In this document: positions 1 through 51,201 of the stretch, in pieces | How positions within the stretch are numbered: the first letter of the stretch is position 1 | How the letters are laid out: each line of letters begins with the position of its first letter | Assembly (NCBI GenBank): GCA_017625615.1 | Contig: JAGAKP010000022.1 | Coordinates: 1 to 51,201, forward strand | DNA from: Clostridia bacterium | GTDB lineage: Bacteria > Bacillota > Clostridia > Oscillospirales > CAG-382 | DNA: 51,201 bases | Direction of reading: 5' to 3' | Position numbers and translations under genes: made by a program | Notes under the pieces: generated by a model | Told to the model about the DNA's origin: nothing | The model's input: only the letters and a program-made list of their open reading frames with translations | Databases searched by the model: none

Positions 1-393
1 AAGCTTTGCTCCGAATGTGGTTTTAATACTGTTATCCTTCGTTTCAAATCCGCCGCCTGCACGGGACTGTATATCAAGGGTTATGTCCTTAATATTACCG
101 TCATCGTCGGTATATTTTACGGGATGGGAGTATACGCGCATAGTGCGGGTATTATCCGAATTTTTAAAAACAAAGGTGAAGTTATCTTTTTCTTCTTCCT
201 TCGCTCTGCCGATATATCCGCGCTCTGCTGATTCTGCTTCGGGAACGATGTCGGGCAGTACGAATTCTTCGGTCTTTTGTGTTTGTGTGCTTGCGGTATT
301 TTCCTCAACAGCATAAACTACATTAAAGGGGAAAACCGAAAGCAGTAAAACGAACACAAGAACCAATGAAAGGGACTTGTTTATGTTTTTCAT
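1..393 (-). CDS. Large secreted protein, N-terminal fragment
   Basis: A minus-strand ATG at 393 opens a frame that runs off the left edge after 131 codons, so only the N-terminus is visible. Residues 1-28 form a Sec signal peptide: Lys-rich start, hydrophobic VLVFVLLLSVF core, likely cleavage after VYA. An acidic linker follows, then a segment with RGYIGRAKEEEKD and VKYTDDDGNIKDI. Segments of this kind open very large clostridial secreted proteins of the RHS/YD-repeat or DNRLRE type; that link is from memory, so the family is tentative. AAGGAG lies six bases upstream (401-406). The upstream region carries 71-bp repeats. The rest of the gene lies outside the window, so its function cannot be judged. 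Confidence 0.7.
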   Translation of the reverse strand, partial: MKNINKSLSLVLVFVLLLSVFPFNVVYAVEENTASTQTQKTEEFVLPDIVPEAESAERGYIGRAKEEEKDNFTFVFKNSDNTRTMRVYSHPVKYTDDDGNIKDITLDIQSRAGGGFETKDNSIKTTFGAKL

Positions 394-818
394 TTTTTTC
401 TCCTTAAATATTATTTTGTTGTTGGGAAGCGCATAATGCCCTATTGCACTATGCGCGAATACTGCGTAATAGGAGAGGAAAAGCGTTGTTGCTGAATTTT
501 GCGTGTTTTTTCATACAATAAGCTCCTTTCTGTCCCTGCATATATAATACTTTGGTTACAGGGAAATGGTTACAGAAAAAATAAATATTTTTTCTGCCCT
601 CACTATATAATGTCTGAAACGAGCAAAACGTCTATAAAAAAGTTTAAAAAATTATAAAATCTTTCCCCTTCATATAACTAATGACTTTTAAAAGCAAAAC
701 CTCTAAAAAATTTTCAAAAAAATATGTAAATATTTTCCTTCAAATAAGTGATAACATATACACGTATACGTTGTCAATGCGCGCAATTGTTAAAACACTG
801 TGAATATATCGTGTTTTT
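394..818. repeat. AT-rich intergenic region with 71-bp direct repeats
   Basis: No gene is visible. From about 573 to 755 an AT-rich unit recurs about 2.5 times with a 71-bp period. The anchor GCAAAAC-(G)TCTA lies at 623 and again at 694, and the TAAAATATTTTYC-type segment starts near 581, 652 and 723. The copies are degenerate. The region lies upstream of the secreted-protein gene and downstream of the SLOG-like gene, so it may hold the promoter or operators of the former. No confident -35/-10 pair was fixed. Confidence 0.5.
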
Positions 819-1259
819 TCACAGCAGGACGCCGGCGAGGTTTATAACGGTCTTCTTTTTCTTTTCGGCGAGGCTCATATATTTATACGAACAGGAAAAA
901 TCATACTTTACGTAGCAGACAGCGTAATCGGAGTTGTTTACCATCCAGCGATTTCTTCGGTCTATAGTGAATTTTTTGGGGACGTTTTCGAGAATACCCG
1001 GAAAAACAGTGCGTTCCTCCTCGGGAAACTCATCGGCTGCATAGGACGGATATGTCAGAACCAGATAATAATTAATATGTGGATGATCGATCTTCAACAG
1101 CCTTAACGTCTGCCACACCATCTTATCAAAGGCTCCTTGGTATCCCACGTAAAATATATTTACGTTTTCCTTTGTGATAAGCTCGTCCAAAACGGTATAT
1201 AGCTTTCCCCGTACGTCCTCGGGCGTGTCTCTGTGTCCAAAAAATGTGCAACTTTTCAT
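819..1259 (-). CDS. SLOG-like Rossmann protein of unknown function
   Basis: A 146-residue protein beginning MKSCTFFGHRDTPED. The TFFGHRD strand-loop, the later YVGYQGAFD segment, a long insertion with LVLTYPSYAADEFP, the NSDYAVCYV strand and the final KTVINLAGVLL resemble small SLOG/DprA-like Rossmann proteins of Firmicutes. Such proteins are thought to bind nucleotides or similar ligands; no activity is established. The start at 1259 is chosen because GGAGAG lies eight bases upstream and the GHRD motif sits at the N-terminus as usual; a longer frame upstream lacks a ribosome site. It is divergent from the XRE regulator at 1373, and 1260-1372 carries short palindromes, so the pair may share regulation. 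Confidence 0.7.
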   Translation of the reverse strand: MKSCTFFGHRDTPEDVRGKLYTVLDELITKENVNIFYVGYQGAFDKMVWQTLRLLKIDHPHINYYLVLTYPSYAADEFPEEERTVFPGILENVPKKFTIDRRNRWMVNNSDYAVCYVKYDFSCSYKYMSLAEKKKKTVINLAGVLL

Positions 1260-1325
1260 TCTAAACTCTCCATTCTGCCCAGTATAGCGGACAATATTTA
1301 AACAGATTATAGCATACAATATCTT

Positions 1326-1346
1326 CGGTTGCAACCAATACTGGTC
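1326..1346. promoter_or_regulatory. Candidate operator between divergent genes
   Basis: Two adjacent short palindromes, GGTTGCAACC and the imperfect ACCAATACTGGT, lie between the divergent SLOG-like and XRE genes. Placement next to a small XRE repressor suggests an autoregulatory operator. This is inferred from symmetry and position only. Confidence 0.3.
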
Positions 1347-1372
1347 AAAAATGCAAAGGAGAAGGATGTTGT

Positions 1373-1612
1373 ATGGAGCAGAAAATAAGACGGGATCTTA
1401 ATTTGGGAGATAATTTACGGAGATTGCGCGGTATATCGGGCTTATCACAAGAGAAGCTCTGCGCCGAGCTGCAACGCAATGGTTGTGATATCGGCAGAAC
1501 GACTTATGCAAAATACGAGGCGGGTGAATTAAACGTCCGCGCCAGTGTAATCGTGGCGTTGCGTAAAATATACAACTGCTCGTATGATGAATTTTTCGCA
1601 GGGCTTGAGTGA
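1373..1612 (+). CDS. XRE-family HTH regulator
   Basis: A 79-residue protein made almost entirely of one lambda-repressor-like helix-turn-helix. GDNLRRLRGISGLSQEKLCAELQ forms helices 1-2, and TTYAKYEAGELNVRASVIVALRKIY forms the recognition helix and the following helices. There is no C-terminal ligand or dimerisation domain. AAGGAG at about 1356-1361 supports the ATG at 1373. It is divergent from the SLOG-like gene and followed by what looks like the remnant of another HTH gene. It probably represses itself and a neighbour; the target is not known. Confidence 0.85.
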   Translation: MEQKIRRDLNLGDNLRRLRGISGLSQEKLCAELQRNGCDIGRTTYAKYEAGELNVRASVIVALRKIYNCSYDEFFAGLE

Positions 1613-1643
1613 TTAAATCGGCGCTCCAAGGGGGAAAAAGGGC

Positions 1644-1733
1644 GTGTCTACGTATACTCTCCGTGAAGAGTGCGGAATTGACAGCAAGACGGTGCGAAGA
1701 CCTCGCGCCAACGAAAACATAGATTCAATACAG
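1644..1733 (+). pseudogene. Remnant of a second HTH gene
   Basis: From a GTG at 1644 the frame reads TYTLREECGIDSKTVRR followed by RANENI. This resembles the recognition-helix region of small YozG-like XRE proteins, which typically read LR-x-ECGIDxKTxxRLRxNxNV. The preceding helix and the C-terminal half are missing, and the frame runs into a hairpin repeat at 1740. I read it as a decayed fragment, perhaps cut by the island. It could be chance similarity. Confidence 0.4.
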
Positions 1734-1735
1734 TT

Positions 1736-1880
1736 TTTTAAAATCCGCGTTACGCGGATTTTTTCCATAATTCCTCATTCCTCGTTCATAGTTAACAAAT
1801 TTCGTTTTTGGTCTCTGACCAAAAACTACCATAGTTCCTCGTTCCGCGTTTCTCGTTTATCGTTTCTTATTAATGTTCTT
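1736..1880. repeat. Heptamer-hairpin island 1
   Basis: Contains an AAAATCCGCG / CGCGGATTTT hairpin (1740-1763), inverted heptamers TTCCTCA TTCCTCG, a class I hairpin GTTTTTGGTC-TCT-GACCAAAAAC (1804-1826), the flank TACCATA and a second heptamer run. The first hairpin, followed by T's, could terminate rightward transcripts. The island ends where the ychF promoter begins. Confidence 0.8.
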
Positions 1881-1907
1881 GCTTTTTCTTTAATTAACTG
1901 ATATAAT
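1879..1907 (+). promoter_or_regulatory. ychF promoter
   Basis: TTGCTT (1879-1884), a 17-base spacer and a perfect TATAAT (1902-1907) precede ychF by about 35 bases. The repeat island lies upstream of, not within, this promoter. Confidence 0.6.
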
Positions 1908-1942
1908 AAACTGAATTAATATAAAAACCACGGAGATATAAT

Positions 1943-3028
1943 ATGAAACTTGGAATTGTGGGCCTACCCAACGTAGGCAAAAGCACACTTTTTAACGCCC
2001 TTACAAAGGCAGGCGCGGCGTCCGCCAACTATCCCTTCTGCACTATCGAGCCCAACGTGGGCGTGGTAACCGTGCCCGACGAGCGTATCGACCGTCTGTG
2101 CGAGATGTACAACCCCGAGAAAAAGACCTACGCCACCATCGAGTTCGTGGATATCGCAGGCTTGGTACGCGGCGCGGCAAGCGGCGAGGGACTGGGCAAC
2201 AAGTTCCTTTCCCACATCCGCAACGTTGACGCGGTGGTACACGTTGTACGCTGCTTCGGCGGTAGCGAGGTCGTACACGTTGACGAATGCGCAGACCCCG
2301 TCCGCGACGTTGAGACCATAAACACCGAGCTTGTCCTTGCCGACCTTGAAATGACCGAGCGCCGTATCGACAAGGTGAAAAAGCAGTTAAAGGGCGACAA
2401 GACCGCCGCTGACGAACTGGAAGCCCTTGAGGTGCTCCACGCAGGTCTTATGGAAGGCGTGGGCGCCCGCAACATAGAATTTACCGAAAAACAGCTTGAA
2501 TATATCTCCGCAATGGACCTTATATCCTTCAAGCCCGTAATATACGCCGCCAACGTGGACGAGGGCAGTGTGGTAAACGGCAACGAATACACCGAAGCTT
2601 TAAAGAAAGCCACCGAAAACGAGCACAGCGAAATGCTTATCGTCTGCGCATCCGCAGAGGCGGAGATCGCCGAATTGGACGAGGAGGAGCAGCAGGTATT
2701 CCTTGAGGATATGGGGCTCACCGAATCGGGACTGAACCGTCTTATCAAAACCTCATATAAGCTTTTGGGACTTATCTCCTTCCTCACCGCAGGCACTCCC
2801 GAGGTAAGAGCTTGGACTATCCCCGCAGGAACCAAGGCGCCCAAGGCGGCAGGAAAGATACACAGCGATATCGAGCGCGGCTTTATCCGCGCCGAGGTAG
2901 TGGCGTACGACGCTCTTATGGAAAAGGGCTCTATGACCGCCGCAAAGGAAGCGGGCTTGGTACGCAGCGAAGGCAAAGAATATATTATGGAGGACGGGGA
3001 CATAGTTCTGTTCCGCTTTAACGTGTAA
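1943..3028 (+). CDS. ychF: Redox-regulated GTPase/ATPase YchF (Obg family)
   Basis: A 361-residue YchF/OLA1 protein, close to the usual 363-366. The G1 loop GLPNVGKSTLFNAL is at residues 6-19, G3 is DIAGLVRGAASGEGLGN, and the TGS-type domain closes the protein with EKGSMTAAKEAG, GKEYIMEDGDIVLFRFNV. The family binds ATP as well as GTP, associates with ribosomes, and is linked to stress and translation control. GGAG lies upstream of ATG 1943. The next gene starts one base after the stop, so the two are probably co-transcribed although functionally unrelated. Confidence 0.97.
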   Translation: MKLGIVGLPNVGKSTLFNALTKAGAASANYPFCTIEPNVGVVTVPDERIDRLCEMYNPEKKTYATIEFVDIAGLVRGAASGEGLGNKFLSHIRNVDAVVHVVRCFGGSEVVHVDECADPVRDVETINTELVLADLEMTERRIDKVKKQLKGDKTAADELEALEVLHAGLMEGVGARNIEFTEKQLEYISAMDLISFKPVIYAANVDEGSVVNGNEYTEALKKATENEHSEMLIVCASAEAEIAELDEEEQQVFLEDMGLTESGLNRLIKTSYKLLGLISFLTAGTPEVRAWTIPAGTKAPKAAGKIHSDIERGFIRAEVVAYDALMEKGSMTAAKEAGLVRSEGKEYIMEDGDIVLFRFNV

Positions 3029-3029
3029 T

Positions 3030-5573
3030 ATGAAGAAAATAACCGCATTAATTCTGGCTTTTTTAACCTGTGCCACCCTTTTGTCCTTCGGCGTGCTCGC
3101 CGCAGAGGATATTGAGCAGACGGTTGACGGACTCAACCGAGGCAGAGGCGAGGACGAGGTTATCGTATACAATCCCGCCTTCGGCGCTTCCACCGCCACC
3201 AACGAATGGGGCGCGGAGGCTGTGGTGGACGGCGATAATAAAATAATACGCGTTACCACCGCGGGCAACGAAAAGATCCCCGCAGACGGATTCGTCGTTT
3301 CCGTGCACGGCAAAATGCGTGATTGGCTTTTGTCCAATATGACCGTCGGCAGATATTGCTATTTTGACGAGCGCGGTATGACCATTCTGGTTACCGATGC
3401 TCCCACTCAGTACGGCGGTATATTCTTTACCGTTACCCGTCCCGTGGACAGCTTCAACAACACCCGCTACGAGGATGATCTGGTAATATACACGGGAAGC
3501 GGCACCACCAAAACCAACGAATGGGGCTACGAGGCGGCTGTTGACAAGGACGGACGAATAGTATCCGTCGGCGGAAACGATACCAAGATCCCCACGGGCG
3601 GCTTCGTTATTTCGGGACACGGCAAAAACGGTGAATGGCTTACCAAGACAGCCAGGGTGGGTATGAAGGCAAGCTACGATAAAAACGCCAAGACCCTCAC
3701 CCTTGAAATGGACGAAAAGGCGTACATCCACGGAATAGATATCGGCATACAGCTTCTTGAGGATACCCGCGCCGCCGCCATTAAGGAATACCTTTACTGC
3801 AATTATTCGGATATAGATAATTGCCTGAAGGAAATGCGCGTTCTCCGCGCAAGCTACGAAGCTCTTACCGACGTAAACGAAATGGCAGACTGTATCGAAA
3901 AAATAAACGCCCTTCTCAACAAGGGGCTTTCCTCCTGCTGTGAAAGCCGCACCGTGGAATACCGCGGCGTGTGGATAAGACCTATCCAGAAAACTCAGGC
4001 AGAGGTAAGCGCATACGTACAGCGCCTTTACGATGCGGGTATAAACACCCTTTGTATAGAAACTCTTTACTCTTCCACCCTCATTTTCCCCGCACCCGAG
4101 GGAAGCGATTTTGAGCAGAACCCCGTCTTCAATGGCTTTGACGTCCTTAAGGCGTACGTCGAGGAATGTCACAAGCGGGGAATGGAACTGCACGTTTGGA
4201 TGCCCATATTCTATTCCTCCCATACCACCTGCAATAACCTTGAAAGAAGCGTGTGGTATAAAAACCCCACGTGGCGCAATATAAACGACAGCGGCAAGGA
4301 CACCTGCGTTAAGGACGACGATGATTTCTGCTTCCTGAACCCCGCCCACCCCGAGGTTCAGGAGTTTTTGCTGGGCACCTACCAATACATACTTGAAAAT
4401 TACGACATCGACGGCTTTGAACTGGACTATATCCGTTATCAGGACGGCATCGAGGACGATTACGGCTACGATGCACTTACCGTAGGCGGATTTAAGGAAA
4501 AGTACGGCGTTACCCCCAAGTTTGATACGAGCGCGTCCTATTGGGATAACTGGGTGCAGTACCGCTGTGATATCATCACCGGCTTCGTCGGCAAAATGCG
4601 TACTCTTTTCAACGAATACGGCGAGGACGTTCTCCTGTGTGCCGACGTTGGCCCCGATGCTGCCGGAGCAAGAAACGGCATTTATCAGGATTACAGCAAA
4701 TGGATCGAAAAGGGCTGGATCGACCTGCTCAAGCCTATGTCATATAGCTATGACGCGGTAGAGGCAACGGATAAAAACGTGAGCAAAATGAACGGCAAGT
4801 TTCTTGCCGCGGGTATCGGCGTATTTGCCGATTCCTACAGCGGCTACGATGCATCCACCCACGTTATAGTAGCCAACCAAAAGGGCGCCGACGGCGTTAT
4901 GTTTTTTGAATCCAATACCTATCTGGGCAAGGAGACCGCAAACCACCTGCTCGTATTCGGCGCATTCAGAAACCGCGCCGTTACTCCTACCTTTGATACA
5001 AACGCCGCCCTCACTGCAGTGCTTGATTATTCGCTGGGCAGGGTTAACGAGGTCATCCGTCCCTTCGGCGGTATGGACGCTTCCTCCTGCGAAAGCTACA
5101 AGCAAAAGGTGGAAGTCCTCAAGGGCGATATCGCGGAAACGGAGGACGAAGAGCTTATTTCCATCGCAAAGAGTATTGGGGACAGCCTCGGCACCTCCGC
5201 CGCAGAAAAGGCGTTGAAGGCAGACCTTGAATATTTCACCCGCATTCTCCGCAATACCGAGCGCACCGTGGTGAAAAACGAGGATATTCCCGATACGGGC
5301 ATCGACGAAAGCGACGTAAGCAATTACGAAAGCTCCTTTGAAGAAAGCAGTAAGGCAGAGGAAAGCCGTATCGAGGAAAGCAAAAAGGAAGAGAGCTTAA
5401 AGGAAGAAAGCATCCGCAACGAGCAGAACAGCGATACCGAAAGCAACGTAAGCGTTGATATCGGCGATGAGAAAAAAACTCCCCCCATTATCTGGGTGGG
5501 AATCGTCGTTGCAGGCGCGCTTCTCGTGGCGTCTCTTGCGGTTATTATAAGGTATAAGGGAAAGAGAAGATAA
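3030..5573 (+). CDS. Surface-anchored GH10-like (GHL10/DUF187) glycoside hydrolase
   Basis: An 847-residue exported protein. Residues 1-25 form a signal peptide. Two related beta-domains follow at roughly 45-125 and 145-225, each with a T/K-TNEWG motif, a GFV-(V/I)-S-x-HGK motif and a WL segment. The catalytic domain starts near residue 310 (YRGVWIRPIQKTQAEV) and contains GMELHVWMPIFYSS, FLNPAHPEVQEF and DGFELDYIRYQDG, typical of the GHL10 TIM barrel acting on cell-wall or capsular glycans. The C-terminus is a Ser/Glu-rich stalk (EESKKEESLKEES), then one membrane helix (IIWVGIVVAGALLVASLAVI) and a basic tail. It starts one base after ychF. The two N-terminal domains resemble a domain in the surface protein at 19.5 kb. 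Confidence 0.85.
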   Translation: MKKITALILAFLTCATLLSFGVLAAEDIEQTVDGLNRGRGEDEVIVYNPAFGASTATNEWGAEAVVDGDNKIIRVTTAGNEKIPADGFVVSVHGKMRDWLLSNMTVGRYCYFDERGMTILVTDAPTQYGGIFFTVTRPVDSFNNTRYEDDLVIYTGSGTTKTNEWGYEAAVDKDGRIVSVGGNDTKIPTGGFVISGHGKNGEWLTKTARVGMKASYDKNAKTLTLEMDEKAYIHGIDIGIQLLEDTRAAAIKEYLYCNYSDIDNCLKEMRVLRASYEALTDVNEMADCIEKINALLNKGLSSCCESRTVEYRGVWIRPIQKTQAEVSAYVQRLYDAGINTLCIETLYSSTLIFPAPEGSDFEQNPVFNGFDVLKAYVEECHKRGMELHVWMPIFYSSHTTCNNLERSVWYKNPTWRNINDSGKDTCVKDDDDFCFLNPAHPEVQEFLLGTYQYILENYDIDGFELDYIRYQDGIEDDYGYDALTVGGFKEKYGVTPKFDTSASYWDNWVQYRCDIITGFVGKMRTLFNEYGEDVLLCADVGPDAAGARNGIYQDYSKWIEKGWIDLLKPMSYSYDAVEATDKNVSKMNGKFLAAGIGVFADSYSGYDASTHVIVANQKGADGVMFFESNTYLGKETANHLLVFGAFRNRAVTPTFDTNAALTAVLDYSLGRVNEVIRPFGGMDASSCESYKQKVEVLKGDIAETEDEELISIAKSIGDSLGTSAAEKALKADLEYFTRILRNTERTVVKNEDIPDTGIDESDVSNYESSFEESSKAEESRIEESKKEESLKEESIRNEQNSDTESNVSVDIGDEKKTPPIIWVGIVVAGALLVASLAVIIRYKGKRR

Positions 5574-5592
5574 AAAACACCCCGCAGATAAT

Positions 5593-5621
5593 AAAAAACG
5601 GCGAGTAATCGCCGTTTTTTT
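5593..5621 (+). terminator. Terminator of ychF/GH10-like operon
   Basis: ACGGCGA-GTAA-TCGCCGT stem with a run of seven T's. The heptamer array starts directly on the T-run. Confidence 0.85.
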
Positions 5622-5690
5622 AATGAGGAATGATGAATGAGAAATGAGGAATTATGGTAGATTTTTGCAAGGTGTTGCAAAAATCAATTA
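5622..5690. repeat. Heptamer-hairpin island 2
   Basis: Heptamers of the AATGAGG type begin at the terminator T-run. They are followed by ATTATGGTA and the class I hairpin GATTTTTGCAA-GGTG-TTGCAAAAATC (5660-5685). Right-hand heptamers are absent here; the island continues into other hairpin families. Confidence 0.8.
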
Positions 5691-5716
5691 AATTTTCTTA
5701 AACCACCACGGCGACG

Positions 5717-5760
5717 CACAAACCGTAGGGGACGATATCCTTATCGTCCCGCATCAAACA
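5717..5760. repeat. CGTAGGGG palindrome
   Basis: GGGACGATA (5729-5737), loop TCCT, TATCGTCCC (5742-5750), preceded by ACAAACCGTAG. One of about ten copies of this family in the window; the stem here is nine perfect base pairs. Confidence 0.8.
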
Positions 5761-5766
5761 AAAAAC

Positions 5767-5913
5767 CAAAATCCGCGATTTCTCGCGGATTTTTACCGAT
5801 ACGGCGCAACGGAGTTGCGGCATATCACGGAGCCGTGTGCGGCTCCATATCACGCACCGACAGGTGCATATCACGCGCTCACGGAGCGCATATCACTCAC
5901 CCCGCAGGGGTGA
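5767..5913. repeat. Hairpin train 1 (five hairpins, ATATCAC spacers)
   Basis: A leader hairpin AAAATCCGCGA / TCGCGGATTTT (5767-5793) and ACCGATACGG are followed by five different small hairpins: CGCAAC/GTTGCG (5805-5819), GGAGCCG/CGGCTCC (5829-5846), GCACC/GGTGC (5854-5867), GCGCTC/GAGCGC (5875-5889) and TCACCCC/GGGGTGA (5897-5913). Consecutive hairpins are joined by the constant spacer ATATCAC (CATATCAC for the first). Loops are three or four bases. The arms share no sequence between hairpins. No protein-coding signal fits. Confidence 0.85.
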
Positions 5914-5919
5914 TACACA

Positions 5920-6085
5920 GACGGCAGTGCAGTGCGAACAGTTCGCGGAAGAGGCAAGCCTCTTCCCTACAAGACAGACGTTACTTTCGTGCGAACAGCT
6001 CGCGGGCGCATCGTGATGCGCCCCTACGGTTTATGCATAGCCGTGGCGTGTTCGTAGGGGACGGCGTCCTCGACGTCCCGTTTCA
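5920..6085. repeat. Composite palindrome block downstream of train 1
   Basis: Contains direct repeats GCGAACAG(T/C)TCGCGG at 5934 and 5991, a GGAAGAGG/CCTCTTCC hairpin between them, GGGCGCATC/GATGCGCCC (6004-6023) and a CGTAGGGG palindrome (6053-6081). Most of the block recurs at 37734-37842. No gene is visible in 5574-6186. Confidence 0.75.
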
Positions 6086-6134
6086 AAAAAAACAAAACAA
6101 AAATGCGAGAGATAAAGTACAATCTCTCGCATTT
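6082..6134 (-). terminator. Terminator of the aminopeptidase operon
   Basis: AAATGCGAGAGA / TCTCTCGCATTT stem (6101-6134). Read on the minus strand it is followed by a T-rich tract, just after the aminopeptidase stop. Confidence 0.75.
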
Positions 6135-6186
6135 GTTATTATGGCATTATTCTTTTGCGTTTCGATCTGCTTTTGTTCAGGCAGTT

Positions 6187-7425
6187 TCAGTTAACGAAAT
6201 CCTCGTCCCAGTTGCCGTTGGTGAATATTTTCGTCGCTTTTCCGTCCTTATAGCCGACGATGGAGAGATCCTCACAGCCGATCATAAAATCGACGTGAAT
6301 CATACTCTCGTTTACGCCCTGCTCCTTAAGCTCCTCGCGGGTCATATTCTCATATCCCACAACGAGGTTGCCAAAGCCTCTGCCGATAGCAACGTGGCAA
6401 GCGGCGTTTTCATCAAACAAGGTGTTGTAGAACAGAATACCCGAATTGCTTATGGGGCTGTCGTGAGGACCCAGCGCAAGCTCGCCAAGACGAGCCGCTC
6501 CCTCATCGGAAGCGACGAGCTGCTTAAGGATATCCTCGCCCTTTTCTGCGGTGACCTCGGTCACCTTGCCGTCAACGAAGGTGAAGGTGAAGTTTTCCAC
6601 AAGGTTGCCTCTTACGGAAAGGGGCTTTGTGGAAACCAGCTTACCCTCGCACTTGCCTGCGATGGGGGTGGTGAAAATTTCCTCGGTGGGCATATTGGGG
6701 TTATAGTAAACGCCCTTGGTGGTTTCGCCGCCGCCCAGCCAGAGGATATTGTTGTTGAGCCAGCAACGGAAATCCGTACCGTTGGAGGACTTGTACTCGA
6801 GATAATCAAACTTTGCATCGTTAAGGCGGGCGCATTTATCCATAAAATCTGCGTTATGGTCTGCCCACGCCTTTTCGGGGTCGCTTGAAGTATCGGTGAT
6901 ATAAACGGTGGAGAGAATGGTCTTCCACAGCTTTTCCACTGCAGTGGAGGTGCGCTCACCGGGGAACACCTTTTTAGCCCAATCCTTGCCTGCGGCGGCA
7001 ACGATGGTCCACTGGTAGTTATTATCCATCTCATCAAGATATTTTTTCATTTTCTTGTGAGTTGCGATAGAGGATCGCTGCATCTTTTCGCCGTTTACGC
7101 CCTTAAGAGCGTCGGGACCGTCGGAAATGATGTTGATATATGCGGGAAGCGTCTTACAGTCGAATGCCTGCTTTGCCTCCTGCCAATCGTGAACGTTGCA
7201 AAGGGTTTTAAGGGACTGATGTCTGTACGCCATCTTGGTGGTATAGGAATATCTCCAATCCACTCTTACTTCCTTTGCGCCTGCGCGGTATGCTTCTTCA
7301 ACCACCATACCTGCAAATTCGTGCATCTCTACGGAAGCGCGTACTACAACGTACTGACCCTTCTGAACGTTTGCGCCGGTGCGTACCGCAAGGCGCGCGT
7401 ATTTACGAAGGAGAGTTTTAGTCAT
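6187..7425 (-). CDS. M29 family metallo-aminopeptidase
   Basis: A 412-residue M29 (AmpS/PepS/thermophilic aminopeptidase) protein of normal length, cytoplasmic, with a two-metal active site that removes N-terminal residues from peptides. Typical signatures are LVENFTFTFVDGKV, the NTLFDENAACHVAIG metal-site segment, and HVDFMIGCEDLSI near the C-terminus. ATG 7425 overlaps the end of yajC by eight bases, so the two are likely co-transcribed; GGAGG lies nine bases upstream. It is the last gene of the minus-strand run that starts with RNase Y, although islands separate some members. Confidence 0.93.
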   Translation of the reverse strand: MTKTLLRKYARLAVRTGANVQKGQYVVVRASVEMHEFAGMVVEEAYRAGAKEVRVDWRYSYTTKMAYRHQSLKTLCNVHDWQEAKQAFDCKTLPAYINIISDGPDALKGVNGEKMQRSSIATHKKMKKYLDEMDNNYQWTIVAAAGKDWAKKVFPGERTSTAVEKLWKTILSTVYITDTSSDPEKAWADHNADFMDKCARLNDAKFDYLEYKSSNGTDFRCWLNNNILWLGGGETTKGVYYNPNMPTEEIFTTPIAGKCEGKLVSTKPLSVRGNLVENFTFTFVDGKVTEVTAEKGEDILKQLVASDEGAARLGELALGPHDSPISNSGILFYNTLFDENAACHVAIGRGFGNLVVGYENMTREELKEQGVNESMIHVDFMIGCEDLSIVGYKDGKATKIFTNGNWDEDFVN

Positions 7426-7789
7426 TTGCCTTTTCCTCCACCTTGCGTACAGCCCACTTTGCTATCTGGAGACGGGTGCGGTCTGCGCCGGTTTCGATGA
7501 GGACCATATCGTCCTTTATCTTAAGAACTACGCCGATAATACCGCCAACGGTGGAAATGGTATCGCCGGGGGTAAGCTCATCAAGCATTTTTGCGGTTTC
7601 TTTTTCCTGCTTCTTCTGGGGACGGATGATCATAAAATAGAACACCAGTACCATAACAACGAGCATACCTACGGTCATTATAAGCTGACCGGTGGAATCT
7701 ACGGTGTTACCCTCTGCGTCCACTGTGGTGCAGGCGGTAAGGGCGAAGAGCATGAGAACTGCCATAAAGAGAGCGAAAAACTTTTTCAT
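7418..7789 (-). CDS. yajC: YajC-like preprotein translocase subunit with a lipobox
   Basis: 123 residues. YajC is the accessory SecDF-associated membrane protein. The core is the helix TVGMLVVMVLVFYFMIIRPQKKQEKE at about residues 39-65 (IIRPQ-KKQ is the family hallmark), then the soluble LTPGDTISTVGGIIGVVLKI beta-domain. Unusually it carries an extra N-terminal signal MKKFFALFMAVLMLFALTAC with a clear lipobox (LTAC, Cys20). It could therefore be lipid-modified outside the membrane and span it once more. It lies 16 bases downstream of ymdB and overlaps the aminopeptidase gene. Confidence 0.9.
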   Translation of the reverse strand: MKKFFALFMAVLMLFALTACTTVDAEGNTVDSTGQLIMTVGMLVVMVLVFYFMIIRPQKKQEKETAKMLDELTPGDTISTVGGIIGVVLKIKDDMVLIETGADRTRLQIAKWAVRKVEEKAND

Positions 7790-7805
7790 TTTTTTATTTT
7801 TCCTT

Positions 7806-8582
7806 TCAGTATTTAATACGTTTTATATCCGTGCAATAATGGGTTTGGTTGTCTACGGTGAAAATAACGCCGTTTATCATCATTTTTCCCGCAGGCTGTT
7901 TCTTTTTTGTAAAGGTGCGGGACACGAACTTCTGCAGAGCGGTGTCTATTTCCGCGCCGATAATACTGTCGGTAACGCCGCACATACCGACGTCGGTAAT
8001 AAATCCGCTGCCCTTGTCAAGCAGTCTTTCGTCTGCGGTGGCAACGTGGGTGTGGGTGCCGAAGATGCAGTGTATCCTGCCGTTGAAGTAATAGCCGAAG
8101 GCGTTTTTTTCGCTGGTGGCTTCGGCGTGGAAATCGCACACGGCGATATCGTAATACCCCTTTTCCTTTTCAAGGACCTTGTCCACCGTCAAAAAAGGGC
8201 TGTCGCAGGGGTCCATGGTTATTTGTCCCATGGCGTTGATAACGAGGATGCGCATACCGTTTTTGGCTTTTTGAACGGTGTACCCCTTCCCCGGTGCGAG
8301 GTAAGGCAGATTTACGGGGCGTATGCATTTATCCGATTTGTTATCCAGATATTCGTAAACCTCCGCCCTTTGCAGGGTGTGGTTTCCGCCGGTGATAACG
8401 TCTGCCCCGCGGGAGAAAAGCTCCTCTGCGGCGTAAATATCAAGGGTGGAATAATCCGACGTGTTTTCCCCGTTCACCACGGTGAAATCAATATCGTTTT
8501 CCCTTATTATTTTGGGCAGATTCTGGCAAACGTATTTTACGCCGGATTGAAATTGTACGTCACCAAGGCAGAGAATGTTCAT
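7806..8582 (-). CDS. ymdB: YmdB-family metallophosphoesterase
   Basis: 258 residues, TIGR00282 family. Metal ligands known from YmdB are at the expected places: Asp8 (LCLGD), Glu39-Asn40 (VNGEN), Asn67-His68 (TGGNH), a His in CDFHAEAT, and the GTHTHV motif. Family members hydrolyse 2',3'-cyclic nucleotides and affect RNase Y-dependent mRNA decay. The usual GDVxGxxGR start is altered to GDVQFQSG. Its position next to RNase Y is the conserved Firmicutes arrangement. An island of 227 bases separates the two here, so they may now be transcribed apart. Confidence 0.93.
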   Translation of the reverse strand: MNILCLGDVQFQSGVKYVCQNLPKIIRENDIDFTVVNGENTSDYSTLDIYAAEELFSRGADVITGGNHTLQRAEVYEYLDNKSDKCIRPVNLPYLAPGKGYTVQKAKNGMRILVINAMGQITMDPCDSPFLTVDKVLEKEKGYYDIAVCDFHAEATSEKNAFGYYFNGRIHCIFGTHTHVATADERLLDKGSGFITDVGMCGVTDSIIGAEIDTALQKFVSRTFTKKKQPAGKMMINGVIFTVDNQTHYCTDIKRIKY

Positions 8583-8599
8583 AAGTTAAATCTTTCTAA

Positions 8600-8770
8600 A
8601 ATGAGGAATGGGGAATGAGAAATGAGGAACGCGAAATGAGGAGCGAGGAACGAGTAATGAGGAACGAGGAACGAACGGTAAATTTTTGCAAAGCATTGCA
8701 AAAATTAAATAAATTCAAAATTCGGAGGATTTTCGTCCGTAACGGACGAAAATCTACCATAGTTCCTCGT
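8600..8770. repeat. Heptamer-hairpin island 3 (two hairpins)
   Basis: The best heptamer array in the window: about eleven 7-bp AYGAGRA-type units from 8600 to 8676. It is followed by AATTTTTGCAA-AGCA-TTGCAAAAATT (8681-8706), an AT-rich link, GATTTTCGTCCGT-A-ACGGACGAAAATC (8728-8754), TACCATA and inverted heptamers ending at the RNase Y terminator. Confidence 0.9.
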
Positions 8771-8772
8771 TT

Positions 8773-8799
8773 AAAAAAACGGCGTTTACGCGCCGTTTT
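8773..8799 (-). terminator. RNase Y terminator
   Basis: AAAACGGCG / CGCCGTTTT stem with a T-run on the minus strand, just after the RNase Y stop at 8810. The island begins on its T-run. Confidence 0.8.
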
Positions 8800-8809
8800 C
8801 TTGATGTTT

Positions 8810-10351
8810 TTATTTCGCGTAGTCAAAAGAGCGGGTTTCTCTTATCAAGTTGACCTTGATCTGTCCGGGATACTCAAGCTCGCTTTCGATCTTCTTGGCA
8901 ATATCTCTTGCCAGGAACACCATATCGTCGTCGCTTACAGCCTCGGGCTTTACCATTATGCGGACTTCTCTGCCCGCCTGAATGGCGAAGGATTTTTCGA
9001 TACCGTTGAAGGAGTTTGCGATCTCCTCCAGCTTCTGGAGTCGCTTTATGTAGCTTTCCAGATTTTCGCGTCTTGCGCCGGGACGAGCCGCGCTTACAGC
9101 GTCTGCCGCCTGAACGATGACCGCGATAACGGTCTTCGCCTCAACGTCGCCGTGGTGGGCTTCGATGGCGTGAACGACTTCCTTGGATTCCTTGTATTTT
9201 CTTGCGATATCCACACCGATCTGTACGTGGCTTCCGTCGATCTCGTGTGTCATCGCCTTGCCGATATCGTGGAGCAGACCTGCTCTGCGTGCGAGAACGG
9301 GGTCGATACCCAGTTCGCTTGCTATCATGCCTGCGATGTGTGCAACCTCAACCGAATGGCGGAGAACGTTCTGACCGTAGCTTGTACGGAAACGAAGTCT
9401 GCCCAGAAGTCTGACAAGCTCGTGGTTGAGACCGTGGATACCGGTTTCGATAACCGCCTGCTCGCCTTCCTTCTTGATGACCGCCTCGACCTCTTTGCGG
9501 GATTTTTCAACCATTTCCTCAATGCGGGAGGGATGGATACGTCCGTCGGAAATGAGCTTTTCCAGAGCGAGGCGCGCAACCTCTCTGCGGACGGGGTCGA
9601 AGGTGGATATTGTAATAGCCTCGGGCGTATCGTCGATAATAAGGTCGACGCCCGTAAGAGTTTCGATAGCGCGGATGTTTCTGCCTTCTCTGCCGATAAT
9701 TCTGCCCTTCATTTCGTCGCTGGGCAGGTCAACGACGGAAACGGTAGCCTCTGCAACGGAATCCGCCGCACAGCGCTGAATTGCAAGAGAAACGATATTT
9801 CTCGCCTTTTCCTCGGCGGTTTCCTTGTATTCCGCCTCAAGCTCGTTGAGCTTGACAGCCATATCGTGGCGTGCATCGTCCTCAACCCGCTTAAGCAGGC
9901 TGTCGCGTGCTTCTTCCACCGACATCTGGCTTATCTTCTGGAGAAGCTCCTCCTGCTCTGCGCGGAGAGCATCAAGCTTTTCGCCCTTCTGCTCGTTTTC
10001 TTTGATCTTTTTGTTTAACAGCTCGTCCTTTTTATCAAGGTTATCGGACTTTCTGTCCAGATTATCTTCTTTTTGCTGTATGCGTCTTTCCTGACGCTGT
10101 ACTTCGTTGCGGCGTTCCTTGCACTCTTTTTCTGCATCGTTTTTAATACGCAAGGCCTCTTCGTTTGCGGAAACGATAGCTTCCTTTCTGAGAGTTTCCG
10201 CGTCTCTTTTTGCATCCAGACGGATACGGGACGCCTCCTCCTCAGCAGAGCCGATCTTGCTTTCGGCGATCTTTTTACGCATAAGTACGCCAAGCAAAAT
10301 ACCGAGACCCAGAGCCAGCACGCCTACAACGGTGGGAATAATGTACTCCAT
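8810..10351 (-). CDS. rny: Ribonuclease Y
   Basis: 513 residues. The membrane-anchored endoribonuclease starts bulk mRNA decay in Firmicutes. N-terminal helix [21 protein letters not shown] (3-23), a long charged coiled coil (about 30-190, e.g. [20 protein letters not shown]-type), a KH domain ([18 protein letters not shown]), then an HD domain with [19 protein letters not shown]. The start at 10351 is chosen because GGAGG is eight bases upstream and the anchor helix then begins at residue 3; an in-frame extension of 32 residues has no ribosome site. The promoter lies about 130 bases upstream with a palindrome in its spacer. Confidence 0.96.
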
Positions 10352-10478
10352 AAATGCTTTCCTCCGTATATAGTGAACAAGTATTCCCTCGGAAAATATA
10401 AAAATATTAAATTGTAATAACAAAAGGCATCGGGCTGAAATCCCCAAAAAACCTCATTCTATAATCAAAAATAGATCT
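10352..10478 (-). other. RNase Y 5' untranslated region
   Basis: About 120 bases between the predicted RNase Y transcription start and its ATG. No clear riboswitch or hairpin was recognised. It is AT-rich. Confidence 0.35.
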
Positions 10479-10479
10479 A

Positions 10480-10508
10480 TATAAACCGAGTGACACTCGA
10501 TATGTCAA
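10480..10508 (-). promoter_or_regulatory. RNase Y promoter with palindromic spacer
   Basis: On the minus strand: perfect -35 TTGACA (10508-10503), 17-base spacer, TTTATA (10485-10480). The spacer contains the perfect 13-base palindrome CGAGTG-T-CACTCG (10487-10499), placed where a repressor would block RNA polymerase. Confidence 0.65.
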
Positions 10509-10609
10509 GTATACTCCAAAATAGGCAATATGTAAAGGAAAAATGATACGCAAAAGCGCAATGTTTACAATTTGTTCATAATTTGCGCAACGCAAACGGT
10601 TTGCGAACA

Positions 10610-10764
10610 CCCGCGGCGACGCACAAATCGTAGGGGACGGCGTCCTCGAAAAAAGTTAAGAGTGAAGATTGAAAAGTGAAGAGGTAAAAGGTTCGGAAGA
10701 TTTTTGTTCGCACACGAACAAAAATCAACCATAGTTCCTCGTTTCTCGTTTCTCGTTCCTCATT
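10610..10764. repeat. Heptamer-hairpin island 4
   Basis: A partial CGTAGGGG palindrome (10630-10650), then heptamers of the second type (AGTKAAN: AGTTAAG, AGTGAAG, AGTGAAG), class I hairpin GATTTTTGTTCG-CACA-CGAACAAAAATC (10699-10726), AACCATA, and TTYCTCR heptamers up to the terminator of the next gene. Confidence 0.85.
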
Positions 10765-10792
10765 AAAAAAACGGCGATTACTCGCCGTTTTT
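10765..10792 (-). terminator. Terminator of the ABC exporter module
   Basis: ACGGCGA-TTAC-TCGCCGT stem with A/T flanks, next to the stop at 10796. The stem-loop is the reverse complement of the one at 5598-5615. Confidence 0.85.
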
Positions 10793-10795
10793 TAA

Positions 10796-12940
10796 TCACT
10801 GCATTTTGCTCATTTTTCTTTGCGCCAGAACAAGCTTTGAATATCTGCCGCCGGTGCGCATCAATTCCTCGTGGGTGCCGATCTCTTCAACCGTACCCTT
10901 TTCCAAAACAATAAGCTTTGTGGAATTTCGGAGGGTGGAAAGCCGGTGGGCTATTGCGATGGTGGTGCGGTTTTCCGAAAGCGCCTGAACGGCATCCTGA
11001 ACCATTTTTTCCGTTTCCGTATCAAGAGAAGCGGTGGCTTCGTCGAGAATGAGTATCTTCGGATCGCGGAGCACCGCGCGTGCGATGGCGATACGCTGCT
11101 TTTCGCCGCCGGAAAGTGACCCGCCGCGCTCGCTTACGTAGCTGTTATATCCATCGGGCAGGCGCATAATAAACTGATGGGCGTTTGCCGTCTTGGCGGC
11201 GTTTATGACCTCCTCGGCAGTACAGCCCGGCTTTGCGTAGGCGATGTTATCGTACACCGTGCCGCGGAACAAGTATGTCTCCTGCAGTACCACGCCGATC
11301 TGTGAGCGGAGCGAGTGCTGATCGTAATCCTTTATATCCCTGCCGTCTACGGTGAGAGTGCCGCCCGTAAGATCGTAAAGACGCATTATCAGGTTGATCA
11401 TAGTGGATTTACCCACGCCCGACCTGCCGACGATGCCGACCATTTCGCCCTTGTTTATATCAACGGAAACGTCCTTGAGCACGTTTTCGTAGGTGTTATA
11501 GCCGAAGTACGCGTTTTTGAAGGAGATATTGCCCTCGATATCCGCCTCGATACAATCGGGCTTATCGAATATTTCGGGCTCCTCGTCGATTATCTCGAAG
11601 ACCTTGGACATACTCGTAAAGGCTCTTGTAAGACGGCGGGGCATACTTGACATCCAGCGGAGGGGTCCGTAGATCATACTTACGTAGGAAAGCACCAGCG
11701 CCATATCGCCCAGCCCGATATCCCCTGCAAGAAGCATTGTACCGAGAATGAATATTGCGGCGTAGTTACCCAGCGACAAGGCGAAATCCGCCACGGGCAT
11801 GGTGAGGTTCCACACTATTTCGTTGCGGGCGGAGATATAGCGGAATTTTCTTGCCGCCTTCTCAAACCGCGCTTGCTCGTATTCCTCTGCGCCGAAGACC
11901 TTTACCACGCGGATACCCGAAAAGATATCGTGAAGAATGGTTCCGCATTCGGAGTTGGCGTGCCACTGCGCGCCGTAAAGACGGTGGGTGTACTTCATAA
12001 GCATGCGGAACACCACCAGCATTACGGGAACGGGAAGGAGCACCACCGCCGCAAGGACGGGGTTGATGACGAAAAGTATTACCGTTACCGCGGTGAATAT
12101 GATTATTTGCTGAAGGAGGGCGGGAAGATCGTTTACGAGCACGTCGCGAAGGACCTGCGTGTCCTCGGTAACGCGGCTGATAAGCTCGCCTGCGGTGCGT
12201 CGGTTAACCCCCGCAAGGGACAGCTTCTGTATGGCGGAGTACACCGTTTTACGCAGGTCGGCAAGGAGTCCCGTAGACGCCTTTACCACCAACGAGGAAC
12301 GCGCCACCGAAAGGAGCGCGGACAAAAGCCCCGTTCCCGCCATGGCGAGAATGAGGGTTACAAATCCCCAAAAAACCTTGGTGTCCTCGGTGTTTATTCC
12401 CTTCGCCGCGATATAATCGTTTATAAGTGAACGGCTGATATAGGGCGCAAGCATAGACACGCCCGATATTGCGAACACCGCAAGAAGGGACAAGGCGAGA
12501 GGCAGAATATAGGGCTTAAGGAAGGGCAAAAGCCTGCGCAAAAGTGCCCCTTTATCCACGCAATGGGAGCAGGTGACGGAGCCAGGCGCAAACCGTCTGC
12601 CGCATTTTTCGCAGTAGCGCTTTGCGTATGGGTCGGTCTCTCCCACACCCCGTCCCTCGATAAGGGAATTGAGGCGTTTTGCCGCCGACTGTAATTCCAC
12701 CGCCACGGTCATATTGCCGCGGCAGATCTCGGTCACATCGCCCTTTTTCGTACCCTCGAGAGCGCAGCAGCCGAAATATTGAACGTAACGTATCTCGTCA
12801 AAGTCGGTTACGGTTATTTCGGTCACGTTTTCACCGTTTTTGATAAGAAGGACGTTTCCCTCAAGGGTCGCGACGCCGTTTATTGAATTGTTGTAAAAAT
12901 CAAGATTGAATTTGAATGAAAGAATTGGTGTTTTTTGCAT
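10796..12940 (-). CDS. Type IV ABC exporter with N-terminal PH-like domain and zinc ribbon
   Basis: 714 residues. Residues 1-100 are a beta-rich domain of unknown role, followed by a zinc ribbon CEKCGRRF...CSHC at about 109-130. Then come a six-helix exporter membrane domain (PYILPLALSLLAVFAISG onward) and a nucleotide-binding domain with Walker A GRSGVGKST, signature SGGEKQRIAIARAV and Walker B LILDEATASLDT. It pairs with the similar exporter at 14225-16501; the two probably form a heterodimer with the DUF1854 protein. Related ABC pairs next to DUF1854 genes have been annotated as linked to cyanophycin metabolism in other bacteria; no cyanophycin gene is visible here. A broken transposase now separates this gene from its partners. 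Confidence 0.88.
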   Translation of the reverse strand: MQKTPILSFKFNLDFYNNSINGVATLEGNVLLIKNGENVTEITVTDFDEIRYVQYFGCCALEGTKKGDVTEICRGNMTVAVELQSAAKRLNSLIEGRGVGETDPYAKRYCEKCGRRFAPGSVTCSHCVDKGALLRRLLPFLKPYILPLALSLLAVFAISGVSMLAPYISRSLINDYIAAKGINTEDTKVFWGFVTLILAMAGTGLLSALLSVARSSLVVKASTGLLADLRKTVYSAIQKLSLAGVNRRTAGELISRVTEDTQVLRDVLVNDLPALLQQIIIFTAVTVILFVINPVLAAVVLLPVPVMLVVFRMLMKYTHRLYGAQWHANSECGTILHDIFSGIRVVKVFGAEEYEQARFEKAARKFRYISARNEIVWNLTMPVADFALSLGNYAAIFILGTMLLAGDIGLGDMALVLSYVSMIYGPLRWMSSMPRRLTRAFTSMSKVFEIIDEEPEIFDKPDCIEADIEGNISFKNAYFGYNTYENVLKDVSVDINKGEMVGIVGRSGVGKSTMINLIMRLYDLTGGTLTVDGRDIKDYDQHSLRSQIGVVLQETYLFRGTVYDNIAYAKPGCTAEEVINAAKTANAHQFIMRLPDGYNSYVSERGGSLSGGEKQRIAIARAVLRDPKILILDEATASLDTETEKMVQDAVQALSENRTTIAIAHRLSTLRNSTKLIVLEKGTVEEIGTHEELMRTGGRYSKLVLAQRKMSKMQ

Positions 12941-12955
12941 AAAATAATTCTCGTT

Positions 12956-13550
12956 TTACTGTGTATCCTCTCCCGAAATCCATCGGGCGGGGTTGTTGTT
13001 TATATAATTCAAAGCGCCGATACGGTCGTTTTCGTCCCGTATCACGTGGTCGTGAAATGAACGCTGGAATATTTTTTCACCGATATCGCGATGAACAAAA
13101 CGTTTAAACGTGGATACAAATTTCGAAACAGTCGAGTTTGCACCGTTATCATTGGTACAGCACTCACCCGTAGGGACGGGCGTCCCCGACCGTCCGCTTT
13201 CGTCATCCGGTATTTGTAATAATAAATGTATATGGTTGGGCATTATAACGTATTTTATTACGTTGATATTACTGTAAAAATCATTTAATTGGTTTATATA
13301 TTTATCCGCAATTTTTCCGTATTTTGTCAGTATTATTTGCGGGACGACGGGGACGTCGTCCCCTACGGTTTGCGAGACGCCGACAGTTATTTTCGATAAT
13401 ATCTGCTTCATATCCTTTACGCAGACAGTTATCATATATTCGCCGGGGTGGCTACCGGGGTTCCCCGCAAAACCGCAGGTTTTGTGGGGTGGTTTAATCC
13501 TGTTTGTCCCAGCGGATGGTTTTTCTTTTGGGAAGATTATCGTTAGACAT
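12956..13550 (-). pseudogene. REP-associated Y1 transposase (RAYT) copy 1, disrupted by H40
   Basis: Homologous to the copy at 20947-21534. The native start at 13550 reads MSNDNLPKRKTIRWDKQD and then hits TAA, because 40 bp have been inserted at 13455-13494. After the insert the frame resumes at SHPGEYMITV and runs to 12956. It includes the HUH motif (MPNHIHLLLQ) and a likely catalytic Tyr in NYINNNP. An N-terminally shortened protein could start at the ATG at 13435 (159 residues), but the first strand of the nuclease fold would be lost. Two CGTAGGGG palindromes lie in frame (13168-13196 and 13341-13368). The element sits between two genes of the ABC module. Confidence 0.85.
13455..13494. mobile_element. 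H40 hairpin element inserted in RAYT copy 1
   Basis: Exactly 40 bp with CCACCCC-a-CAAAACC / GGTTTTG-CGGGG arms and a CCCCGG end. Comparison with the intact copy at 21476 shows GGTGGCTGTAGTCC there and GGTGGCTA-[40 bp]-TAATCC here, so the empty site is clear. Confidence 0.85.
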
Positions 13551-13664
13551 ATCATTAAACGAAAAATTACAATTGATTTTTGCAATGCCTTGCAAAAATC
13601 TTCCGAAATTCCTCATTCCTCATTTCTCGTTTCTCGTTTCTCGTTTCTCGTTCCTCATTTCTCC
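13551..13664. repeat. Heptamer-hairpin island 5
   Basis: Class I hairpin GATTTTTGCAA-TGCC-TTGCAAAAATC (13575-13600), CTTCCGAAA, then about nine TTYCTCR heptamers. It lies upstream of the transposase start and downstream of DUF1854. Confidence 0.8.
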
Positions 13665-14219
13665 CTATAAATACAATTCTATCTTACGGAAGCTTTTGCG
13701 ATCCAACGCCATATAATCCTTTATCTCGTACCGATTTCCGTCCACGTCGGTGAGGATGAGACGGTTGACCCCCACCTTGGAGATGTTGCGGTAGGTATCG
13801 TGCATGGAAAACGACAATTTTCCCATATCGCTTTCGGCTTCCCAATAGGTATAGCCGAACTTTGCGGTTACCGTGTTTATTTTTGATATAACGGGGCAAA
13901 AATACTTACGTTTTAATTCTCCGTCGAGAATTTTTCGTATTTCCTCGGGAAAATCGGATATGGCTTTTATCATTCCGTATTCCTTGCCGTCCTTATCCAG
14001 CACCGAAATAAAGTTATCGGGCATATCGTAAGGAAAGGCGCGGTGGAGGAAAACTCTGCCAAGGTCCTGCCAAAGGGGAGAATTATCCGTTTCATCCTCG
14101 GAAAGATCGTCCCGTCCCACCGGGGGAATAAATGCGTTGAGTCCCACCAAGCCGCCCGCAGTTAAATAAAAGCGTGCGTTTTCGGGGGTAAAATATACTG
14201 TTTCGGCAATTCCGTTCAT
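13665..14219 (-). CDS. DUF1854 family protein
   Basis: 184 residues, a single DUF1854 domain: ARFYLTAGGLVGLNAF near the start, LGRVFLHRAFPYDMPDNFISV in the middle, then KEYGMIKAISDFP, YFCPVISKI and a final RLILTDVDGNRYEIKD. The domain is known only as a partner of ABC exporters of the kind on either side. The ATG at 14219 is preferred over the GTG at 14228 because GAGGAG sits eight bases before it. It starts just after the stop of the upstream ABC gene, so it is translationally close-coupled. Its function is unknown; a cytoplasmic accessory role in the exporter complex is inferred. Confidence 0.88.
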   Translation of the reverse strand: MNGIAETVYFTPENARFYLTAGGLVGLNAFIPPVGRDDLSEDETDNSPLWQDLGRVFLHRAFPYDMPDNFISVLDKDGKEYGMIKAISDFPEEIRKILDGELKRKYFCPVISKINTVTAKFGYTYWEAESDMGKLSFSMHDTYRNISKVGVNRLILTDVDGNRYEIKDYMALDRKSFRKIELYL

Positions 14220-14224
14220 TGTTT

Positions 14225-16501
14225 TCACTCCTCTATACCGATAGTCTTAAGTGCTTCCGCCTGCATTTTGTAAAGCTTGTAGTAAACTCCCTTTGCTTTA
14301 AGCAATTGGGTGGCGGTGCCCTTTTCGGGCATTTTTCCGTTTTCGATAACCACCAGAAAATCCGCATCCCTGAGGGTGGAAAGTCTGTGTGCTATCATTA
14401 TGGTGGTGCGTCCCTTTGCAAGACGGGTGAGGGACGCCTGTATCTGCCGCTCCGTCTGGGTATCCATTGCGGCGGTGGCTTCGTCGAGAATAAGTATCCT
14501 CGGGTCGCGGAGTACCGCGCGGGCGATGGATATTCTTTGCTTTTCGCCGCCGGAAAGATCCTTTCCGCCCAAGCCCACCTGAGTTTCGTACCCTTCGGGA
14601 TATTTTATAATAAACTGATGTGCACTCGCTATCCGCGCCGCCTGCATAACCTCTTCGTCGGTGGCGTCAGGCTTGGCGTAGCGTATGTTTTCCTTTATCG
14701 TGCCGCGGAACAGATAGGTTTCCTGCGATACTATGGCGATATTTTCACGGAGAGAAGCAAAGGATATATCCTTTACGTTTACTCCGTCGATATAAATACC
14801 GCCCTCGGACACGTCGTAAAGTCGGGTGAGCAGGTTTACGAGAGTGGATTTGCCCGCACCCGTTTTGCCTACTATTCCCACCGTCTGCCCTGCGGGAACT
14901 TCAAAGGAAACGTGGTCGATTATAACGCGGTTTTCCTCGTAGGAGAAGACGACGTCGTCGAATTTTACCTCGCCCTTTACGTCGGTAAGGGAAACGGGGC
15001 TTTCACTTTCTCTTACCTCGGGCACGGAATCCTTTATTTCAAAAAGGCGGTGCATCGCGTTAAGACATTCGCTCCACCAATTTGAAACGTCAGCAAAGAA
15101 CTGCAGAGGTCCCGTAATAAGACCGAGATATGCGATAAATGCGGAAAGGGAGGCGTAATCCATATTGCCGCTGTGCTTCATTACCTGCCAGCCGCCTACG
15201 CCCCAAACCACGTAAAGTCCCGCCTGAAGGAGGAAGGTGATGAGAGGAAAGCTTCTTGCGGAAAGCATACCTGCCTCCGCCACCGTTTCCGCGTGGGCGC
15301 GGTTGCGTTTATCAAAGCGTTCGCTCTCCTCGCCCTCTCGGGAGAAGGATTTTACCACGCGCATACCGTTGAACACGTCGGATATAAGTGAATTAAGCGC
15401 GCGTCTTCTTGCCCAGTTTCTTGCCCACAGCTTATCGAAGGCAAGGAACAGATATTTATATACGAGGAAGAAAAGGGGCACGGTTATAAACGCCATAAGG
15501 GTGAGCAGGGGGTTGGATATGAGCATTACCGTCATAACGCAAAGAAGGGTGAGCAGGTTGGTTATGAGGTAAGGGAACCCATCGCAGAAGAACCAATAAA
15601 GGGTGGTCGCGTCGCCGTTTACCTGTGTCATAAGTCCGCCGGTCTGGCGGGAGGTAAAGAAGGAAAGGGACAGCTTGTTTATATTCTCGAATATGAGCAT
15701 CTTAAGGTCGTAGGTGACGTGCGCCGCCGTGCGGGAGGACAACGCGCCCACCACCAGATTTACAAGCAAAAACGCCACGCGTACGCCGATGATCATAAGC
15801 ACCACGGTGCCGATCATACCGTACATACTTCCGCCTTCCTCAAGGACCTCGCCGTAGAGAAGCTGATTTGAAACGTAAGGCACCGCCACGGACAGTGCGG
15901 AGGAGGCGATAAATGCGATAAGCAGAATAAGCATATACGTCTTGTATCTGCCGAAAAGGGACGCCATTTTTTTAATGAGCTTGGTCTTTTCAATACACTT
16001 GGGACAAACCTTGCGCTGCTGGTCGGGATACCGTCTGCCGCACTTGGGACAGTGGCTGTCCTTATCCTTTTCCTTTTTGTGGTTCTTTTCGTCGATTTTT
16101 CCGTCCTTTTTGTATTCCTCGATACATTTGCACAGCACGTTTGCTTCGTGCTTGCAGGAGGACGAAATATCAAACATGGGAATACAGTCGTTACCGAAAA
16201 GGGCGGTGACGCGGGCGGTGGAGATAAGTGCTTCCACCTTGGGCTCCGACATATCGGCAACCGAATATTCACGCTTATCGAAGCAATCGAAATAAGATTC
16301 TCTTCCCTTTTTCCCCTTGGTGTGGACCAGTACGCCCTCGGCAACGTACAGCTTTTCGGCGGTGAGCACCACGAAGGTATCCGCCTTTCTGCCGGGGAAC
16401 GCCATATCCGACCGCATTACCACGAGGGCTTTGGAAATATCTATTCCGTTTTCGTTAAAGAATTTTTCTGCCGCCGCGGGCAGAGAATGGAGCTTAAGCA
16501 T
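14225..16501 (-). CDS. Type IV ABC exporter with N-terminal PH-like domain and zinc ribbon (first gene)
   Basis: 758 residues. An N-terminal domain of about 140 residues (FVVLTAEKLYVAEGVL is PH-like) and a Lys/Glu/His-rich linker precede a zinc ribbon CPKCGRRYPDQQRKVCPKC. Then come six membrane helices and an ATPase domain with GKTGAGKST, LSGGEKQRISIARAV and LILDEATAAMDT. It shares the architecture of the exporter at 10796-12940, suggesting a heterodimer. The start at 16501 (MLKLHSLPAAAEKFF) follows AAAGGA; an upstream extension has no ribosome site. It is the first gene of the module. A TTGATT-17-TATTTT promoter lies about 50 bases upstream on the minus strand. Confidence 0.9.
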   Translation of the reverse strand: MLKLHSLPAAAEKFFNENGIDISKALVVMRSDMAFPGRKADTFVVLTAEKLYVAEGVLVHTKGKKGRESYFDCFDKREYSVADMSEPKVEALISTARVTALFGNDCIPMFDISSSCKHEANVLCKCIEEYKKDGKIDEKNHKKEKDKDSHCPKCGRRYPDQQRKVCPKCIEKTKLIKKMASLFGRYKTYMLILLIAFIASSALSVAVPYVSNQLLYGEVLEEGGSMYGMIGTVVLMIIGVRVAFLLVNLVVGALSSRTAAHVTYDLKMLIFENINKLSLSFFTSRQTGGLMTQVNGDATTLYWFFCDGFPYLITNLLTLLCVMTVMLISNPLLTLMAFITVPLFFLVYKYLFLAFDKLWARNWARRRALNSLISDVFNGMRVVKSFSREGEESERFDKRNRAHAETVAEAGMLSARSFPLITFLLQAGLYVVWGVGGWQVMKHSGNMDYASLSAFIAYLGLITGPLQFFADVSNWWSECLNAMHRLFEIKDSVPEVRESESPVSLTDVKGEVKFDDVVFSYEENRVIIDHVSFEVPAGQTVGIVGKTGAGKSTLVNLLTRLYDVSEGGIYIDGVNVKDISFASLRENIAIVSQETYLFRGTIKENIRYAKPDATDEEVMQAARIASAHQFIIKYPEGYETQVGLGGKDLSGGEKQRISIARAVLRDPRILILDEATAAMDTQTERQIQASLTRLAKGRTTIMIAHRLSTLRDADFLVVIENGKMPEKGTATQLLKAKGVYYKLYKMQAEALKTIGIEE

Positions 16502-16810
16502 TGTCTTTTTTCCTTTTAAAAAATCGGAGAGTACAAATAAAATACCACAAAAACCCAAATAAATCAATGGTTTTTTGCGTTTTCGCAGTAAACCGTAGGT
16601 TGAATTGAATTTACGCCTTGGGTGAAAAACCGCCCAAATTTCCTTTTACAGTATAAGCCTCTTTTGCGGGAAAGTAAAGTCTTGTATTGAAATTTATTTT
16701 ATGGTATAATATTTCGGGCGGTTTTGCATAATTAATCATTAAGTAACAATTTTATTCTTGCTTTTTGCGTATATATATGGTAAACTGTTCTAATAACGGA
16801 GGTGTTTCCA
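16502..16810. promoter_or_regulatory. Divergent promoter region ABC module / hom
   Basis: Leftward: TTGATT-17-TATTTT for the ABC gene. Rightward: TTGTAT-17-TATAAT (16682-16710) and TTGCTT-17-TAAACT (16758-16786) ahead of hom. No gene or repeat island in this stretch. Confidence 0.5.
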
Positions 16811-17938
16811 ATGGCAAAGGCTGCTATACTCGGCTTCGGTGTCGTCGGACAGGGCGTATACGAGGTCTTAAATAAAAATAAATCTATTATTTCCGCCCGT
16901 ATGGGAGAGGATTTTGAGATAAAGCGTATTCTTGACAAACGCGTTTTCCCCGACCATCCCATGGCGAACGCGGTTACTCCCAATTTTGAGGATATACTTA
17001 ACGATACCGAGATCTCCGTGGTGGCGGAGACCATGGGCGGCACTTCCCCCGCATACGAATTTTCACTGGCTCTTATCCGCGCGGGCAAAAGCGTGGTCAC
17101 CTCAAACAAGGCGGTAGTGGAAAAGCACGGTTTGGAGCTTATAGAGGAAGCCGGAAAACACGGCGTTTCTTATCTTTACGAAGCGTCTGCGGGAGGCGGT
17201 ATTCCCGTAATACATCCTATGCTTCACTGCCTTGCGGCAAATAAAATAGAGCGGGTGTGCGGTATACTTAACGGCACTACCAACTATATATTGACAAAGA
17301 TGCGTGACGAGGGCACCCCCTTTGAGGAGGCGCTCAAGCAGGCGCAGGCTCTCGGATATGCGGAGGCGGACCCTACGGCGGATATCTCCGGCGCAGACGC
17401 GGCAAGAAAAATTTGTATACTTGCGGGTATCGCATTCAATAAGGAAATAACCCTTGACGACGTTTCGGTTTTAGAGGGTATAGAAAAAGTAACCGCGGAG
17501 GACGTACGCAAGGCGGACGGACACGGTTACGCAATAAAGCTTATCGGATATGCAGAGCAGACGGAGAACAAGATGCGTCTTTTCGTCGCGCCCTGCCTCG
17601 TTAAGAAAAACACCGTTTTGGGTATTACCGACGACGTTATAAACGCCGTGTTCATTTACGGTAACTGCGTCGGCGGAGTAACCTTCCGCGGCAGAGGAGC
17701 GGGCGGAGTTGCCACCGCATCCGCAGTGGTTTCGGATATTATCGAGGCGGCAACGGATAAAGCCGTGGCGGATATCCACGAAAAGCCCGAAAAGGATTCC
17801 TTCGTTCCCCTTTTCGACGGTATTGATATGCTGTATGTACCCGAAACCGATGAATTTGTTGAAGCAAACAGATTGGAAGAACAGCTTAAATCGGTGGGAA
17901 GCAAGAAGTATTATAGGGTAATAGATATAAATGAGTAA
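16811..17938 (+). CDS. hom: Homoserine dehydrogenase, short form
   Basis: 375 residues. It makes L-homoserine from aspartate semialdehyde with NAD(P)H, towards threonine and methionine. The N-terminal Rossmann motif is AILGFGVVGQGVYEVL. The catalytic domain has TSNKAVVEKHG, YEASAGGGIPVIHPM, the family motif GILNGTTNYILTKM, and EALKQAQALGYAEADPTADISGADAARK with the catalytic Lys-Asp region. It ends without the C-terminal ACT domain that many Firmicutes enzymes have, so feedback control by threonine may be missing. ATG 16811 follows GGAGG. The last codons (ATAAATGAGTAATGAG) merge into a heptamer array. Confidence 0.93.
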   Translation: MAKAAILGFGVVGQGVYEVLNKNKSIISARMGEDFEIKRILDKRVFPDHPMANAVTPNFEDILNDTEISVVAETMGGTSPAYEFSLALIRAGKSVVTSNKAVVEKHGLELIEEAGKHGVSYLYEASAGGGIPVIHPMLHCLAANKIERVCGILNGTTNYILTKMRDEGTPFEEALKQAQALGYAEADPTADISGADAARKICILAGIAFNKEITLDDVSVLEGIEKVTAEDVRKADGHGYAIKLIGYAEQTENKMRLFVAPCLVKKNTVLGITDDVINAVFIYGNCVGGVTFRGRGAGGVATASAVVSDIIEAATDKAVADIHEKPEKDSFVPLFDGIDMLYVPETDEFVEANRLEEQLKSVGSKKYYRVIDINE

Positions 17939-18078
17939 TGAGAAATGAGTAAACCACCCCAAGAAACCTTTGGTTTCTCGGGGACCCCGGAATGAGGAAT
18001 TGTGGTAGCTTTTTTCGCGTTATACGCGAAAAAAGGTTTCCATACTTTTTCACTATTAACTCTTAACTTTTACCTTTT
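17933..18078. repeat. Heptamer-hairpin island 6 with H40
   Basis: The hom stop lies in heptamers. H40 variant CCACCCC-a-AGAAACC/GGTTTCT-CGGGG-ACCCCGG (17954-17990), heptamer AATGAGG, GTGGTAG, class I hairpin CTTTTTTCGCG-TTATA... CGCGAAAAAAG (18009-18034), GTTTCCATA, and TTMACTY heptamers. Confidence 0.85.
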
Positions 18079-18089
18079 TTGTTTTTCCC

Positions 18090-18161
18090 TTGGAAAAACA
18101 AAAATCCAAGCCGTCGGCTTGGATAAAAAAAACATTCGAACAGAGTTCGAATGTCTTTTTT
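18090..18161 (-). terminator. Tandem terminators downstream of tRNA-Glu
   Basis: ACATTCGAAC-AGA-GTTCGAATGT (18132-18154) directly after the tRNA, then ATCCAAGCC-GTC-GGCTTGGAT (18104-18124). Both are followed by T-runs on the minus strand. The first may also serve rightward transcripts from hom. Confidence 0.8.
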
Positions 18162-18162
18162 C

Positions 18163-18237
18163 TGGTGACCCGTAGGGGAGTCGAACCCCTGCCTTCGCCG
18201 TGAGAGGGCGACGTCTTGACCACTTGACTAACAGGCC
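18163..18237 (-). tRNA. tRNA-Glu (anticodon CTC)
   Basis: 75 bases including an encoded CCA (18165-18163). Acceptor GGCCTGT pairs with ACGGGTC using two G-U pairs. The anticodon stem TCGCC/GGCGA encloses the loop CTCTCAC with anticodon CTC (reads GAG). The T-arm is GGGGTTCGACTCCCC. A strong promoter lies 12 bases upstream and a terminator directly downstream, so it is a single-tRNA transcript. Confidence 0.95.
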
Positions 18238-18248
18238 TTGCAGAGGCT

Positions 18249-18277
18249 ATATTAACACAGGAAAATAAAAATGTCAA
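18249..18277 (-). promoter_or_regulatory. tRNA-Glu promoter
   Basis: Minus strand TTGACA (18277-18272), 17-base spacer, TAATAT (18254-18249), ending 12 bases before the tRNA. Confidence 0.85.
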
Positions 18278-18325
18278 TAGTTTTTTTAAAACTGTATTCT
18301 TTTTGAAAGGGGGAAAAACAAAAAT

Positions 18326-19459
18326 ATGCTTCCCAAAGAGCCGTACAAGCGGATATTGGTTATTGCCGCTTACATCCTTATGGGCGCGGGCGTTGCCTAC
18401 GTAGTGGTCAAATACCTTGCGGGCGTCCTTACCCCCTTCGTAATTGCATATTTCCTCGCCGTGCTTTTGCATCCGCTTGTGGATCTGGTGTGCAAAAAGA
18501 CGAAGATCCCCCGTACCTTGACGGTTATCGGCGTGGTATTCCTCACCGTGGGCGTGGTGGGCGTACTTTGCTACCTTATAGTAAACCGCGTTTACAACGA
18601 ATTTACCTCCCTTTACCATACGGTGAGCACCATTATTACCGAGATGGAAAACCATCCCGATTACGCCGAGGAGATAATCGACAAGCTGAACGGCTACATT
18701 CCCTTTATAGATTACCGCGAGCAGCTCCTTGACCTGTGGGAAAACATCGATTCCTACGTCACCGAGTTTGCCACGTCCCTCGTTACCGATATAAACGGCG
18801 TTATCATTCCCGCAATAAGCGCAATTATAAACACCGTGCCTCCCGTTCTGGTTGGCGTTATAATCTGCGTAGTGGCGTTCTATTATTTCGTGGCACAGTA
18901 CCACGAAATAAACCAAGCGGTGATAAAGGTACTGCCAAAATCCATTGGCGGACATCTTGTTGCCATTAAGCACCAGTTCGTGAACGCAATTATGATGTTC
19001 ATACGCGCCTACGGCGTGATAATGCTTATAACCTTTATGGAAATGTTTATAGGCCTTACCATTTTAGGTGTGAGATACGCATTCCTTATGGCGGCGCTTA
19101 CCGCCGTGGTGGATATTATGCCTATTCTCGGCACGGGCGCGGTAGTCATTCCTTGGGGTATTATCGAGCTTATCCGCGGAAATTACTTCGTGGGTATCGG
19201 ACTTATCGTGCTGTACTTCATTATACTTGTGGTCCGTCAGTTCCTTGAGCCGAAGATAGTCGGCAAGAGCGTGGGACTCCATCCCCTGCTGGCGCTGGTA
19301 TCCATGTACGTGGGACTCAAGCTCTTCGGAGTTATCGGTCTGTTCGGATTCCCCATAGCGTTGGTCATTTACAACCGACTGAAAAAGGACGGGTTCTTTA
19401 CCTTTAAGGAGCATCCCGCCGAAGTGCAGGAAACAAAAGAAGAAAATACGGACAAATAG
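18326..19459 (+). CDS. AI-2E family transporter (membrane permease)
   Basis: 377 residues. AI-2E/PerM family with about eight membrane helices: YILMGAGVAYVVVKYLAGVL and FVIAYFLAVLLHPLVDLV at the N-terminus, a central extracytoplasmic region (about 90-150), then the conserved C-terminal part RYAFLMAALTAVVDIMPILGTGAVVIPWG and RQFLEPKIVGKSVGLHPLLAL. The PILG and EPKIVG motifs are diagnostic. Members include quorum-signal exporters and Na+/H+ antiporters, so the substrate cannot be assigned. AAAGGGGG lies upstream of ATG 18326. The next gene follows within 30 bases. Confidence 0.92.
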   Translation: MLPKEPYKRILVIAAYILMGAGVAYVVVKYLAGVLTPFVIAYFLAVLLHPLVDLVCKKTKIPRTLTVIGVVFLTVGVVGVLCYLIVNRVYNEFTSLYHTVSTIITEMENHPDYAEEIIDKLNGYIPFIDYREQLLDLWENIDSYVTEFATSLVTDINGVIIPAISAIINTVPPVLVGVIICVVAFYYFVAQYHEINQAVIKVLPKSIGGHLVAIKHQFVNAIMMFIRAYGVIMLITFMEMFIGLTILGVRYAFLMAALTAVVDIMPILGTGAVVIPWGIIELIRGNYFVGIGLIVLYFIILVVRQFLEPKIVGKSVGLHPLLALVSMYVGLKLFGVIGLFGFPIALVIYNRLKKDGFFTFKEHPAEVQETKEENTDK

Positions 19460-19488
19460 TTGCCCGCAAAAATAAAGGAGAAAATATC

Positions 19489-20808
19489 ATGAAAAAGCTT
19501 TTAACCATCACGTTGGTGCTTATGCTCGTGTTCACAAGCCTTTGCGTAATAAGCACCTCCGCCGCTGAAGCAGACGATATCGTTCATTCCCTGCTTCCTC
19601 AGGCAAACGACGCAAACGGCAAGGTTACCACCACCGGCTGTGAGCTTACCTACAACGACGACGGCTCCGTCACCATTAAGGTAACCGGCGCAGGCGCAAA
19701 GGTTGACGTCGTTTACGCAGAAGGCTCCACCGTTTACGCAGGCGATGCGTTTAACGTAAGAGAAGGCGCATACGTTGTATTCGATTACGGCTCTGCAGAC
19801 GGCGCAACCCTCGGTCAGAACACTCAGGCTCACTACACCCGTAAGGACAAAGAGGCTGCAGGCACCGTTGCAGACCTTTGGCTCACCTCTATGCAAACTA
19901 TGACCAAATATCAGAAGGCGTACGGCGAAGGCTACGGCATCTGGTCTTTGGGCGATTACCTTGTAGCCGAAAAGGGCGATGCAGGCATATTTGAAGACAA
20001 TATGCACCGCTTCACCTCTCTTGAACTGTACATAGAAGGCCCCGTAGGCTCCTCCGTTACCGTTTACCGTTTCTACGTAGGCAAGGCTGCTTCCGTTGAA
20101 GGTCTCGGCACCGTTCGTCCCGAAAAGGCTCCCGAGGAATCCAAGCCCGAAGAGGAATCCAAGGAAGAGCTGAACGTTGAGGTTCCCGAGGGTGCTGTCA
20201 ATCTCGGCAACGTTCCTCTTAACTCCTCCATCGTAGCAGGCTCCACCACCATCGTTACCGATCCCGCAGTTATCCACAATTACAACGTAAAGTGGACCTC
20301 CTGCGCACTTCTCCGTCCCACCGACAACGAAAACGAATACGAGGTAGTTGCAGTTCAGTGGATTAACGGCGACGATACCTTCCTCTTTACCGACGCTCAG
20401 ACCGGCGACGTGGTTCTCTCCGTTCACGGTGACGAGACCGTTGAAGGTTCTCAGGCAAACAGAACAGCCCTTGAATCCCTTAAGGCAGGCGATATCGTTT
20501 ACGCTTACGGATACGATTTCGCGGCTATAAAGGCTGACGAAAACGCTGTCGTTTACTTCACCGTTTCTGCTGACGAAGAGGTTTCCGAAGTACCCGATGA
20601 CGAATCCGATCCCGCTGACGAATCCGAGCCTGCAGACGAAAGCAAGCCCGCAGACGAAAGCAAGCCCGCTGTCTCCGATACCGACGTAAGCGAGGACAAG
20701 GCAGACGATAAGGGCGGCAACACCGGTCTTATCATCGGCATCGTAGCTGCAGTAGTTGTTGTTGCAGTTGTGGTCGTAGTTGTGATCGTTATCAAGAAAA
20801 AGAAATAA
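19489..20808 (+). CDS. Secreted, membrane-anchored surface protein of unknown function
   Basis: 439 residues. Signal peptide (MKKLLTITLVLMLVFTSLCV, cleavage near STSAAEA). Then an N-terminal beta-rich domain (about 30-205), an EESKPEEESKEE linker, a second domain (about 225-360) with VVLSVHGDETVEG and a final LKAGDIVYAYG. A DES-x-PADES stalk leads to one C-terminal membrane helix (TGLIIGIVAAVVVVAVVVVVVIV) and KKKK. No catalytic motif was recognised. The second domain resembles the paired domains of the GH10-like protein at 3.0-5.6 kb, and both use the same anchor design. AAGGAG precedes ATG 19489. Codons are mostly C-ending, which suggests good expression. Confidence 0.8.
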   Translation: MKKLLTITLVLMLVFTSLCVISTSAAEADDIVHSLLPQANDANGKVTTTGCELTYNDDGSVTIKVTGAGAKVDVVYAEGSTVYAGDAFNVREGAYVVFDYGSADGATLGQNTQAHYTRKDKEAAGTVADLWLTSMQTMTKYQKAYGEGYGIWSLGDYLVAEKGDAGIFEDNMHRFTSLELYIEGPVGSSVTVYRFYVGKAASVEGLGTVRPEKAPEESKPEEESKEELNVEVPEGAVNLGNVPLNSSIVAGSTTIVTDPAVIHNYNVKWTSCALLRPTDNENEYEVVAVQWINGDDTFLFTDAQTGDVVLSVHGDETVEGSQANRTALESLKAGDIVYAYGYDFAAIKADENAVVYFTVSADEEVSEVPDDESDPADESEPADESKPADESKPAVSDTDVSEDKADDKGGNTGLIIGIVAAVVVVAVVVVVVIVIKKKK

Positions 20809-20823
20809 AGCTTTAAGCTGATG

Positions 20824-20858
20824 TAAAAAAACACCCGATCAAATCGGGTGTTTTTTTA
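20824..20858 (+). terminator. Terminator of the surface protein gene
   Basis: ACACCCGAT-CAA-ATCGGGTGT with A- and T-runs. A heptamer array starts on the T-run. Confidence 0.9.
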
Positions 20859-20992
20859 ATGAGAAATGAGAAATGAGGAATTATGGTTGCTTTTTGCACG
20901 GCGGTGCAAAAAGCTTCCATACCTTTTAACTATTCACTTTTCACTCTTAACTTTTTTCGGGGTCCCCGCAAAACCTTGGTTTTGTGGGGTGA
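20857..20992. repeat. Heptamer-hairpin island 7 with H40
   Basis: AATGAGA heptamers, ATTATGGTT, class I hairpin GCTTTTTGCAC-GGCG-GTGCAAAAAGC (20889-20914), CTTCCATACC, TTMACTY heptamers, then H40 (20958-20992), which runs into the 3' end of RAYT copy 2. Confidence 0.85.
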
Positions 20993-21534
20993 ATTTTACT
21001 TTTTGTCCATTCTGTCGGATTATTTTCCATATAATTAACAGCGCCCAAAAAATCGTTTTCGTCCCGTATCACGTGATCGTGGTAGGAACGCTGAAATATT
21101 TTTTCACCGATATCGCGATGAACAAAACGTTTAAACGTGGATACAAATTTCGAAACAGTCGAGTTTGCACCGTTATCATTGGTACAGCACTCACCCGTAG
21201 GGACGGGCGTCCCCGACCGTCCGCTTTCGTCATCGGGTATCTGCAATAATAAATGTATGTGATTGGGCATTATCACGTATTTTATTACGTTGATATTACT
21301 GTAAAAATCATTTAATTGGTTTATATATTTATCCGCAATTTTTCCGTAATGCGTTAATTGAATATACGGACGGTCGAGGACGCCCGTCCCTACGGTTTGC
21401 GGGTTGACGGTTATCCTCGATAATATCTGCTTCATATCCTTTGTACAGACGGTTATCATATATTCACCGGGGTGGCTGTAGTCCTGCTTATCCCAGCGGA
21501 TGTTTTTTCTTTTTGGAAGATTTTCTTTATTCAT
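20947..21534 (-). CDS. REP-associated Y1 transposase (RAYT) copy 2
   Basis: 195 residues, IS200-like single-strand transposase of the REP-associated type. N-terminus MNKENLPKRKNIRWDKQDYSHPGEYMITV, HUH motif MPNHIHLLLQ, helix FVSTFKRFVHRDIGEKIFQRSYHDHVI, candidate catalytic Tyr in NYMENNP. Such enzymes cut and join single-stranded hairpin DNA. Two CGTAGGGG palindromes are translated in frame (21195-21223 as part of SGRSGTPVPTGE, and 21368-21395). The last about 14 residues (HPTKPRFCGDPEKS) are encoded by an H40 element and end in a TAA supplied by a heptamer, so the native C-terminus has been replaced. There is no strong ribosome site before 21534. Activity is uncertain. Confidence 0.85.
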   Translation of the reverse strand: MNKENLPKRKNIRWDKQDYSHPGEYMITVCTKDMKQILSRITVNPQTVGTGVLDRPYIQLTHYGKIADKYINQLNDFYSNINVIKYVIMPNHIHLLLQIPDDESGRSGTPVPTGECCTNDNGANSTVSKFVSTFKRFVHRDIGEKIFQRSYHDHVIRDENDFLGAVNYMENNPTEWTKSKIHPTKPRFCGDPEKS

Positions 21535-21631
21535 ATAATAAACGAGAAACGAGAAATGAGGAATTATGGTTGATTTTTGTTCGTGTGCGAACAAAAATCT
21601 TCCATACCTTTTAACTATTCACTTTTCACTC
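21535..21631. repeat. Heptamer-hairpin island 8
   Basis: ACGAGAA heptamers, ATTATGGTT, class I hairpin GATTTTTGTTCG-TGTG-CGAACAAAAATC (21572-21599), CTTCCATACC and TTMACTY heptamers reaching the stop of the TIGR02206 gene. It flanks the RAYT 5' side, as island 7 flanks its 3' side. Confidence 0.85.
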
Positions 21632-22384
21632 TTAACTCTTCACTTTCTTGTCCTTTATAAGCCACGGCAGATACGCTAAAAAATACAAAAGCGTTATCAC
21701 TGCCAGCATTACGCAAAAGCGAAGTGCGAAGTTGGGAGGCAGTATGTCCAGCACCGAGGGAGTGTCCTCGGGGCGAGCCATAAAGAGATAATTTGCGCCG
21801 GGTCCGATAAGTCGGTTTGCCCAGAGCGCGATGACCGTGAGTCCGCCCAAGGCAACGTAGGATTTGACCGCGCTTTTTACCGTGGGACGCATCTTATGTA
21901 CGAAGATCATATAAAAAATAGTGATATAACCGAGGGTATGCTCAAGCCAGAACTGATAGAACCTGAAGCGGGTGGGGCCCGTATAGGTGATCACCGTGGG
22001 GGTTATGAGCGCAAAGATCGTGCCCGAAAACAGCCAGAAATAGGAAATATCGAAAAGGGTCTGATTTTTATTGACCGCCAGAAAGCTGCACATTACCACC
22101 GCCCAGCCGCAAACGGTTATGGGCAGATGGTCAACGGGGTTCGGCTCAAGGGAGGGCACCGCGATAAGCCGCCAATAATACGACATTTCCGAAAAGATGA
22201 GTGCCGCCGCCAGAAGACCGCGCAGATGCTTTTCGTATTTGAAATTGCGTATTTTGTCCCTTAAAAAATATATGAGCAATATTACTCCCACCATCAAAAT
22301 TATAGGAGCGAAATGGGTAAAGGAAAAGGCGGAAAACTCCTCCGTTTCACCTTGACCGAGAAAATACTTTAAAAATTCCTTCAT
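21632..22384 (-). CDS. TIGR02206 (YwaF-like) integral membrane protein
   Basis: 250 residues with about seven membrane helices. FSFTHFAPIILMVGVILLIYFL opens the protein, followed by HLPITVCGWAVVMCSFLAV (the family's conserved LPI-C-W region), ISYFWLFSGTIFALITPTV, RFYQFWLEHTLGYITIFYMIFVHKM and a C-terminal PPNFALRFCVMLAVITLLYFLAYLP. The family is common in Firmicutes and has no known function. The start at 22384 follows GGAG at eight bases; a longer upstream frame is made of island sequence. The last residues (KDKKVKS) lie next to a heptamer run. Confidence 0.88.
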   Translation of the reverse strand: MKEFLKYFLGQGETEEFSAFSFTHFAPIILMVGVILLIYFLRDKIRNFKYEKHLRGLLAAALIFSEMSYYWRLIAVPSLEPNPVDHLPITVCGWAVVMCSFLAVNKNQTLFDISYFWLFSGTIFALITPTVITYTGPTRFRFYQFWLEHTLGYITIFYMIFVHKMRPTVKSAVKSYVALGGLTVIALWANRLIGPGANYLFMARPEDTPSVLDILPPNFALRFCVMLAVITLLYFLAYLPWLIKDKKVKS

Positions 22385-22439
22385 TCCGTACACTCCGCGC
22401 AAGAAAAGTATTATTTTGTTACATTGTATCATATATGCG

Positions 22440-22597
22440 CGGACAATGCAATAGAAATGAGAAACGAGAAATGAGGAATGAGAAATTATGGTTGATTTTG
22501 TCCTTGCGGACAAAAATCTTCCGAATTTTTAATTTAATTAATTTTTGCAATACTTTTGCAAAAATTTACCTTTCGTTCATCGTTTCTCGTTCATCGT
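22440..22597. repeat. Heptamer-hairpin island 9 (two hairpins)
   Basis: AATGAGA/ACGAGAA heptamers, ATTATGGTT, hairpin GATTTTGTCC-TTGC-GGACAAAAATC (22494-22518), CTTCCGAA, AT-rich link, hairpin ATTTTTGCAA / TTGCAAAAAT (22541-22565), TTACC and TTCATCG heptamers. Same two-hairpin plan as islands 3 and 17. Confidence 0.85.
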
Positions 22598-23023
22598 TTA
22601 TCGTTTCAGCTTCTTTGCTTTTTTTATAATATCTGCTTGTGTCTTCTTTTTGCCAAGACCGATATACCCGCCCAGCAGCGGGGAAAGGGCAAGTATAAGG
22701 GGCGGAAGCACGCGTGCAAGCACGCTCTCCTGCGCAAGGGGTATGAACACCGAAATAAGCGCCATTATAAGCAGGGCGGCGACGGCGGAATATACTCCGC
22801 TGATGAGGGCGCCCGTTAATTTTACCGCGGTAAAGCCCCCTGCAAGGCCGCCCAGCGCCAAGGCGCCGCAGGCGGACAAAAGCACGTATGAAGCGGGGTC
22901 CGCCGTACCCGTGATGACCGCCGCAAAAACAAGCATAAATATGACTGCCGCGGCGGGAATTACCGCACCGCCCACAAGCCCTCCCGCCAAGGGAGAATTA
23001 AAGAGGGAAGATCCTTTTTTCAT
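22598..23023 (-). CDS. TIGR04086 family membrane protein
   Basis: 141 residues with four membrane helices: GGLVGGAVIPAAAVIFMLVFAAVI, YVLLSACGALALGGLAGGF, GALISGVYSAVAALLIMALISV and VLPPLILALSPLLGGYIGL. The pattern and length fit the TIGR04086 family, of unknown function, often found near yajC in Clostridia; here it is not adjacent. Start ATG 23023 is 11 bases after AAGGAG; a GTG at 23032 is too close to that site. The short basic tail KKKTQADIIKKAKKLKR is cytoplasmic. Confidence 0.8.
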   Translation of the reverse strand: MKKGSSLFNSPLAGGLVGGAVIPAAAVIFMLVFAAVITGTADPASYVLLSACGALALGGLAGGFTAVKLTGALISGVYSAVAALLIMALISVFIPLAQESVLARVLPPLILALSPLLGGYIGLGKKKTQADIIKKAKKLKR

Positions 23024-23071
23024 TTTACGCACATCTCCTTTTTGTAAATGGATATGCGCGCAGATCCCGTA

Positions 23072-24088
23072 TTATTCCGTTACTGCCTTAAGAAGACGGA
23101 TATACTCCCCTTCAAGCATAGAAAAATCCATGGCGGGAATATAGTTTTGCTCCAGCACGCCGTGGAAGTGGGAAGCGTATGACAATTCCTTTTCCGCCAG
23201 GGCGTACGCCGTTTTGACGAGAACGCCCGAATCCTTTAAAAGGGTGCGGGAGGAAGAAAAATATCCTTTTATAAAAAAGCGGGATAAATTCACGCTTTCT
23301 CCCTCCTCTTGCTTGTTTGCGGTAAGGTACACCTCCCTGCCGTGGAAGTATATTCCGTTTATTCTTTTACTGTCCGTAGGATGGGGACAGAGGGTTATTT
23401 TTTGGTTTTCCGAAAGGGCAATATCCTTTACCATATCCAGAAACACGCTCTCGCACCCGCGGCACCCATTTAAAAAAAGCGTCCTTTTTGCCTTGGGAAA
23501 GGGGTTGCACACCTGTATTCCCTTGCCCGTAAAGGCGTTTGCCACGCGGTATTGGATATTACCCCGTTCACCGCGGAGATTTTTAACATAAAACCTGTTG
23601 GCAAAGGAATACAGCTTTTGAATATCCAGCCCCTCGGAAAGAAGGGAAGCGCGGTTTCTTTCGGCAAACACCGCGCTTTTTATATACCCGTACGCCCTTG
23701 TGAAATGAGTGCTTTTTTCCTTTGCGGCTAAAAGGATATTTTCGCGGGACAGCTTGCTTTCGTCCATAAATCTGCCCACGTCCACCAAAAATTCACGTAC
23801 CATAGGGTGCTTTGGCTCAAGGACGTGGGGAGCAGTGCCGTCTGCCACCGCAACGCCCCTTTCGGGCAAAATTATGCCGTCAAGGGAAGAAGGATCGGAG
23901 GAGCAGCGGATGCGGTGTACCTCGTACCCCTTTTCCGCCGCCCCCGAAAAAAGACGCTTTAAAAGGGTGGATTTTCCGCTTCCCGCCGTGCCCTTTATGA
24001 TATAAACCTTCTTTAAGGGAGAAAAATATTCCTCCAGATACCCCGTAAAACCGACCTCCGTATTGGTGCCTGCAAAAAATTCCGACAT
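23072..24088 (-). CDS. P-loop ATPase, PRK06851-like
   Basis: 338 residues. One P-loop, YIIKGTAGSGKSTLLKRL, lies near residue 35. The expected partner segment EVHRIRCSSDPSSLDGIILPERGVAVADGTAPHVLEP resembles the clostridial 'ATPase' proteins of the PRK06851 type (SPxxLDGVxxP and DGTAPHxxDP). In that family two such halves are often fused; the C-terminal half here (RTLFLNGCRGCESVFLDMV, HPTDSKRINGIYF) is a degenerate second copy without a P-loop. The role is unknown. GGAG precedes ATG 24088. It is divergent from the nucleotidyltransferase gene. Confidence 0.8.
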   Translation of the reverse strand: MSEFFAGTNTEVGFTGYLEEYFSPLKKVYIIKGTAGSGKSTLLKRLFSGAAEKGYEVHRIRCSSDPSSLDGIILPERGVAVADGTAPHVLEPKHPMVREFLVDVGRFMDESKLSRENILLAAKEKSTHFTRAYGYIKSAVFAERNRASLLSEGLDIQKLYSFANRFYVKNLRGERGNIQYRVANAFTGKGIQVCNPFPKAKRTLFLNGCRGCESVFLDMVKDIALSENQKITLCPHPTDSKRINGIYFHGREVYLTANKQEEGESVNLSRFFIKGYFSSSRTLLKDSGVLVKTAYALAEKELSYASHFHGVLEQNYIPAMDFSMLEGEYIRLLKAVTE

Positions 24089-24106
24089 TAAAACCACTCC
24101 CAAATG

Positions 24107-24135
24107 TTGACAATAGCATTTTTTAAAGATATACT
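24107..24135 (+). promoter_or_regulatory. Promoter of the nucleotidyltransferase gene
   Basis: TTGACA (24107-24112), 17-base spacer, TATACT (24130-24135), 40 bases before the ATG. Confidence 0.75.
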
Positions 24136-24174
24136 GTTGTTAATATATGTTATCGAAAGGTAGTTTGCCAAAAT

Positions 24175-24912
24175 ATGAAGGCTTTAATACTTGCAGGCGG
24201 AAAGGGAAAACGTCTGGGCAGCGATATAACACATATTCCCAAGGTAATGAGAAAAGCAAACGGAAAGCCGTTGATACAGTACGTCCTTGATTATACCGAC
24301 CATATAAAGGTATCCGACAAGGTCATTCTCGTGGGATACGAAAAGCAGGTGGTGATGGATGCGTTCCCCCAATACCCCTTCGCCGTTCAGGCAGAGCAAA
24401 AGGGAACGGGCCACGCGGTTATGTGCGCCGCAGACCATTTTAAGGGATACGAGGGAAATATTCTCGTAATAAACGGCGATATGCCCCTTCTCCGCAAGGA
24501 AAGCGTGCTGGCGCTTGAAAAGGCACACGCGGAAAGCGGAAACGCCTGCACCATACTCTCCTTCGTTATAAAGGGGGATATCCCTCCCTTCGGTCACATC
24601 ACCCGCGACGAAAAGGGTAACGTAACGGGAATAGTTGAGCACAAGGACGCAACCGACGAGCAAAAGCAGATACGTGAGCTTAACGGCGGAATATATATGT
24701 TTGACAGCGTTTCGCTCTTCGACACCCTCTCACGCATAACTCCCAGCCCCGTAACGGGTGAATATTACCTCACCGACGTGCCCAAGCTGATGATAAAAAG
24801 CGGGCTTAAGGTGGACGCATTTATCCTTGAGGACGAAAAGGAGCTTGCGGGAGTAAATACCGAGGAAGACCTTGAAGAAGTGGAAAGAATACTTAAAACG
24901 AGGAACGAGTAA
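24175..24912 (+). CDS. GlmU-like sugar-phosphate nucleotidyltransferase
   Basis: 245 residues, one nucleotidyltransferase domain. LAGGKGKRLGSD is the nucleotide loop, IPKVMRKANGKPLIQYVLD follows, then AEQKGTGHAVMCAADHF (the uridine-binding QxGTGHA motif of GlmU-type enzymes), INGDMPLL (metal Asp) and ELNGGIYMF. GlmU's C-terminal left-handed helix acetyltransferase is absent, so a stand-alone UDP-HexNAc or related pyrophosphorylase is likely; the sugar cannot be fixed. It ends in KTRNE, whose last codons and stop (ACGAGGAACGAGTAA) are heptamer sequence. Confidence 0.88.
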   Translation: MKALILAGGKGKRLGSDITHIPKVMRKANGKPLIQYVLDYTDHIKVSDKVILVGYEKQVVMDAFPQYPFAVQAEQKGTGHAVMCAADHFKGYEGNILVINGDMPLLRKESVLALEKAHAESGNACTILSFVIKGDIPPFGHITRDEKGNVTGIVEHKDATDEQKQIRELNGGIYMFDSVSLFDTLSRITPSPVTGEYYLTDVPKLMIKSGLKVDAFILEDEKELAGVNTEEDLEEVERILKTRNE

Positions 24913-25046
24913 CCCACCCCACAAAACCGCAGGTTTTGCGGGGACCCCGGAACGATGAACGAGGAATTATGGTTGCTTTTTGCACGGCGGTGCAAAAAGC
25001 TTCCATACCTTTTAACTTTTCACTTTTCACTCTTAACTTTTACCTT
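24897..25046. repeat. Heptamer-hairpin island 10 with H40
   Basis: Heptamers supply the upstream stop. H40 CCACCCC-A-CAAAACC/GGTTTTG-CGGGG-ACCCCGG (24914-24950), ACGATGA heptamers, ATTATGGTT, class I hairpin GCTTTTTGCAC-GGCG-GTGCAAAAAGC (24975-25000, identical to island 7), CTTCCATACC, TTMACTY heptamers. Confidence 0.85.
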
Positions 25047-25049
25047 ATC

Positions 25050-25079
25050 AAAAAGGGCAGTCATCGACTGCCCTTTTTT
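25050..25079 (-). terminator. Terminator overlapping the S-component stop
   Basis: AAAAGGGCAGTC-ATC-GACTGCCCTTTT. On the minus strand the stop codon of the membrane protein lies inside the stem. Confidence 0.85.
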
Positions 25080-25612
25080 GCGTATATTTTTTCCAATCTG
25101 AAAAGCAGCAGAGCGAAGGGCGGGACTAAAAATCCCGCGGCGAAATTGCCGATACCGTGGTAGATATCAAACAAAAATCCCGTGCCGATCCAAGCGACGG
25201 TCTGCTGCAGGTCGTAGCCGTAGAGAAGCGCCTGCCCCGGTGCGTACAGCACCCCGAAGAGTACGCCGAAAAGCCCGTTTACGGCGGGGCACACCACGTA
25301 CGCCCACTTGCTTTCAAAAAGTCTTTTGGGAAGCAGCATAGATACTGCCCAGAGTATTGTCCAAACGTAAAGGTACGGTACCCACCACGTCCCGAATCCG
25401 TCGAAGACACCGCAAAGAAACACGAATACGTATATGGGCACCAGCGCGTATGCGCGGTACACCGCCGTAAACGCCATTATAAAAAATCCGATAAGATGTA
25501 TGTTGGGAAGTCCCTGCATCGCCCATTTGGTGGCGTACATCATTCCGCCCAGAATGGGAAACAGCACCAGATAAAAAAGATATTTGAAGCTATTTCGCCG
25601 CGACAAGCCCAT
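25061..25612 (-). CDS. ECF transporter S-component-like membrane protein (probably corrinoid)
   Basis: 183 residues with six predicted helices: YLFYLVLFPILGGMMYATKW, IHLIGFFIMAFTAVYRAYALVPI, YVFVFLCGVFDGFGTWWVPYL, YVWTILWAVSMLLP, AYVVCPAVNGLFGVLFGVLYAPGQAL and a final FLFDIYHGIGNFAAGFLVPPFALLLF. The size and the PN-x-HL...Y-R-Y start with the GIGN-AAG end are typical of ECF substrate-binding S subunits, which use a shared energising module encoded elsewhere. It overlaps the end of the DUF4430 lipoprotein gene by 23 bases, and both lie behind a cobalamin riboswitch. Cobalamin or a precursor is therefore the likely cargo; this comes from context, not from residues. Confidence 0.8.
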   Translation of the reverse strand: MGLSRRNSFKYLFYLVLFPILGGMMYATKWAMQGLPNIHLIGFFIMAFTAVYRAYALVPIYVFVFLCGVFDGFGTWWVPYLYVWTILWAVSMLLPKRLFESKWAYVVCPAVNGLFGVLFGVLYAPGQALLYGYDLQQTVAWIGTGFLFDIYHGIGNFAAGFLVPPFALLLFRLEKIYAKKGSR

Positions 25613-26003
25613 ATTCGCCGCCGTCCTGCAGAGTTATTCCGTCCACACCCGTCATGGCGATTTTTCCATTTTCGGTTACAGACCAGTACATTCCGTGAGT
25701 TTCGTAAACCAAGGTCATTCCGTTTACCTCGGTGATATAAAGTCCGTAATCGCCCGTTTCGCCGTCGATAAGCTCAAGGTCGGTCAGTGCTTCGCCAAGG
25801 GTCTCTTTGTCTGTGGAAATCGTAAATTTAACGGTTTTTTCCTCTGCCGTGACGGCAAGAGTAAAGGTGGTATCTCCCTCGCCGAGAACGGTATCCTCGG
25901 TGTAGGTTGCGTCCGCCCACAAGCCCGTGGGGGAAGTCTTGCAGGACGCAAAAGAGAGTATGACAAGAACTGCCATAAGGGTTAAAAGAATTGATTTTTT
26001 CAT
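25590..26003 (-). CDS. DUF4430 lipoprotein, likely corrinoid-binding
   Basis: 137 residues. Lipoprotein signal with lipobox SFASC (Cys21). The mature part is one DUF4430 domain, related to the C-terminal domain of transcobalamin: FTISTDKETLGEALTDLELIDGE, YGLYITEVNG, MYWSVTENGKIAMTGVDGITLQDGGEYG. Start ATG 26003 has AAGGAG upstream. With a cobalamin riboswitch in its leader and an S component directly downstream, it probably captures corrinoids at the cell surface for uptake. The domain alone does not prove ligand identity. Confidence 0.88.
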   Translation of the reverse strand: MKKSILLTLMAVLVILSFASCKTSPTGLWADATYTEDTVLGEGDTTFTLAVTAEEKTVKFTISTDKETLGEALTDLELIDGETGDYGLYITEVNGMTLVYETHGMYWSVTENGKIAMTGVDGITLQDGGEYGLVAAK

Positions 26004-26094
26004 TGTTTTTTCTCCTTAAAAAATATGTTTTTTGGGGTGAGGAGAAAAATCGTTCGTCCCTTCCGTATATTTCGGGTATATACGTTGCCCAAGA

Positions 26095-26245
26095 GAACGC
26101 ACGCGTTTTACGAAAAGTAAAGTATTCCGGCTTTCACGGCAATGGCTGTTGCGTATGGATTTACACCATGCTTTCCTTTACGGCGGAAAGGGCTTTTCCA
26201 CTACCTCTTCCGCCACGGGAAAAACCCGTTTTCCGCTTTTTTCTG
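26095..26245 (-). ncRNA. Cobalamin riboswitch
   Basis: Minus-strand leader of the DUF4430 gene. It carries the class hallmarks: GGTGTAAATCC (26167-26157) after a GGAAAGCAT, the B12-box-like GCCATTGCCGTGA (26146-26134), and the 3' GCCGGAATACTTT (26131-26119). A GGCGGAA/TTCCGCC stem lies at the 5' side. Downstream, a CGTATAT/ATATACG hairpin precedes the ribosome site. No T-run follows it, so control at translation initiation is more likely than termination. Binding of adenosylcobalamin or another corrinoid should lower expression of the uptake genes. Confidence 0.82.
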
Positions 26246-26256
26246 TGGATGGGGTA

Positions 26257-26285
26257 ATTATACAACGAAAAAATATTAAAAGCAA
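26257..26285 (-). promoter_or_regulatory. Promoter of the corrinoid uptake operon
   Basis: Minus strand TTGCTT (26285-26280), 17-base spacer, perfect TATAAT (26262-26257). It lies just upstream of the riboswitch 5' end. Confidence 0.65.
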
Positions 26286-26297
26286 TAATAATTTCGT

Positions 26298-27236
26298 TTA
26301 TTTGAATACTTTTACACAATGCTCCTTTATAAAGCTTACCGTTTCTCCGCCGTCTCTTCCCTCGTAATACAAGACCAAAAGCCTTTTGAATTCGGCAACC
26401 CTTTCTTCGGGTATAACGAGAATTCCGCCGCCGTGGGAAACGAGATAATGATTTGCAAATATTACGGAGGCTCGCTTGTTTCCGTCGTTGAATATCTGCG
26501 CCTTCATACAGTACAAGCACAATTCCGCGGCGATATCGACAGGGGGCGCATCTTTAGCCAGAATGGAATCTATATTTTCCTTCACCACCGTTTCTATGGG
26601 AAGAGGCGGAACGTAGCTCGTTCCGCCGATGGTAACGGGCACTCCGCGTAGTCTGCCGCCGTTCGTATAAAAGCCTTCGTTTACCAGCGCCGCAATATGG
26701 CTGAGTATGGACAGACCCGAGGGAAACAGCAATACGTTTTTATCCAGAATAAACTCCCAAGCGTGCTTCAGGTTTAAAATCTTTTGCACGTCGGACGCCT
26801 TCATTCCGTTGACGGTGCCGTTTTCCACGATATCCTCGGTCTGCGGAAAGGTGGTAGCCACGCCCTCCAGTACAGCCTGCTCGTATATACAGCTTTTCAT
26901 ATTAGCTCTCGCAAAATCAAGGTTAAGCATCACCTCGGGTGAAAGCTCTTCTTCGGAAAAACCGCATAAAGCAAGCTCTTTTTCTATTTTGCGTATGCCC
27001 TTTTTTATTTCACGCCCTTCTCTTGCGTTGCGTAAAAGAAGCTGATACAGCTCGTCGGAATATACGTCCACGTACTCGGAGGCGAGGCGGGATCCCATGC
27101 GCTTGCGGACGTATATATATTTTTTCTCGCCCTGCTCTTTTATTTCGGGAGTGCCGTCGTAGGGCAACAGCTTAAGCCGCGCCTGCAGATCGGCTTTTTG
27201 CTGTAAAAGCTCTTGTATTTTTGTGTAGCCGCTCAT
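26298..27236 (-). CDS. Fic/DOC family protein with altered active-site His
   Basis: 312 residues. The N-terminal part (about 1-95) is helical and charged. Then a segment MKSCIYEQAVLEGVATT resembles the inhibitory (S/T)xxxE(G/N) helix of class II Fic proteins. The core motif near residue 255 reads QIFNDGNKR where the family consensus is HPFxDGN(G/K)R: the catalytic His is Gln, while Phe, Asp, Gly, Asn and Arg remain. Canonical Fic proteins transfer AMP or related groups to hydroxyls, so this one may be inactive in the usual reaction or use another chemistry. The start at 27236 (MSGYTKIQELL) follows AAAGGAG; a longer frame runs into the operator. It is transcribed from a promoter with symmetric operators. 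Confidence 0.82.
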   Translation of the reverse strand: MSGYTKIQELLQQKADLQARLKLLPYDGTPEIKEQGEKKYIYVRKRMGSRLASEYVDVYSDELYQLLLRNAREGREIKKGIRKIEKELALCGFSEEELSPEVMLNLDFARANMKSCIYEQAVLEGVATTFPQTEDIVENGTVNGMKASDVQKILNLKHAWEFILDKNVLLFPSGLSILSHIAALVNEGFYTNGGRLRGVPVTIGGTSYVPPLPIETVVKENIDSILAKDAPPVDIAAELCLYCMKAQIFNDGNKRASVIFANHYLVSHGGGILVIPEERVAEFKRLLVLYYEGRDGGETVSFIKEHCVKVFK

Positions 27237-27248
27237 ATAAAACTCCTT

Positions 27249-27348
27249 TATAGGGAACTTTTGTCTGTTTATTCTAACATATTGTTCCCTATATTTCAAT
27301 AGTTATAGGGAACTTTTTAACATTTTTTACAACAAAATGTTCCCTATA
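27249..27348 (-). promoter_or_regulatory. Fic promoter with four TATAGGGAAC operator sites
   Basis: Four perfect copies of TATAGGGAAC in alternating orientation: 27249-27258, 27284-27293 (inverted), 27304-27313 and 27339-27348 (inverted). They form two inverted repeats, each with 35 bases between site starts. On the minus strand the promoter is TTGAAA (27299-27294), 17 bases, TAGAAT (27276-27271), so one site fills most of the -35/-10 spacer and another lies beside the ribosome site. This is a textbook repressor layout. The regulator is not evident; the Fic protein itself is one candidate. Confidence 0.8.
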
Positions 27349-27413
27349 TTCCTTTTTCACCCACCTCGTAAAAGCAAGCATTATAATATATTGTAACAAA
27401 TTTTAATTTTGTA

Positions 27414-27442
27414 TTGATAAATGGGAAAAAATAGAGTATAAT
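27414..27442 (+). promoter_or_regulatory. gpmI promoter
   Basis: TTGATA (27414-27419), 17-base spacer, TATAAT (27437-27442). A complete repeat island lies between this promoter and the gpmI ribosome site. Confidence 0.75.
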
Positions 27443-27468
27443 TGTTAAAATAATGGAGTAGTACCACA

Positions 27469-27577
27469 AACGAGAAACGATGAACGATGAACGATGAATT
27501 ACGGAAACCTTTTTTCGCGGAAACCGCGAAAAAAGCTACCGAAATTTCTCGTTTCCCGTTTCCCGTTCCTCGTTAAG
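27469..27577. repeat. Heptamer-hairpin island 11 in the gpmI leader
   Basis: ACGATGA heptamers, ATTACGGAAA, class I hairpin CTTTTTTCGCGG-AAA-CCGCGAAAAAAG (27509-27535), CTACCGAA, then TTTCTCG/TTTCCCG/TTCCTCG heptamers. It ends 11 bases before AAGGAG of gpmI. Confidence 0.85.
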
Positions 27578-27592
27578 ATAAGGAGAATTGTT

Positions 27593-29209
27593 ATGTCTAA
27601 AATTAAAAGTCCTGTTATTACTATAGTTATGGACGGCGTAGGACTTTGTCCCCGCACGGAGGGCAACGCTGTTGCCGCCGCAGATACGCCCACTCTGGAT
27701 ATGCTTATGGCAAAATATCCCACCTTTTCTCTTAAGGCTCACGGCACCGCAGTGGGACTCCCCTCCGATGACGATATGGGCAACAGCGAGGTAGGCCACA
27801 ACGCACTCGGCGCAGGTCAGGTCTTCGCGCAGGGCGCAAAGCTGGTTTCCTACGCCATTGAAAGCGGCAAGCTTTTTGCAAGCGAAAGCTGGAAAAAGGT
27901 GGTTGCGCAGGTTGGCGAAAGTGGCTCCGTACACTTTATCGGCTTGTTTTCCGACGGTAACGTTCATTCCCACATAGATCACCTGAAGGCTCTTATCGAG
28001 CACGCAAAGGCAGACGGCGTGAAGAAGGTACGCGTACACGTGCTGCTTGACGGCCGCGACGTCGGCGAAACAAGCGCCCTTGAATACGTTGACCCCTTTG
28101 AGGCTTGGCTTAAGGACCTTTCCGACGCTTCCTTTGACGCACGCATAGCATCCGGCGGCGGTAGAATGGTTATTACCATGGACAGATACGAAGCAAACTG
28201 GTCTATGGTAGAAAAGGGCTGGAAGACCCACGTGCTCGGCGAGGGCAGATATTTTGCATCCGCTCACGAAGCAGTGGTAACCTACCGCAACGAAACCGGC
28301 AAGATCGACCAGGATCTGCCTCCCTTCGTTATCGCAGAGGACGGCAAGCCCGTTGGTACCGTTGAGGACGGCGACAGCGTAGTATTCTTTAACTTCCGCG
28401 GCGACAGAGCTATCGAGATCTCCAAAGCCTTTGACGATAAGGATTTCGACAAGTTCGACCGAGTACGTGTTCCCGACGTGGTTTACGCAGGCATGCTTGA
28501 GTACGACGGAGACGCTCACGTGCCCTCTATGTACCTCGTATCCCCTCCCGAAATTTCAAATACCATGGGTGAATACCTTGCTTCTCTGGGCGTTAACCAG
28601 TACGCGCTGAGCGAAACTCAGAAATACGGCCACGTAACCTATTTCTGGAACGGAAACAGAAGCGGTAAGTTTAACGAAGAATTGGAAACCTACGTTGAGG
28701 TCCCCTCCGACGTGGTTCCCTTTGAGCAGCGCCCCTGGATGAAGTGTGCGGAAATAACCGACCTGCTTATCGAGGCTATCGAAAGCGGCAAGTACGGTTA
28801 TCTGCGCGTAAACTTCCCCAACGGCGATATGGTTGGACACACCGGCTCCTTTGCCGCAACCAAAATTTCTATGGAAGCACTTGACCTCTGCCTTGCACGT
28901 ATACTCAAGGCTGTTGACAAGGCGGGCGCTGTAGCAATCATCACCGCCGACCACGGCAACGCCGACGAAATGTACGAATACAACAAAAAGAAGGGCGCAG
29001 TTTCTCTTAACGAGGACGGCACCCCCAAGGCAAAGACAAGCCATACGCTTAACCCCGTTCCCTGCATTATCTACGATAACACCGGCAGAAACGATTACGA
29101 ATGTGTAGAAGGTCAGTACGGCCTCGCAAACGTAGCCGCAACGGTTGTTACGCTGCTCGGATACGAGCCCAAAGATATGTGGGAAAAATCCATGATAAAA
29201 GTAAAGTAA
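27593..29209 (+). CDS. gpmI: 2,3-bisphosphoglycerate-independent phosphoglycerate mutase
   Basis: 538 residues, slightly longer than the usual 510. It interconverts 3- and 2-phosphoglycerate with two Mn ions. The metal/catalytic signature starts at ITIVMDGVGL, then DDDMGNSEVGHNALGAGQ with the phosphorylated Ser, VHSHIDHL, LLDGRDVGETSA, NFRGDRAIEISKAF, HGNADEMY and SHTLNPVPCIIY. All metal ligands appear present. AAGGAG lies before ATG 27593; an in-frame upstream Met lies inside the repeat island and is unlikely. An own promoter is predicted at 27414. The gene is a singleton followed by a palindrome region. Confidence 0.96.
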   Translation: MSKIKSPVITIVMDGVGLCPRTEGNAVAAADTPTLDMLMAKYPTFSLKAHGTAVGLPSDDDMGNSEVGHNALGAGQVFAQGAKLVSYAIESGKLFASESWKKVVAQVGESGSVHFIGLFSDGNVHSHIDHLKALIEHAKADGVKKVRVHVLLDGRDVGETSALEYVDPFEAWLKDLSDASFDARIASGGGRMVITMDRYEANWSMVEKGWKTHVLGEGRYFASAHEAVVTYRNETGKIDQDLPPFVIAEDGKPVGTVEDGDSVVFFNFRGDRAIEISKAFDDKDFDKFDRVRVPDVVYAGMLEYDGDAHVPSMYLVSPPEISNTMGEYLASLGVNQYALSETQKYGHVTYFWNGNRSGKFNEELETYVEVPSDVVPFEQRPWMKCAEITDLLIEAIESGKYGYLRVNFPNGDMVGHTGSFAATKISMEALDLCLARILKAVDKAGAVAIITADHGNADEMYEYNKKKGAVSLNEDGTPKAKTSHTLNPVPCIIYDNTGRNDYECVEGQYGLANVAATVVTLLGYEPKDMWEKSMIKVK

Positions 29210-29497
29210 CGAAAAACTACGATAAACAGTAATAAAAAAACGTGTTTTTTGGACGCGAAGCATTTGGATGCAGAAGGAATTTTTAGGAGTGGGGAGCTGT
29301 AGTATTCTACTGCCCCCCGACTAAAAATTTCTACAAAAACGCAAATAATAAATTTTGAGGAAATCCTGTAAGGATTTCTACCTCTGAACCGTGAAAAACG
29401 GGACGTCGAGGACGCCGTCCCCTACGGTTTGTGCGTAGCCCTTTGCGGGCGTGCGTTTTTGGGTCTGCGCCGAATGAACGCGTCCCGAGGATAATAC
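29210..29497. repeat. Intergenic palindromes after gpmI
   Basis: A long stem-loop AATTTTTAG (29278-29286) with CTAAAAATT (29321-29329) encloses GGGG/CCCC and GTAG/CTAC pairs. It is followed by GAAATCC/GGATTTC and a CGTAGGGG palindrome in reverse orientation (29400-29427). No gene is visible. The first stem may end gpmI transcripts although it lacks a T-run. Confidence 0.6.
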
Positions 29498-30220
29498 ATG
29501 ATTATATCTTACATCCAATCTTACCTTGCCGGTGCCGACATCGTCGACATCGTAATATTCGCCGCGCTGACGGTGATGTCACTGCTGCTGTCCCTGACGG
29601 TGCACGAATGTGCCCACGGCTGGATGGCACACAAATGCGGTGACGATACCGCCTATATGAACGGCAGAGTTACCCTTAACCCCATCGCTCATCTTGACCC
29701 GATGGGTGCACTTTCCATGCTCTTTATAGGCTACGGCTGGGCAAAGGCAGTACCCGTAAACTTCAGAAACCTGCGCAAGCCCAGAAGGGATATTGCCCTC
29801 GTTTCCCTTGCGGGACCCGTTTCCAACCTTATACTTGCACTTATCTTTACCACCCTTTACACTGCGGCGCAGATGTTTTTGCCCGCAAACACCTTTACCA
29901 CCATACTTTTTGCGGCCTTTTATCTTACCGCTACCCTTAACGTAGGTCTTGCGGTGTTTAACCTCATTCCCCTGCCTCCCCTTGACGGAAGCAAGGTGCT
30001 TGCGTGCCTGCTCCCTCCCACCACGGCGGCAAAATATCTTATGTGGGAAAGATACTTTTATATAGTTATGCTGGTTCTGGTGCTTGGACGGAATATACCC
30101 GTGGTTGAAACTATCGTGGGATATATCTGGGCGCCCATAGATTTTATACGCGAAGCAATTATAGGCTTGTTTGCCACACCCTTCTATATTCTCTGGAGCT
30201 TGATAAAGGGACTTTTCTGA
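29498..30220 (+). CDS. M50 site-2 protease family protein
   Basis: 240 residues, polytopic zinc metalloprotease of the type found upstream of scpAB in Firmicutes. HECAHG (zinc ligands and Glu) is in the first helix region after LTVMSLLLSLTV. NPIAHLDPMGALSMLFIGYGWAKAVPVNFRN, the conserved LVSLAGPVSNLILAL and the second motif FNLIPLPPLDGSKVL (third ligand Asp) follow. It probably cleaves membrane-embedded substrates; the target is unknown. ATG 29498 has GAGG seven bases before. It ends one base before scpA, so the three genes form an operon. Confidence 0.92.
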   Translation: MIISYIQSYLAGADIVDIVIFAALTVMSLLLSLTVHECAHGWMAHKCGDDTAYMNGRVTLNPIAHLDPMGALSMLFIGYGWAKAVPVNFRNLRKPRRDIALVSLAGPVSNLILALIFTTLYTAAQMFLPANTFTTILFAAFYLTATLNVGLAVFNLIPLPPLDGSKVLACLLPPTTAAKYLMWERYFYIVMLVLVLGRNIPVVETIVGYIWAPIDFIREAIIGLFATPFYILWSLIKGLF

Positions 30221-30221
30221 T

Positions 30222-30935
30222 ATGGAAGAAAAAATAGTTAAAATAGAGCAGTACGAGGGACCACTCGACCTGCTTCTGGCGCTTATCCAAAAGCACAAGA
30301 TAGATATACTCGATATTCCCATAGCGCAGATATGCGAGCAGTATATCCAATATATCGAAACTCTCCGCGAGCATCAGATGGAGGTTACGGGTGATTTTAT
30401 AGTAATGGGCGCAACCCTTATGCTTATAAAATCCCGTATGCTTCTCCCCCGCGAGGAGGGCGAGGTGGACCCCCGACAGGTGCTTGTGGACGCACTGCTT
30501 GAGCATCGCAAGGCAGAGCTGGCGGCGGTGCTTCTGAAGGACCGCGCCGAGGAATTTTACGACCGCTTCACCCGTGAGCCCGAGGAATTGCCTGCAGGCA
30601 GTTATTCCCGTCTTCACCCCGTTTCCCTTTTGGTGGAGGCGTTTATACGGATGGAAAGCCGTATTCCCGAGGAGGGAGCAAACAAAACTCCCGCCTTGTT
30701 TGAAAAGCTTGAAAACGAGCGGTACTTTACCGTTGACGAAAAGGTACTGCACATATCAAAACGCCTTGCCCGCATAAAAAGATGCGCCTTTACCGTGCTT
30801 TTTGACGATTGCGGCGGCAGAGGCGAAATTATCGCCACCTTCCTTGCGCTGCTTGAAATGGTGCGCGACGGCTCTGTGAGCGTTGAGGGTAACGGCGACA
30901 ACGTATATATACAAATCGTGGGGGAGGAGGAATAA
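30222..30935 (+). CDS. scpA: Segregation and condensation protein A
   Basis: 237 residues. Kleisin subunit linking SMC heads in chromosome condensation. N-terminal YEGPLDLLLALIQKHKIDILDIPIAQI is the standard signature; a long acidic middle and a C-terminal winged helix (TVLFDDCGGRGEIIATFLALLEMVRDGSVSV) follow. The start follows the M50 stop by one base. Four bases separate its stop from scpB, the conserved pair. Confidence 0.95.
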   Translation: MEEKIVKIEQYEGPLDLLLALIQKHKIDILDIPIAQICEQYIQYIETLREHQMEVTGDFIVMGATLMLIKSRMLLPREEGEVDPRQVLVDALLEHRKAELAAVLLKDRAEEFYDRFTREPEELPAGSYSRLHPVSLLVEAFIRMESRIPEEGANKTPALFEKLENERYFTVDEKVLHISKRLARIKRCAFTVLFDDCGGRGEIIATFLALLEMVRDGSVSVEGNGDNVYIQIVGEEE

Positions 30936-30939
30936 ATAA

Positions 30940-31497
30940 ATGAATATATCCGAAATTTCCGCGGCTCTGGAGGCAGTGCTCTTTGCCTGCGGATCTCCCG
31001 TGCAAAAGGAACGGCTTACCGAGCTGTTCGACCTTACGGGAGAGGAGCTTACCGAAGCGGCTGAAAGCTTACGGGAAAGATTAAACTCCCCCGAAAGCGG
31101 TATACAGCTTATCTTTCTTGACGGAGCGTACCAGCTCTGCACAAAAAGCTGTATGGCGGACCCCGTGAGAAAAGCACTTGAAATGAAGAAGACTCCGCCC
31201 CTTTCAAAAGCGTCCCTTGAGGTGCTGGCGATAGTGGCGTACAATCAGCCCGTGACCAGGTCATTTATCGAAACCGTCCGCGGTGTGGATTCGTCCTACG
31301 TGGTGGGCTCACTTATGGATAAGGGGCTTATCTGCGAAAAGGGCGTGCTGGACGCTCCCGGAAGACCTACGCTTCTCGGCACGGGCGAAAACTTCCTGCG
31401 CTGCTTTGGTCTGGAAAGCCTTGACGAACTGCCCGATACGGGCGTGCTTATGGCGGAAAGCGAAACGGTGGGAAGCCTCATTCCGGAGGACGAATAG
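30940..31497 (+). CDS. scpB: Segregation and condensation protein B
   Basis: 185 residues. Two winged-helix domains: MNISEISAALEAVLFACGSPV at the start and SKASLEVLAIVAYNQPVTRSFIETVRGVDSS in the second, with GRPTLLGTGENFLRCFGLESLDELP at the end. It binds ScpA and completes the SMC-ScpAB complex. GGAGGAAT lies upstream. The DUF2953 gene starts at a GTG two bases after its stop. Confidence 0.95.
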   Translation: MNISEISAALEAVLFACGSPVQKERLTELFDLTGEELTEAAESLRERLNSPESGIQLIFLDGAYQLCTKSCMADPVRKALEMKKTPPLSKASLEVLAIVAYNQPVTRSFIETVRGVDSSYVVGSLMDKGLICEKGVLDAPGRPTLLGTGENFLRCFGLESLDELPDTGVLMAESETVGSLIPEDE

Positions 31498-31498
31498 T

Positions 31499-32140
31499 GT
31501 GACCGCCCTTTATATAATTCTCGGTATCATCGCGCTTTTTTGTCTGTTTCTCTTCCTGCGCGCAAAGGTGTTCGTTACGTGGTGTAACGAGCTGTTCGTG
31601 CGGGTGGGCTTGGGACCCGTACCCTATGAATTTGCCCTGAACGATTTTATAAAAAAGGACGAAAAAGAAGAAAAAGCCGAGGTAAAGGAAAAAAAGACTA
31701 AAAAGCCGAAGAAAGAAAAAAAGAAAAAGGAAAGCAAGGGGAAGGAAAAGAAAAAGGTTCCCTTAAAGGAACAGCTTGAATTTTTCAAAAATATACTTGC
31801 CGCGGTGTACAAGCACTTCGGTAAAAGGGTGCGTGTTGAAAAATACGTGCTCAAGGTATCCGTCGGCACTCCCGACGCGGCACAGACAGCCATTCTGTAC
31901 GGCGGTATAAGCGGTGTTATGGCAAACATAAACGAGCTTATACTTAATTACCGCCACAAAAAGGGCGCCCGTATATATTCGGAATGTAAGCCCGATTTTC
32001 TGAGCGAGAGTATGGATATATACGTGGATATCGGCGCATCCGTAACGCTGTGGAATATAGTTATTACGGGAATAGCGGCGGCGTGGATATGGCTGAAATA
32101 TAAGATAAAAACAAAGAAAACGATAAACGAGAAACGATAA
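31499..32140 (+). CDS. DUF2953-like membrane protein (YtfI-type)
   Basis: 213 residues from a GTG at 31499 with GGAGG upstream. One N-terminal helix (LYIILGIIALFCLFLFLRAKVF) is followed by a very Lys/Glu-rich stretch (about 60-85, KKPKKEKKKKESKGKEKKK), then a domain with VLKVSVGTPDAAQTAILYGGISGVMANI and a C-terminal hydrophobic TLWNIVITGIAAAWIWLKY. The order scpB, this gene, ytfJ is the usual sporulation-linked arrangement in Clostridia and Bacilli. The last residues INEKR come from heptamer sequence at the start of an island. Confidence 0.8.
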   Translation: MTALYIILGIIALFCLFLFLRAKVFVTWCNELFVRVGLGPVPYEFALNDFIKKDEKEEKAEVKEKKTKKPKKEKKKKESKGKEKKKVPLKEQLEFFKNILAAVYKHFGKRVRVEKYVLKVSVGTPDAAQTAILYGGISGVMANINELILNYRHKKGARIYSECKPDFLSESMDIYVDIGASVTLWNIVITGIAAAWIWLKYKIKTKKTINEKR

Positions 32141-32215
32141 ACGAGAAACGAATGGAAACCTTTTTTCGCGAAAACCGCGAAAAAAGCTACCGAAGTTCAT
32201 AGTTCCTCGTTCTCA
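32118..32215. repeat. Heptamer-hairpin island 12
   Basis: ACGATAA/ACGAGAA heptamers begin inside the DUF2953 gene end. Then ATGGAAA, class I hairpin CTTTTTTCGCG-AAAAC-CGCGAAAAAAG (32160-32186), CTACCGAA, and TTCATAG/TTCCTCG heptamers. It ends about ten bases before the ytfJ ribosome site AAGGAG. Confidence 0.85.
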
Positions 32216-32236
32216 TAACACGAAGGAGTATATACT

Positions 32237-32701
32237 ATGCAAGATATTCCCCTTAAGCAGATAATCGAATCCACTTTAGCGAAGATCGGCTCCGTTGCCG
32301 ACGTAAACACCGTTGTGGGTGACCCCATAACTATCGAGGGCGGTATTACCATCGTGCCCTTTTCCAAGGTTTCCGTAGGCTTTGCCTCCGGCGGTGTGGA
32401 TTACGAGGGTAAAAACGCCGCTCCCGAAAAGGCGCCCCATTTTGCGGGCGGAAACGGCGCAGGCGTAAGCGTGGTGCCTCTGGGCTTTTTGCTTATACAA
32501 AACGGCGAGGTGCGTATGCTTGACCTGAAAAATCCCGCTTCCTTTGAGTACGCCGCTCAGGACCCCGTAAGCAAGACTATTTCCGCAGTAAACTCCCTTA
32601 TCGACAAGGGTCCCGATCTGGTGCTTAAGATAAAGGATATAGTTTCCTCTGCCGCCAACAAGGAAGAGGAGACCGACCTTGCCGAGACCGAAACCGAATA
32701 A
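32237..32701 (+). CDS. ytfJ: YtfJ/GerW family sporulation protein
   Basis: 154 residues. GerW/YtfJ domain: IIESTLAKIGSVADVNTVVGDPI, TIVPFSKVSVGFASGGVDYE, then GNGAGVSVVPLGFLLIQNGEVRMLDL. Found in endospore formers and some relatives; needed for proper spore germination in Bacillus. AAGGAG precedes ATG 32237. Its stop TAA overlaps the rluB ATG by one base (TAATG), giving translational coupling. Confidence 0.93.
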   Translation: MQDIPLKQIIESTLAKIGSVADVNTVVGDPITIEGGITIVPFSKVSVGFASGGVDYEGKNAAPEKAPHFAGGNGAGVSVVPLGFLLIQNGEVRMLDLKNPASFEYAAQDPVSKTISAVNSLIDKGPDLVLKIKDIVSSAANKEEETDLAETETE

Positions 32702-33399
32702 TGGAGCGTATACAGAAATATATCGCCTCCTGCGGAGTGATGTCCCGCAGAGCCGCCGAAAAGGAGATCGCCGCAGGTAACGTGACGGTCAACGGCGTGC
32801 GGGCGGAGATCGGTCAAGCCGTAAGCGACAAGGACGTAATTTGCTTTCACGGCGAAAGGATACGCCCCGAAAAGCGGAAAATTACCGTAATGCTAAACAA
32901 GCCCGCCGGCTACGTCACTACCATGAGTGACGAAATGGGCAGAAAGACCGTGTCCGACCTTGTGGACCTGCCCGAGAGGCTGTACCCCGCGGGACGGCTT
33001 GATAAGGACAGCGAGGGTCTGCTTATTATGACCAACGACGGCGAGCTGGCAAACCGTCTTACCCACCCCAAAAGCGGGAAAAAGAAGATATACCACGTGT
33101 ATCTCCGCGGCAGTGTGGATAATAACGCCTTGGATATGCTCCGCGCAATGAAAACGCTGGACGGCGAAAAAATAAACCCCGTGGGAGTGGAGCTTATTAA
33201 AAGAAGCCCTACGGGAAGCGTGGTAAAATTCACTCTTACCGAGGGAAAAAACCGTCAGATACGCCGTATGTGCGAGGCGGCGGGAGTTACCGTTACACAG
33301 CTTAAGCGGGTGCAGATAGGCTCACTTCGGCTGGGCGACCTCAAGACGGGACAGTACCGCAAGCTAACAGACAAAGAAAAGGAAGAGCTTCTTAAATGA
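32701..33399 (+). CDS. rluB: Ribosomal large subunit pseudouridine synthase B
   Basis: 232 residues. N-terminal S4 RNA-binding domain (RIQKYIASCGVMSRRAAEKEIAAGNVTVNG), then the RsuA/RluB catalytic domain with MLNKPAGYVTT, the active-site Asp in PAGRLDKDSEGLLIMTNDG and the EGKNRQIRRMCEAAG motif. It modifies 23S rRNA near helix 89. The start overlaps the ytfJ stop; the stop overlaps yhbY by four bases. Confidence 0.94.
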   Translation: MERIQKYIASCGVMSRRAAEKEIAAGNVTVNGVRAEIGQAVSDKDVICFHGERIRPEKRKITVMLNKPAGYVTTMSDEMGRKTVSDLVDLPERLYPAGRLDKDSEGLLIMTNDGELANRLTHPKSGKKKIYHVYLRGSVDNNALDMLRAMKTLDGEKINPVGVELIKRSPTGSVVKFTLTEGKNRQIRRMCEAAGVTVTQLKRVQIGSLRLGDLKTGQYRKLTDKEKEELLK

Positions 33400-33698
33400 T
33401 AACTACGAAACAGCGCGCGTATCTGCGCTCTATGGCAAACACCTTGCCTGCATTATATATTGCGGGAAAGGGCGAGGTTACCGAAAACCAGCTTCAGACC
33501 TTTGCGGACGGGCTGGAGAAAAAGGAAATAATAAAAATTTCCGTCCTTGAAACAAGCCCTTACACCCCCCGCGAGCTTTGCGATATTCTCGTTTCCGAGC
33601 TTGACGCCGAGCCCGTTCAGGTTATCGGCAGAAAGATAGTACTTTACAAGCAGGCGAAGAACAAGGATAACCGCAAGATAGTCCTGCCCGTAAAATGA
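33396..33698 (+). CDS. yhbY: YhbY-type CRM-domain RNA-binding protein
   Basis: 100 residues, one CRM domain: KQRAYLRSMANTLPALYIAGKGEVTENQ, KKEIIKISVL, and VIGRKIVLYKQAK (GxKxVLYR-like). It associates with pre-50S ribosomal particles. ATGA overlaps link it to rluB upstream and to yqeK downstream. Confidence 0.92.
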   Translation: MITTKQRAYLRSMANTLPALYIAGKGEVTENQLQTFADGLEKKEIIKISVLETSPYTPRELCDILVSELDAEPVQVIGRKIVLYKQAKNKDNRKIVLPVK

Positions 33699-34222
33699 GC
33701 AGGGTTCATCACGTAGAGGGAGTTATTTCAGCCGCGGAAATGATACGCAGGGAGGTTTTCCCCCATCTGGACAAGGACGAGGTGTACCGCGCCGCGCTGT
33801 ATCACGATCACACCAAGGAAATGGACCAGCTTTTGCTGATGGAAAAATACGGAATTTCCGACGAGGAGCTGAAAAGATCTCCCGCAGTAATACACGCGTT
33901 CACCGCCGCTGAATTTTTAAAGGAAAAGGGCGAGGATGAAGGGGTAATAAACGCGGTGAGGTACCACACCACGGGCAGACCCGATATGACGGAAATTGAG
34001 AAAATTATATTCGTTGCCGATTATATCGAGGAAAACCGTGAGTATGAGACCTGCAAAAAGGCGAGAAATACCTATTTGCAAGAGGAAAAAACAGTTAAAA
34101 ATTTAGATAAATTGATTTATACCATATTGAAAAATACGGTAGACCATTTAAAAGAAAAGAAATCATACGTTCATCCGCTGACTACGGAAACGATGAAATG
34201 GTATGAAAACGATAAACGATAA
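33695..34222 (+). CDS. yqeK: YqeK-type HD hydrolase (Ap4A hydrolase)
   Basis: 175 residues. HD-superfamily protein related to YqeK, which splits diadenosine tetraphosphate symmetrically. The N-terminal His is in SRVHHVEGVISAA. The HD motif region reads YRAALYHDHTKEM. AVRYHTTGRPDMTEIEKIIFVADYIEENR is the typical YqeK signature. nadD, normally between yhbY and yqeK in Firmicutes, is absent here. The C-terminal residues NDKR and the stop are heptamer sequence. Confidence 0.88.
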   Translation: MSRVHHVEGVISAAEMIRREVFPHLDKDEVYRAALYHDHTKEMDQLLLMEKYGISDEELKRSPAVIHAFTAAEFLKEKGEDEGVINAVRYHTTGRPDMTEIEKIIFVADYIEENREYETCKKARNTYLQEEKTVKNLDKLIYTILKNTVDHLKEKKSYVHPLTTETMKWYENDKR

Positions 34223-34318
34223 ACGATAAACGATGAACGATAAACTTCGGAAGATTTTTGTTCGCACACGAACAAAAATCAACCATAATTTCTCATTCCT
34301 CGTTCCTCATTTCTCGTT
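34200..34318. repeat. Heptamer-hairpin island 13
   Basis: ACGATAA heptamers starting in the yqeK end, ACTTCGGAA, class I hairpin GATTTTTGTTCG-CACA-CGAACAAAAATC (34253-34280, identical to island 4), AACCATAA, and TTTCTCA/TTCCTCG heptamers. It stops six bases before AAGGAG of rsfS. Confidence 0.85.
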
Positions 34319-34336
34319 ACCGTAAAGGAGATTATT

Positions 34337-34672
34337 ATGGCAGAAATGGCAATTCAGGACAAAATAGCTTCCGTCGCACAAGCGGCGCTTGACAGCAAAA
34401 ACGGACAGGATATATCCGCAATCCACGTGGCAAAGCAGACCGTCCTTGCAGACTGGTTCGTGCTGGCAACGGGTACCTCCAATACCCACATAAACGCACT
34501 TGCCGACGAGGTGGAGTTCAAGGTCAAGGAAGAATTGGGTATCGACCCCATCCGCACCGAGGGACAGGGAAACAATATGTGGATACTCATCGACTACGGC
34601 TCCGTTATAGTCCACGTGTTTACTAAAGAAGGAAGAGAGTTCTATAAATTAGACAAACTCTGGACAGTATAA
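34337..34672 (+). CDS. rsfS: Ribosomal silencing factor RsfS
   Basis: 111 residues, RsfS/Iojap domain: DISAIHVAKQTVLADWFVLATGTSNTHINALADEVE, RTEGQGNNMWILIDYGSVIVHVFTKEGREFYKLDKLW. It blocks 50S-30S joining in starvation. AAGGAG precedes the ATG. It is usually directly behind yqeK; here an island of about 110 bases lies between. Confidence 0.94.
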   Translation: MAEMAIQDKIASVAQAALDSKNGQDISAIHVAKQTVLADWFVLATGTSNTHINALADEVEFKVKEELGIDPIRTEGQGNNMWILIDYGSVIVHVFTKEGREFYKLDKLWTV

Positions 34673-34780
34673 AATGATGAATGAGAAATGATGAATGATG
34701 AATGATGGAAACCTTTTTTCGCGTTTTTTCGCGAAAAAAGCTACCGAAATTCCTCATTCCTCATTCCGAATTCCTCATTC
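34672..34780. repeat. Heptamer-hairpin island 14
   Basis: AATGATG/AATGAGA heptamers start at the rsfS stop. ATGGAAA, class I hairpin CTTTTTTCGCG-TTTTTT-CGCGAAAAAAG (34713-34740), CTACCGAA and TTCCTCA heptamers follow. No T-box motif is present before leuS. Confidence 0.85.
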
Positions 34781-34806
34781 AATTATATATCAAGTGAGAT
34801 TTTATT

Positions 34807-37203
34807 ATGAAGTACGATTACAAACATTACGAAAAATACTGGCAGGATCATTGGGAGAAAGACCAAATCTTTGCCTGCGAAATTGACAAAAGCAAAAAGA
34901 AATTCTACGGTCTGGTAGAGTTTCCTTATCCTTCGGGAGCGGGAATGCACGTGGGCCACATCAAGGCTTACGGCGGACTCGAGGTCATAACCCGTAAAAA
35001 GCGTATGGAGGGCTACAACGTTCTGTTCCCCATAGGCTTTGACGCTTTCGGTCTTCCCACCGAAAACTACGCTATAAAGACCAACACCCATCCCAGAGTG
35101 GTTACCGACAACAACATTGCAAAGTTTACCTCCCAGATGAAGAAGGTAGGCTTCGGCTTTGACTGGTCCAGAGTTATCGATACCACCGAGGAGGACTACT
35201 ACAAGTGGACACAGTGGATATTCCTCAAGCTCTTTGAAAACGGACTCGTTTTCCGCGACAAAGCCCTTGTCAACTACTGCCCCTCCTGCCGCTGCGTGCT
35301 TTCCAACGAGGACAGTCAGGGCGGTAAATGCGATATCTGCCACAGCGACGTTGTGCAGAAATCCAAGGACGTATGGTACTTACGTATTACCAAATACGCA
35401 GACAAGCTGCTGCAGGGTCTTGCCGACGTTGATTATCTCCCCAACATAGTGCTCCAGCAGGAAAACTGGATCGGCAAGAGCGAGGGCGCATTCGCTTCCT
35501 TCGCCCTTAAGGAGGTTGAAGAGTCCCTCCGCATCTACACCACCCGTCCCGACACTATGTTCGGCGTTACCTTTATGGTTATGGCGCCCGAGCATCCTTT
35601 GATCGACAAGTATGCCGAAAAAATTTCCAATATGGACGAGGTGCTGGCATACCGCGCCCTTTGCGCAAAGAAGACCGAGTTCGAGCGCACACAGCTTAAC
35701 AAGGATAAGACCGGCGTGCGCCTTAAGGGTCTTACCGCTATAAATCCCCTTTCCGGAAAGGAAGTTCCCATATTCATTTCCGATTACGTTATGATGGGCT
35801 ACGGCACCGGCGCAATTATGGCTGTTCCCGCCCACGACGAGCGTGACTTTGAGTTTGCCACCAAGTTCGGCGTTGATATTATTCCCGTTATCAAGGGCGG
35901 CGACGGTAAAAGTGCCTACACCGGCGACGGCGAAATGATAAATTCCGATTTCCTCAACGGTATTACCAACAAAAAGGACGCCGTTTCCGCCGCTATTAAG
36001 GTGCTCGAGGAAAAAGGTCTGGGCGAGGGCGGTACTCAGTTCAAGATGAAGGACTGGGCGTTTAACCGTCAGCGTTATTGGGGCGAGCCCATTCCCATCA
36101 TCCACTGTCCTCACTGCGGTGACGTTGCCGTTCCCTACGAGGAATTGCCTCTCCGTCTGCCCGATATGGAGCAGTTCGTGCCCGGCGAGGGCGGCGAAAG
36201 CCCGCTGGCAAAGGTAGAATCCTTCGTTAACTGCGTTTGCCCCAAGTGCGGAGCAAAAGCAAAGCGCGAGACCGACACAATGCCTCAGTGGGCAGGATCA
36301 AGCTGGTACTTCCTGCGCTATCTTGACCCTCACAACGAAAAGGAATTTTGCTCCAAGGAAGCACTGGAATACTGGATGCCCGTTGACTGGTACAACGGCG
36401 GTATGGAGCACGTTACCCGCCATATGATCTACTCCCGCTTCTGGCACCGCTTCCTTTACGATATCGGCGAGGTAAACACGCCCGAGCCTTACGCAAAGCG
36501 TACCGCACAGGGTCTTATCCTCGGTCCCGACGGAGAAAAGATGTCCAAGTCCCGCGGAAACGTAGTGGATCCCAACGAGATAGTCGAAAAGTACGGCGCA
36601 GACGTTTTGCGCGTGTATATAATGTTTATGGGCGACTACGAAAAGGCGTCCCCTTGGTCGGATTCCTCCGTCCGCGGATGTAAGCGCTTCCTTGACAGAG
36701 TTGCGGGTATGGCTGAATTGCCCGGCTGTGCATCCACCGATGCAACACTGTCCGCTCTGCACAAGCTCATAAAGAAGGTGTCAAACGATATCGACGGTAT
36801 GAAGTTCAACACCGCCATCGCGGCGATGATGAGCTATATCAACGGCGTATACGAGCAGAACGCAATAAACCGCGATGAGCTCAAGGTTTTCGTCAAGCTC
36901 CTTGCACCCTTTGCGCCTCACCTCGCAGAGGAAATGTGGCACGATCTGGGCGAAACCACCTACGTTTCCCTCGCTCCCTGGCCCGTCTACGACGAAAGCA
37001 AGACCGTGGACAACACCGTTGAAATTGCGGTTCAGTTCCTCGGCAAGCTGAAGGGCACCGTGGTCATCCCCGCCGACGCTGACGAGGATACCGCTTGGGC
37101 GGCAGTGCAGGAAAGCGGCGTGCTGGAGCAGGCGTTGGAGGGCAAGACCATCGTAAAGAAAATATACGTTAAGGGCAGGATCTTCAACGTTGTCGCTCGG
37201 TAA
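34807..37203 (+). CDS. leuS: Leucyl-tRNA synthetase
   Basis: 798 residues, class I synthetase. The HIGH motif is HVGHIKAYGG (in FPYPSGAGMHVGH), zinc-type cysteines CPSCRCVLSNEDSQGGKCDIC follow, then the editing domain with TTRPDTMFGVTFMVMAPEHPL and GYGTGAIMAVPAHDERD, and KMSKSRGN near residue 580. The C-terminal anticodon domain ends normally. Length fits short-form bacterial LeuRS. ATG 34807 has GTGAG upstream. A 290-bp region with terminal inverted repeats starts at its last codon. Confidence 0.97.
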   Translation: MKYDYKHYEKYWQDHWEKDQIFACEIDKSKKKFYGLVEFPYPSGAGMHVGHIKAYGGLEVITRKKRMEGYNVLFPIGFDAFGLPTENYAIKTNTHPRVVTDNNIAKFTSQMKKVGFGFDWSRVIDTTEEDYYKWTQWIFLKLFENGLVFRDKALVNYCPSCRCVLSNEDSQGGKCDICHSDVVQKSKDVWYLRITKYADKLLQGLADVDYLPNIVLQQENWIGKSEGAFASFALKEVEESLRIYTTRPDTMFGVTFMVMAPEHPLIDKYAEKISNMDEVLAYRALCAKKTEFERTQLNKDKTGVRLKGLTAINPLSGKEVPIFISDYVMMGYGTGAIMAVPAHDERDFEFATKFGVDIIPVIKGGDGKSAYTGDGEMINSDFLNGITNKKDAVSAAIKVLEEKGLGEGGTQFKMKDWAFNRQRYWGEPIPIIHCPHCGDVAVPYEELPLRLPDMEQFVPGEGGESPLAKVESFVNCVCPKCGAKAKRETDTMPQWAGSSWYFLRYLDPHNEKEFCSKEALEYWMPVDWYNGGMEHVTRHMIYSRFWHRFLYDIGEVNTPEPYAKRTAQGLILGPDGEKMSKSRGNVVDPNEIVEKYGADVLRVYIMFMGDYEKASPWSDSSVRGCKRFLDRVAGMAELPGCASTDATLSALHKLIKKVSNDIDGMKFNTAIAAMMSYINGVYEQNAINRDELKVFVKLLAPFAPHLAEEMWHDLGETTYVSLAPWPVYDESKTVDNTVEIAVQFLGKLKGTVVIPADADEDTAWAAVQESGVLEQALEGKTIVKKIYVKGRIFNVVAR

Positions 37204-37488
37204 AACACTGTAGATCGAAACGCAAAACATTTATAAAAATTTTGCTGAAGCAAGTTCCCATTTGTAGGGCGGGTGGCTTATCCGGGGTCCCCAAAAAAAT
37301 GCGAATAGCATTTTTTCGGGGCGCCCCTTGTTTCCGCCGCACCCACAGCAGTAAAAATAAGGTAAAAATTCCGTAGAATAAATCTACGGAATTTTCTTTT
37401 ATTTTGCGTTTCTAAACGCTTTCGGTCGGTGGGCAGTACCTTTGTACAGCACCACGCGCCCGAAAGACGTTTTCTACAGCGTTTTACC
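37199..37488. mobile_element. 290-bp region with inverted-repeat ends (MITE-like)
   Basis: The ends GGTAAAACACTGTAGA (37199-37214) and TCTACAGCGTTTTACC (37473-37488) are inverted copies with one mismatch. Inside are a second pair CGAAACGCAAAA (37216) / TTTTGCGTTTC (37402), an H40-like GGGGTCCCC hairpin, a terminator (37364-37400) and the hairpin CTTTCGG/CCGAAAG (37419-37466). The left end supplies the last base pairs and stop of leuS. No ORF inside. It may be a non-autonomous element or simply a nested structured 3' region. Confidence 0.5.
37364..37400 (+). terminator. leuS terminator
   Basis: AAAA-TTCCGTAGA / TCTACGGAA-TTTT-CTTTT stem-loop. Confidence 0.8.
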
Positions 37489-37540
37489 ATCGCTCACTTC
37501 TGACTTTGAGTTATTACAGACAAAACATATCGAAAATTTT

Positions 37541-37612
37541 AATTTGAAGATTTTTGCAACACCTTGCAAAAATCAACCATAATTCCTCGTTCCTCGTTTC
37601 TCATTTCTCATT
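37541..37612. repeat. Heptamer-hairpin island 15
   Basis: Class I hairpin GATTTTTGCAA-CACC-TTGCAAAAATC (37549-37574), AACCATAA and TTCCTCG/TTTCTCA heptamers ending at a T/A run, then hairpin train 2. Confidence 0.85.
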
Positions 37613-37615
37613 AAA

Positions 37616-37731
37616 AAAATCCGCTATGCGGATTTTTACCGAAACGGCGCAACAGCGTTGCGACATGTAACGCACCGACAGGTGCATGTAACGCGCTCGG
37701 AGAGCGCATGTAACTCACCCCGCAGGGGTGA
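37616..37731. repeat. Hairpin train 2 (four hairpins, ATGTAAC spacers)
   Basis: Leader AAATCCGC/GCGGATTT then ACCGAAACGG, then CGCAAC/GTTGCG (37648-37662), GCACC/GGTGC (37672-37685), GCGCTC/GAGCGC (37693-37707) and TCACCCC/GGGGTGA (37715-37731), joined by ATGTAAC. Same hairpins in the same order as train 1, except that GGAGCCG is missing and the spacer differs. Confidence 0.85.
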
Positions 37732-37733
37732 TT

Positions 37734-37842
37734 GAAGACGGCAGTGTAGTGCGAACAGTTTGCGGGCGCATCGTGATGCGCCCCTACGGTTTATGCGTAG
37801 CCGTGGCGCGTTCGTAGGGGCGATTCACGAATCGCCCGCATA
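37734..37842. repeat. Composite palindrome block (copy of 5920-6085)
   Basis: AGACGGCAGTG, GCGAACAGTTTGCGG, GGGCGCATC/GATGCGCCC (37764-37783), TACGGTTTATGCGTAGCC, and a CGTAGGGG palindrome with a GGGCGATTC/GAATCGCCC stem (37814-37840). It lacks the 57-bp block present in the first copy. Confidence 0.75.
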
Positions 37843-37849
37843 AAAAAAC

Positions 37850-37926
37850 CAAAATCCGCTTCGGCGGATTTTTACCGAAGTTCCTCGTTTCTCGTTCCTC
37901 ATTTCTCATTCCCCATTCCTCATTAT
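37850..37926. repeat. Heptamer-hairpin island 16
   Basis: AAAATCCGC-TTCG-GCGGATTTT (37851-37873), ACCGAAG, then TTCCTCG/TTTCTCG/TTCCTCA heptamers. No left array. The rest of 37204-38069 up to the promoter holds no gene. Confidence 0.8.
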
Positions 37927-37947
37927 AAACTTTGATACATAATTGTG

Positions 37948-38012
37948 CCTTGCTAAACTTTAACTAAACTTTATAACTTTCTATTGACAAACCCGTTATA
38001 CTGTGGTAAAAT
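37948..38012 (+). promoter_or_regulatory. Response regulator promoter with direct repeats
   Basis: TTGACA (37984-37989), 17-base spacer, TAAAAT (38007-38012). Just upstream are CTAAACTTTAA and CTAAACTTTAT, direct repeats 11 bp apart, followed by AACTTT. That spacing is typical of OmpR/PhoB-type regulator sites and suggests autoregulation. Confidence 0.6.
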
Positions 38013-38069
38013 GCAAACAAAGAGAAAACGAAAGTTTAAAAACAATATTTAAACGGAGGTAAACAAAAA

Positions 38070-38759
38070 ATGACAAAAGTTCTGGTTATAGACGATGATA
38101 ACAATATATGCGAGCTATTGCGCATGTATCTTGAAAAGGAAGGCTACGAGGTACGCACCGCCAACGACGGTCAGGCGGGAATAAACGCTTTCCGTATGTA
38201 CGAGCCCGACATGGTCCTTCTCGACGTGATGATGCCCGTTAAGGACGGCTGGCAGGTATGCAGAGAGATCCGCGAGCATTCTTCAAAGCCTATAATAATG
38301 ATCACCGCAAAGGGAGAGACTATAGACAAGGTGCTCGGTCTTGAATTGGGCGCAGACGATTTTATAGTAAAGCCTCTTGATATGAAGGAGGTATTCGCCC
38401 GCATCAAGGCGGTGCTCCGCAGATACGTCAACCGCGACGCCAACGACGGAGAGGTCATCCGCTTTGAAAATCTCGAGATATCCCGCCAGAAATACGAGCT
38501 TAAGATAAAGGGCAGTATAGTTGACCTGCCTCCCAAGGAATTGGAGCTGCTGTATTTCCTCGCCGCCAACTACAACCGCGTTTTCACCCGCGACCAGCTT
38601 CTTGACAAGGTGTGGGGCTTTGATTATCTCGGCGACAGCCGTACCGTTGACGTACACATCAAGCGTCTCCGCGAAAAATTAGAGGGCGCAAGCGAAAAAT
38701 GGGTACTCAAGACCGTTTGGGGAGTAGGCTATAAGTTCGAGGTAAGAACGGAATCATGA
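38070..38759 (+). CDS. OmpR/PhoB-family response regulator (orphan)
   Basis: 229 residues. Receiver domain with acidic DDD near residues 9-11, phospho-Asp in MVLLDVMMPVKDGW (about 53), Thr/Lys in MITAKG and IVKPLD. Then a winged helix with PPKELELLYFLAANYNRVFTRDQLLDKVWG and TVDVHIKRLREKLEG. No histidine kinase is adjacent: the next gene, overlapping by four bases, is a YcxB-like membrane protein. GGAGG precedes ATG 38070. Confidence 0.93.
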   Translation: MTKVLVIDDDNNICELLRMYLEKEGYEVRTANDGQAGINAFRMYEPDMVLLDVMMPVKDGWQVCREIREHSSKPIIMITAKGETIDKVLGLELGADDFIVKPLDMKEVFARIKAVLRRYVNRDANDGEVIRFENLEISRQKYELKIKGSIVDLPPKELELLYFLAANYNRVFTRDQLLDKVWGFDYLGDSRTVDVHIKRLREKLEGASEKWVLKTVWGVGYKFEVRTES

Positions 38760-39265
38760 GTAACGCCACCGTAACCTACCGCATAAGCCCCGCATTTTTT
38801 GCGGAATACTGCTATTTTTCACTTTTTCGTATAAAGAATTACCGTCTTGCCCGCACCGTAGCCCTCGTCGCGGCGGCAAGCGCAGGTCTGCTTGTTGCCC
38901 TTGCGGGTGCCGTTATATATCAGAATATGACCGTTATCCTGCTGGGCGGCGCTATTACGCTGGTAACGGTAATGATACCCTTTACACAGAAAAAGTACAT
39001 TAAAAGCCGTTATAAATTGGTTTACGGCAAGACCTTGACGGTGTACACCGCATCCTTTACCAAAAACGGCACCTTTACCATTTCCGCAGGAGATATAACC
39101 GAAAAATACGGCAAGCAGGATATTAAAAACGTATACCGCATCCGCGGCGGCTTCGTGGTGAGCACCTCCAACAAGGCGAATTTCCTCGTTCCGAGCGCGG
39201 ACACTCTGCCGGATATTGATTGGTTCAAGCAAACCTACGGCGATAAATTCAAGAAATGCATATAG
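38756..39265 (+). CDS. YcxB-like membrane protein
   Basis: 169 residues. A cytosolic start, two helices (VALVAAASAGLLVALAGAVIY and MTVILLGGAITLVTVMIPF), then a PH-like beta domain with the YcxB pattern: FTISAGDITEKYGKQDIKNVYRIRGGFVVSTSNKANFLVP. Function unknown. The ATGA overlap with the response regulator places it where a kinase gene would be expected. The stop is followed by an island. Confidence 0.8.
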   Translation: MSNATVTYRISPAFFAEYCYFSLFRIKNYRLARTVALVAAASAGLLVALAGAVIYQNMTVILLGGAITLVTVMIPFTQKKYIKSRYKLVYGKTLTVYTASFTKNGTFTISAGDITEKYGKQDIKNVYRIRGGFVVSTSNKANFLVPSADTLPDIDWFKQTYGDKFKKCI

Positions 39266-39440
39266 GAAACGATGAACGGGAAACAATTAACGCGGAACGA
39301 TGAACGCGGAATGATGAACGAAAGGTAAATTTTTGCAAAGTGTTGCAAAAATTAATTAAATTAGAAATTCGGAAGATTTTTGTCCCGTGGGACAAAAATC
39401 AACCATAGTTTCTCGTTTCTCGTTTCTCGTTCATCATTAA
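39266..39440. repeat. Heptamer-hairpin island 17 (two hairpins)
   Basis: ACGATGA/ACGCGGA heptamers, GGTA, hairpin AATTTTTGCAA-AGTG-TTGCAAAAATT (39328-39353), AT-rich link, TTCGGAA, hairpin GATTTTTGTCC-CGTG-GGACAAAAATC (39375-39400), AACCATA, TTTCTCG heptamers, ending ten bases before AGGAG of malQ. Confidence 0.88.
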
Positions 39441-39455
39441 CCATCAGGAGATTCT

Positions 39456-40934
39456 ATGATCAACAGAGAAAGCGGAGTTCTACTCAACATTTCTTCCCTT
39501 CCCGGCAAGTACGGTATCGGCAAATTCGGTGATGAAGCCGTATATTTTGCCCATTTTTTAAAGAGCATGGGGTTTTCCCGCTGGCAGGTGCTGCCCTTCA
39601 ATCCCATCGGCCCCGGTGAATGTCCCTACGCATCCCCCAGCGCCTTTGCGGGAAATATACTGTATATTTCTCCCGATATGCTGGTGGAGGACGGATATAT
39701 TACCCCTGCCGACGCGAAAGAGTGCATATACTACGGCTCTCCCCACGCGGCAGACTACGAGTTTGCCGAAAAAACCACTATGGCGCTGCTTGAAAAGGCG
39801 TACGCAGGTCTGACGGAAAGCAGTAAACGCTCCTTTTATCCCCTTCTCAACGAGCAGGTGCAGGCGTACTGCCGTTTTATGGCGTTAAAGGATAAGCACG
39901 AGGGCAAGTCCTTCCCCGAGTGGGGCGATGACGCACTGCCCGAAACCGCCTCCCCCGACGAGGACAGAGTTAACTTTTACGCCTTTACCCAGTGCACCTT
40001 CTTTGACCAGTGGGCGAGAACCAAAAAGCAGATAAACAAGGCGGGAATAAAGATAATAGGCGATATTCCCATATACGTTTATTCCGATTCCGCCGACGTT
40101 TGGGCAAACAACAAGGTATTTAAAATAAACGAGGATTTTTCACTTTCCAACGTGGCAGGTGCACCGCCCGATTATTTCAGCGAGGACGGTCAGCTTTGGG
40201 GAAATCCTTTGTATGATTGGGACTATCTTGCCTCCACGGGCTACGATTGGTGGTGCAAGCGCATTAAGGCAAGTATGGAATTGTACGATACCGTCCATAT
40301 CGACCACTTCCGCGGGCTTGCGTCATACTGGTCGGTGGACGGCAAGGAAGAGACCGCGCGCAACGGCAAATGGGAAAAGGGACCGGGAAAGGCACTTTTT
40401 GACAGCATTGAAAAAGCAGTCCCCAACGCCGACATTATTGCAGAGGATCTTGGCGAGTTCGGCGAGGACGTTATTCAGCTTCTTGAGGACACGGGCTACG
40501 CGGGTATGCGTATAATTCAGTTCGGCTTTACCCCTCACGATAATTCGTCCCATATTCCCCATAATTATCCCGTTAATTCGGTGGCGTACACCGGTACCCA
40601 CGATAACGATACCCTCCTCGGCTGGCTCTATTCCGCCACCCCCGAGGAAAGAGAATATGCACTTAAATACTGCTCCTTCCGTGACGGTGACTGGGGCAGA
40701 GGCGGTGTTGACGCACCTGCCGTGAGAAGCATTATCGAAACCCTCTGGCGCTCCCCTTCCTTCCTTGCCATACTTCCTATGCAGGATATGCTGGGCTTCG
40801 GTGAGGACGCGCGTATGAACAGACCGGGCGTTCCCGAGGGACAGTGGCGTTTCCGCGCAACGAGAGAGTTTATCGATTCGGTAGACAGAGAGCGGTATGC
40901 GGAGATGAACAGGGTATGTTTCAGATATAATTGA
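39456..40934 (+). CDS. malQ: 4-alpha-glucanotransferase (GH77)
   Basis: 492 residues, amylomaltase of usual length. It moves alpha-1,4-glucan segments in maltodextrin and glycogen metabolism. N-terminal SGVLLNISSLPGKYGIGKFG, FSRWQVLPFNPIGPGECPYASPSAFAGN; catalytic Asp in VHIDHFRGL, acid/base Glu in IIAEDLGE, third Asp in YTGTHDNDTLLGW. All GH77 catalytic residues are present. AGGAG precedes ATG 39456. Monocistronic between two islands. Confidence 0.96.
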   Translation: MINRESGVLLNISSLPGKYGIGKFGDEAVYFAHFLKSMGFSRWQVLPFNPIGPGECPYASPSAFAGNILYISPDMLVEDGYITPADAKECIYYGSPHAADYEFAEKTTMALLEKAYAGLTESSKRSFYPLLNEQVQAYCRFMALKDKHEGKSFPEWGDDALPETASPDEDRVNFYAFTQCTFFDQWARTKKQINKAGIKIIGDIPIYVYSDSADVWANNKVFKINEDFSLSNVAGAPPDYFSEDGQLWGNPLYDWDYLASTGYDWWCKRIKASMELYDTVHIDHFRGLASYWSVDGKEETARNGKWEKGPGKALFDSIEKAVPNADIIAEDLGEFGEDVIQLLEDTGYAGMRIIQFGFTPHDNSSHIPHNYPVNSVAYTGTHDNDTLLGWLYSATPEEREYALKYCSFRDGDWGRGGVDAPAVRSIIETLWRSPSFLAILPMQDMLGFGEDARMNRPGVPEGQWRFRATREFIDSVDRERYAEMNRVCFRYN

Positions 40935-41061
40935 AATGAGGAATGAGGAACGAGGAATGAGGAATTACGGTAGCTTTTTTCGCGTAGACGCGAAAAAAGG
41001 TTTCCATCATTCATCATTTAGCGACATTTTTTCGTCGCGTCGCATTCATCATTCCTCATTA
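40935..41061. repeat. Heptamer-hairpin island 18 with TTTAGC insert
   Basis: AATGAGG heptamers from the malQ stop, ATTACGGTAG, class I hairpin CTTTTTTCGCG-TAGA-CGCGAAAAAAG (40974-40999), GTTTCCATCA, heptamers interrupted by TTTAGCGAC-ATTTTTTC-GTCGCGTCGCATT (41018-41047), then TTCCTCA. It ends before the GGAG of trmK. Confidence 0.85.
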
Positions 41062-41082
41062 ATTTTACGGAGTTAAAATTTT

Positions 41083-41709
41083 ATGCTTTCACCACGATTA
41101 CAAGCCGTTGCAAATCTTATCGACCATACCGATTCCGTCATCGATATCGGCACGGACCACGGATATCTTCCTATATATCTGCTGCTTGCGGGAAAAGCTA
41201 AAGACGCCGCGGCGGCGGATATAAAAAAAGGTCCTCTCGACAACGCAAGGGAAAATATATCCCTTTACGGGGTGGAGATAAAGACCTGCCTTTCCGACGG
41301 GTTTAAGCAAGTGTCCGAAAAATACCACACCGCCTGCATTTGCGGTATGGGGGGAGAGACCATTGCCTCCGTTATAGCCGACGGAAAGGATATTACACCC
41401 GATACCCTTATACTCCAGCCCATGACGGGCGCGGAAAAATTAAGAAAATATCTGTTTGAAAACGGATACGGTATAGAAACCGAGGTTTTCGTAACCGAGG
41501 GAACGAAGGTGTACTGTATTATAAAAGCGTGTAAAACGGGGAAAAATACCCCATATACGTACGCTGACCTGTATTTGGGAAAAATACGCCCCGAAACCGA
41601 GGAATATAAAAAATGGAAACAAAAGATCCGCCTGCAGGCAGAAAAGCGTATGCTGGGCGGAAGGAATGACGGAGATATAGAACTGATTAAAATATGTAAT
41701 GAGAAATGA
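41083..41709 (+). CDS. trmK: tRNA (adenine(22)-N(1))-methyltransferase
   Basis: 208 residues. SAM-dependent Rossmann fold: RLQAVANLIDHTDSVIDIGTDHGYLPIYLL (motif I with the family's DIGTDHGYLP), AADIKKGPLDNARENI, then ICGMGGETIASVI and LILQPMTGAEKLRKYLF, all typical TrmK/YqfN motifs. It methylates A22 in some tRNAs. GGAG precedes ATG 41083. The last codons NEK and stop are from heptamers. Confidence 0.94.
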   Translation: MLSPRLQAVANLIDHTDSVIDIGTDHGYLPIYLLLAGKAKDAAAADIKKGPLDNARENISLYGVEIKTCLSDGFKQVSEKYHTACICGMGGETIASVIADGKDITPDTLILQPMTGAEKLRKYLFENGYGIETEVFVTEGTKVYCIIKACKTGKNTPYTYADLYLGKIRPETEEYKKWKQKIRLQAEKRMLGGRNDGDIELIKICNEK

Positions 41710-41820
41710 GGAATGCGACGCGGCGCGAACGCACCGCTAAATGAGGAATTTCGGAAGATTTTTGTTCCGTGATACAAAAATCAACCATAATTTCTCATTC
41801 ATCATTCATCATTTCTCATT
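41700..41820. repeat. Heptamer-hairpin island 19 with TTTAGC insert
   Basis: AATGAGA heptamers in the trmK end, inverted insert AATGCGACGC-GGCGCGAACGCACC-GCTAAA (41713-41741), heptamer, TTTCGGAA, class I hairpin GATTTTTGT...ACAAAAATC (41757-41782, the only one with an unpaired inner stem), AACCATAA, TTCATCA heptamers. Confidence 0.85.
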
Positions 41821-41824
41821 AAAA

Positions 41825-41998
41825 TCAGACTTCTAACTTTTCTTCTAATTCCTTAAAAGCTCTCTTTATCTTTTCTGCCGGTGTTTTCTTTCTGTGACAG
41901 CACATAACGAGGCATACCACCGATACGCCCGCAAGAAGTCCCATAATATGTGCCAGAAGGATACGCTTGGTTTCCCGTTTTCCAAAGCTTGTAAACAT
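41825..41998 (-). CDS. Small membrane protein, 57 residues
   Basis: Starts MFTSFGKRETKRILLAHIMG and continues into a helix LLAGVSVVCLVMCC, then a basic stretch HRKKTPAEKIKRAF and an amphipathic KELEEKLEV end. The start at 41998 has GGAGG 12 bases upstream. It lies alone on the minus strand between trmK and yceD. The composition (basic, helix, charged coil) and the ribosome site argue for a real gene. No family was recognised with confidence. Confidence 0.65.
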   Translation of the reverse strand: MFTSFGKRETKRILLAHIMGLLAGVSVVCLVMCCHRKKTPAEKIKRAFKELEEKLEV

Positions 41999-42102
41999 AA
42001 TATATGATCGCCTCCGAATGTATTTTGCGCCGAAAGGCGTGGGAATATGTAAAGAAGAATATAAAAATATGGGATTTTTCTTTATTTTTTAATAAAAAAC
42101 TG

Positions 42103-42131
42103 TTGACAAATCTTTAAACCGTATATATAAT
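42103..42131 (+). promoter_or_regulatory. yceD-rpmF promoter
   Basis: Perfect TTGACA (42103-42108), 17-base spacer, perfect TATAAT (42126-42131). Transcription should start near 42138, which rules out the ATG at 42130 as the yceD start. Confidence 0.85.
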
Positions 42132-42147
42132 GAAAGGTACTGTGCAA

Positions 42148-42657
42148 ATGAAAATTAATATACTACCCCTCCTGCGCGGAGAAAAAGACGTTATCCCTTT
42201 TTCCTATACCGACACTTTGAACGGCTACGCCGAGGATATTCAAAGCGGTGCCATGGCGGTAAGCGGCAAGGTTAAAAACTTTTCCGGTTATATGCTCCTT
42301 GAGGGCGAGGTGGACATGCATTTTACCGCTGTTTGCGGCAGATGCTCCAAAAGCACGGAACATACACTTAAAGCAGCTTTTTCCCGTCCGGTAGCCCAAA
42401 GGCTTAACGAAGAAGACGACGATTATATCATAGCCGAAGAAAACGGCGACGTTGATATAGCCGAAGCAGTAAGTGAAGCGGTATATATGGAAATGCCGGT
42501 GCGCTTTTTGTGTAAAGAGGACTGCAAGGGACTTTGTCCCATGTGCGGAACCGACCTTAACGACTCATCTTGCTCCTGCGTCGAAAAGAAGGAGGATCCT
42601 CGTCTTAATAAATTACGGGAATTACTCAAGGATCTTGAGGAAAACGAACAAGAATAA
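42148..42657 (+). CDS. yceD: YceD/DUF177 family protein
   Basis: 169 residues. DUF177 proteins are linked to 23S rRNA/ribosome supply and sit upstream of rpmF, as here. The N-terminal beta part (KINILPLLRGEKDVIPF, GYMLLEGEVDMHFTAVCGRCSKST) is followed by VDIAEAVSEAVYMEMPVRFLCKEDCKGLCPMCGTDLNDSSCSC, a Cys-rich C-terminus typical of Firmicutes members. The start at 42148 is chosen because GAAAGG lies upstream and the ATG at 42130 overlaps the promoter -10. rpmF follows after 38 bases. Confidence 0.93.
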   Translation: MKINILPLLRGEKDVIPFSYTDTLNGYAEDIQSGAMAVSGKVKNFSGYMLLEGEVDMHFTAVCGRCSKSTEHTLKAAFSRPVAQRLNEEDDDYIIAEENGDVDIAEAVSEAVYMEMPVRFLCKEDCKGLCPMCGTDLNDSSCSCVEKKEDPRLNKLRELLKDLEENEQE

Positions 42658-42695
42658 AAATAATTTTTACATAACTGATAAGGAGGCGTCCTAAA

Positions 42696-42878
42696 ATGGC
42701 AGTACCTAAGAGAAAAACATCCAAAGCTCGCAGAGATAAGAGACGTTCATCTACCTGGAAGCTCACTCTCCCCGGTATGACAAAGTGCCCCAAGTGCGGT
42801 GAATACGTACTCAGCCACAGAGTCTGCAAGAAGTGCGGAGTTTATCACAACAAGGAAGTCTTGGCTGTAGAAGAATAA
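42696..42878 (+). CDS. rpmF: Ribosomal protein L32
   Basis: 60 residues. [20 protein letters not shown] start and the zinc-binding [18 protein letters not shown] (C+ form). Conserved partner of yceD. AAGGAGG precedes the ATG. A terminator follows. Confidence 0.98.
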
Positions 42879-42887
42879 TGATGTAAC

Positions 42888-42921
42888 GAGAAAGGCAGTT
42901 AAGATACAACTGCCTTTTCTT
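42888..42921 (+). terminator. rpmF terminator
   Basis: AAAGGCAGTT / AACTGCCTTT stem-loop followed by TCTT. Confidence 0.85.
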
Positions 42922-42935
42922 ATTGAAAGCGTTCA

Positions 42936-43072
42936 TTTTTTAATGAGGAATGAGGAATGAGGAACGAGAAATTACGGTAGCTTTTTTCGCGCAAAAACGC
43001 GAAAAAAGGTTTCCATCATTCATCATTTAGCACTCGCTTTGCGAGTGCGTCGCATTCCTCGTTCATCATTTT
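42936..43072. repeat. Heptamer-hairpin island 20 with TTTAGC insert
   Basis: AATGAGG heptamers start on TTTTTTA. ATTACGGTAG, class I hairpin CTTTTTTCGCG-CAAAAA-CGCGAAAAAAG (42981-43008), GTTTCCATCA, TTTAGC-ACTCGC-TTT-GCGAGT-GCGTCGCATT insert (43027-43056), TTCCTCG heptamer. It ends at the CAGGAG of the next gene. Confidence 0.85.
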
Positions 43073-43086
43073 TTCAGGAGTATAAT

Positions 43087-44385
43087 ATGGTTTTTGTTAC
43101 TGGGATCATAAACGGTTCTCCCGCCGACAAGGCAGGCATTCGCTCGGGAGATGCTATTCTGACAGTAAACGGCAACGAAATTAACGACGTGCTGGATTAC
43201 CAATTTTATACCACCGAAATATCCCTCTCGCTTGAGGTTAAGCGAGGGGACGATATCCTGCGCATTTTTTTGGGAAAAGGAGAGTACGAGGACCCCGGAA
43301 TGGAGTTTTGCACCTATCTTATGGACGATAAGCGCAGATGCCGCAACGGCTGTATGTTCTGTTTTATTGACCAGAACCCCAAGGGCATGCGGGAAACCAT
43401 ATATTTTAAGGACGACGACGAGCGGCTTTCCTTCCTTCAGGGCAATTACGTAACGTTGACCAACCTTACGGACAAGGAAATTGACCGTATTATAAAAATG
43501 CGCCTATCCCCCGTGAATATTTCCGTACACACCACCAACCCCGAGCTGAGGGTGAAGATGATGAAAAACCGCTTTGCGGGCGAGGTGCTTTCCTTTATTC
43601 CCCGTCTTAACGAGGGGGGCATACAGATAAACGCACAGCTCGTCCTCTGCCGCGGTATCAACGACGGAAAAGAGCTTGAAAGAAGCCTTGAGGACCTGAT
43701 AGCATTTGAAAATCTTGAGTCCTGCGCCTGCGTGCCTGCGGGACTTACCGACCACCGCGAGGGACTGTATCCCTTACAGCCCTACGACAGGGAAACTGCG
43801 CGGGAAATTATTGATATTATAAACAAATACGGCGATAAGACCGTGGAAAAATACGGATACCGCAAGGTCTTTGCATCCGACGAGTTTTATCTCCTTGCGG
43901 AGTACGAATTACCCGAGGAGCCCTTCTACGAGGGATACCCCCAGATAGAAAACGGAGTGGGAATGCTCCGCTCTCTTACCGAGGAGTTTCTGGACGAATT
44001 GAATTATACAGAGGAATGCTCCGACCAAAAAAAGGTTATAGCCACGGGAAAAGCGGCGTACCCTACCATAAAGATGCTTGTTGCCAAGGCAAAGGAAAAA
44101 TTCCCCCACCTCGACTGCGAGGTTTACCAAATAGAAAACAACTTTTTCGGTAAAAACATAACCGTAAGCGGACTTATTACCGGAAAGGATCTTATAGACC
44201 AATTAAAAGGAAAAATACCCGAGGGATGCTTCCTTTTACTGCCGAGCAATATGTTCAAGGCAGACGAGGAGGTTTTCCTTGACGACGTAAAGCTGAGGCA
44301 GGTAAAAAAGACACTCGGCTGTATACCTATAATATCGGGAAAGGACGGATATGAACTATGTCAAAAGGTGTTGTTGCCGTTGTAG
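43087..44385 (+). CDS. DUF512 radical-SAM/PDZ protein
   Basis: 432 residues. An N-terminal PDZ-like domain (GSPADKAGIRSGDAILTVNGNEIND) is followed by a radical-SAM-type cluster CRNGCMFCFIDQNPKGMR, QGNYVTLTNLTDKEIDRI, SVHTTNPELRVKMMKN and the C-terminal DUF512 (EIENGVGMLRSLTEEFL-like). Conserved next to der in Clostridia; the reaction is unknown. The start at 43087 follows CAGGAG; a longer frame starts inside the repeat island. It overlaps der by 28 bases, so they are coupled. Confidence 0.92.
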   Translation: MVFVTGIINGSPADKAGIRSGDAILTVNGNEINDVLDYQFYTTEISLSLEVKRGDDILRIFLGKGEYEDPGMEFCTYLMDDKRRCRNGCMFCFIDQNPKGMRETIYFKDDDERLSFLQGNYVTLTNLTDKEIDRIIKMRLSPVNISVHTTNPELRVKMMKNRFAGEVLSFIPRLNEGGIQINAQLVLCRGINDGKELERSLEDLIAFENLESCACVPAGLTDHREGLYPLQPYDRETAREIIDIINKYGDKTVEKYGYRKVFASDEFYLLAEYELPEEPFYEGYPQIENGVGMLRSLTEEFLDELNYTEECSDQKKVIATGKAAYPTIKMLVAKAKEKFPHLDCEVYQIENNFFGKNITVSGLITGKDLIDQLKGKIPEGCFLLLPSNMFKADEEVFLDDVKLRQVKKTLGCIPIISGKDGYELCQKVLLPL

Positions 44386-45689
44386 GCAGACCCAACGTGG
44401 GAAAATCCACGTTTTTTAACAAAATAACCGGAAAGCGCATATCTATTGTTGACGATACCCCCGGCGTTACCCGCGACAGAATATACCACGAAATTACCTG
44501 GAACGGCGTTACTATGACGCTGATCGACACCGGCGGTATTGAACCGAGAACTGACAGCAGTCTTTTGAAGATGATGCGTGAGCAGGCGCAGATAGCCATT
44601 TCCCACGCAGACGTTATTATATTTATGTGCGAGCTTATGACGGGTGTTACCGCCAACGACCGCGATATTGCCACCATGCTTAAAAAGAGCGGCAAGCCCG
44701 TGGTGCTTTGCGTTAACAAGGTGGACACCGTAGGCGCCCTCCCTCCCGAGTTTTACGAGTTTTACGAATTGGGCTTTGAGGACGATCCCATTCCCCTTTC
44801 CTCCCTTCACGGAACGGGAAGCGGTGATATTCTTGACAAGGTAGTGGAATATCTGCCCGAGGACAAAAACGGCGATCCAGCCGACGAGGGTATAAAGGTT
44901 GCGGTCATAGGCAAGCCCAACGCGGGCAAAAGCTCCATCGTTAACCGTATTGCGGGCGAGGAAAGAGTTATAGTATCCGATATGCCCGGCACCACCCGCG
45001 ACGCTATCGACACCTATATCGAAAACAAGTACGGAAAATATACCTTCATAGATACCGCAGGTATACGCAGAAACGCGAAGATCGAAGACGATATCGAAAA
45101 ATATTCGGTGCTCCGCGCAAAGATGGCGGTTGAAAAGGCAGACGTTTGCCTGCTTATGGTTGACGCCAACGAGGGCGTTACCGCTCAGGACGAGCGTATC
45201 GCAGGTATCGCCCACGAAAGCGGAAAAGCGGTAATTATAGTTATAAATAAATGGGACAGTATCGAAAAGGACAACGATTCGGTAAACGCGTTCCGCCGCA
45301 AGGTATACGAGGCGTTATCCTATATGACCTACGCGCCCCTTCTCTTCGTATCCGCAAAGACGGGACAGAGGGTGGAAAAGCTGTTCCCCCTCATAAACGA
45401 GGTATACGCAAACGCAGGCAGACGCGTTACCACGGGTGTGCTTAACGACCTGCTCAACGACGCCACCACCCGCGTACAGCCCCCCTCCGACAGAGGCAGA
45501 AGATTGAAGATATACTATATGACCCAGACGGGTGTAAACCCGCCAAACTTCGTGGTATTCGTAAACTCAGCACAGCTTTTCCATTTTTCATACAGAAGAT
45601 ATCTTGAAAATTGCCTGAGAGAATCCTTTGATTTTTCGGGCACGCCCATACGTATGACGGTAAAACAGAAGGGAGAAAGCAATAAATGA
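44358..45689 (+). CDS. der: Ribosome biogenesis GTPase Der
   Basis: 443 residues. Two tandem G domains: GRPNVGKSTFFNKI with DTGGIEP and NKVD in the first, GKPNAGKSSIVNRI with DTAGIRR and NKWD in the second, then a KH-like end (QTGVNPPNFVVFVN). It is essential for 50S assembly. The start lies inside the DUF512 gene; its stop overlaps plsY (ATGA). Confidence 0.97.
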   Translation: MSKGVVAVVGRPNVGKSTFFNKITGKRISIVDDTPGVTRDRIYHEITWNGVTMTLIDTGGIEPRTDSSLLKMMREQAQIAISHADVIIFMCELMTGVTANDRDIATMLKKSGKPVVLCVNKVDTVGALPPEFYEFYELGFEDDPIPLSSLHGTGSGDILDKVVEYLPEDKNGDPADEGIKVAVIGKPNAGKSSIVNRIAGEERVIVSDMPGTTRDAIDTYIENKYGKYTFIDTAGIRRNAKIEDDIEKYSVLRAKMAVEKADVCLLMVDANEGVTAQDERIAGIAHESGKAVIIVINKWDSIEKDNDSVNAFRRKVYEALSYMTYAPLLFVSAKTGQRVEKLFPLINEVYANAGRRVTTGVLNDLLNDATTRVQPPSDRGRRLKIYYMTQTGVNPPNFVVFVNSAQLFHFSYRRYLENCLRESFDFSGTPIRMTVKQKGESNK

Positions 45690-46360
45690 TATATCTCGTT
45701 GACCTTTTGTTCGTAGGTAACTATATTTCCGTGCCCTTTGAGGGACAGATGATATACTTTTTGCTTTGTATGGTATGCGGTTATCTGCTGGGCAGTATCA
45801 ACACCGCCATTATAGTGAGCAAGAAAAAGTACGGCAAGGATATAAGAAACTTCGGCTCCGGCAACGCGGGACTTACCAATATGAAGCGCGTTTACGGCTG
45901 GGGCGCGGCAGGCTATACGCTCCTCGGTGACGTGGGCAAGCAGATCGCCGCGGTGGCGATAGGTATGTTCCTCGGTCACGTGCCGGGCGCATATATTGCG
46001 GGTCTGTTCTGCATTATAGGACATATCCTCCCCTGCTGGTACGGCTTCAAGGGCGGAAAAGGCGTCCTTACAGCCGCTACGCTTATTCTCCTGCTTGACC
46101 CTATGGTGTTTGCCATACTTTTAATAATCTGGCTTGCGGTAATGCTTCTTACCAGATACGTTTCCCTTGCTTCCATCGTAGCCGCATTTGCATATCCCGC
46201 CGCTATCTACGCGCGTTATCAGGGAAAAGACCCCTTCTCGCTGATATTTGCAATAGTTATCGGCCTGTTCGTGATATTTATGCACAGAAGCAATATTAAG
46301 AGATTGTTCAATAACCAAGAGAGCAAGTTTACGTTTAAAAATAAGAACAACAAAAAATAA
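45686..46360 (+). CDS. plsY: Acyl-phosphate:glycerol-3-phosphate acyltransferase
   Basis: 224 residues. Polytopic enzyme making lysophosphatidate from acyl-phosphate. Motifs GYLLGSINTAIIVSK, FGSGNAGLTNMKRVYG (GSGNxGxTN), LLGDVGKQ and WYGFKGGKGV all present. It has about 20 extra N-terminal residues and a longer basic tail than usual. der-plsY is a conserved pair. The tail ends in NKNNKK just before an island. Confidence 0.94.
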   Translation: MIYLVDLLFVGNYISVPFEGQMIYFLLCMVCGYLLGSINTAIIVSKKKYGKDIRNFGSGNAGLTNMKRVYGWGAAGYTLLGDVGKQIAAVAIGMFLGHVPGAYIAGLFCIIGHILPCWYGFKGGKGVLTAATLILLLDPMVFAILLIIWLAVMLLTRYVSLASIVAAFAYPAAIYARYQGKDPFSLIFAIVIGLFVIFMHRSNIKRLFNNQESKFTFKNKNNKK

Positions 46361-46490
46361 ATGAGAAATGAGGAATGCGACGCGGCGCGAACGCACCGCT
46401 AAATGAGGAATTTCGGAAGATTTTTGTTCGCAGAACAAAAATCAACCATCATTTCTCATTCATCATTCCTCATTCATCATTCACATACAG
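46360..46490. repeat. Heptamer-hairpin island 21 with TTTAGC insert
   Basis: AATGAGA heptamers at the plsY stop, insert AATGCGACGC-GGCGCGAACGCACC-GCTAAA (46373-46402, same as island 19), TTTCGGAA, class I hairpin GATTTTTGTTC-GCA-GAACAAAAATC (46419-46443), AACCATCA, TTTCTCA/TTCATCA heptamers. Confidence 0.85.
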
Positions 46491-46498
46491 GTGCAGTT

Positions 46499-47746
46499 AT
46501 GCCTTTAGCCGACAAAATCCGTCCCTCTTCCCTCGCCGAAATGGCAGGGCAGGAGCATTTACTTAAAGAAAGCGCGCCCTTGCGCAGAATACTTGAAAGC
46601 GGGCATCTGCCGTCCATGATATTTTACGGCCCGCCCGGCACGGGAAAGACCACCCTTGCCAACATCGCCGCGCGGCTTACCGACAAGCAGATATTCCGCG
46701 TTAACGCCACAACAGCCTCCCTTTCCGACGTGAAGGAGATACTGTCCGAAACCGACAGCCTCTTTTCCGCAGGGGGGATACTGCTGTATATAGACGAAAT
46801 ACAGTACTTTAACAAAAAGCAGCAGCAGGCGTTGCTTGAATACGTGGAGGACGGCAGAGTAACGCTTATCTGCTCCACCACCGAAAACCCATATTTCGCC
46901 CTTTACGGCGCACTCCTCTCCCGAAGCACGGTGTTCGAGTTCAAGCCCGTCAAGCCCGAAGAATGTGTCAAGGTGTTAAGACGGGGACTTGAATTACTCA
47001 ACTCCGAAAGCGGAAGCAACAAAAACTGCGATGACAGCGTGCTTTTATCCGTTGCAGTCGGTTGCGGAGGGGACGTGAGAAAGGCACTTACCGCCCTTGA
47101 AAATCTGTATTACGCCTGTGTGGGCGACCTTGACGGCGACACGGCTGCAGCCCTTACCCAAAGAAGCGGTATGCGCTTTGACGTAAGCGGCGACCAGCAT
47201 TACGATATACTTTCGGCTTTCCAAAAGTCTATTCGCGGCAGTGACGAAAACGCCGCTGTTCATTACCTCGCACGGCTTCTTGCAGGCGGGGATCTCCTTT
47301 CGCCCTGCAGACGGCTGCTTGTAATCGCTTCCGAGGATATAGGGCTGGCGTACCCGCAGGCGGTAAGCATGGTAAAATCCTGCGTGGATTCGGCGCTTCA
47401 TCTCGGTCTTCCCGAAGGGGGGCTTCCCCTTGCGCAAGCCACCATTTTGCTTGCCACCGCGCCAAAGAGCAACTCCGCGGCGGCTGCCTATTGGGCGGCG
47501 ATGGAGGACGTGGAAACGGGAAAAGCGGTTTCCGTCCCCTCCCATTTGCAGGATACACATTATTCCGGTGCTTCTTCCCTTGGCAGAGGCGGATATAAAT
47601 ATCCCCACGCATACCCCAACAGCTACGTTGAACAGCAGTATATGCCCGACGAGCTTAAGGACAAGGTGTATTACGTCCACGGAAGCAATAAGAATGAGTC
47701 TGCAGTGAAAGAATATTGGAACAAGATAAAGAACGAGAAACGATGA
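46499..47746 (+). CDS. rarA: RarA/MgsA-like AAA+ recombination factor
   Basis: 415 residues. AAA+ clamp-loader-like ATPase acting at stalled forks. N-terminal ADKIRPSSLAEMAGQEHLL, Walker A YGPPGTGKTTLANI, Walker B ILLYIDEIQYFNKKQQQALLEYVEDG, sensor ICSTTENPYF, and the C-terminal MgsA domain with YLARLLAGGDLLSPCRRLLVIASEDIGLAYPQA and VPSHLQDTHYSGA. The start at 46499 has only a weak AGGTG; an upstream frame lies in the island. The last residues NEKR and the stop are heptamer sequence. Confidence 0.93.
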   Translation: MPLADKIRPSSLAEMAGQEHLLKESAPLRRILESGHLPSMIFYGPPGTGKTTLANIAARLTDKQIFRVNATTASLSDVKEILSETDSLFSAGGILLYIDEIQYFNKKQQQALLEYVEDGRVTLICSTTENPYFALYGALLSRSTVFEFKPVKPEECVKVLRRGLELLNSESGSNKNCDDSVLLSVAVGCGGDVRKALTALENLYYACVGDLDGDTAAALTQRSGMRFDVSGDQHYDILSAFQKSIRGSDENAAVHYLARLLAGGDLLSPCRRLLVIASEDIGLAYPQAVSMVKSCVDSALHLGLPEGGLPLAQATILLATAPKSNSAAAAYWAAMEDVETGKAVSVPSHLQDTHYSGASSLGRGGYKYPHAYPNSYVEQQYMPDELKDKVYYVHGSNKNESAVKEYWNKIKNEKR

Positions 47747-47841
47747 ACGAGAAACGATGAACGAATGGTTGATTTTTGTCCTCGCGGACAAAAATCTTCC
47801 GAACCTTTTCACTATTCACTATTCACTCTTCACTTTTCCAT
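47733..47841. repeat. Heptamer-hairpin island 22
   Basis: ACGAGAA/ACGATGA heptamers supply the rarA stop. ATGGTT, class I hairpin GATTTTTGTCC-TCGC-GGACAAAAATC (47771-47796), CTTCCGAACC, TTMACTY-type heptamers (TTCACTA, TTCACTC) up to the shared terminator. Confidence 0.85.
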
Positions 47842-47842
47842 T

Positions 47843-47885
47843 AAAAAAATCCCGTGGTTTTAAAACCACGGGATTTATTTTTTTA
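47843..47885. terminator. Bidirectional terminator
   Basis: AAATCCCGTGGTTTT / AAAACCACGGGATTT stem flanked by A- and T-runs, between the convergent rarA and small membrane protein genes. Confidence 0.9.
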
Positions 47886-47891
47886 AAAAGC

Positions 47892-48149
47892 TTATTCCTT
47901 TATCATCTTGGGCCAGCCCTTATCAAGGGTGCCGAGCTTGGACTGGAATTCTTCCTCTGTCATCTTGAGAACGTCGATACCGAGAAGGATACCGAATACG
48001 GTGTTGATGATAGCAACTACCTGTCCGAAGAAGGGGATGCAGCAGAGAACTATTCTGATGATGCCTGCCTTGGTCTGACCCTGCATAAAGCAAGGAACGC
48101 CAACGGAATTGAAAAGGATAGCCATAACGCCGAAAAGTGTCTTGTTCAT
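47892..48149 (-). CDS. Small TM2-like membrane protein
   Basis: 85 residues with two helices: LFGVMAILFNSVGVPCFMQGQTKAG and IIRIVLCCIPFFGQVVAIINTVFGILLGIDVL. The turn and the later GIDVL-x-M resemble short TM2-domain proteins of Firmicutes. The C-terminus (TEEEFQSKLGTLDKGWPKMIKE) is cytosolic. AAGGAG precedes ATG 48149 and a strong promoter lies upstream. Function unknown. Confidence 0.8.
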   Translation of the reverse strand: MNKTLFGVMAILFNSVGVPCFMQGQTKAGIIRIVLCCIPFFGQVVAIINTVFGILLGIDVLKMTEEEFQSKLGTLDKGWPKMIKE

Positions 48150-48184
48150 AATATGTACTCCTTAAATTATTTTTGTATGTATAT

Positions 48185-48213
48185 ATTATATATATAAATG
48201 TATAAAATGTCAA
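48185..48213 (-). promoter_or_regulatory. Promoter of the small membrane protein gene
   Basis: Minus strand TTGACA (48213-48208), 17-base spacer, TATAAT (48190-48185). A TATAAT at 48242-48247 on the plus strand probably serves nusB; its -35 is unclear. Confidence 0.75.
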
Positions 48214-48285
48214 CATTTATTTAATTTTGTTTTTACCGTGATATAATGAACTGTTAAAATTTATCCTTTTTACAGGAGAAAAGCT

Positions 48286-48672
48286 ATGACAAGACGTGAA
48301 TCCCGTGAGGCGGCGCTTTGCCTCATATACGAGCAATCCTTTTCACCCGAAATAAGCACCGATGAGATCATCGAAAAGGCGAAGGAAATACGCGAGGAAA
48401 AAATTTCCGAATTTGCAAAGCAGCTTTTTAACGGCGTTTGCGAAAAAAAGCAGAATATCGACCTGCGCATAACCTCCTCGGCGGAAAATTGGTCTATTGA
48501 CAGAATATCCCGCGTGTCCCTTTCCATCATCCGCCTTGCCGCATACGAGATACTCTATGCAGGCACCGAAAAGCAGATCGCCGTTAACGAAGCACTGGAG
48601 CTGGCGAGAAAGTATGACGATGAAAAGTCGGTTTCCTTCATAAACGGAGTACTTGCGGGAATTATTAATTAA
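48286..48672 (+). CDS. nusB: Transcription antitermination factor NusB
   Basis: 128 residues, all-helical NusB fold: RRESREAALCLIYEQSFSP at the start, SAENWSIDRISRVSLSIIRLAAYEILYAGTEKQIAVNEALELARKY (the family signature) and SFINGVLAGI at the end. It acts with NusE on rRNA transcription. CAGGAG precedes ATG 48286. The stop leads into an island; xseA follows 320 bases later. Confidence 0.95.
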   Translation: MTRRESREAALCLIYEQSFSPEISTDEIIEKAKEIREEKISEFAKQLFNGVCEKKQNIDLRITSSAENWSIDRISRVSLSIIRLAAYEILYAGTEKQIAVNEALELARKYDDEKSVSFINGVLAGIIN

Positions 48673-48741
48673 TGAGAAATGAGAAATGAGTAAACCACCC
48701 CAAGAAACCTTTGGTTTCTCGGGGACCCCGGAATGAGAAAC
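48672..48741. repeat. Heptamer-H40 island 23
   Basis: AATGAGA/AATGAGT heptamers from the nusB stop, H40 variant CCACCCC-a-AGAAACC/GGTTTCT-CGGGG-ACCCCGG (48695-48731, same as island 6), one heptamer. No class I hairpin. Confidence 0.85.
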
Positions 48742-48747
48742 ATTAAG

Positions 48748-48960
48748 TCACCCCTGCGGGGTGAGTTACATGCGCTTTTGCAAGCGCGTTACATGCGCCC
48801 CGAAACGGAGCGCGTTACATGTCGCGAAGAACTCGCGACGTAATGGAAAAAATCCGCGTGCGGATTTTTACCGAAACGTTGCGCTGATGCGCAACATGTC
48901 ACGCACCGATAGGTGCATGTAGCGCACCGACAGGTGCATGTCACGCACTCGAAGAGTGCC
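48748..48960. repeat. Hairpin train 3 (eight hairpins, both orientations)
   Basis: First half with spacer GTTACAT: TCACCCC/GGGGTGA (48748-48764), GCGCTT/AAGCGC (48772-48787), GCGC-CCG/CGG-GCGC (48795-48813), GTCGCGA/TCGCGAC (48821-48839). A leader AAAATCCGC/GCGGATTTT follows (48848-48868). Second half with spacer ATGTCAC/ATGTAGC: GTTGCGC/GCGCAAC (48878-48895), GCACC/GGTGC twice (48903-48916, 48924-48937), GCACTC/GAGTGC (48945-48959). It ends 20 bases before the xseA ribosome site, so it is probably transcribed as part of a leader. Confidence 0.85.
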
Positions 48961-48991
48961 TTTCATTCATCATTAGCTTTGGAGTTTTACT

Positions 48992-50182
48992 TTGGAACAA
49001 AGAGCCATTACAGTCACTCAATTAAATAATTATATTAAAGGCATACTCGAAAACATACCGCCCTTGAAGGATATTTACGTAAAGGGTGAGATAAGCAATT
49101 ATTCTCCCAACCGCACGGGGCACGTATTTTTCACCCTTAAGGACGAGGGAAGCCTTATTCCCGCGGTTATGTTCAAGTACGACCTTTCACAGATAACCTT
49201 CAAGCCCGAAAACGGCATGAAGGTAATTTGCCGCGGAAGAATAAGCGCCTATACGGCGCAGGGAAAATATCAGCTTTACGTAAGCGAGATGACACCCGAC
49301 GGAATAGGAAGTCTGTACATCGCCTTTGAGCAGTTAAAGCAAAAGCTTGCGGAAGAAGGCTTGTTTGACGAAAGATACAAAAAGCCAATACCGAAAATTC
49401 CCCTTCATATCGGCATAATTACCGCGCCCACGGGTGCTGCGGTGCGGGATATGATAACCGTTACCCGCAGACGTTTTCCCGCGGCGGAGATACGCTTGTA
49501 CCCCTCTTTGGTGCAGGGCGAAAACGCACCTGCCGACCTGATAAAGGCACTGGATTTTTTTGATAAAGAGGGTAAATGCGACGTTATAATTATCGGCAGA
49601 GGGGGCGGAAGCCTTGAGGATCTCTGGGCGTTCAACAACGAAGCCCTTGCAAGAAGAATATTCGCCTGCCGAATACCCGTAATAAGCGCAGTGGGACACG
49701 AGACCGACTTTACCATAGCGGATTTCGTGGCGGACAAGCGCGCACCCACGCCGTCAGCGGCGGCGGAGATCGCGGTGCCCGACGCCAATAACACCAAGCG
49801 CCAGCTTGCAAACGTGGCAAAGCGGCTTGAAGCCCTTATGAGCGTATATATAAAAGACAGAAGATCGCGGCTTAAGGACCTTGCATCCTCGCGGGCGATG
49901 ACGGTGCCCCGCAGTGCCATTGACGAAAAGCGGCTTAACCTTACGAACCTTGATAACCGCTTGTGCAGAAGCGCGGAAAACCTGCTTATGCGGTCCCGCG
50001 CGAGGACGGATACCATTTCCGCGCGGCTTACGTCACTTAACCCCCTTGCTATTCTTGCAAGAGGCTACGGCGCCGCCTTCGATAAGGACGGCAAAGTTAT
50101 TAAAAGCGTTACCCAACTACAAAGCGGAGACGTGTTTACGCTCCGTTTATCCGACGGAGAACTGGAGGCAATAAAAAAATGA
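48992..50182 (+). CDS. xseA: Exodeoxyribonuclease VII large subunit
   Basis: 396 residues from a TTG start at 48992 with GGAG seven bases upstream. N-terminal OB fold (TVTQLNNYIKGILENIPPLKDIYVKGEISNY, HVFFTLKDEGSLIPAVMF), catalytic domain with GIITAPTGAAVRDMITV, IIGRGGGSLEDLWAFN, SAVGHETDFTIADFVADKRAPTPSAAAE, then a helical region and the C-terminal GYGAAFDKDGKVIKS. It degrades single-stranded DNA with XseB. Overlaps xseB by four bases (ATGA). Confidence 0.96.
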   Translation: MEQRAITVTQLNNYIKGILENIPPLKDIYVKGEISNYSPNRTGHVFFTLKDEGSLIPAVMFKYDLSQITFKPENGMKVICRGRISAYTAQGKYQLYVSEMTPDGIGSLYIAFEQLKQKLAEEGLFDERYKKPIPKIPLHIGIITAPTGAAVRDMITVTRRRFPAAEIRLYPSLVQGENAPADLIKALDFFDKEGKCDVIIIGRGGGSLEDLWAFNNEALARRIFACRIPVISAVGHETDFTIADFVADKRAPTPSAAAEIAVPDANNTKRQLANVAKRLEALMSVYIKDRRSRLKDLASSRAMTVPRSAIDEKRLNLTNLDNRLCRSAENLLMRSRARTDTISARLTSLNPLAILARGYGAAFDKDGKVIKSVTQLQSGDVFTLRLSDGELEAIKK

Positions 50183-50403
50183 CCGAAAAGGAATATACCT
50201 TTGAGCAGGCGCTTGCCCGCCTTGAAGAAATTGTGAGAGGACTTGAAAACGGTTCACTTCCTCTTGATAAATCCATTGAGCTTTTTGAGGAAGGCAACGC
50301 TTTGGTAAAGCTTTGCACCGAAAAGCTTGATACTGCCGAGCAAAAGGTGAGAATACTCACCGAAAGTGCAACCGGTGTTACCGAGGAGAATTTCAATGCG
50401 TAG
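50179..50403 (+). CDS. xseB: Exodeoxyribonuclease VII small subunit
   Basis: 74 residues. YTFEQALARLEEIVRGLENGSLPLDKSIELFEEGNALVKLCTEKLDTAEQKV is the full family pattern. Several copies bind the XseA C-terminus. Overlaps xseA and ispA. Confidence 0.95.
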   Translation: MTEKEYTFEQALARLEEIVRGLENGSLPLDKSIELFEEGNALVKLCTEKLDTAEQKVRILTESATGVTEENFNA

Positions 50404-51201
50404 AGCGGCGGCTTTAAAAACAAACGAATTTCTGGATAAATTTTTGTCCTGCGACGGGAAGGCGCCCTATAAAAAGCTGTACGATTCCATGAATTATTCG
50501 GTTTCCGCAGGGGGAAAGCGTATCCGCCCATATCTGTGCGCCGAGTTTTACAGTATGCTTTCGGGCAACGCCGACATAACGCCCGCCATTCCCTACTGCG
50601 CGGCGGTGGAGATGGTGCATACGTCGTCGCTGATACACGACGACCTGCCCGCAATGGACAACGACGTGCTCCGCAGAGGAATGCCCACAAACCACGTAAA
50701 ATTCGGTGAAGCCACCGCGATTCTGGCGGGGGATACTCTGCTGCTTAAGGCTTGCGCCGCGGCGGCGACCAACAAATATATGTCCCACGAAACCAACGTG
50801 AAGGCGGTGGAAATGGTTACCCGCAAGGCGTGCGGTATGATGGCGGGACAGCAAATAGACCTGATATCATCGACATTTTCTTCCACCGAGGCAGATCTTA
50901 TACGGCTTCAGTCCTTAAAGACGGGGTGTCTGCTTTCACTTTCCTGTATGCTGGGCGCGCTGGCGGCGGGAAAAAGCACCGATGCCGCAGAGGATTTCGG
51001 CTACGTGTACGGACTGCTTTTCCAGATAACCGACGATCTTCTTGATTCACAGCCCAACAGCGAAACGGGCAAGACCGGCGGCAAGGACGAAAGAGATCAT
51101 AAGGCGACCTTCGTAACTCTATTGGGACGTGAAAAAGCCGAAAAAAAGGCGGACGAATTGCTGAAAGGCGCGCTTGCCACCCTTAACCGCTTCCCCGAGG
51201 G
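50396..51201 (+). CDS. ispA: Polyprenyl (farnesyl) diphosphate synthase, C-terminus cut
   Basis: 268 residues before the window edge. Short-chain prenyl synthase: GGKRIRPYLC, first Asp-rich motif HDDLPAMDND with RRGMPTNH, FGEATAILAGD, a KTGCLL segment and second motif ITDDLLD followed by GKTGGKD. It makes farnesyl or geranylgeranyl diphosphate from IPP and DMAPP; the second residue before the first Asp motif (Thr/Ser) fits C15 or C20 product. ATG 50396 overlaps the xseB end, GGAG upstream. The conserved xseA-xseB-ispA operon. Confidence 0.93.
   Translation, partial: MRRAAALKTNEFLDKFLSCDGKAPYKKLYDSMNYSVSAGGKRIRPYLCAEFYSMLSGNADITPAIPYCAAVEMVHTSSLIHDDLPAMDNDVLRRGMPTNHVKFGEATAILAGDTLLLKACAAAATNKYMSHETNVKAVEMVTRKACGMMAGQQIDLISSTFSSTEADLIRLQSLKTGCLLSLSCMLGALAAGKSTDAAEDFGYVYGLLFQITDDLLDSQPNSETGKTGGKDERDHKATFVTLLGREKAEKKADELLKGALATLNRFPE

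Follow-up and report, generated by a model that had tools for sequence, protein, structure and literature searches.

A train of five small hairpins at positions 5805–5913 of the window (the whole stretch of clostridial DNA analysed here, 51,201 nucleotides) belongs to a family of relatives of Gut-1 (Rfam RF01706). We propose, with confidence evenly balanced, that the train is one half of an element of a Gut-1-related family: a mobile, hairpin-rich DNA repeat that targets terminator stem-loops and acts as DNA hairpins. The family itself is already known and unexplained; the anatomy described below is substantially unlike that of published Gut-1.

Anatomy of the train

Five perfect hairpins, their arms mutually unrelated in sequence, are joined by four identical ATATCAC spacers, as the initial annotation had described. 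On the plus strand, downstream of ACCGATACG, hairpin 1 (CGCAAC-GGA-GTTGCG, with a GNA triloop; 5805–5819) is preceded by G and followed by GC and the first spacer (5822–5828). Hairpin 2 (GGAGCCG-TGTG-CGGCTCC; 5829–5846), a spacer (5847–5853), hairpin 3 (GCACC-GACA-GGTGC, with a GNNA tetraloop; 5854–5867), a spacer (5868–5874), hairpin 4 (GCGCTC-ACG-GAGCGC; 5875–5889), the last spacer (5890–5896) and hairpin 5 (TCACCCC-GCA-GGGGTGA, again with a GNA triloop; 5897–5913) complete the train, which ends at 5913. Spacers and hairpins 2–4 were called by a unit scan, hairpin 2 also by comparison of copies, and hairpins 1 and 5 from sequence and fold. The annotation had extended the train over 5767–5913; of this interval, however, 5768–5793 is a terminator-like hairpin, recognized from sequence, which with its T-tract (AAAATCCGCG-ATTTCT-CGCGGATTTTT; 5768–5794, plus strand) lies directly 5' of the train. 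A constant leader (ACCGATACGG; 5795–5804, plus strand), which reads ACCGWAACG in genus relatives, leads from the terminator to hairpin 1.

The unit scan, with stems of at least 4 bp and the spacer ATRTMAC, found seven spacer-hairpin-spacer units in the window, distributed over three sites near 5.8, 37.7 and 48.8 kb, and none in 100 first-order shuffles of the window. As the annotation had recognized, the train is neither a tandem repeat, which its anatomy rules out, nor a CRISPR array, given a constant part of 7 bp in place of repeats of ~21–40 bp and a self-complementary variable part.

The surroundings of the train are themselves rich in repeats. GTAG-tagged palindromes (for example GTAGGGGACGATATCCTTATCGTCCC) lie at 5725–5750, 5947–5970, about 6004–6027, 6054–6079 and further sites; they often stand in REPIN-like inverted pairs, and the genome has no Y1/RAYT gene. 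A degenerate 7-bp repeat (AATGAGG, AAACGAG and variants) forms many intergenic runs that border the composites, at 8599–8674, 13608–13663, 22453–22486, 32118–32151, 34207–34245, 39266–39320, 47731–47764 and elsewhere in the window, and such runs recur in genus relatives.

Copies in the genome and in near relatives

Five ATATCAC copies, 91–100% identical over their matched lengths, are spread over several contigs of the same genome, and the whole cassette with the same hairpin order is found on contigs C9, C30, C42 and C73 at 91–95% identity. In addition, a subfamily in which every spacer has changed together to ATGTAAC occurs on C70, on C73 (position 42) and in the window from 37616; exactly the second hairpin-spacer unit is missing from it. 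Its window member (37616–37765, plus strand), delimited by copy comparison and unit scan, retains the same terminator-like hairpin and hairpins 1, 3, 4 and 5. The third site in the window is a head-to-head double train. Its left half carries ATGTAAC spacers on the minus strand (48757–48838, unit scan), its centre is the palindrome AAAATCCGC-GT-GCGGATTTTT (48849–48870), and its right half (48871–48959, plus strand) has CATGTCAC spacers and a near-duplicate hairpin unit (GCACCGATAGGTGC / GCACCGACAGGTGC).

Across copies, homologous hairpins sit at corresponding positions and diverge through compensatory changes, while the architecture and the spacer remain constant. The earlier description of the hairpins as unrelated is thus correct for the arms within a train and incorrect for corresponding hairpins of different copies. 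The copy at C73:15389 (L011) is homologous only from the T-tract onward (window 5790), and the terminator hairpin in front of its train is another, unrelated one (AAAAAGCACCC..GGGTGCTTTTTTT); trains of the window family therefore follow more than one terminator, two different ones in all. The train is absent from the orthologous intergenic region, between a glycosyl-hydrolase-like gene and an M29 peptidase gene, in genomes G001, G002 and G003.

Kinship to Gut-1

Gut-1 was described as an orphan candidate noncoding RNA of gut metagenomes, found in the human gut only and, in 2010, in environmental sequences only; it was rated as RNA with certainty and as not cis-regulatory (Weinberg et al. 2010, PMC2864571). 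The window copy matches the full RF01706 model (1–77) on the minus strand at 5842–5920 with 43.4 bits (E 3.3e-7) against a cut-off of 50 and is thus Gut-1-like, not a formal member; along the full model it has the three hairpins on GUGAAAU-type linkers that characterize Gut-1. The best copy in its own genome scores 46.2 bits, also below the cut-off, which is reached by 8 of 13 test loci; same-genus L045 scores 51.1 bits and other relatives up to 91 bits. Of 394 genomes of the order, 159 gave a match at E <= 1e-4 and 127 one above the cut-off; 14 control genomes gave none. The initial annotation had suggested an RNA with many short stems, which agrees with the Rfam description of these Gut-1 relatives.

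Shared features are three or more small hairpins, a 7-nt linker GUGAAAU/GUGAUAU (ATTTCAC/ATATCAC on the other strand), occurrence in gut bacteria and orphan function. Gut-1 is modelled as a 77-nt single-strand noncoding RNA, whereas the unit found here is larger, a dispersed, terminator-tied, head-to-head double train whose loop polarity lies on the strand opposite to the model. A literature search for the spacer and for such repeats or mobile elements returned no description other than Gut-1. Covarying arms with near-constant right-half spacers, the loop polarity and the head-to-head units at terminators seem to be new. Gut-1 matches were also seen in tandem at ~95–260 bp spacing (G360:C15 140–701, G220:C19 9226–9659, G139:C8 26146–26452), indicating that units multiply locally as well.

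Distribution across genomes

Searched for as three ATATCAC spacers 8–30 bases apart, trains turned up in 85 of the 394 genomes examined from the same order, so the pattern that the annotation had proposed to seek in Clostridia genomes is indeed there. The reversed pattern occurred in none of the 394, a result that together with the shuffled windows rules out a chance origin of the train. Five matches in a phylum sample lay outside the order; all were tandem or chance repeats and none was a hairpin train, and wider taxonomic spread was rejected accordingly. Between genomes the arms differ and the spacer is constant. The inter-spacer segments of the fetched loci are predominantly self-complementary, with an outer stem of at least 4 bp in 277 of 468 versus 2.3 expected after shuffling.

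Between species, DNA identity ends at the unit ends, and almost every pair has unrelated genes next to the unit. Mixed clusters had a minus train followed by a plus train in 38 of 38 cases. Flanking genes were convergent at 18 clusters, tandem at 25 and divergent at 5. A crude gene call placed 31 more clusters over ORFs, the majority of which are short and probably spurious. At least 120 stretches of viral contigs also matched. Among the matches listed, only 10 of 289 inter-spacer segments were hairpins, mainly in L231, L249 and L311; the listed viral matches are therefore mostly chance or coding repeats, and on these a phage origin was rejected. L231, L249 and L311, on contigs classed as viral, are true hairpin trains that may be proviral flanks or carried copies.

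Double trains

Alignment delimited 11 complete units of 328–398 bp, all head-to-head double trains dispersed over unrelated loci. A unit consists of a left-end hairpin, a left half-train (GTGATAT on the top strand), a central stem (TCTATTCGCC...GGCGAATAGA), a right half-train (ATATCAC), a terminator-like hairpin and a right end. Unit ends read TGGCGTGATACTC... and ...GACATCACNCA, and the right end (CTCCGATAAGGACATCACNCA) is an imperfect inverted repeat of the left (TGGCGTGATACTC..TTATCGGAG). The longest ORF is shorter than 50 aa in 10 units and 107 aa in one. By comparison, the 5.8-kb site of the window is one half of a double train only. The initial annotation, partly supported overall, had missed both the pairing of trains head to head and the dispersed, putatively mobile unit.

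Complete relatives resemble MITEs: they are short and dispersed, lack a transposase gene and have terminal inverted repeats, though imperfect ones. They are unlike MITEs in having an array of covarying hairpins as interior and a terminator stem-loop as apparent target. BOX elements of Streptococcus pneumoniae are intergenic repeats of modular build in which the number of structured internal units varies. The train is similarly modular but differs from BOX in that each hairpin has its own arms and only the linker repeats.

Several units depart from the standard form. A right-hand tail module (GGGTATGGGC...ACAAATGCGAAACT) has opposite orientations in L093, L160 and L193 and in L124, L198 and L199, showing that units are mosaics. 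L196 has long trains on the minus strand (3062–4130 and 3849–4899) with at least seven hairpins, several of which share arms (TGCCGCATAGCGGCA, GCGGCTTTGCCGC), unlike the trains in which all hairpins differ.

Association with intrinsic terminators

Judged by their flanks, relatives of the train are associated with intrinsic terminators. At exact unit ends, in units of two families, the flanks of 10 of the 11 complete units form the two arms of one terminator (at least nine perfect complementary bases, at least three of them G or C), compared with 2 of 110 swapped flanks; the eleventh unit, L199, has imperfect terminator arms. This test supersedes an earlier, noisy one with wide windows, in which the true partner was best in 7 of 24. 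Classical Gut-1 units start right after differing terminator T-tracts in L367, L368, L370 and L371, several of them behind tRNA genes. The search for an empty site with both terminator arms found none; in G409 an intact terminator adjoins the orthologous right-hand gene, and the contig ends there. Because the window copy lies between two intact gene terminators within a REP-rich composite, insertion into a terminator loop is not claimed for it.

In L084, L089, L168 and L186, a complete new hairpin sits within the loop of an existing train hairpin (in L186, for example, GCTCAC-GCA-GTGAGC inside TCGCG..CGCG). Collectively, the flank arms, the starts behind T-tracts and the hairpins within loops point to a putative mobility process drawn to stem-loops. 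The aligned unit flanks had no clear target-site duplication, and no transposition event, autonomous partner or mobilizing gene was found in searches that covered Y1 transposases. Y1 transposase (PF01797) is absent from the train's own genome (G000) and from G001–G003, and over 394 genomes Y1 transposases and trains were not associated (34 shared versus 32.8 expected; Fisher p 0.80).

Selection on the fold and polarity of the loops

Selection preserves fold and spacer but lets the arm sequences change. RNAalifold on 20 cores gave 37 pairs, 16 of them with both sides changed and pairing kept, and the arms of hairpin B2 paired in 96% of cases versus 54% after arms were re-dealt among elements. 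All 20 cores have identical R1 and identical R2 spacers; left-half spacers drift without compensation.

The loops are strikingly polar. Counting each distinct hairpin with a loop of 3 or 4 once, 98 of 184 have a G..A loop on the ATATCAC strand and none on the complement, the strand modelled by Rfam. The strand annotated for Gut-1 has neither G..A nor UNCG loops, and no T..C loop occurred with any spacer variant checked, including the classical ATTTCAC/GTGAAAT type. This polarity is strong evidence that the ATATCAC strand, opposite to the annotated one, is the likely functional strand. Weinberg et al. applied the same kind of loop argument, in the opposite direction, to the STAXI motif.

The closing pair is C-G in 176 of 209 catalogued hairpins. 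A GNA or GNNA loop on a closing G-C pair makes an extraordinarily stable DNA minihairpin (PMC4686876), and the promoter hairpins of the bacteriophage N4 vRNAP, short DNA hairpins, need the same closing pair and the loop G and A for extrusion under supercoiling (PMC4496689). The N4 likeness is a functional analogy only, with no shared sequence. The small train loops fit C(GNA)G/C(GNNA)G DNA minihairpins. Of 46 G..A tetraloops, 21 have the form GNYA, not favoured by the GNRA rule for RNA, but 25 are GNRA and compatible with RNA as well. Calculated strand differences were small in RNA and DNA models alike. Overall, the loop features are moderate evidence for DNA over RNA.

Discussion

In its full form, the proposed element would be a non-coding repeat of ~330–400 bp, bounded by imperfect terminal inverted repeats, in which a central stem separates two head-to-head trains; it would also carry a terminator-like hairpin of its own. 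Within each half, the strand with ATATCAC or its variants is predicted to fold into C-G-closed minihairpins with G..A loops, set on 7-nt spacers. Comparison of relatives, and for the window family the C73 copy, shows units spread among unrelated loci and placed at intrinsic terminators, in the loop or directly after a T-tract. Since they carry their own terminator-like hairpins, they probably do little harm at such sites, which may be why these sites are used. The hairpins would most likely act as single-stranded or extruded DNA, read together with the spacer by a putative mobility protein that may also pick the stem-loop targets. A bolder and more tentative proposal is that Gut-1 is not an RNA gene at all. 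It may be a terminator-seeking family of mobile DNA in which a constant linker joins extraordinarily stable minihairpins of single-stranded DNA, and would be moved by a putative enzyme that recognizes hairpins in element and target, with new hairpins also entering the loops of old ones.

A role as RNA is the rival that we take most seriously, although we consider it doubtful. The family might be the Gut-1 noncoding RNA as annotated, or a 3' UTR hairpin array, made from the ATATCAC strand, with a role in protecting mRNA ends or in protein binding at the spacers. Covariation with conserved linkers is typical of RNA, the published rating of Gut-1 is unequivocal, copies lie downstream of genes with few divergent neighbours, and G..A loops, including the GNRA tetraloops counted above, stabilize RNA too. 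Against RNA stand the annotated strand devoid of favoured loops and the dispersal of copies at unrelated genes; moreover, because the two halves lie on opposite strands, a single transcript would present favoured loops in just half of its hairpins. A very improbable account, serial capture at the spacer, raised in the initial annotation, has the train grow by one new hairpin at a time. It draws on the unit missing from the ATGTAAC subfamily and the one duplicated in the 48.9-kb train, which show the gain and loss of single hairpins that the annotation had proposed to test, and on the hairpins nested in older loops. Those additions, however, arise in loops and not at the spacer, whole units sit in or after terminator stem-loops, and homologous positions with compensatory evolution across genera indicate that most hairpins are old.

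The GTAG-tagged palindromes that flank the window train (5725, 5965, 6022, 6054) and the intergenic, short-palindrome habit typical of REPs (PMC3733652) would suit an ordinary REP/BIME-type element moved by a RAYT (Y1) transposase. This is very improbable: train hairpins have no GTAG or CGTC tag at the foot and start at ATATCAC, with tags on the neighbouring palindromes only; the flanking REPs are present without the train in G001; and the Y1 survey above gives no RAYT link. A 2013 survey found GTAG repeats only in Proteobacteria, Cyanobacteria, Chloroflexi and the PVC group (PMC3733652). Least probable of all is that the halves pair spacer to spacer (GTGATAT with ATATCAC) in a ladder of four-way junctions, with this fold as the function. 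Spacer families do shift together in both halves (GTGATAT/ATATCAC versus GTGAAAT/ATTTCAC), and such rungs appear in several predicted folds. Within the GTGATAT family, however, spacers of the left half have diverged to GTTCTAT, GTTATAT and GTTTTAT with hardly any compensation in those of the right half, which are still ATATCAC; conserved pairing is unsupported in the main family, and the 5.8-kb window site has no second half to pair with.

These results give the orphan Gut-1 a host range, one order of Clostridia, and a larger true unit. The strand likely to be functional is the opposite of that annotated, and the life style that emerges is mobile and linked to terminators. They also carry the warning that covariation by itself is no proof of RNA. 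If the reading as DNA is true, the family would represent a mobile element of bacteria selected for minihairpins of single-stranded DNA and for stem-loop targets, and would offer a tractable system for hairpin-DNA recognition in transposition.

Follow-up and report, generated by a model that had tools for sequence, protein, structure and literature searches.

Two RAYT-like genes and a 40-bp insert

The window (the whole 51,201-bp stretch of DNA that was analysed, part of genome G000) contains two RAYT-like genes on the minus strand. Copy 1 (12959..13550) is interrupted after codon 18, and copy 2 (20950..21534) encodes 195 aa and is intact at the insertion site. The host gene has both features used to recognize a RAYT, an HUH-type motif (HIH in MPNHIHLLL) and a match to the family profile, NCBIfam REP_Tyr_transpos (E 4.8e-14), which at 52.5 bits lies under the curated cut-off of 80 bits. 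The best PDB match is 4er8 TnpAREP (E 0.02). Between the copies, dN is 0.094 and dS 0.363, so the genes were under purifying selection. About 140 bp (13067-13207) are identical in both copies and the rest is clearly more diverged, probably through gene conversion. A RAYT is absent from the orthologous intergenic region of copy 1 in four sister species (three read completely, one ended by a contig end) and from the orthologous site of copy 2 in the two sisters where it was readable. Either RAYT gain at both sites was lineage-specific, or several losses occurred.

Copy 1 is interrupted by a hairpin element, H40, on the plus strand at 13455..13494. It is the 40-mer CCGGGGTTCCCCGCAAAACCGCAGGTTTTGTGGGGTGGTT, exact to the base, with the tag CCGGGGTT, a 12-bp stem (13463-13474 / 13478-13489), the loop GCA, and the tail TGGTT. 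An earlier note on this DNA had reported 40 extra bp here, and its coordinates and sequence match exactly. Its uninterrupted copy 2 was also recovered, with GGTGGCTGTAGTCC at 21471-21484, as was its stop after residue 18 of copy 1, where the native minus-strand frame reads MSNDNLPKRKTIRWDKQD and then ends. The insert breaks the frame (40 = 3n+1). Without the 40 bp, copy 1 reads MSNDNLPKRKTIRWDKQDYSHPGEYMITVC... and is open to its natural stop; no additional stop lies 3′ of the insert, where the frame is open. Copy 1 is probably a dead gene. This is put no higher than probable because a 209-aa TTG ORF (12956-13585, minus strand) passes across H40 into the RAYT frame, and some product is possible.

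Of 63 family genomes searched with the RAYT-like protein, 21 contained homologues. When more than 20 homologues were aligned, every one that covers the region had an intact [DN]YxxxGxYFITICT motif (DYSxxGxYFITICT, with small variations). Removal of the insert restores the full frame, and more than 20 relatives, copy 2 included, lack it; this comparison shows the 40 bp to be a derived gain. The converse, named in the earlier note as what would refute its reading, is that the 40 bp are an ancestral part of the gene that copy 2 lost. No support for it was found, and it was rejected as most improbable, since family homologues are uninterrupted at this N-terminal motif and excision of the 40 bp restores the frame exactly.

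The H40 family and its islands

Pattern matching located 38 H40s in the genome that contains the window, which has about 40 copies in all, and the counts for four sister genomes were 23, 13, 19, and 7. A reversed-pattern control gave 0 matches in the window's genome against these 38, and three other species carry the exact 40-mer at 7 sites, so the copy-1 40-mer is not a chance match. A structure scan of fetched loci, which required GGGG in the tag, gave 113 H40 copies with 52 distinct cores. The core architecture is CGGGGT(T)-CCCC...stem...GGGG-TG, with a 12-bp stem and a loop of 2-5 nt. Given that requirement, the tag is CGGGGT or CGGGGTT in 52/52 distinct cores. Pairing in these cores is 96-100% at every stem pair except the fifth, and the stem covaries: pairs 10 and 11 each occur as four pair types, and pairs 6 and 7 vary on both sides. 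Pair 5 is non-Watson-Crick in 47/52 (G.T, A.A, A.C, or G.G), which makes the palindrome imperfect and strand-asymmetric. The predicted DNA folding energy is -11.7 kcal/mol for the top strand versus -9.5 kcal/mol for the bottom. An Rfam scan of the window returned one tRNA as its sole match, and a known RNA family was rejected for H40 on that scan. Phage carriage was rejected too, with no exact match to the H40 pattern in 2.9 million viral contigs.

By its anatomy, H40 is a REP-like single hairpin with a GGGGT tag, a palindrome with a conserved stem and short loop in the 20-40 bp range of REPs. The GTAG and CGTC classes of REPs, their tags, in-gene copies, and RAYT overlap were described by Di Nocera 2013 (PMC3733652), and GTAG-24 REPs have 12-13 bp stems with a fifth-position mismatch (PMC3733652). 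REPs associated with RAYT/TnpAREP share with H40 a short imperfect palindrome, an unpaired 5′ tag, a short loop, and tens of copies that are mostly intergenic, with intragenic, in-frame, and RAYT-overlapping ones too. Their tag is GTAG or CGTC, whereas that of H40 is GGGG(T), neither of the two. H40 also clusters head-to-tail, an arrangement rare in GTAG families, and unlike REPs it has no consistent RAYT partner and cleanly disrupts a RAYT gene.

Other family members in the window were compared with the copy-1 unit, from which their stems differ by paired changes. Those at 17952..17990 (33/40 identical columns), 24911..24950 (38/42), and 48693..48731 (33/40) are on the minus strand in heptamer islands. 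The one at 20957..20990 (plus strand, 34/41) overlaps the 3′ end of RAYT copy 2, where it is in frame as HPTKPRFCGDPE near the stop. The earlier note had placed the same 40-bp unit alone in islands 6, 7, 10, and 23; this holds for the family but not for the exact unit, with 33-38 identical positions. No second exact 40-mer was found in G000, so the donor is not seen there.

Many intergenic regions hold islands in which (AAYGAGR) heptamers surround a GATTTTTG...CAAAAATC hairpin. Island content is quite different in the orthologous intergenic regions of sister species. Two islands share an exact 70-bp duplicate (41698-41767 = 46360-46429) spanning heptamers and the start of the hairpin. Small dispersed repeats in cyanobacteria, attributed to Elhai 2008, reportedly insert into heptamer tandem repeats and other repeats. 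They resemble H40 as very short units in heptamer arrays and differ from it in sequence and host phylum.

Borders, orientation, and landing site

The copy-1 40-mer is exact at 7 further sites in three sister species (G001, G003, and G004). All seven are flanked by AACCATT and AGTTCAT, and the RAYT copy 1 insert by GGCTA and TAATCC. The two unrelated contexts agree in these 40 bp and differ on either side, so the borders are fixed independently. Whole islands were perhaps copied, in which case the seven island copies would not all be separate insertions. A 36-nt H40 core with other flanks sits in the loops of GTAG-type REPs. Filled and empty sites, which the earlier note had proposed to look for, were found among sisters that are other species of the genus: the orthologous intergenic region of 17952-17990 is empty in G002, G003, and G004, and G001 has an H40 in the opposite arm. 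These sites, and the identical 40-mer in differing flanks across species, bear out the earlier view that H40 moves as a discrete unit. Locus L021 carries, after 1535, an array of 3′ half-units, (GTTTTGTGGGGTGT)n, beside a full H40; it is orthologous to a filled site in L086.

The copy-1 subtype of H40 is the dominant one in sister species, and the exact 40-mer, unique in G000, is common in G001, G003, and G004. The window's own genome (77 contigs) appears to be a MAG, and the named sister genomes are MAGs. An assembly artefact or strain chimera would fit these points. It is nevertheless very unlikely, given that both flanks belong to G000, with about 77-79% identity to all sisters, and that the surrounding RAYT copy is G000-specific at the locus.

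The unit that entered copy 1 was a lone, unpaired H40. In the REPIN model, an inverted REP doublet is the mobile unit and singlets are immobile remnants (Bertels and Rainey 2011, PMC3116915). REPINs, like H40, are non-autonomous hairpins with a conceptual tie to Y1 transposases, and excision intermediates have been proposed for them. They are inverted doublets with singlets held defunct, whereas H40 inserted singly. An inverted CACCCC within 20 nt occurs at 0/113 H40s and the arrays are head-to-tail, so at that spacing H40s do not form REPINs.

All H40s with clear heptamer flanks (43/43) lie on one strand relative to TTCCTCGTT. Within heptamer arrays, this shared orientation could come partly from amplification of whole islands. 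The earlier note had included TA in the target, which does not generalize: TA is found in copy 1 only. Other junctions read CATT^...^AGTT, CGTTC^...^CTCG, and GACGG^...^CAGGCG, and left flanks vary (GGCTA, CCATT, CGTTC, GACGG, TTTAT, and others). Comparison of borders across H40 sites gave no common TA or other target duplication, and a general TA target was rejected on these junctions. A DDE MITE with TA duplication was also rejected, TA being confined to copy 1 and the ends CCGGGG / GGTGGTT not being inverted repeats. IS200/IS605 MITE-like elements are recognized as hairpins on one strand and insert in a specific orientation without target duplication, and they share these features with H40. 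Unlike them, H40 has no fixed target tetranucleotide at its left flank, which differs between sites. An IS608-like mode, in which a CC cleavage site would be reused at the left end, was rejected because CC is missing from the insertion point in the empty RAYT site.

The host gene carries CCGGGGTGG at 13443..13451 (plus strand, HPGE codons), a mimic of the H40 right end with the insertion point 3 nt downstream. This 9-bp sequence is present in copy 2 (21467, same codons) and in G003, and nowhere in the 51-kb window besides the two RAYT copies. In head-to-tail H40 arrays, the distance from GGGGTG to the next core is mostly 4-6 nt, and in copy 1 it is 5, so the mimic stands before the insert at the spacing shown by the arrays. 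About 0.004 upstream GGGGTG motifs are expected per site; the argument is post hoc and rests on one gene insertion. Upstream GGGGTG is missing at most H40s outside arrays, and the end mimic is therefore not a general target.

The 9 bp in the target match both ends of H40, a feature that would also be produced by replication slippage or template switching at GC-rich microhomology: on reaching the host CCGGGGTGG, the growing strand would have jumped to an H40 at another site, copied a single unit there, and returned. Head-to-tail arrays with a period of 40-49 and arrays of truncated 3′ half-units are in keeping with such an event. However, the junctions do not coincide with the shared GGGGTGG but lie beyond it, by 3 nt and 2 nt, and the target CTA is kept, which simple homology does not predict, and the identical 40-mer borders in unrelated flanks and the strict orientation suggest defined ends. 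Template switching is rated as rather unlikely.

A candidate mechanism and its enzyme

To our knowledge, it is not yet settled how REP-like repeats move, and few single hairpins are known with clean filled and empty sites. In the copy-1 event, the unit, borders, strand, landing site, and polarity are all readable. The event is relevant to two questions: which unit is mobile, the single hairpin or the inverted pair, and whether RAYTs move REP-like repeats. H40 works like a REP, has a tag outside the named superfamilies, and inserted as a singlet.

On balance, H40 is probably a tiny REP-like mobile hairpin with a GGGG tag that inserts beside GGGGTGG by a strand-specific single-strand reaction, the RAYT being a candidate and not a proven mobiliser. 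The top-strand hairpin would be recognized through the GGGGT tag and the weak fifth pair. H40 would then be cut a few nt after GGGGTGG, perhaps forming a circle of 40 nt, before being joined to a target likewise bearing GGGGTGG. The enzyme can be proposed in kind only, as HUH/Y1-like. TnpAREP recognizes the tag and an irregular stem, and the tag steers cleavage (GTGG to CC) (PMC8266576). A REP-like single-strand mechanism is favoured, and the RAYT is named as its enzyme without confidence. For in vitro testing, both partners are defined: H40 as a 40-nt substrate and the RAYT site as its target.

The earlier note held the RAYT to be the gene likely to mobilise H40, which stays unproven in view of H40-rich genomes without a detectable RAYT and many RAYT genomes without H40. 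Mobilisation in trans, with H40 as one REP substrate and one gene copy struck by its own cargo, is possible but doubtful. H40 has a REP-like anatomy and lies in 3/3 close RAYT genes of the genus (copy 1 at codon 18, copy 2 at the 3′ end, G003 in frame at about residue 70), where about 0.03 would be expected if H40s were uniform and 0.24 if they were confined to an eighth of the genome. Such a role is harder to reconcile with G001, G037, the unrelated Dormiibacter, and an Anaerolineae MAG, in which H40 is present and no RAYT was found, or with G054, G056, G036, and G008, which all have close RAYTs and no H40. The H40 tag GGGG also differs from that of the GTAG-type REPs conserved in the RAYT ORF. 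GTAG families have a partner RAYT gene flanked by the repeats; three close RAYTs hold an H40 internally or at one end, and several H40 genomes lack a RAYT.

G001 is 95% complete, with 23 H40 copies and no RAYT found. NCBIfam REP_Tyr_transpos and Pfam Y1_Tnp gave nothing significant in the H40-bearing G001, G004, and G037, and a direct protein search gave a weak 47-aa RAYT fragment in G004. RAYTs may be hidden in MAG gaps. Another Y1_Tnp as mobiliser was rejected, none being above the cut-off in H40 genomes.

Within the family, H40 occurs in all five genomes of the genus and in G013 and G037, and most RAYT-bearing members lack it. A sample of 390 other genomes from the class yielded no H40 of this type. 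Similarly designed hairpins, in arrays with a period of 40-42, were found in a Desulfarculus MAG (19), Dormiibacter (9), and Dethiosulfatarculus (8). Loci L106, L109, L114, and L116, from other phyla, carry GGGGTCCCC...GGGGTG hairpins in head-to-tail arrays with a period of 40-42 bp; Rfam gave no match for those of L106 and L109. The cross-phylum likeness is possibly convergence on a GC-rich design. A more speculative and improbable proposal is that H40 is the first member of a class of mobile single hairpins that are tagged with GGGG, span several phyla, insert beside copies of their own GGGGTGG right end, and are driven by non-RAYT machinery. If true, GGGGTGG-adjacent insertion would lead to head-to-tail array growth and to occasional gene strikes at mimics.

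RAYT ORFs across the family (the window copies, L129, L130, L131, L132, and L096) contain in-frame GTAG-type REPs at the same two positions, VGxGVLDxP forward and SRTPSPT inverted. The RAYT gene thus appears to have its own substrate built into its coding sequence, and these internal REPs look to be likelier substrates of the RAYT than H40. In the G003 orthologue (G003:C11, L096 260-936), H40 is in frame as HPTKPAVLQGTP, nested beside GTAG REPs, and the ORF is open. Rickettsia palindromic elements (RPE) likewise lie within reading frames, sometimes in frame (PMC3733652). They resemble the in-frame H40s in the G003 RAYT and at the end of copy 2, and unlike in-frame RPE, the copy-1 H40 disrupts the frame.

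What the first reader, a model, noticed from the sequence alone, without database searches (positions are those of the whole stretch)
37616..37731. Train 2 repeats train 1's hairpins in the same order but with a different spacer everywhere
CGCAAC, GCACC, GCGCTC and TCACCCC hairpins occur in the same order in both trains. Every spacer is ATATCAC in train 1 and ATGTAAC in train 2. Within a train the spacers are homogenised; between trains they differ together. This points to concerted change of spacers (conversion within an array) while the hairpins are retained. One hairpin (GGAGCCG) is lost or gained.
Basis: seen in the sequence. Interest (0 to 1): 0.75.

Follow-up and report, generated by a model that had tools for sequence, protein, structure and literature searches.

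The report
Hairpin trains carrying element-specific heptamer tags
The two hairpin rows are copies of short DNA elements scattered through gut Clostridia, and their repeated 7-letter spacer looks like the tag of a little-known mobile gene family (S23, four-helix-bundle proteins) whose copies carry such 7-letter repeats at their ends and, in two plasmid cases, sit in cleanly interrupted sites.

Summary
Train 1 (window 5805-5913) and train 2 (37648-37731) share hairpins in the same order but have ATATCAC versus ATGTAAC at every shared linker. Train 1 has 5 copies in this genome; train 2 has 3 plus a divergent relative. Over 88 non-redundant trains from 25 genomes, linkers are far more uniform within a train than shuffling gives (60 uniform, 37.6±2.1 expected). 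Mixed trains exist (28, including train 4 of this window), switch in blocks, and two arms of one element can differ. So homogenisation acts per arm, as a strong tendency and not a rule.

The explanation lies outside the window. Similar trains, or bare 7-nt tandem arrays, flank PF05635 (S23 four-helix-bundle) genes, each with its own heptamer, in the window's family, its phylum and on cyanobacterial plasmids. Two plasmid S23 genes have clean empty sites with 5-bp target duplications. This genome has S23 genes flanked by ATATCAC trains (C11) and ATGTAAC/ATGTCAC trains (C48), the dialects of trains 1 and 2. I read the trains as S23-less derivatives and the spacer as the element's heptamer tag. 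Recognition of the tag by S23 is inferred, not shown. I found no report of this link in the open-access library.

The parts
37615..37637 (.). terminator-like hairpin that precedes train 2 (AAAAATCCGC/GCGGATTTTT)
   Evidence: the hairpin differs between copies of a train, e.g. AAAAAGCACCC..GGGTGCTTTTT at C73:15421
37638..37647 (+). leader ACCGAAACGG joining the terminator to the train
   Evidence: shared by trains of both subfamilies; similar CCGATAC/CCGAAGC in the C48 S23 element
37648..37731 (+). train 2: four hairpins with ATGTAAC linkers at 37665-37671, 37686-37692, 37708-37714
   Evidence: 3 copies in the genome plus C72 relative
37737..37765 (+). conserved tail GACGGCAGTGTAGTGCGAACAGTTTGCGG
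   Evidence: same in train 1 and other copies
5768..5793 (.). terminator-like hairpin that precedes train 1
5805..5913 (+). train 1: five hairpins with ATATCAC linkers at 5822, 5847, 5868, 5890
   Evidence: 5 copies in the genome
5920..5948 (+). conserved tail GACGGCAGTGCAGTGCGAACAGTTCGCGG
48748..48839 (-). train 3: hairpins with ATGTAAC x3, arm of a divergent two-arm element
   Evidence: copies at C73:6060 and C21
48848..48869 (.). central terminator-like hairpin of the two-arm element, at the place where C48 carries the S23 gene
48878..48959 (+). train 4: second arm, mixed linkers ATGTCAC, ATGTAGC, ATGTCAC
   Evidence: whole nusB-xseA insertion absent from two sister species
37580..37614 (-). 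heptamer tandem array (CTCGTTC-type) directly left of train 2's terminator
   Evidence: lag-7 scan; same heptamers flank the S23 gene at C73
37880..37925 (-). heptamer tandem array right of train 2

Best explanation
The trains are arms of short dispersed elements related to mobile genes for S23 (PF05635/TIGR02436) four-helix-bundle proteins. An S23 element consists of a roughly 110-aa S23 ORF with 7-nt-phased repeats beside it. In most bacteria these are bare tandem heptamers, in inverted orientation on the two sides. In this clostridial family the heptamers are often separated by one strand-specific hairpin each, giving heptamer-hairpin-heptamer trains. Each element lineage has its own heptamer. 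This genome has S23 genes flanked by ATATCAC trains (C11) and by ATGTAAC/ATGTCAC trains (C48); trains 1 and 2-4 carry the same dialects and have lost or never had the gene. The linkers of an arm agree because they are repeats of one tag. A new tag spreads along an arm unit by unit, leaving block-wise intermediates, while the hairpins persist. Shown: dialects, per-arm uniformity, block structure, S23 association, 7-nt periodicity, and precise insertion with 5-bp target duplication for two S23 genes on plasmids. Inferred: that S23 recognises the tag, that trains move with its help, and that template switching or slippage between identical linkers spreads the tag.
For: Uniformity and block structure. 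S23-train link: 26 of 90 S23 genes have a train on the gene's strand ending about 60 nt before the S23 domain, control genes 1 of 56, Fisher p=1.4e-5. A 7-mer repeated at least 3x lies within 300 bp upstream of 62 of 90, control 6 of 56. Own S23 genes: C48 between ATGTAAC and ATGTCAC/ACGTAAC arms, C11:47404 between ATATCAC trains, C11:44113 between ACTTCAC trains, C73 and C62 between heptamers. Period specificity: lag 7 in 21/90 upstream and 11/87 downstream flanks, other lags 4-12 near zero, distant flanks 0/66 and 0/53; rest of phylum 6/27 and 10/27; plasmids 8 of 14. Empty sites: 428-bp insertion with GTAAT duplicated between flanks 98-99% identical; second site 417 bp with TTCTA. Sister species lack trains 3/4 in the nusB-xseA interval. 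Dialect tracks S23 protein similarity (Mantel p=0.0005). Hairpins keep pairing through compensatory changes, with C-GNA-G/C-GNNA-G loops and GA/GA mismatches on the linker strand only.
Against: No train of this window lies next to an S23 gene, and most train loci in the family do not. Only part of the S23 genes have hairpin trains. Some genomes with minority-dialect trains (e.g. G018 ATATCGC) show no S23 gene with that tag in the loci examined. S23 has no known catalytic domain, so the enzyme that cuts and joins is unknown; reverse transcriptase and Y1 transposase are absent from this genome. Clean empty sites come from cyanobacterial plasmids with bare heptamers, not from a hairpin train. S23 binding to DNA or RNA was not tested. 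LeuS/XseA flanks also show some lag-7 arrays (4/56, 3/56), since derivatives are dispersed.
Confidence: 0.62

Rival explanations
1. Plain concerted evolution of a structural repeat: linkers are homogenised by slippage or template switching between neighbouring units and have no recognition role; the S23 neighbourhood is incidental.
For: Block-wise graded linker series; linkers are the only sequence identical between units; two arms of one element can differ, so the process acts in cis.
Against: Does not predict S23 association and a fixed train-to-gene distance, 7-nt arrays without hairpins at S23 genes in other phyla, or dialects that track S23 protein similarity.
Confidence: 0.2
2. RNA element: terminator/3'-UTR structures or a sponge RNA whose single-stranded linkers bind a protein; uniform linkers are kept by selection for binding.
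For: Strand-specific stable hairpins, compensatory changes, G.T over A.C mismatches 39:17, leader position before S23 genes, which would also fit autoregulation by S23.
Against: No preference for the direction of flanking genes (33 with, 28 against); tetraloops are GNYA as often as GNRA (40:41), unlike typical RNA GNRA selection; several linker types coexist in one genome.
Confidence: 0.12
3. REP/BIME-like repeats moved by a Y1 tyrosine (RAYT-type) transposase.
For: Dispersed intergenic palindromes, few in divergent promoter regions (9 of 108), mosaic arrays, like REPs (PMC3733652 abstract).
Against: No Y1_Tnp in this genome or its genus, and none detected in train-rich G003, G004, G006, G007, G011, G013. 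REPs keep the palindrome and vary the spacing; here the linker is kept and palindromes vary.
Confidence: 0.03

Closest known systems
S23-encoding intervening sequences of 23S rRNA (IVS; PMC4990558)
   Same: Same protein family (PF05635/TIGR02436), inverted terminal repeats, called a selfish element; a mobility role of the ORF has been proposed.
   Different: IVS lie inside 23S rRNA and are excised by RNase III; the elements here lie between genes, with 7-nt-phased terminal arrays, and the trains lack the ORF.
Dispersed heptamer repeats such as TAACTGA of Beggiatoaceae, Cyanobacteria and Bacteroidetes (PMC4679880)
   Same: Intergenic 7-nt direct repeats in many copies; that paper suggests a repeat-binding protein could be the mobile element but names none.
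   Different: Here the heptamers are tied to S23 genes and in this family are spaced by hairpins.
REP/BIME repeats with RAYT transposases (PMC3733652)
   Same: Intergenic palindromic repeats in mosaic arrays, with a partner protein in some loci.
   Different: Conserved part is the linker, not the palindrome; no Y1 transposase.
Avd accessory proteins of diversity-generating retroelements (own knowledge)
   Same: Four-helix-bundle, ring-forming relatives of S23.
   Different: Avd works with a reverse transcriptase; none is detected in this genome.

Membership tests
REP/BIME with RAYT | Y1 tyrosine transposase (PF01797) in the genome | tested here: not met
   0 matches in own genome and genus; 18 of 63 family genomes, none detected in six train-rich ones
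REP/BIME with RAYT | conserved palindrome with GTAG or CGTC tag | tested here: not met
   palindromes vary; conserved part is a 7-nt linker ATRTMRC and other dialects
S23 IVS of 23S rRNA | PF05635 ORF | tested here: inconclusive
   present in related elements (C48, C11) but not in the window's trains
S23 IVS of 23S rRNA | location inside a 23S rRNA gene | tested here: not met
   trains lie between protein genes; Rfam scan of the window finds only a tRNA
S23 gene with heptamer arrays (mobile element) | 7-nt-phased repeats beside the S23 gene | tested here: met
   met for S23 loci at lag 7 only
S23 gene with heptamer arrays (mobile element) | insertion at an empty site with target-site duplication | tested here: met
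   met for two cyanobacterial plasmid S23 elements, GTAAT and TTCTA
S23 gene with heptamer arrays (mobile element) | same property for hairpin-train elements of this family | tested here: inconclusive
   nusB-xseA interval lacks the trains in two sister species, but flanks are too diverged for exact ends; C48 flank not found in the genus
Known structured RNA family | match to an Rfam model | tested here: not met
Group II intron or DGR | reverse transcriptase (PF00078) | tested here: not met
   absent from own genome and genus

The most novel reading that the evidence does not exclude
S23/four-helix-bundle proteins define a widespread, undescribed class of mobile elements whose recognition tag is a 7-nt repeat array, bare or spaced by hairpins. 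Each lineage has its own heptamer, S23-less derivatives spread through genomes, and many long-known bacterial heptamer repeats belong to this class. The linker switch between trains 1 and 2 is a change of tag from one S23 lineage to another.
Probability: 0.5. Interest if true: 0.92.

Novelty: categorically new. Interest (0 to 1): 0.8.

Why it matters
Dispersed 7-nt repeats in bacteria have been described without a known partner, and S23 proteins have had no assigned function outside the idea that their IVS might be mobile. Linking the two gives a directly testable partner pair (an S23 protein and its own heptamer array). It also gives a model for how a repeat array changes all its units together, and an element class that inserts with 5-bp duplications although its only known protein lacks a recognised nuclease.

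Tried and rejected
RAYT/Y1 transposase and reverse transcriptase: absent from this genome. Rfam: no family. Viral contigs: the triple-ATATCAC pattern returned 93 stretches, left out of the train analysis and not examined individually. leuS locus as an empty-site test: downstream gene order not conserved. Flank of the C48 element: no match in the genus. Strict hairpin-chain detectors on S23 loci missed most trains, since they require near-perfect stems; the linker-based detector was used instead, with LeuS/XseA genes as controls. 'Inside ORF' calls are probably over-long mechanical ORFs. Literature: ten searches; no paper linking S23 to heptamers found, but subscription journals are not held.

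Full report
Observation. Trains 1 and 2 are as described. Their hairpins occur in the same order. The GCACC and TCACCCC hairpins are identical; the CGCAAC and GCGCTC hairpins differ only in the loop. The three shared linkers differ by the same two substitutions, and the GGAGCCG hairpin with its linker is present only in train 1. A shared leader after a terminator-like hairpin and a shared tail show that both are copies of one repeat. The genome has five train-1 copies (C7:5822, C9, C30, C42, C73:15421), three train-2 copies (C7:37665, C70, C73:91) and a diverged ATGTAAC relative at C72. The hairpin preceding the train differs between copies (C73:15421 has an unrelated one), so it need not belong to the repeat.

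Is the uniformity general? The pattern ATRTMRC x3, which allows mixing among eight linker types, is found in 35 of 63 genomes of the family, and ATATCAC triples in many Oscillospiraceae/Clostridia assemblies. A train parser that does not use linker identity found 245 trains in the fetched loci against 2 in reversed sequences. Of 88 non-redundant trains in 25 genomes, 60 are uniform against 37.6±2.1 under within-genome shuffling; adjacent linkers agree in 197 of 235 cases against 147.5±4.5. So uniformity is strong but not absolute. Train 4 of this window is mixed, and 28 of 88 trains are. Mixed trains switch in blocks (66 runs versus 75.7±2.7). In one homologous arm the states C-C-C-A (L299), C-C-A-A (L298, L286, L051), C-A-A-A (L066, L308) and A-A-A-A (L318) occur, with C=ATATCAC and A=ATATAAC. 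Opposite arms of one element may carry different linkers, so the unit of homogenisation is the arm, not the locus. Related trains in different genomes are not fully independent, which the test does not remove.

What the hairpins are. Loops on the linker strand are mainly C-GNA-G and C-GNNA-G, with GNRA and GNYA equally common (41:40). Internal mismatches favour GA/GA (21) with no TC/TC, and G.T over A.C 39:17. The linker strand is predicted to be more stable than its complement with both RNA and DNA parameters. Compensatory changes maintain stems. The hairpins are therefore kept as single-strand structures of one strand; whether as RNA or ssDNA is open. Trains are intergenic, few between divergent genes (9 of 108), and show no preference for gene direction.

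Mobility. The nusB-xseA interval holds trains 3 and 4 here but no train in two sister species with 87% identical XseA. No Y1 transposase or reverse transcriptase is detected in this genome.

The S23 link. Among genes next to trains, one family recurred in five loci: PF05635, the S23 / four-helix-bundle proteins (TIGR02436, PDB 2rld). This was a post hoc lead, so it was tested on S23 genes themselves. Of 90 S23 loci in the family, 26 have a train on the gene's strand ending about 60 nt before the S23 domain, against 1 of 56 LeuS/XseA control loci (p=1.4e-5). 62 of 90 have some 7-mer repeated at least three times within 300 bp upstream, against 6 of 56. The linker dialects differ: ATTTCAC, ATTTCAT, ACTTCAC, ATATCAC, ATATAAC, ATATCGC, AATGATG and others. 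Some S23 genes have bare tandem heptamers instead. The periodicity is specific: lag 7 in 21/90 upstream and 11/87 downstream flanks, essentially nothing at lags 4-6 and 8-12, nothing in distant flanks; the rest of the phylum gives 6/27 and 10/27. On plasmids of Cyanobacteria and Azospirillum, heptamer arrays in inverted orientation flank S23 genes; with the Gemmatimonadota locus counted, 8 of 14 non-redundant loci pass at lag 7 and 2 at lag 8, distant flanks 2 of 14 at lag 7. Some of these S23 genes sit between cas genes or between nrd genes. Trichormus plasmid C and Nostoc linckia plasmid2 have 98-99% identical flanks; the S23 copy is a 428-bp insertion with GTAAT duplicated. A second site in Nostoc plasmids is a 417-bp insertion with TTCTA on both sides. 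Pairs of S23 proteins 75-90% identical share a tag in 51% of cases, those below 60% in about 3% (Mantel p=0.0005); this can reflect co-inheritance as well as recognition.

Back to the finding. This genome has six S23 genes. C48 lies between ATGTAAC and ATGTCAC/ACGTAAC arms, C11:47404 between ATATCAC trains, C11:44113 between ACTTCAC trains, C73 and C62 between heptamers. The dialects of trains 1 and 2-4 are those of C11 and C48. The C48 upstream arm shares the GCACC/GGTGC hairpin in order with trains 1, 2 and 4. The two-arm element of trains 3/4 has a single terminator-like hairpin where C48 has the S23 gene. The window also contains 28 bare heptamer arrays at lag 7 against 0-1 at other lags, many similar to the flanks of the C73 S23 gene (reversed window 0 hits). 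The most economical reading is that the window is full of S23-less derivatives of S23 elements and that the linker of a hairpin train is such a heptamer tag.

Limits. Binding, transposition and transcription were not tested. The exact-border empty sites are for heptamer-type S23 elements on cyanobacterial plasmids, not for hairpin trains. MAG assemblies are fragmented. Homogenisation by slippage or template switching is inferred from the block pattern. Literature was searched only in open-access papers; PMC4990558 and PMC4679880 were read by term search and PMC3733652 by outline. The label 'categorically new' rests on that search and could fall if a subscription paper describes S23-heptamer elements.

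Noticed in passing
window 1834, 5621, 8599, 10729, 13606, 20856, 21537, 22452, 34203, 37580, 37880, 40932, 46448 and others: 28 bare heptamer arrays (7-nt period) in 51 kb, mostly AACGAGG/AATGAGG type, often around a GATTTTTG..CAAAAATC hairpin; other periods give 0-1.
   Followed up: yes
window 18049, 21611, 25004, 47803: A second heptamer dialect (TTCACTA/TTCACTT type) in the same window; its partner S23 gene was not identified.
   Followed up: no
window 37761-37840: Large inverted repeat GCGGGCGCATCGTGATGCGCCCCTACG / CGTAGGGGCGATTCACGAATCGCCCGC, a separate dispersed family next to trains.
   Followed up: no
L530 and L548: S23 genes with an 11-nt period (GTTAAAC) instead of 7; L558, L564 and L565 show an 8-nt period.
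   Followed up: no
L554, L558, L561: S23 genes inserted between CRISPR genes (cas6/cas4, cas10/cmr3) on cyanobacterial plasmids.
   Followed up: partly
L567: A decayed S23 copy at the same plasmid site where other plasmids are empty or full.
   Followed up: no
L088 and L109: Tandem TGATATGACTATATCA palindromes in Prevotellaceae contigs, picked up by the linker pattern but apparently a different kind of repeat.
   Followed up: no
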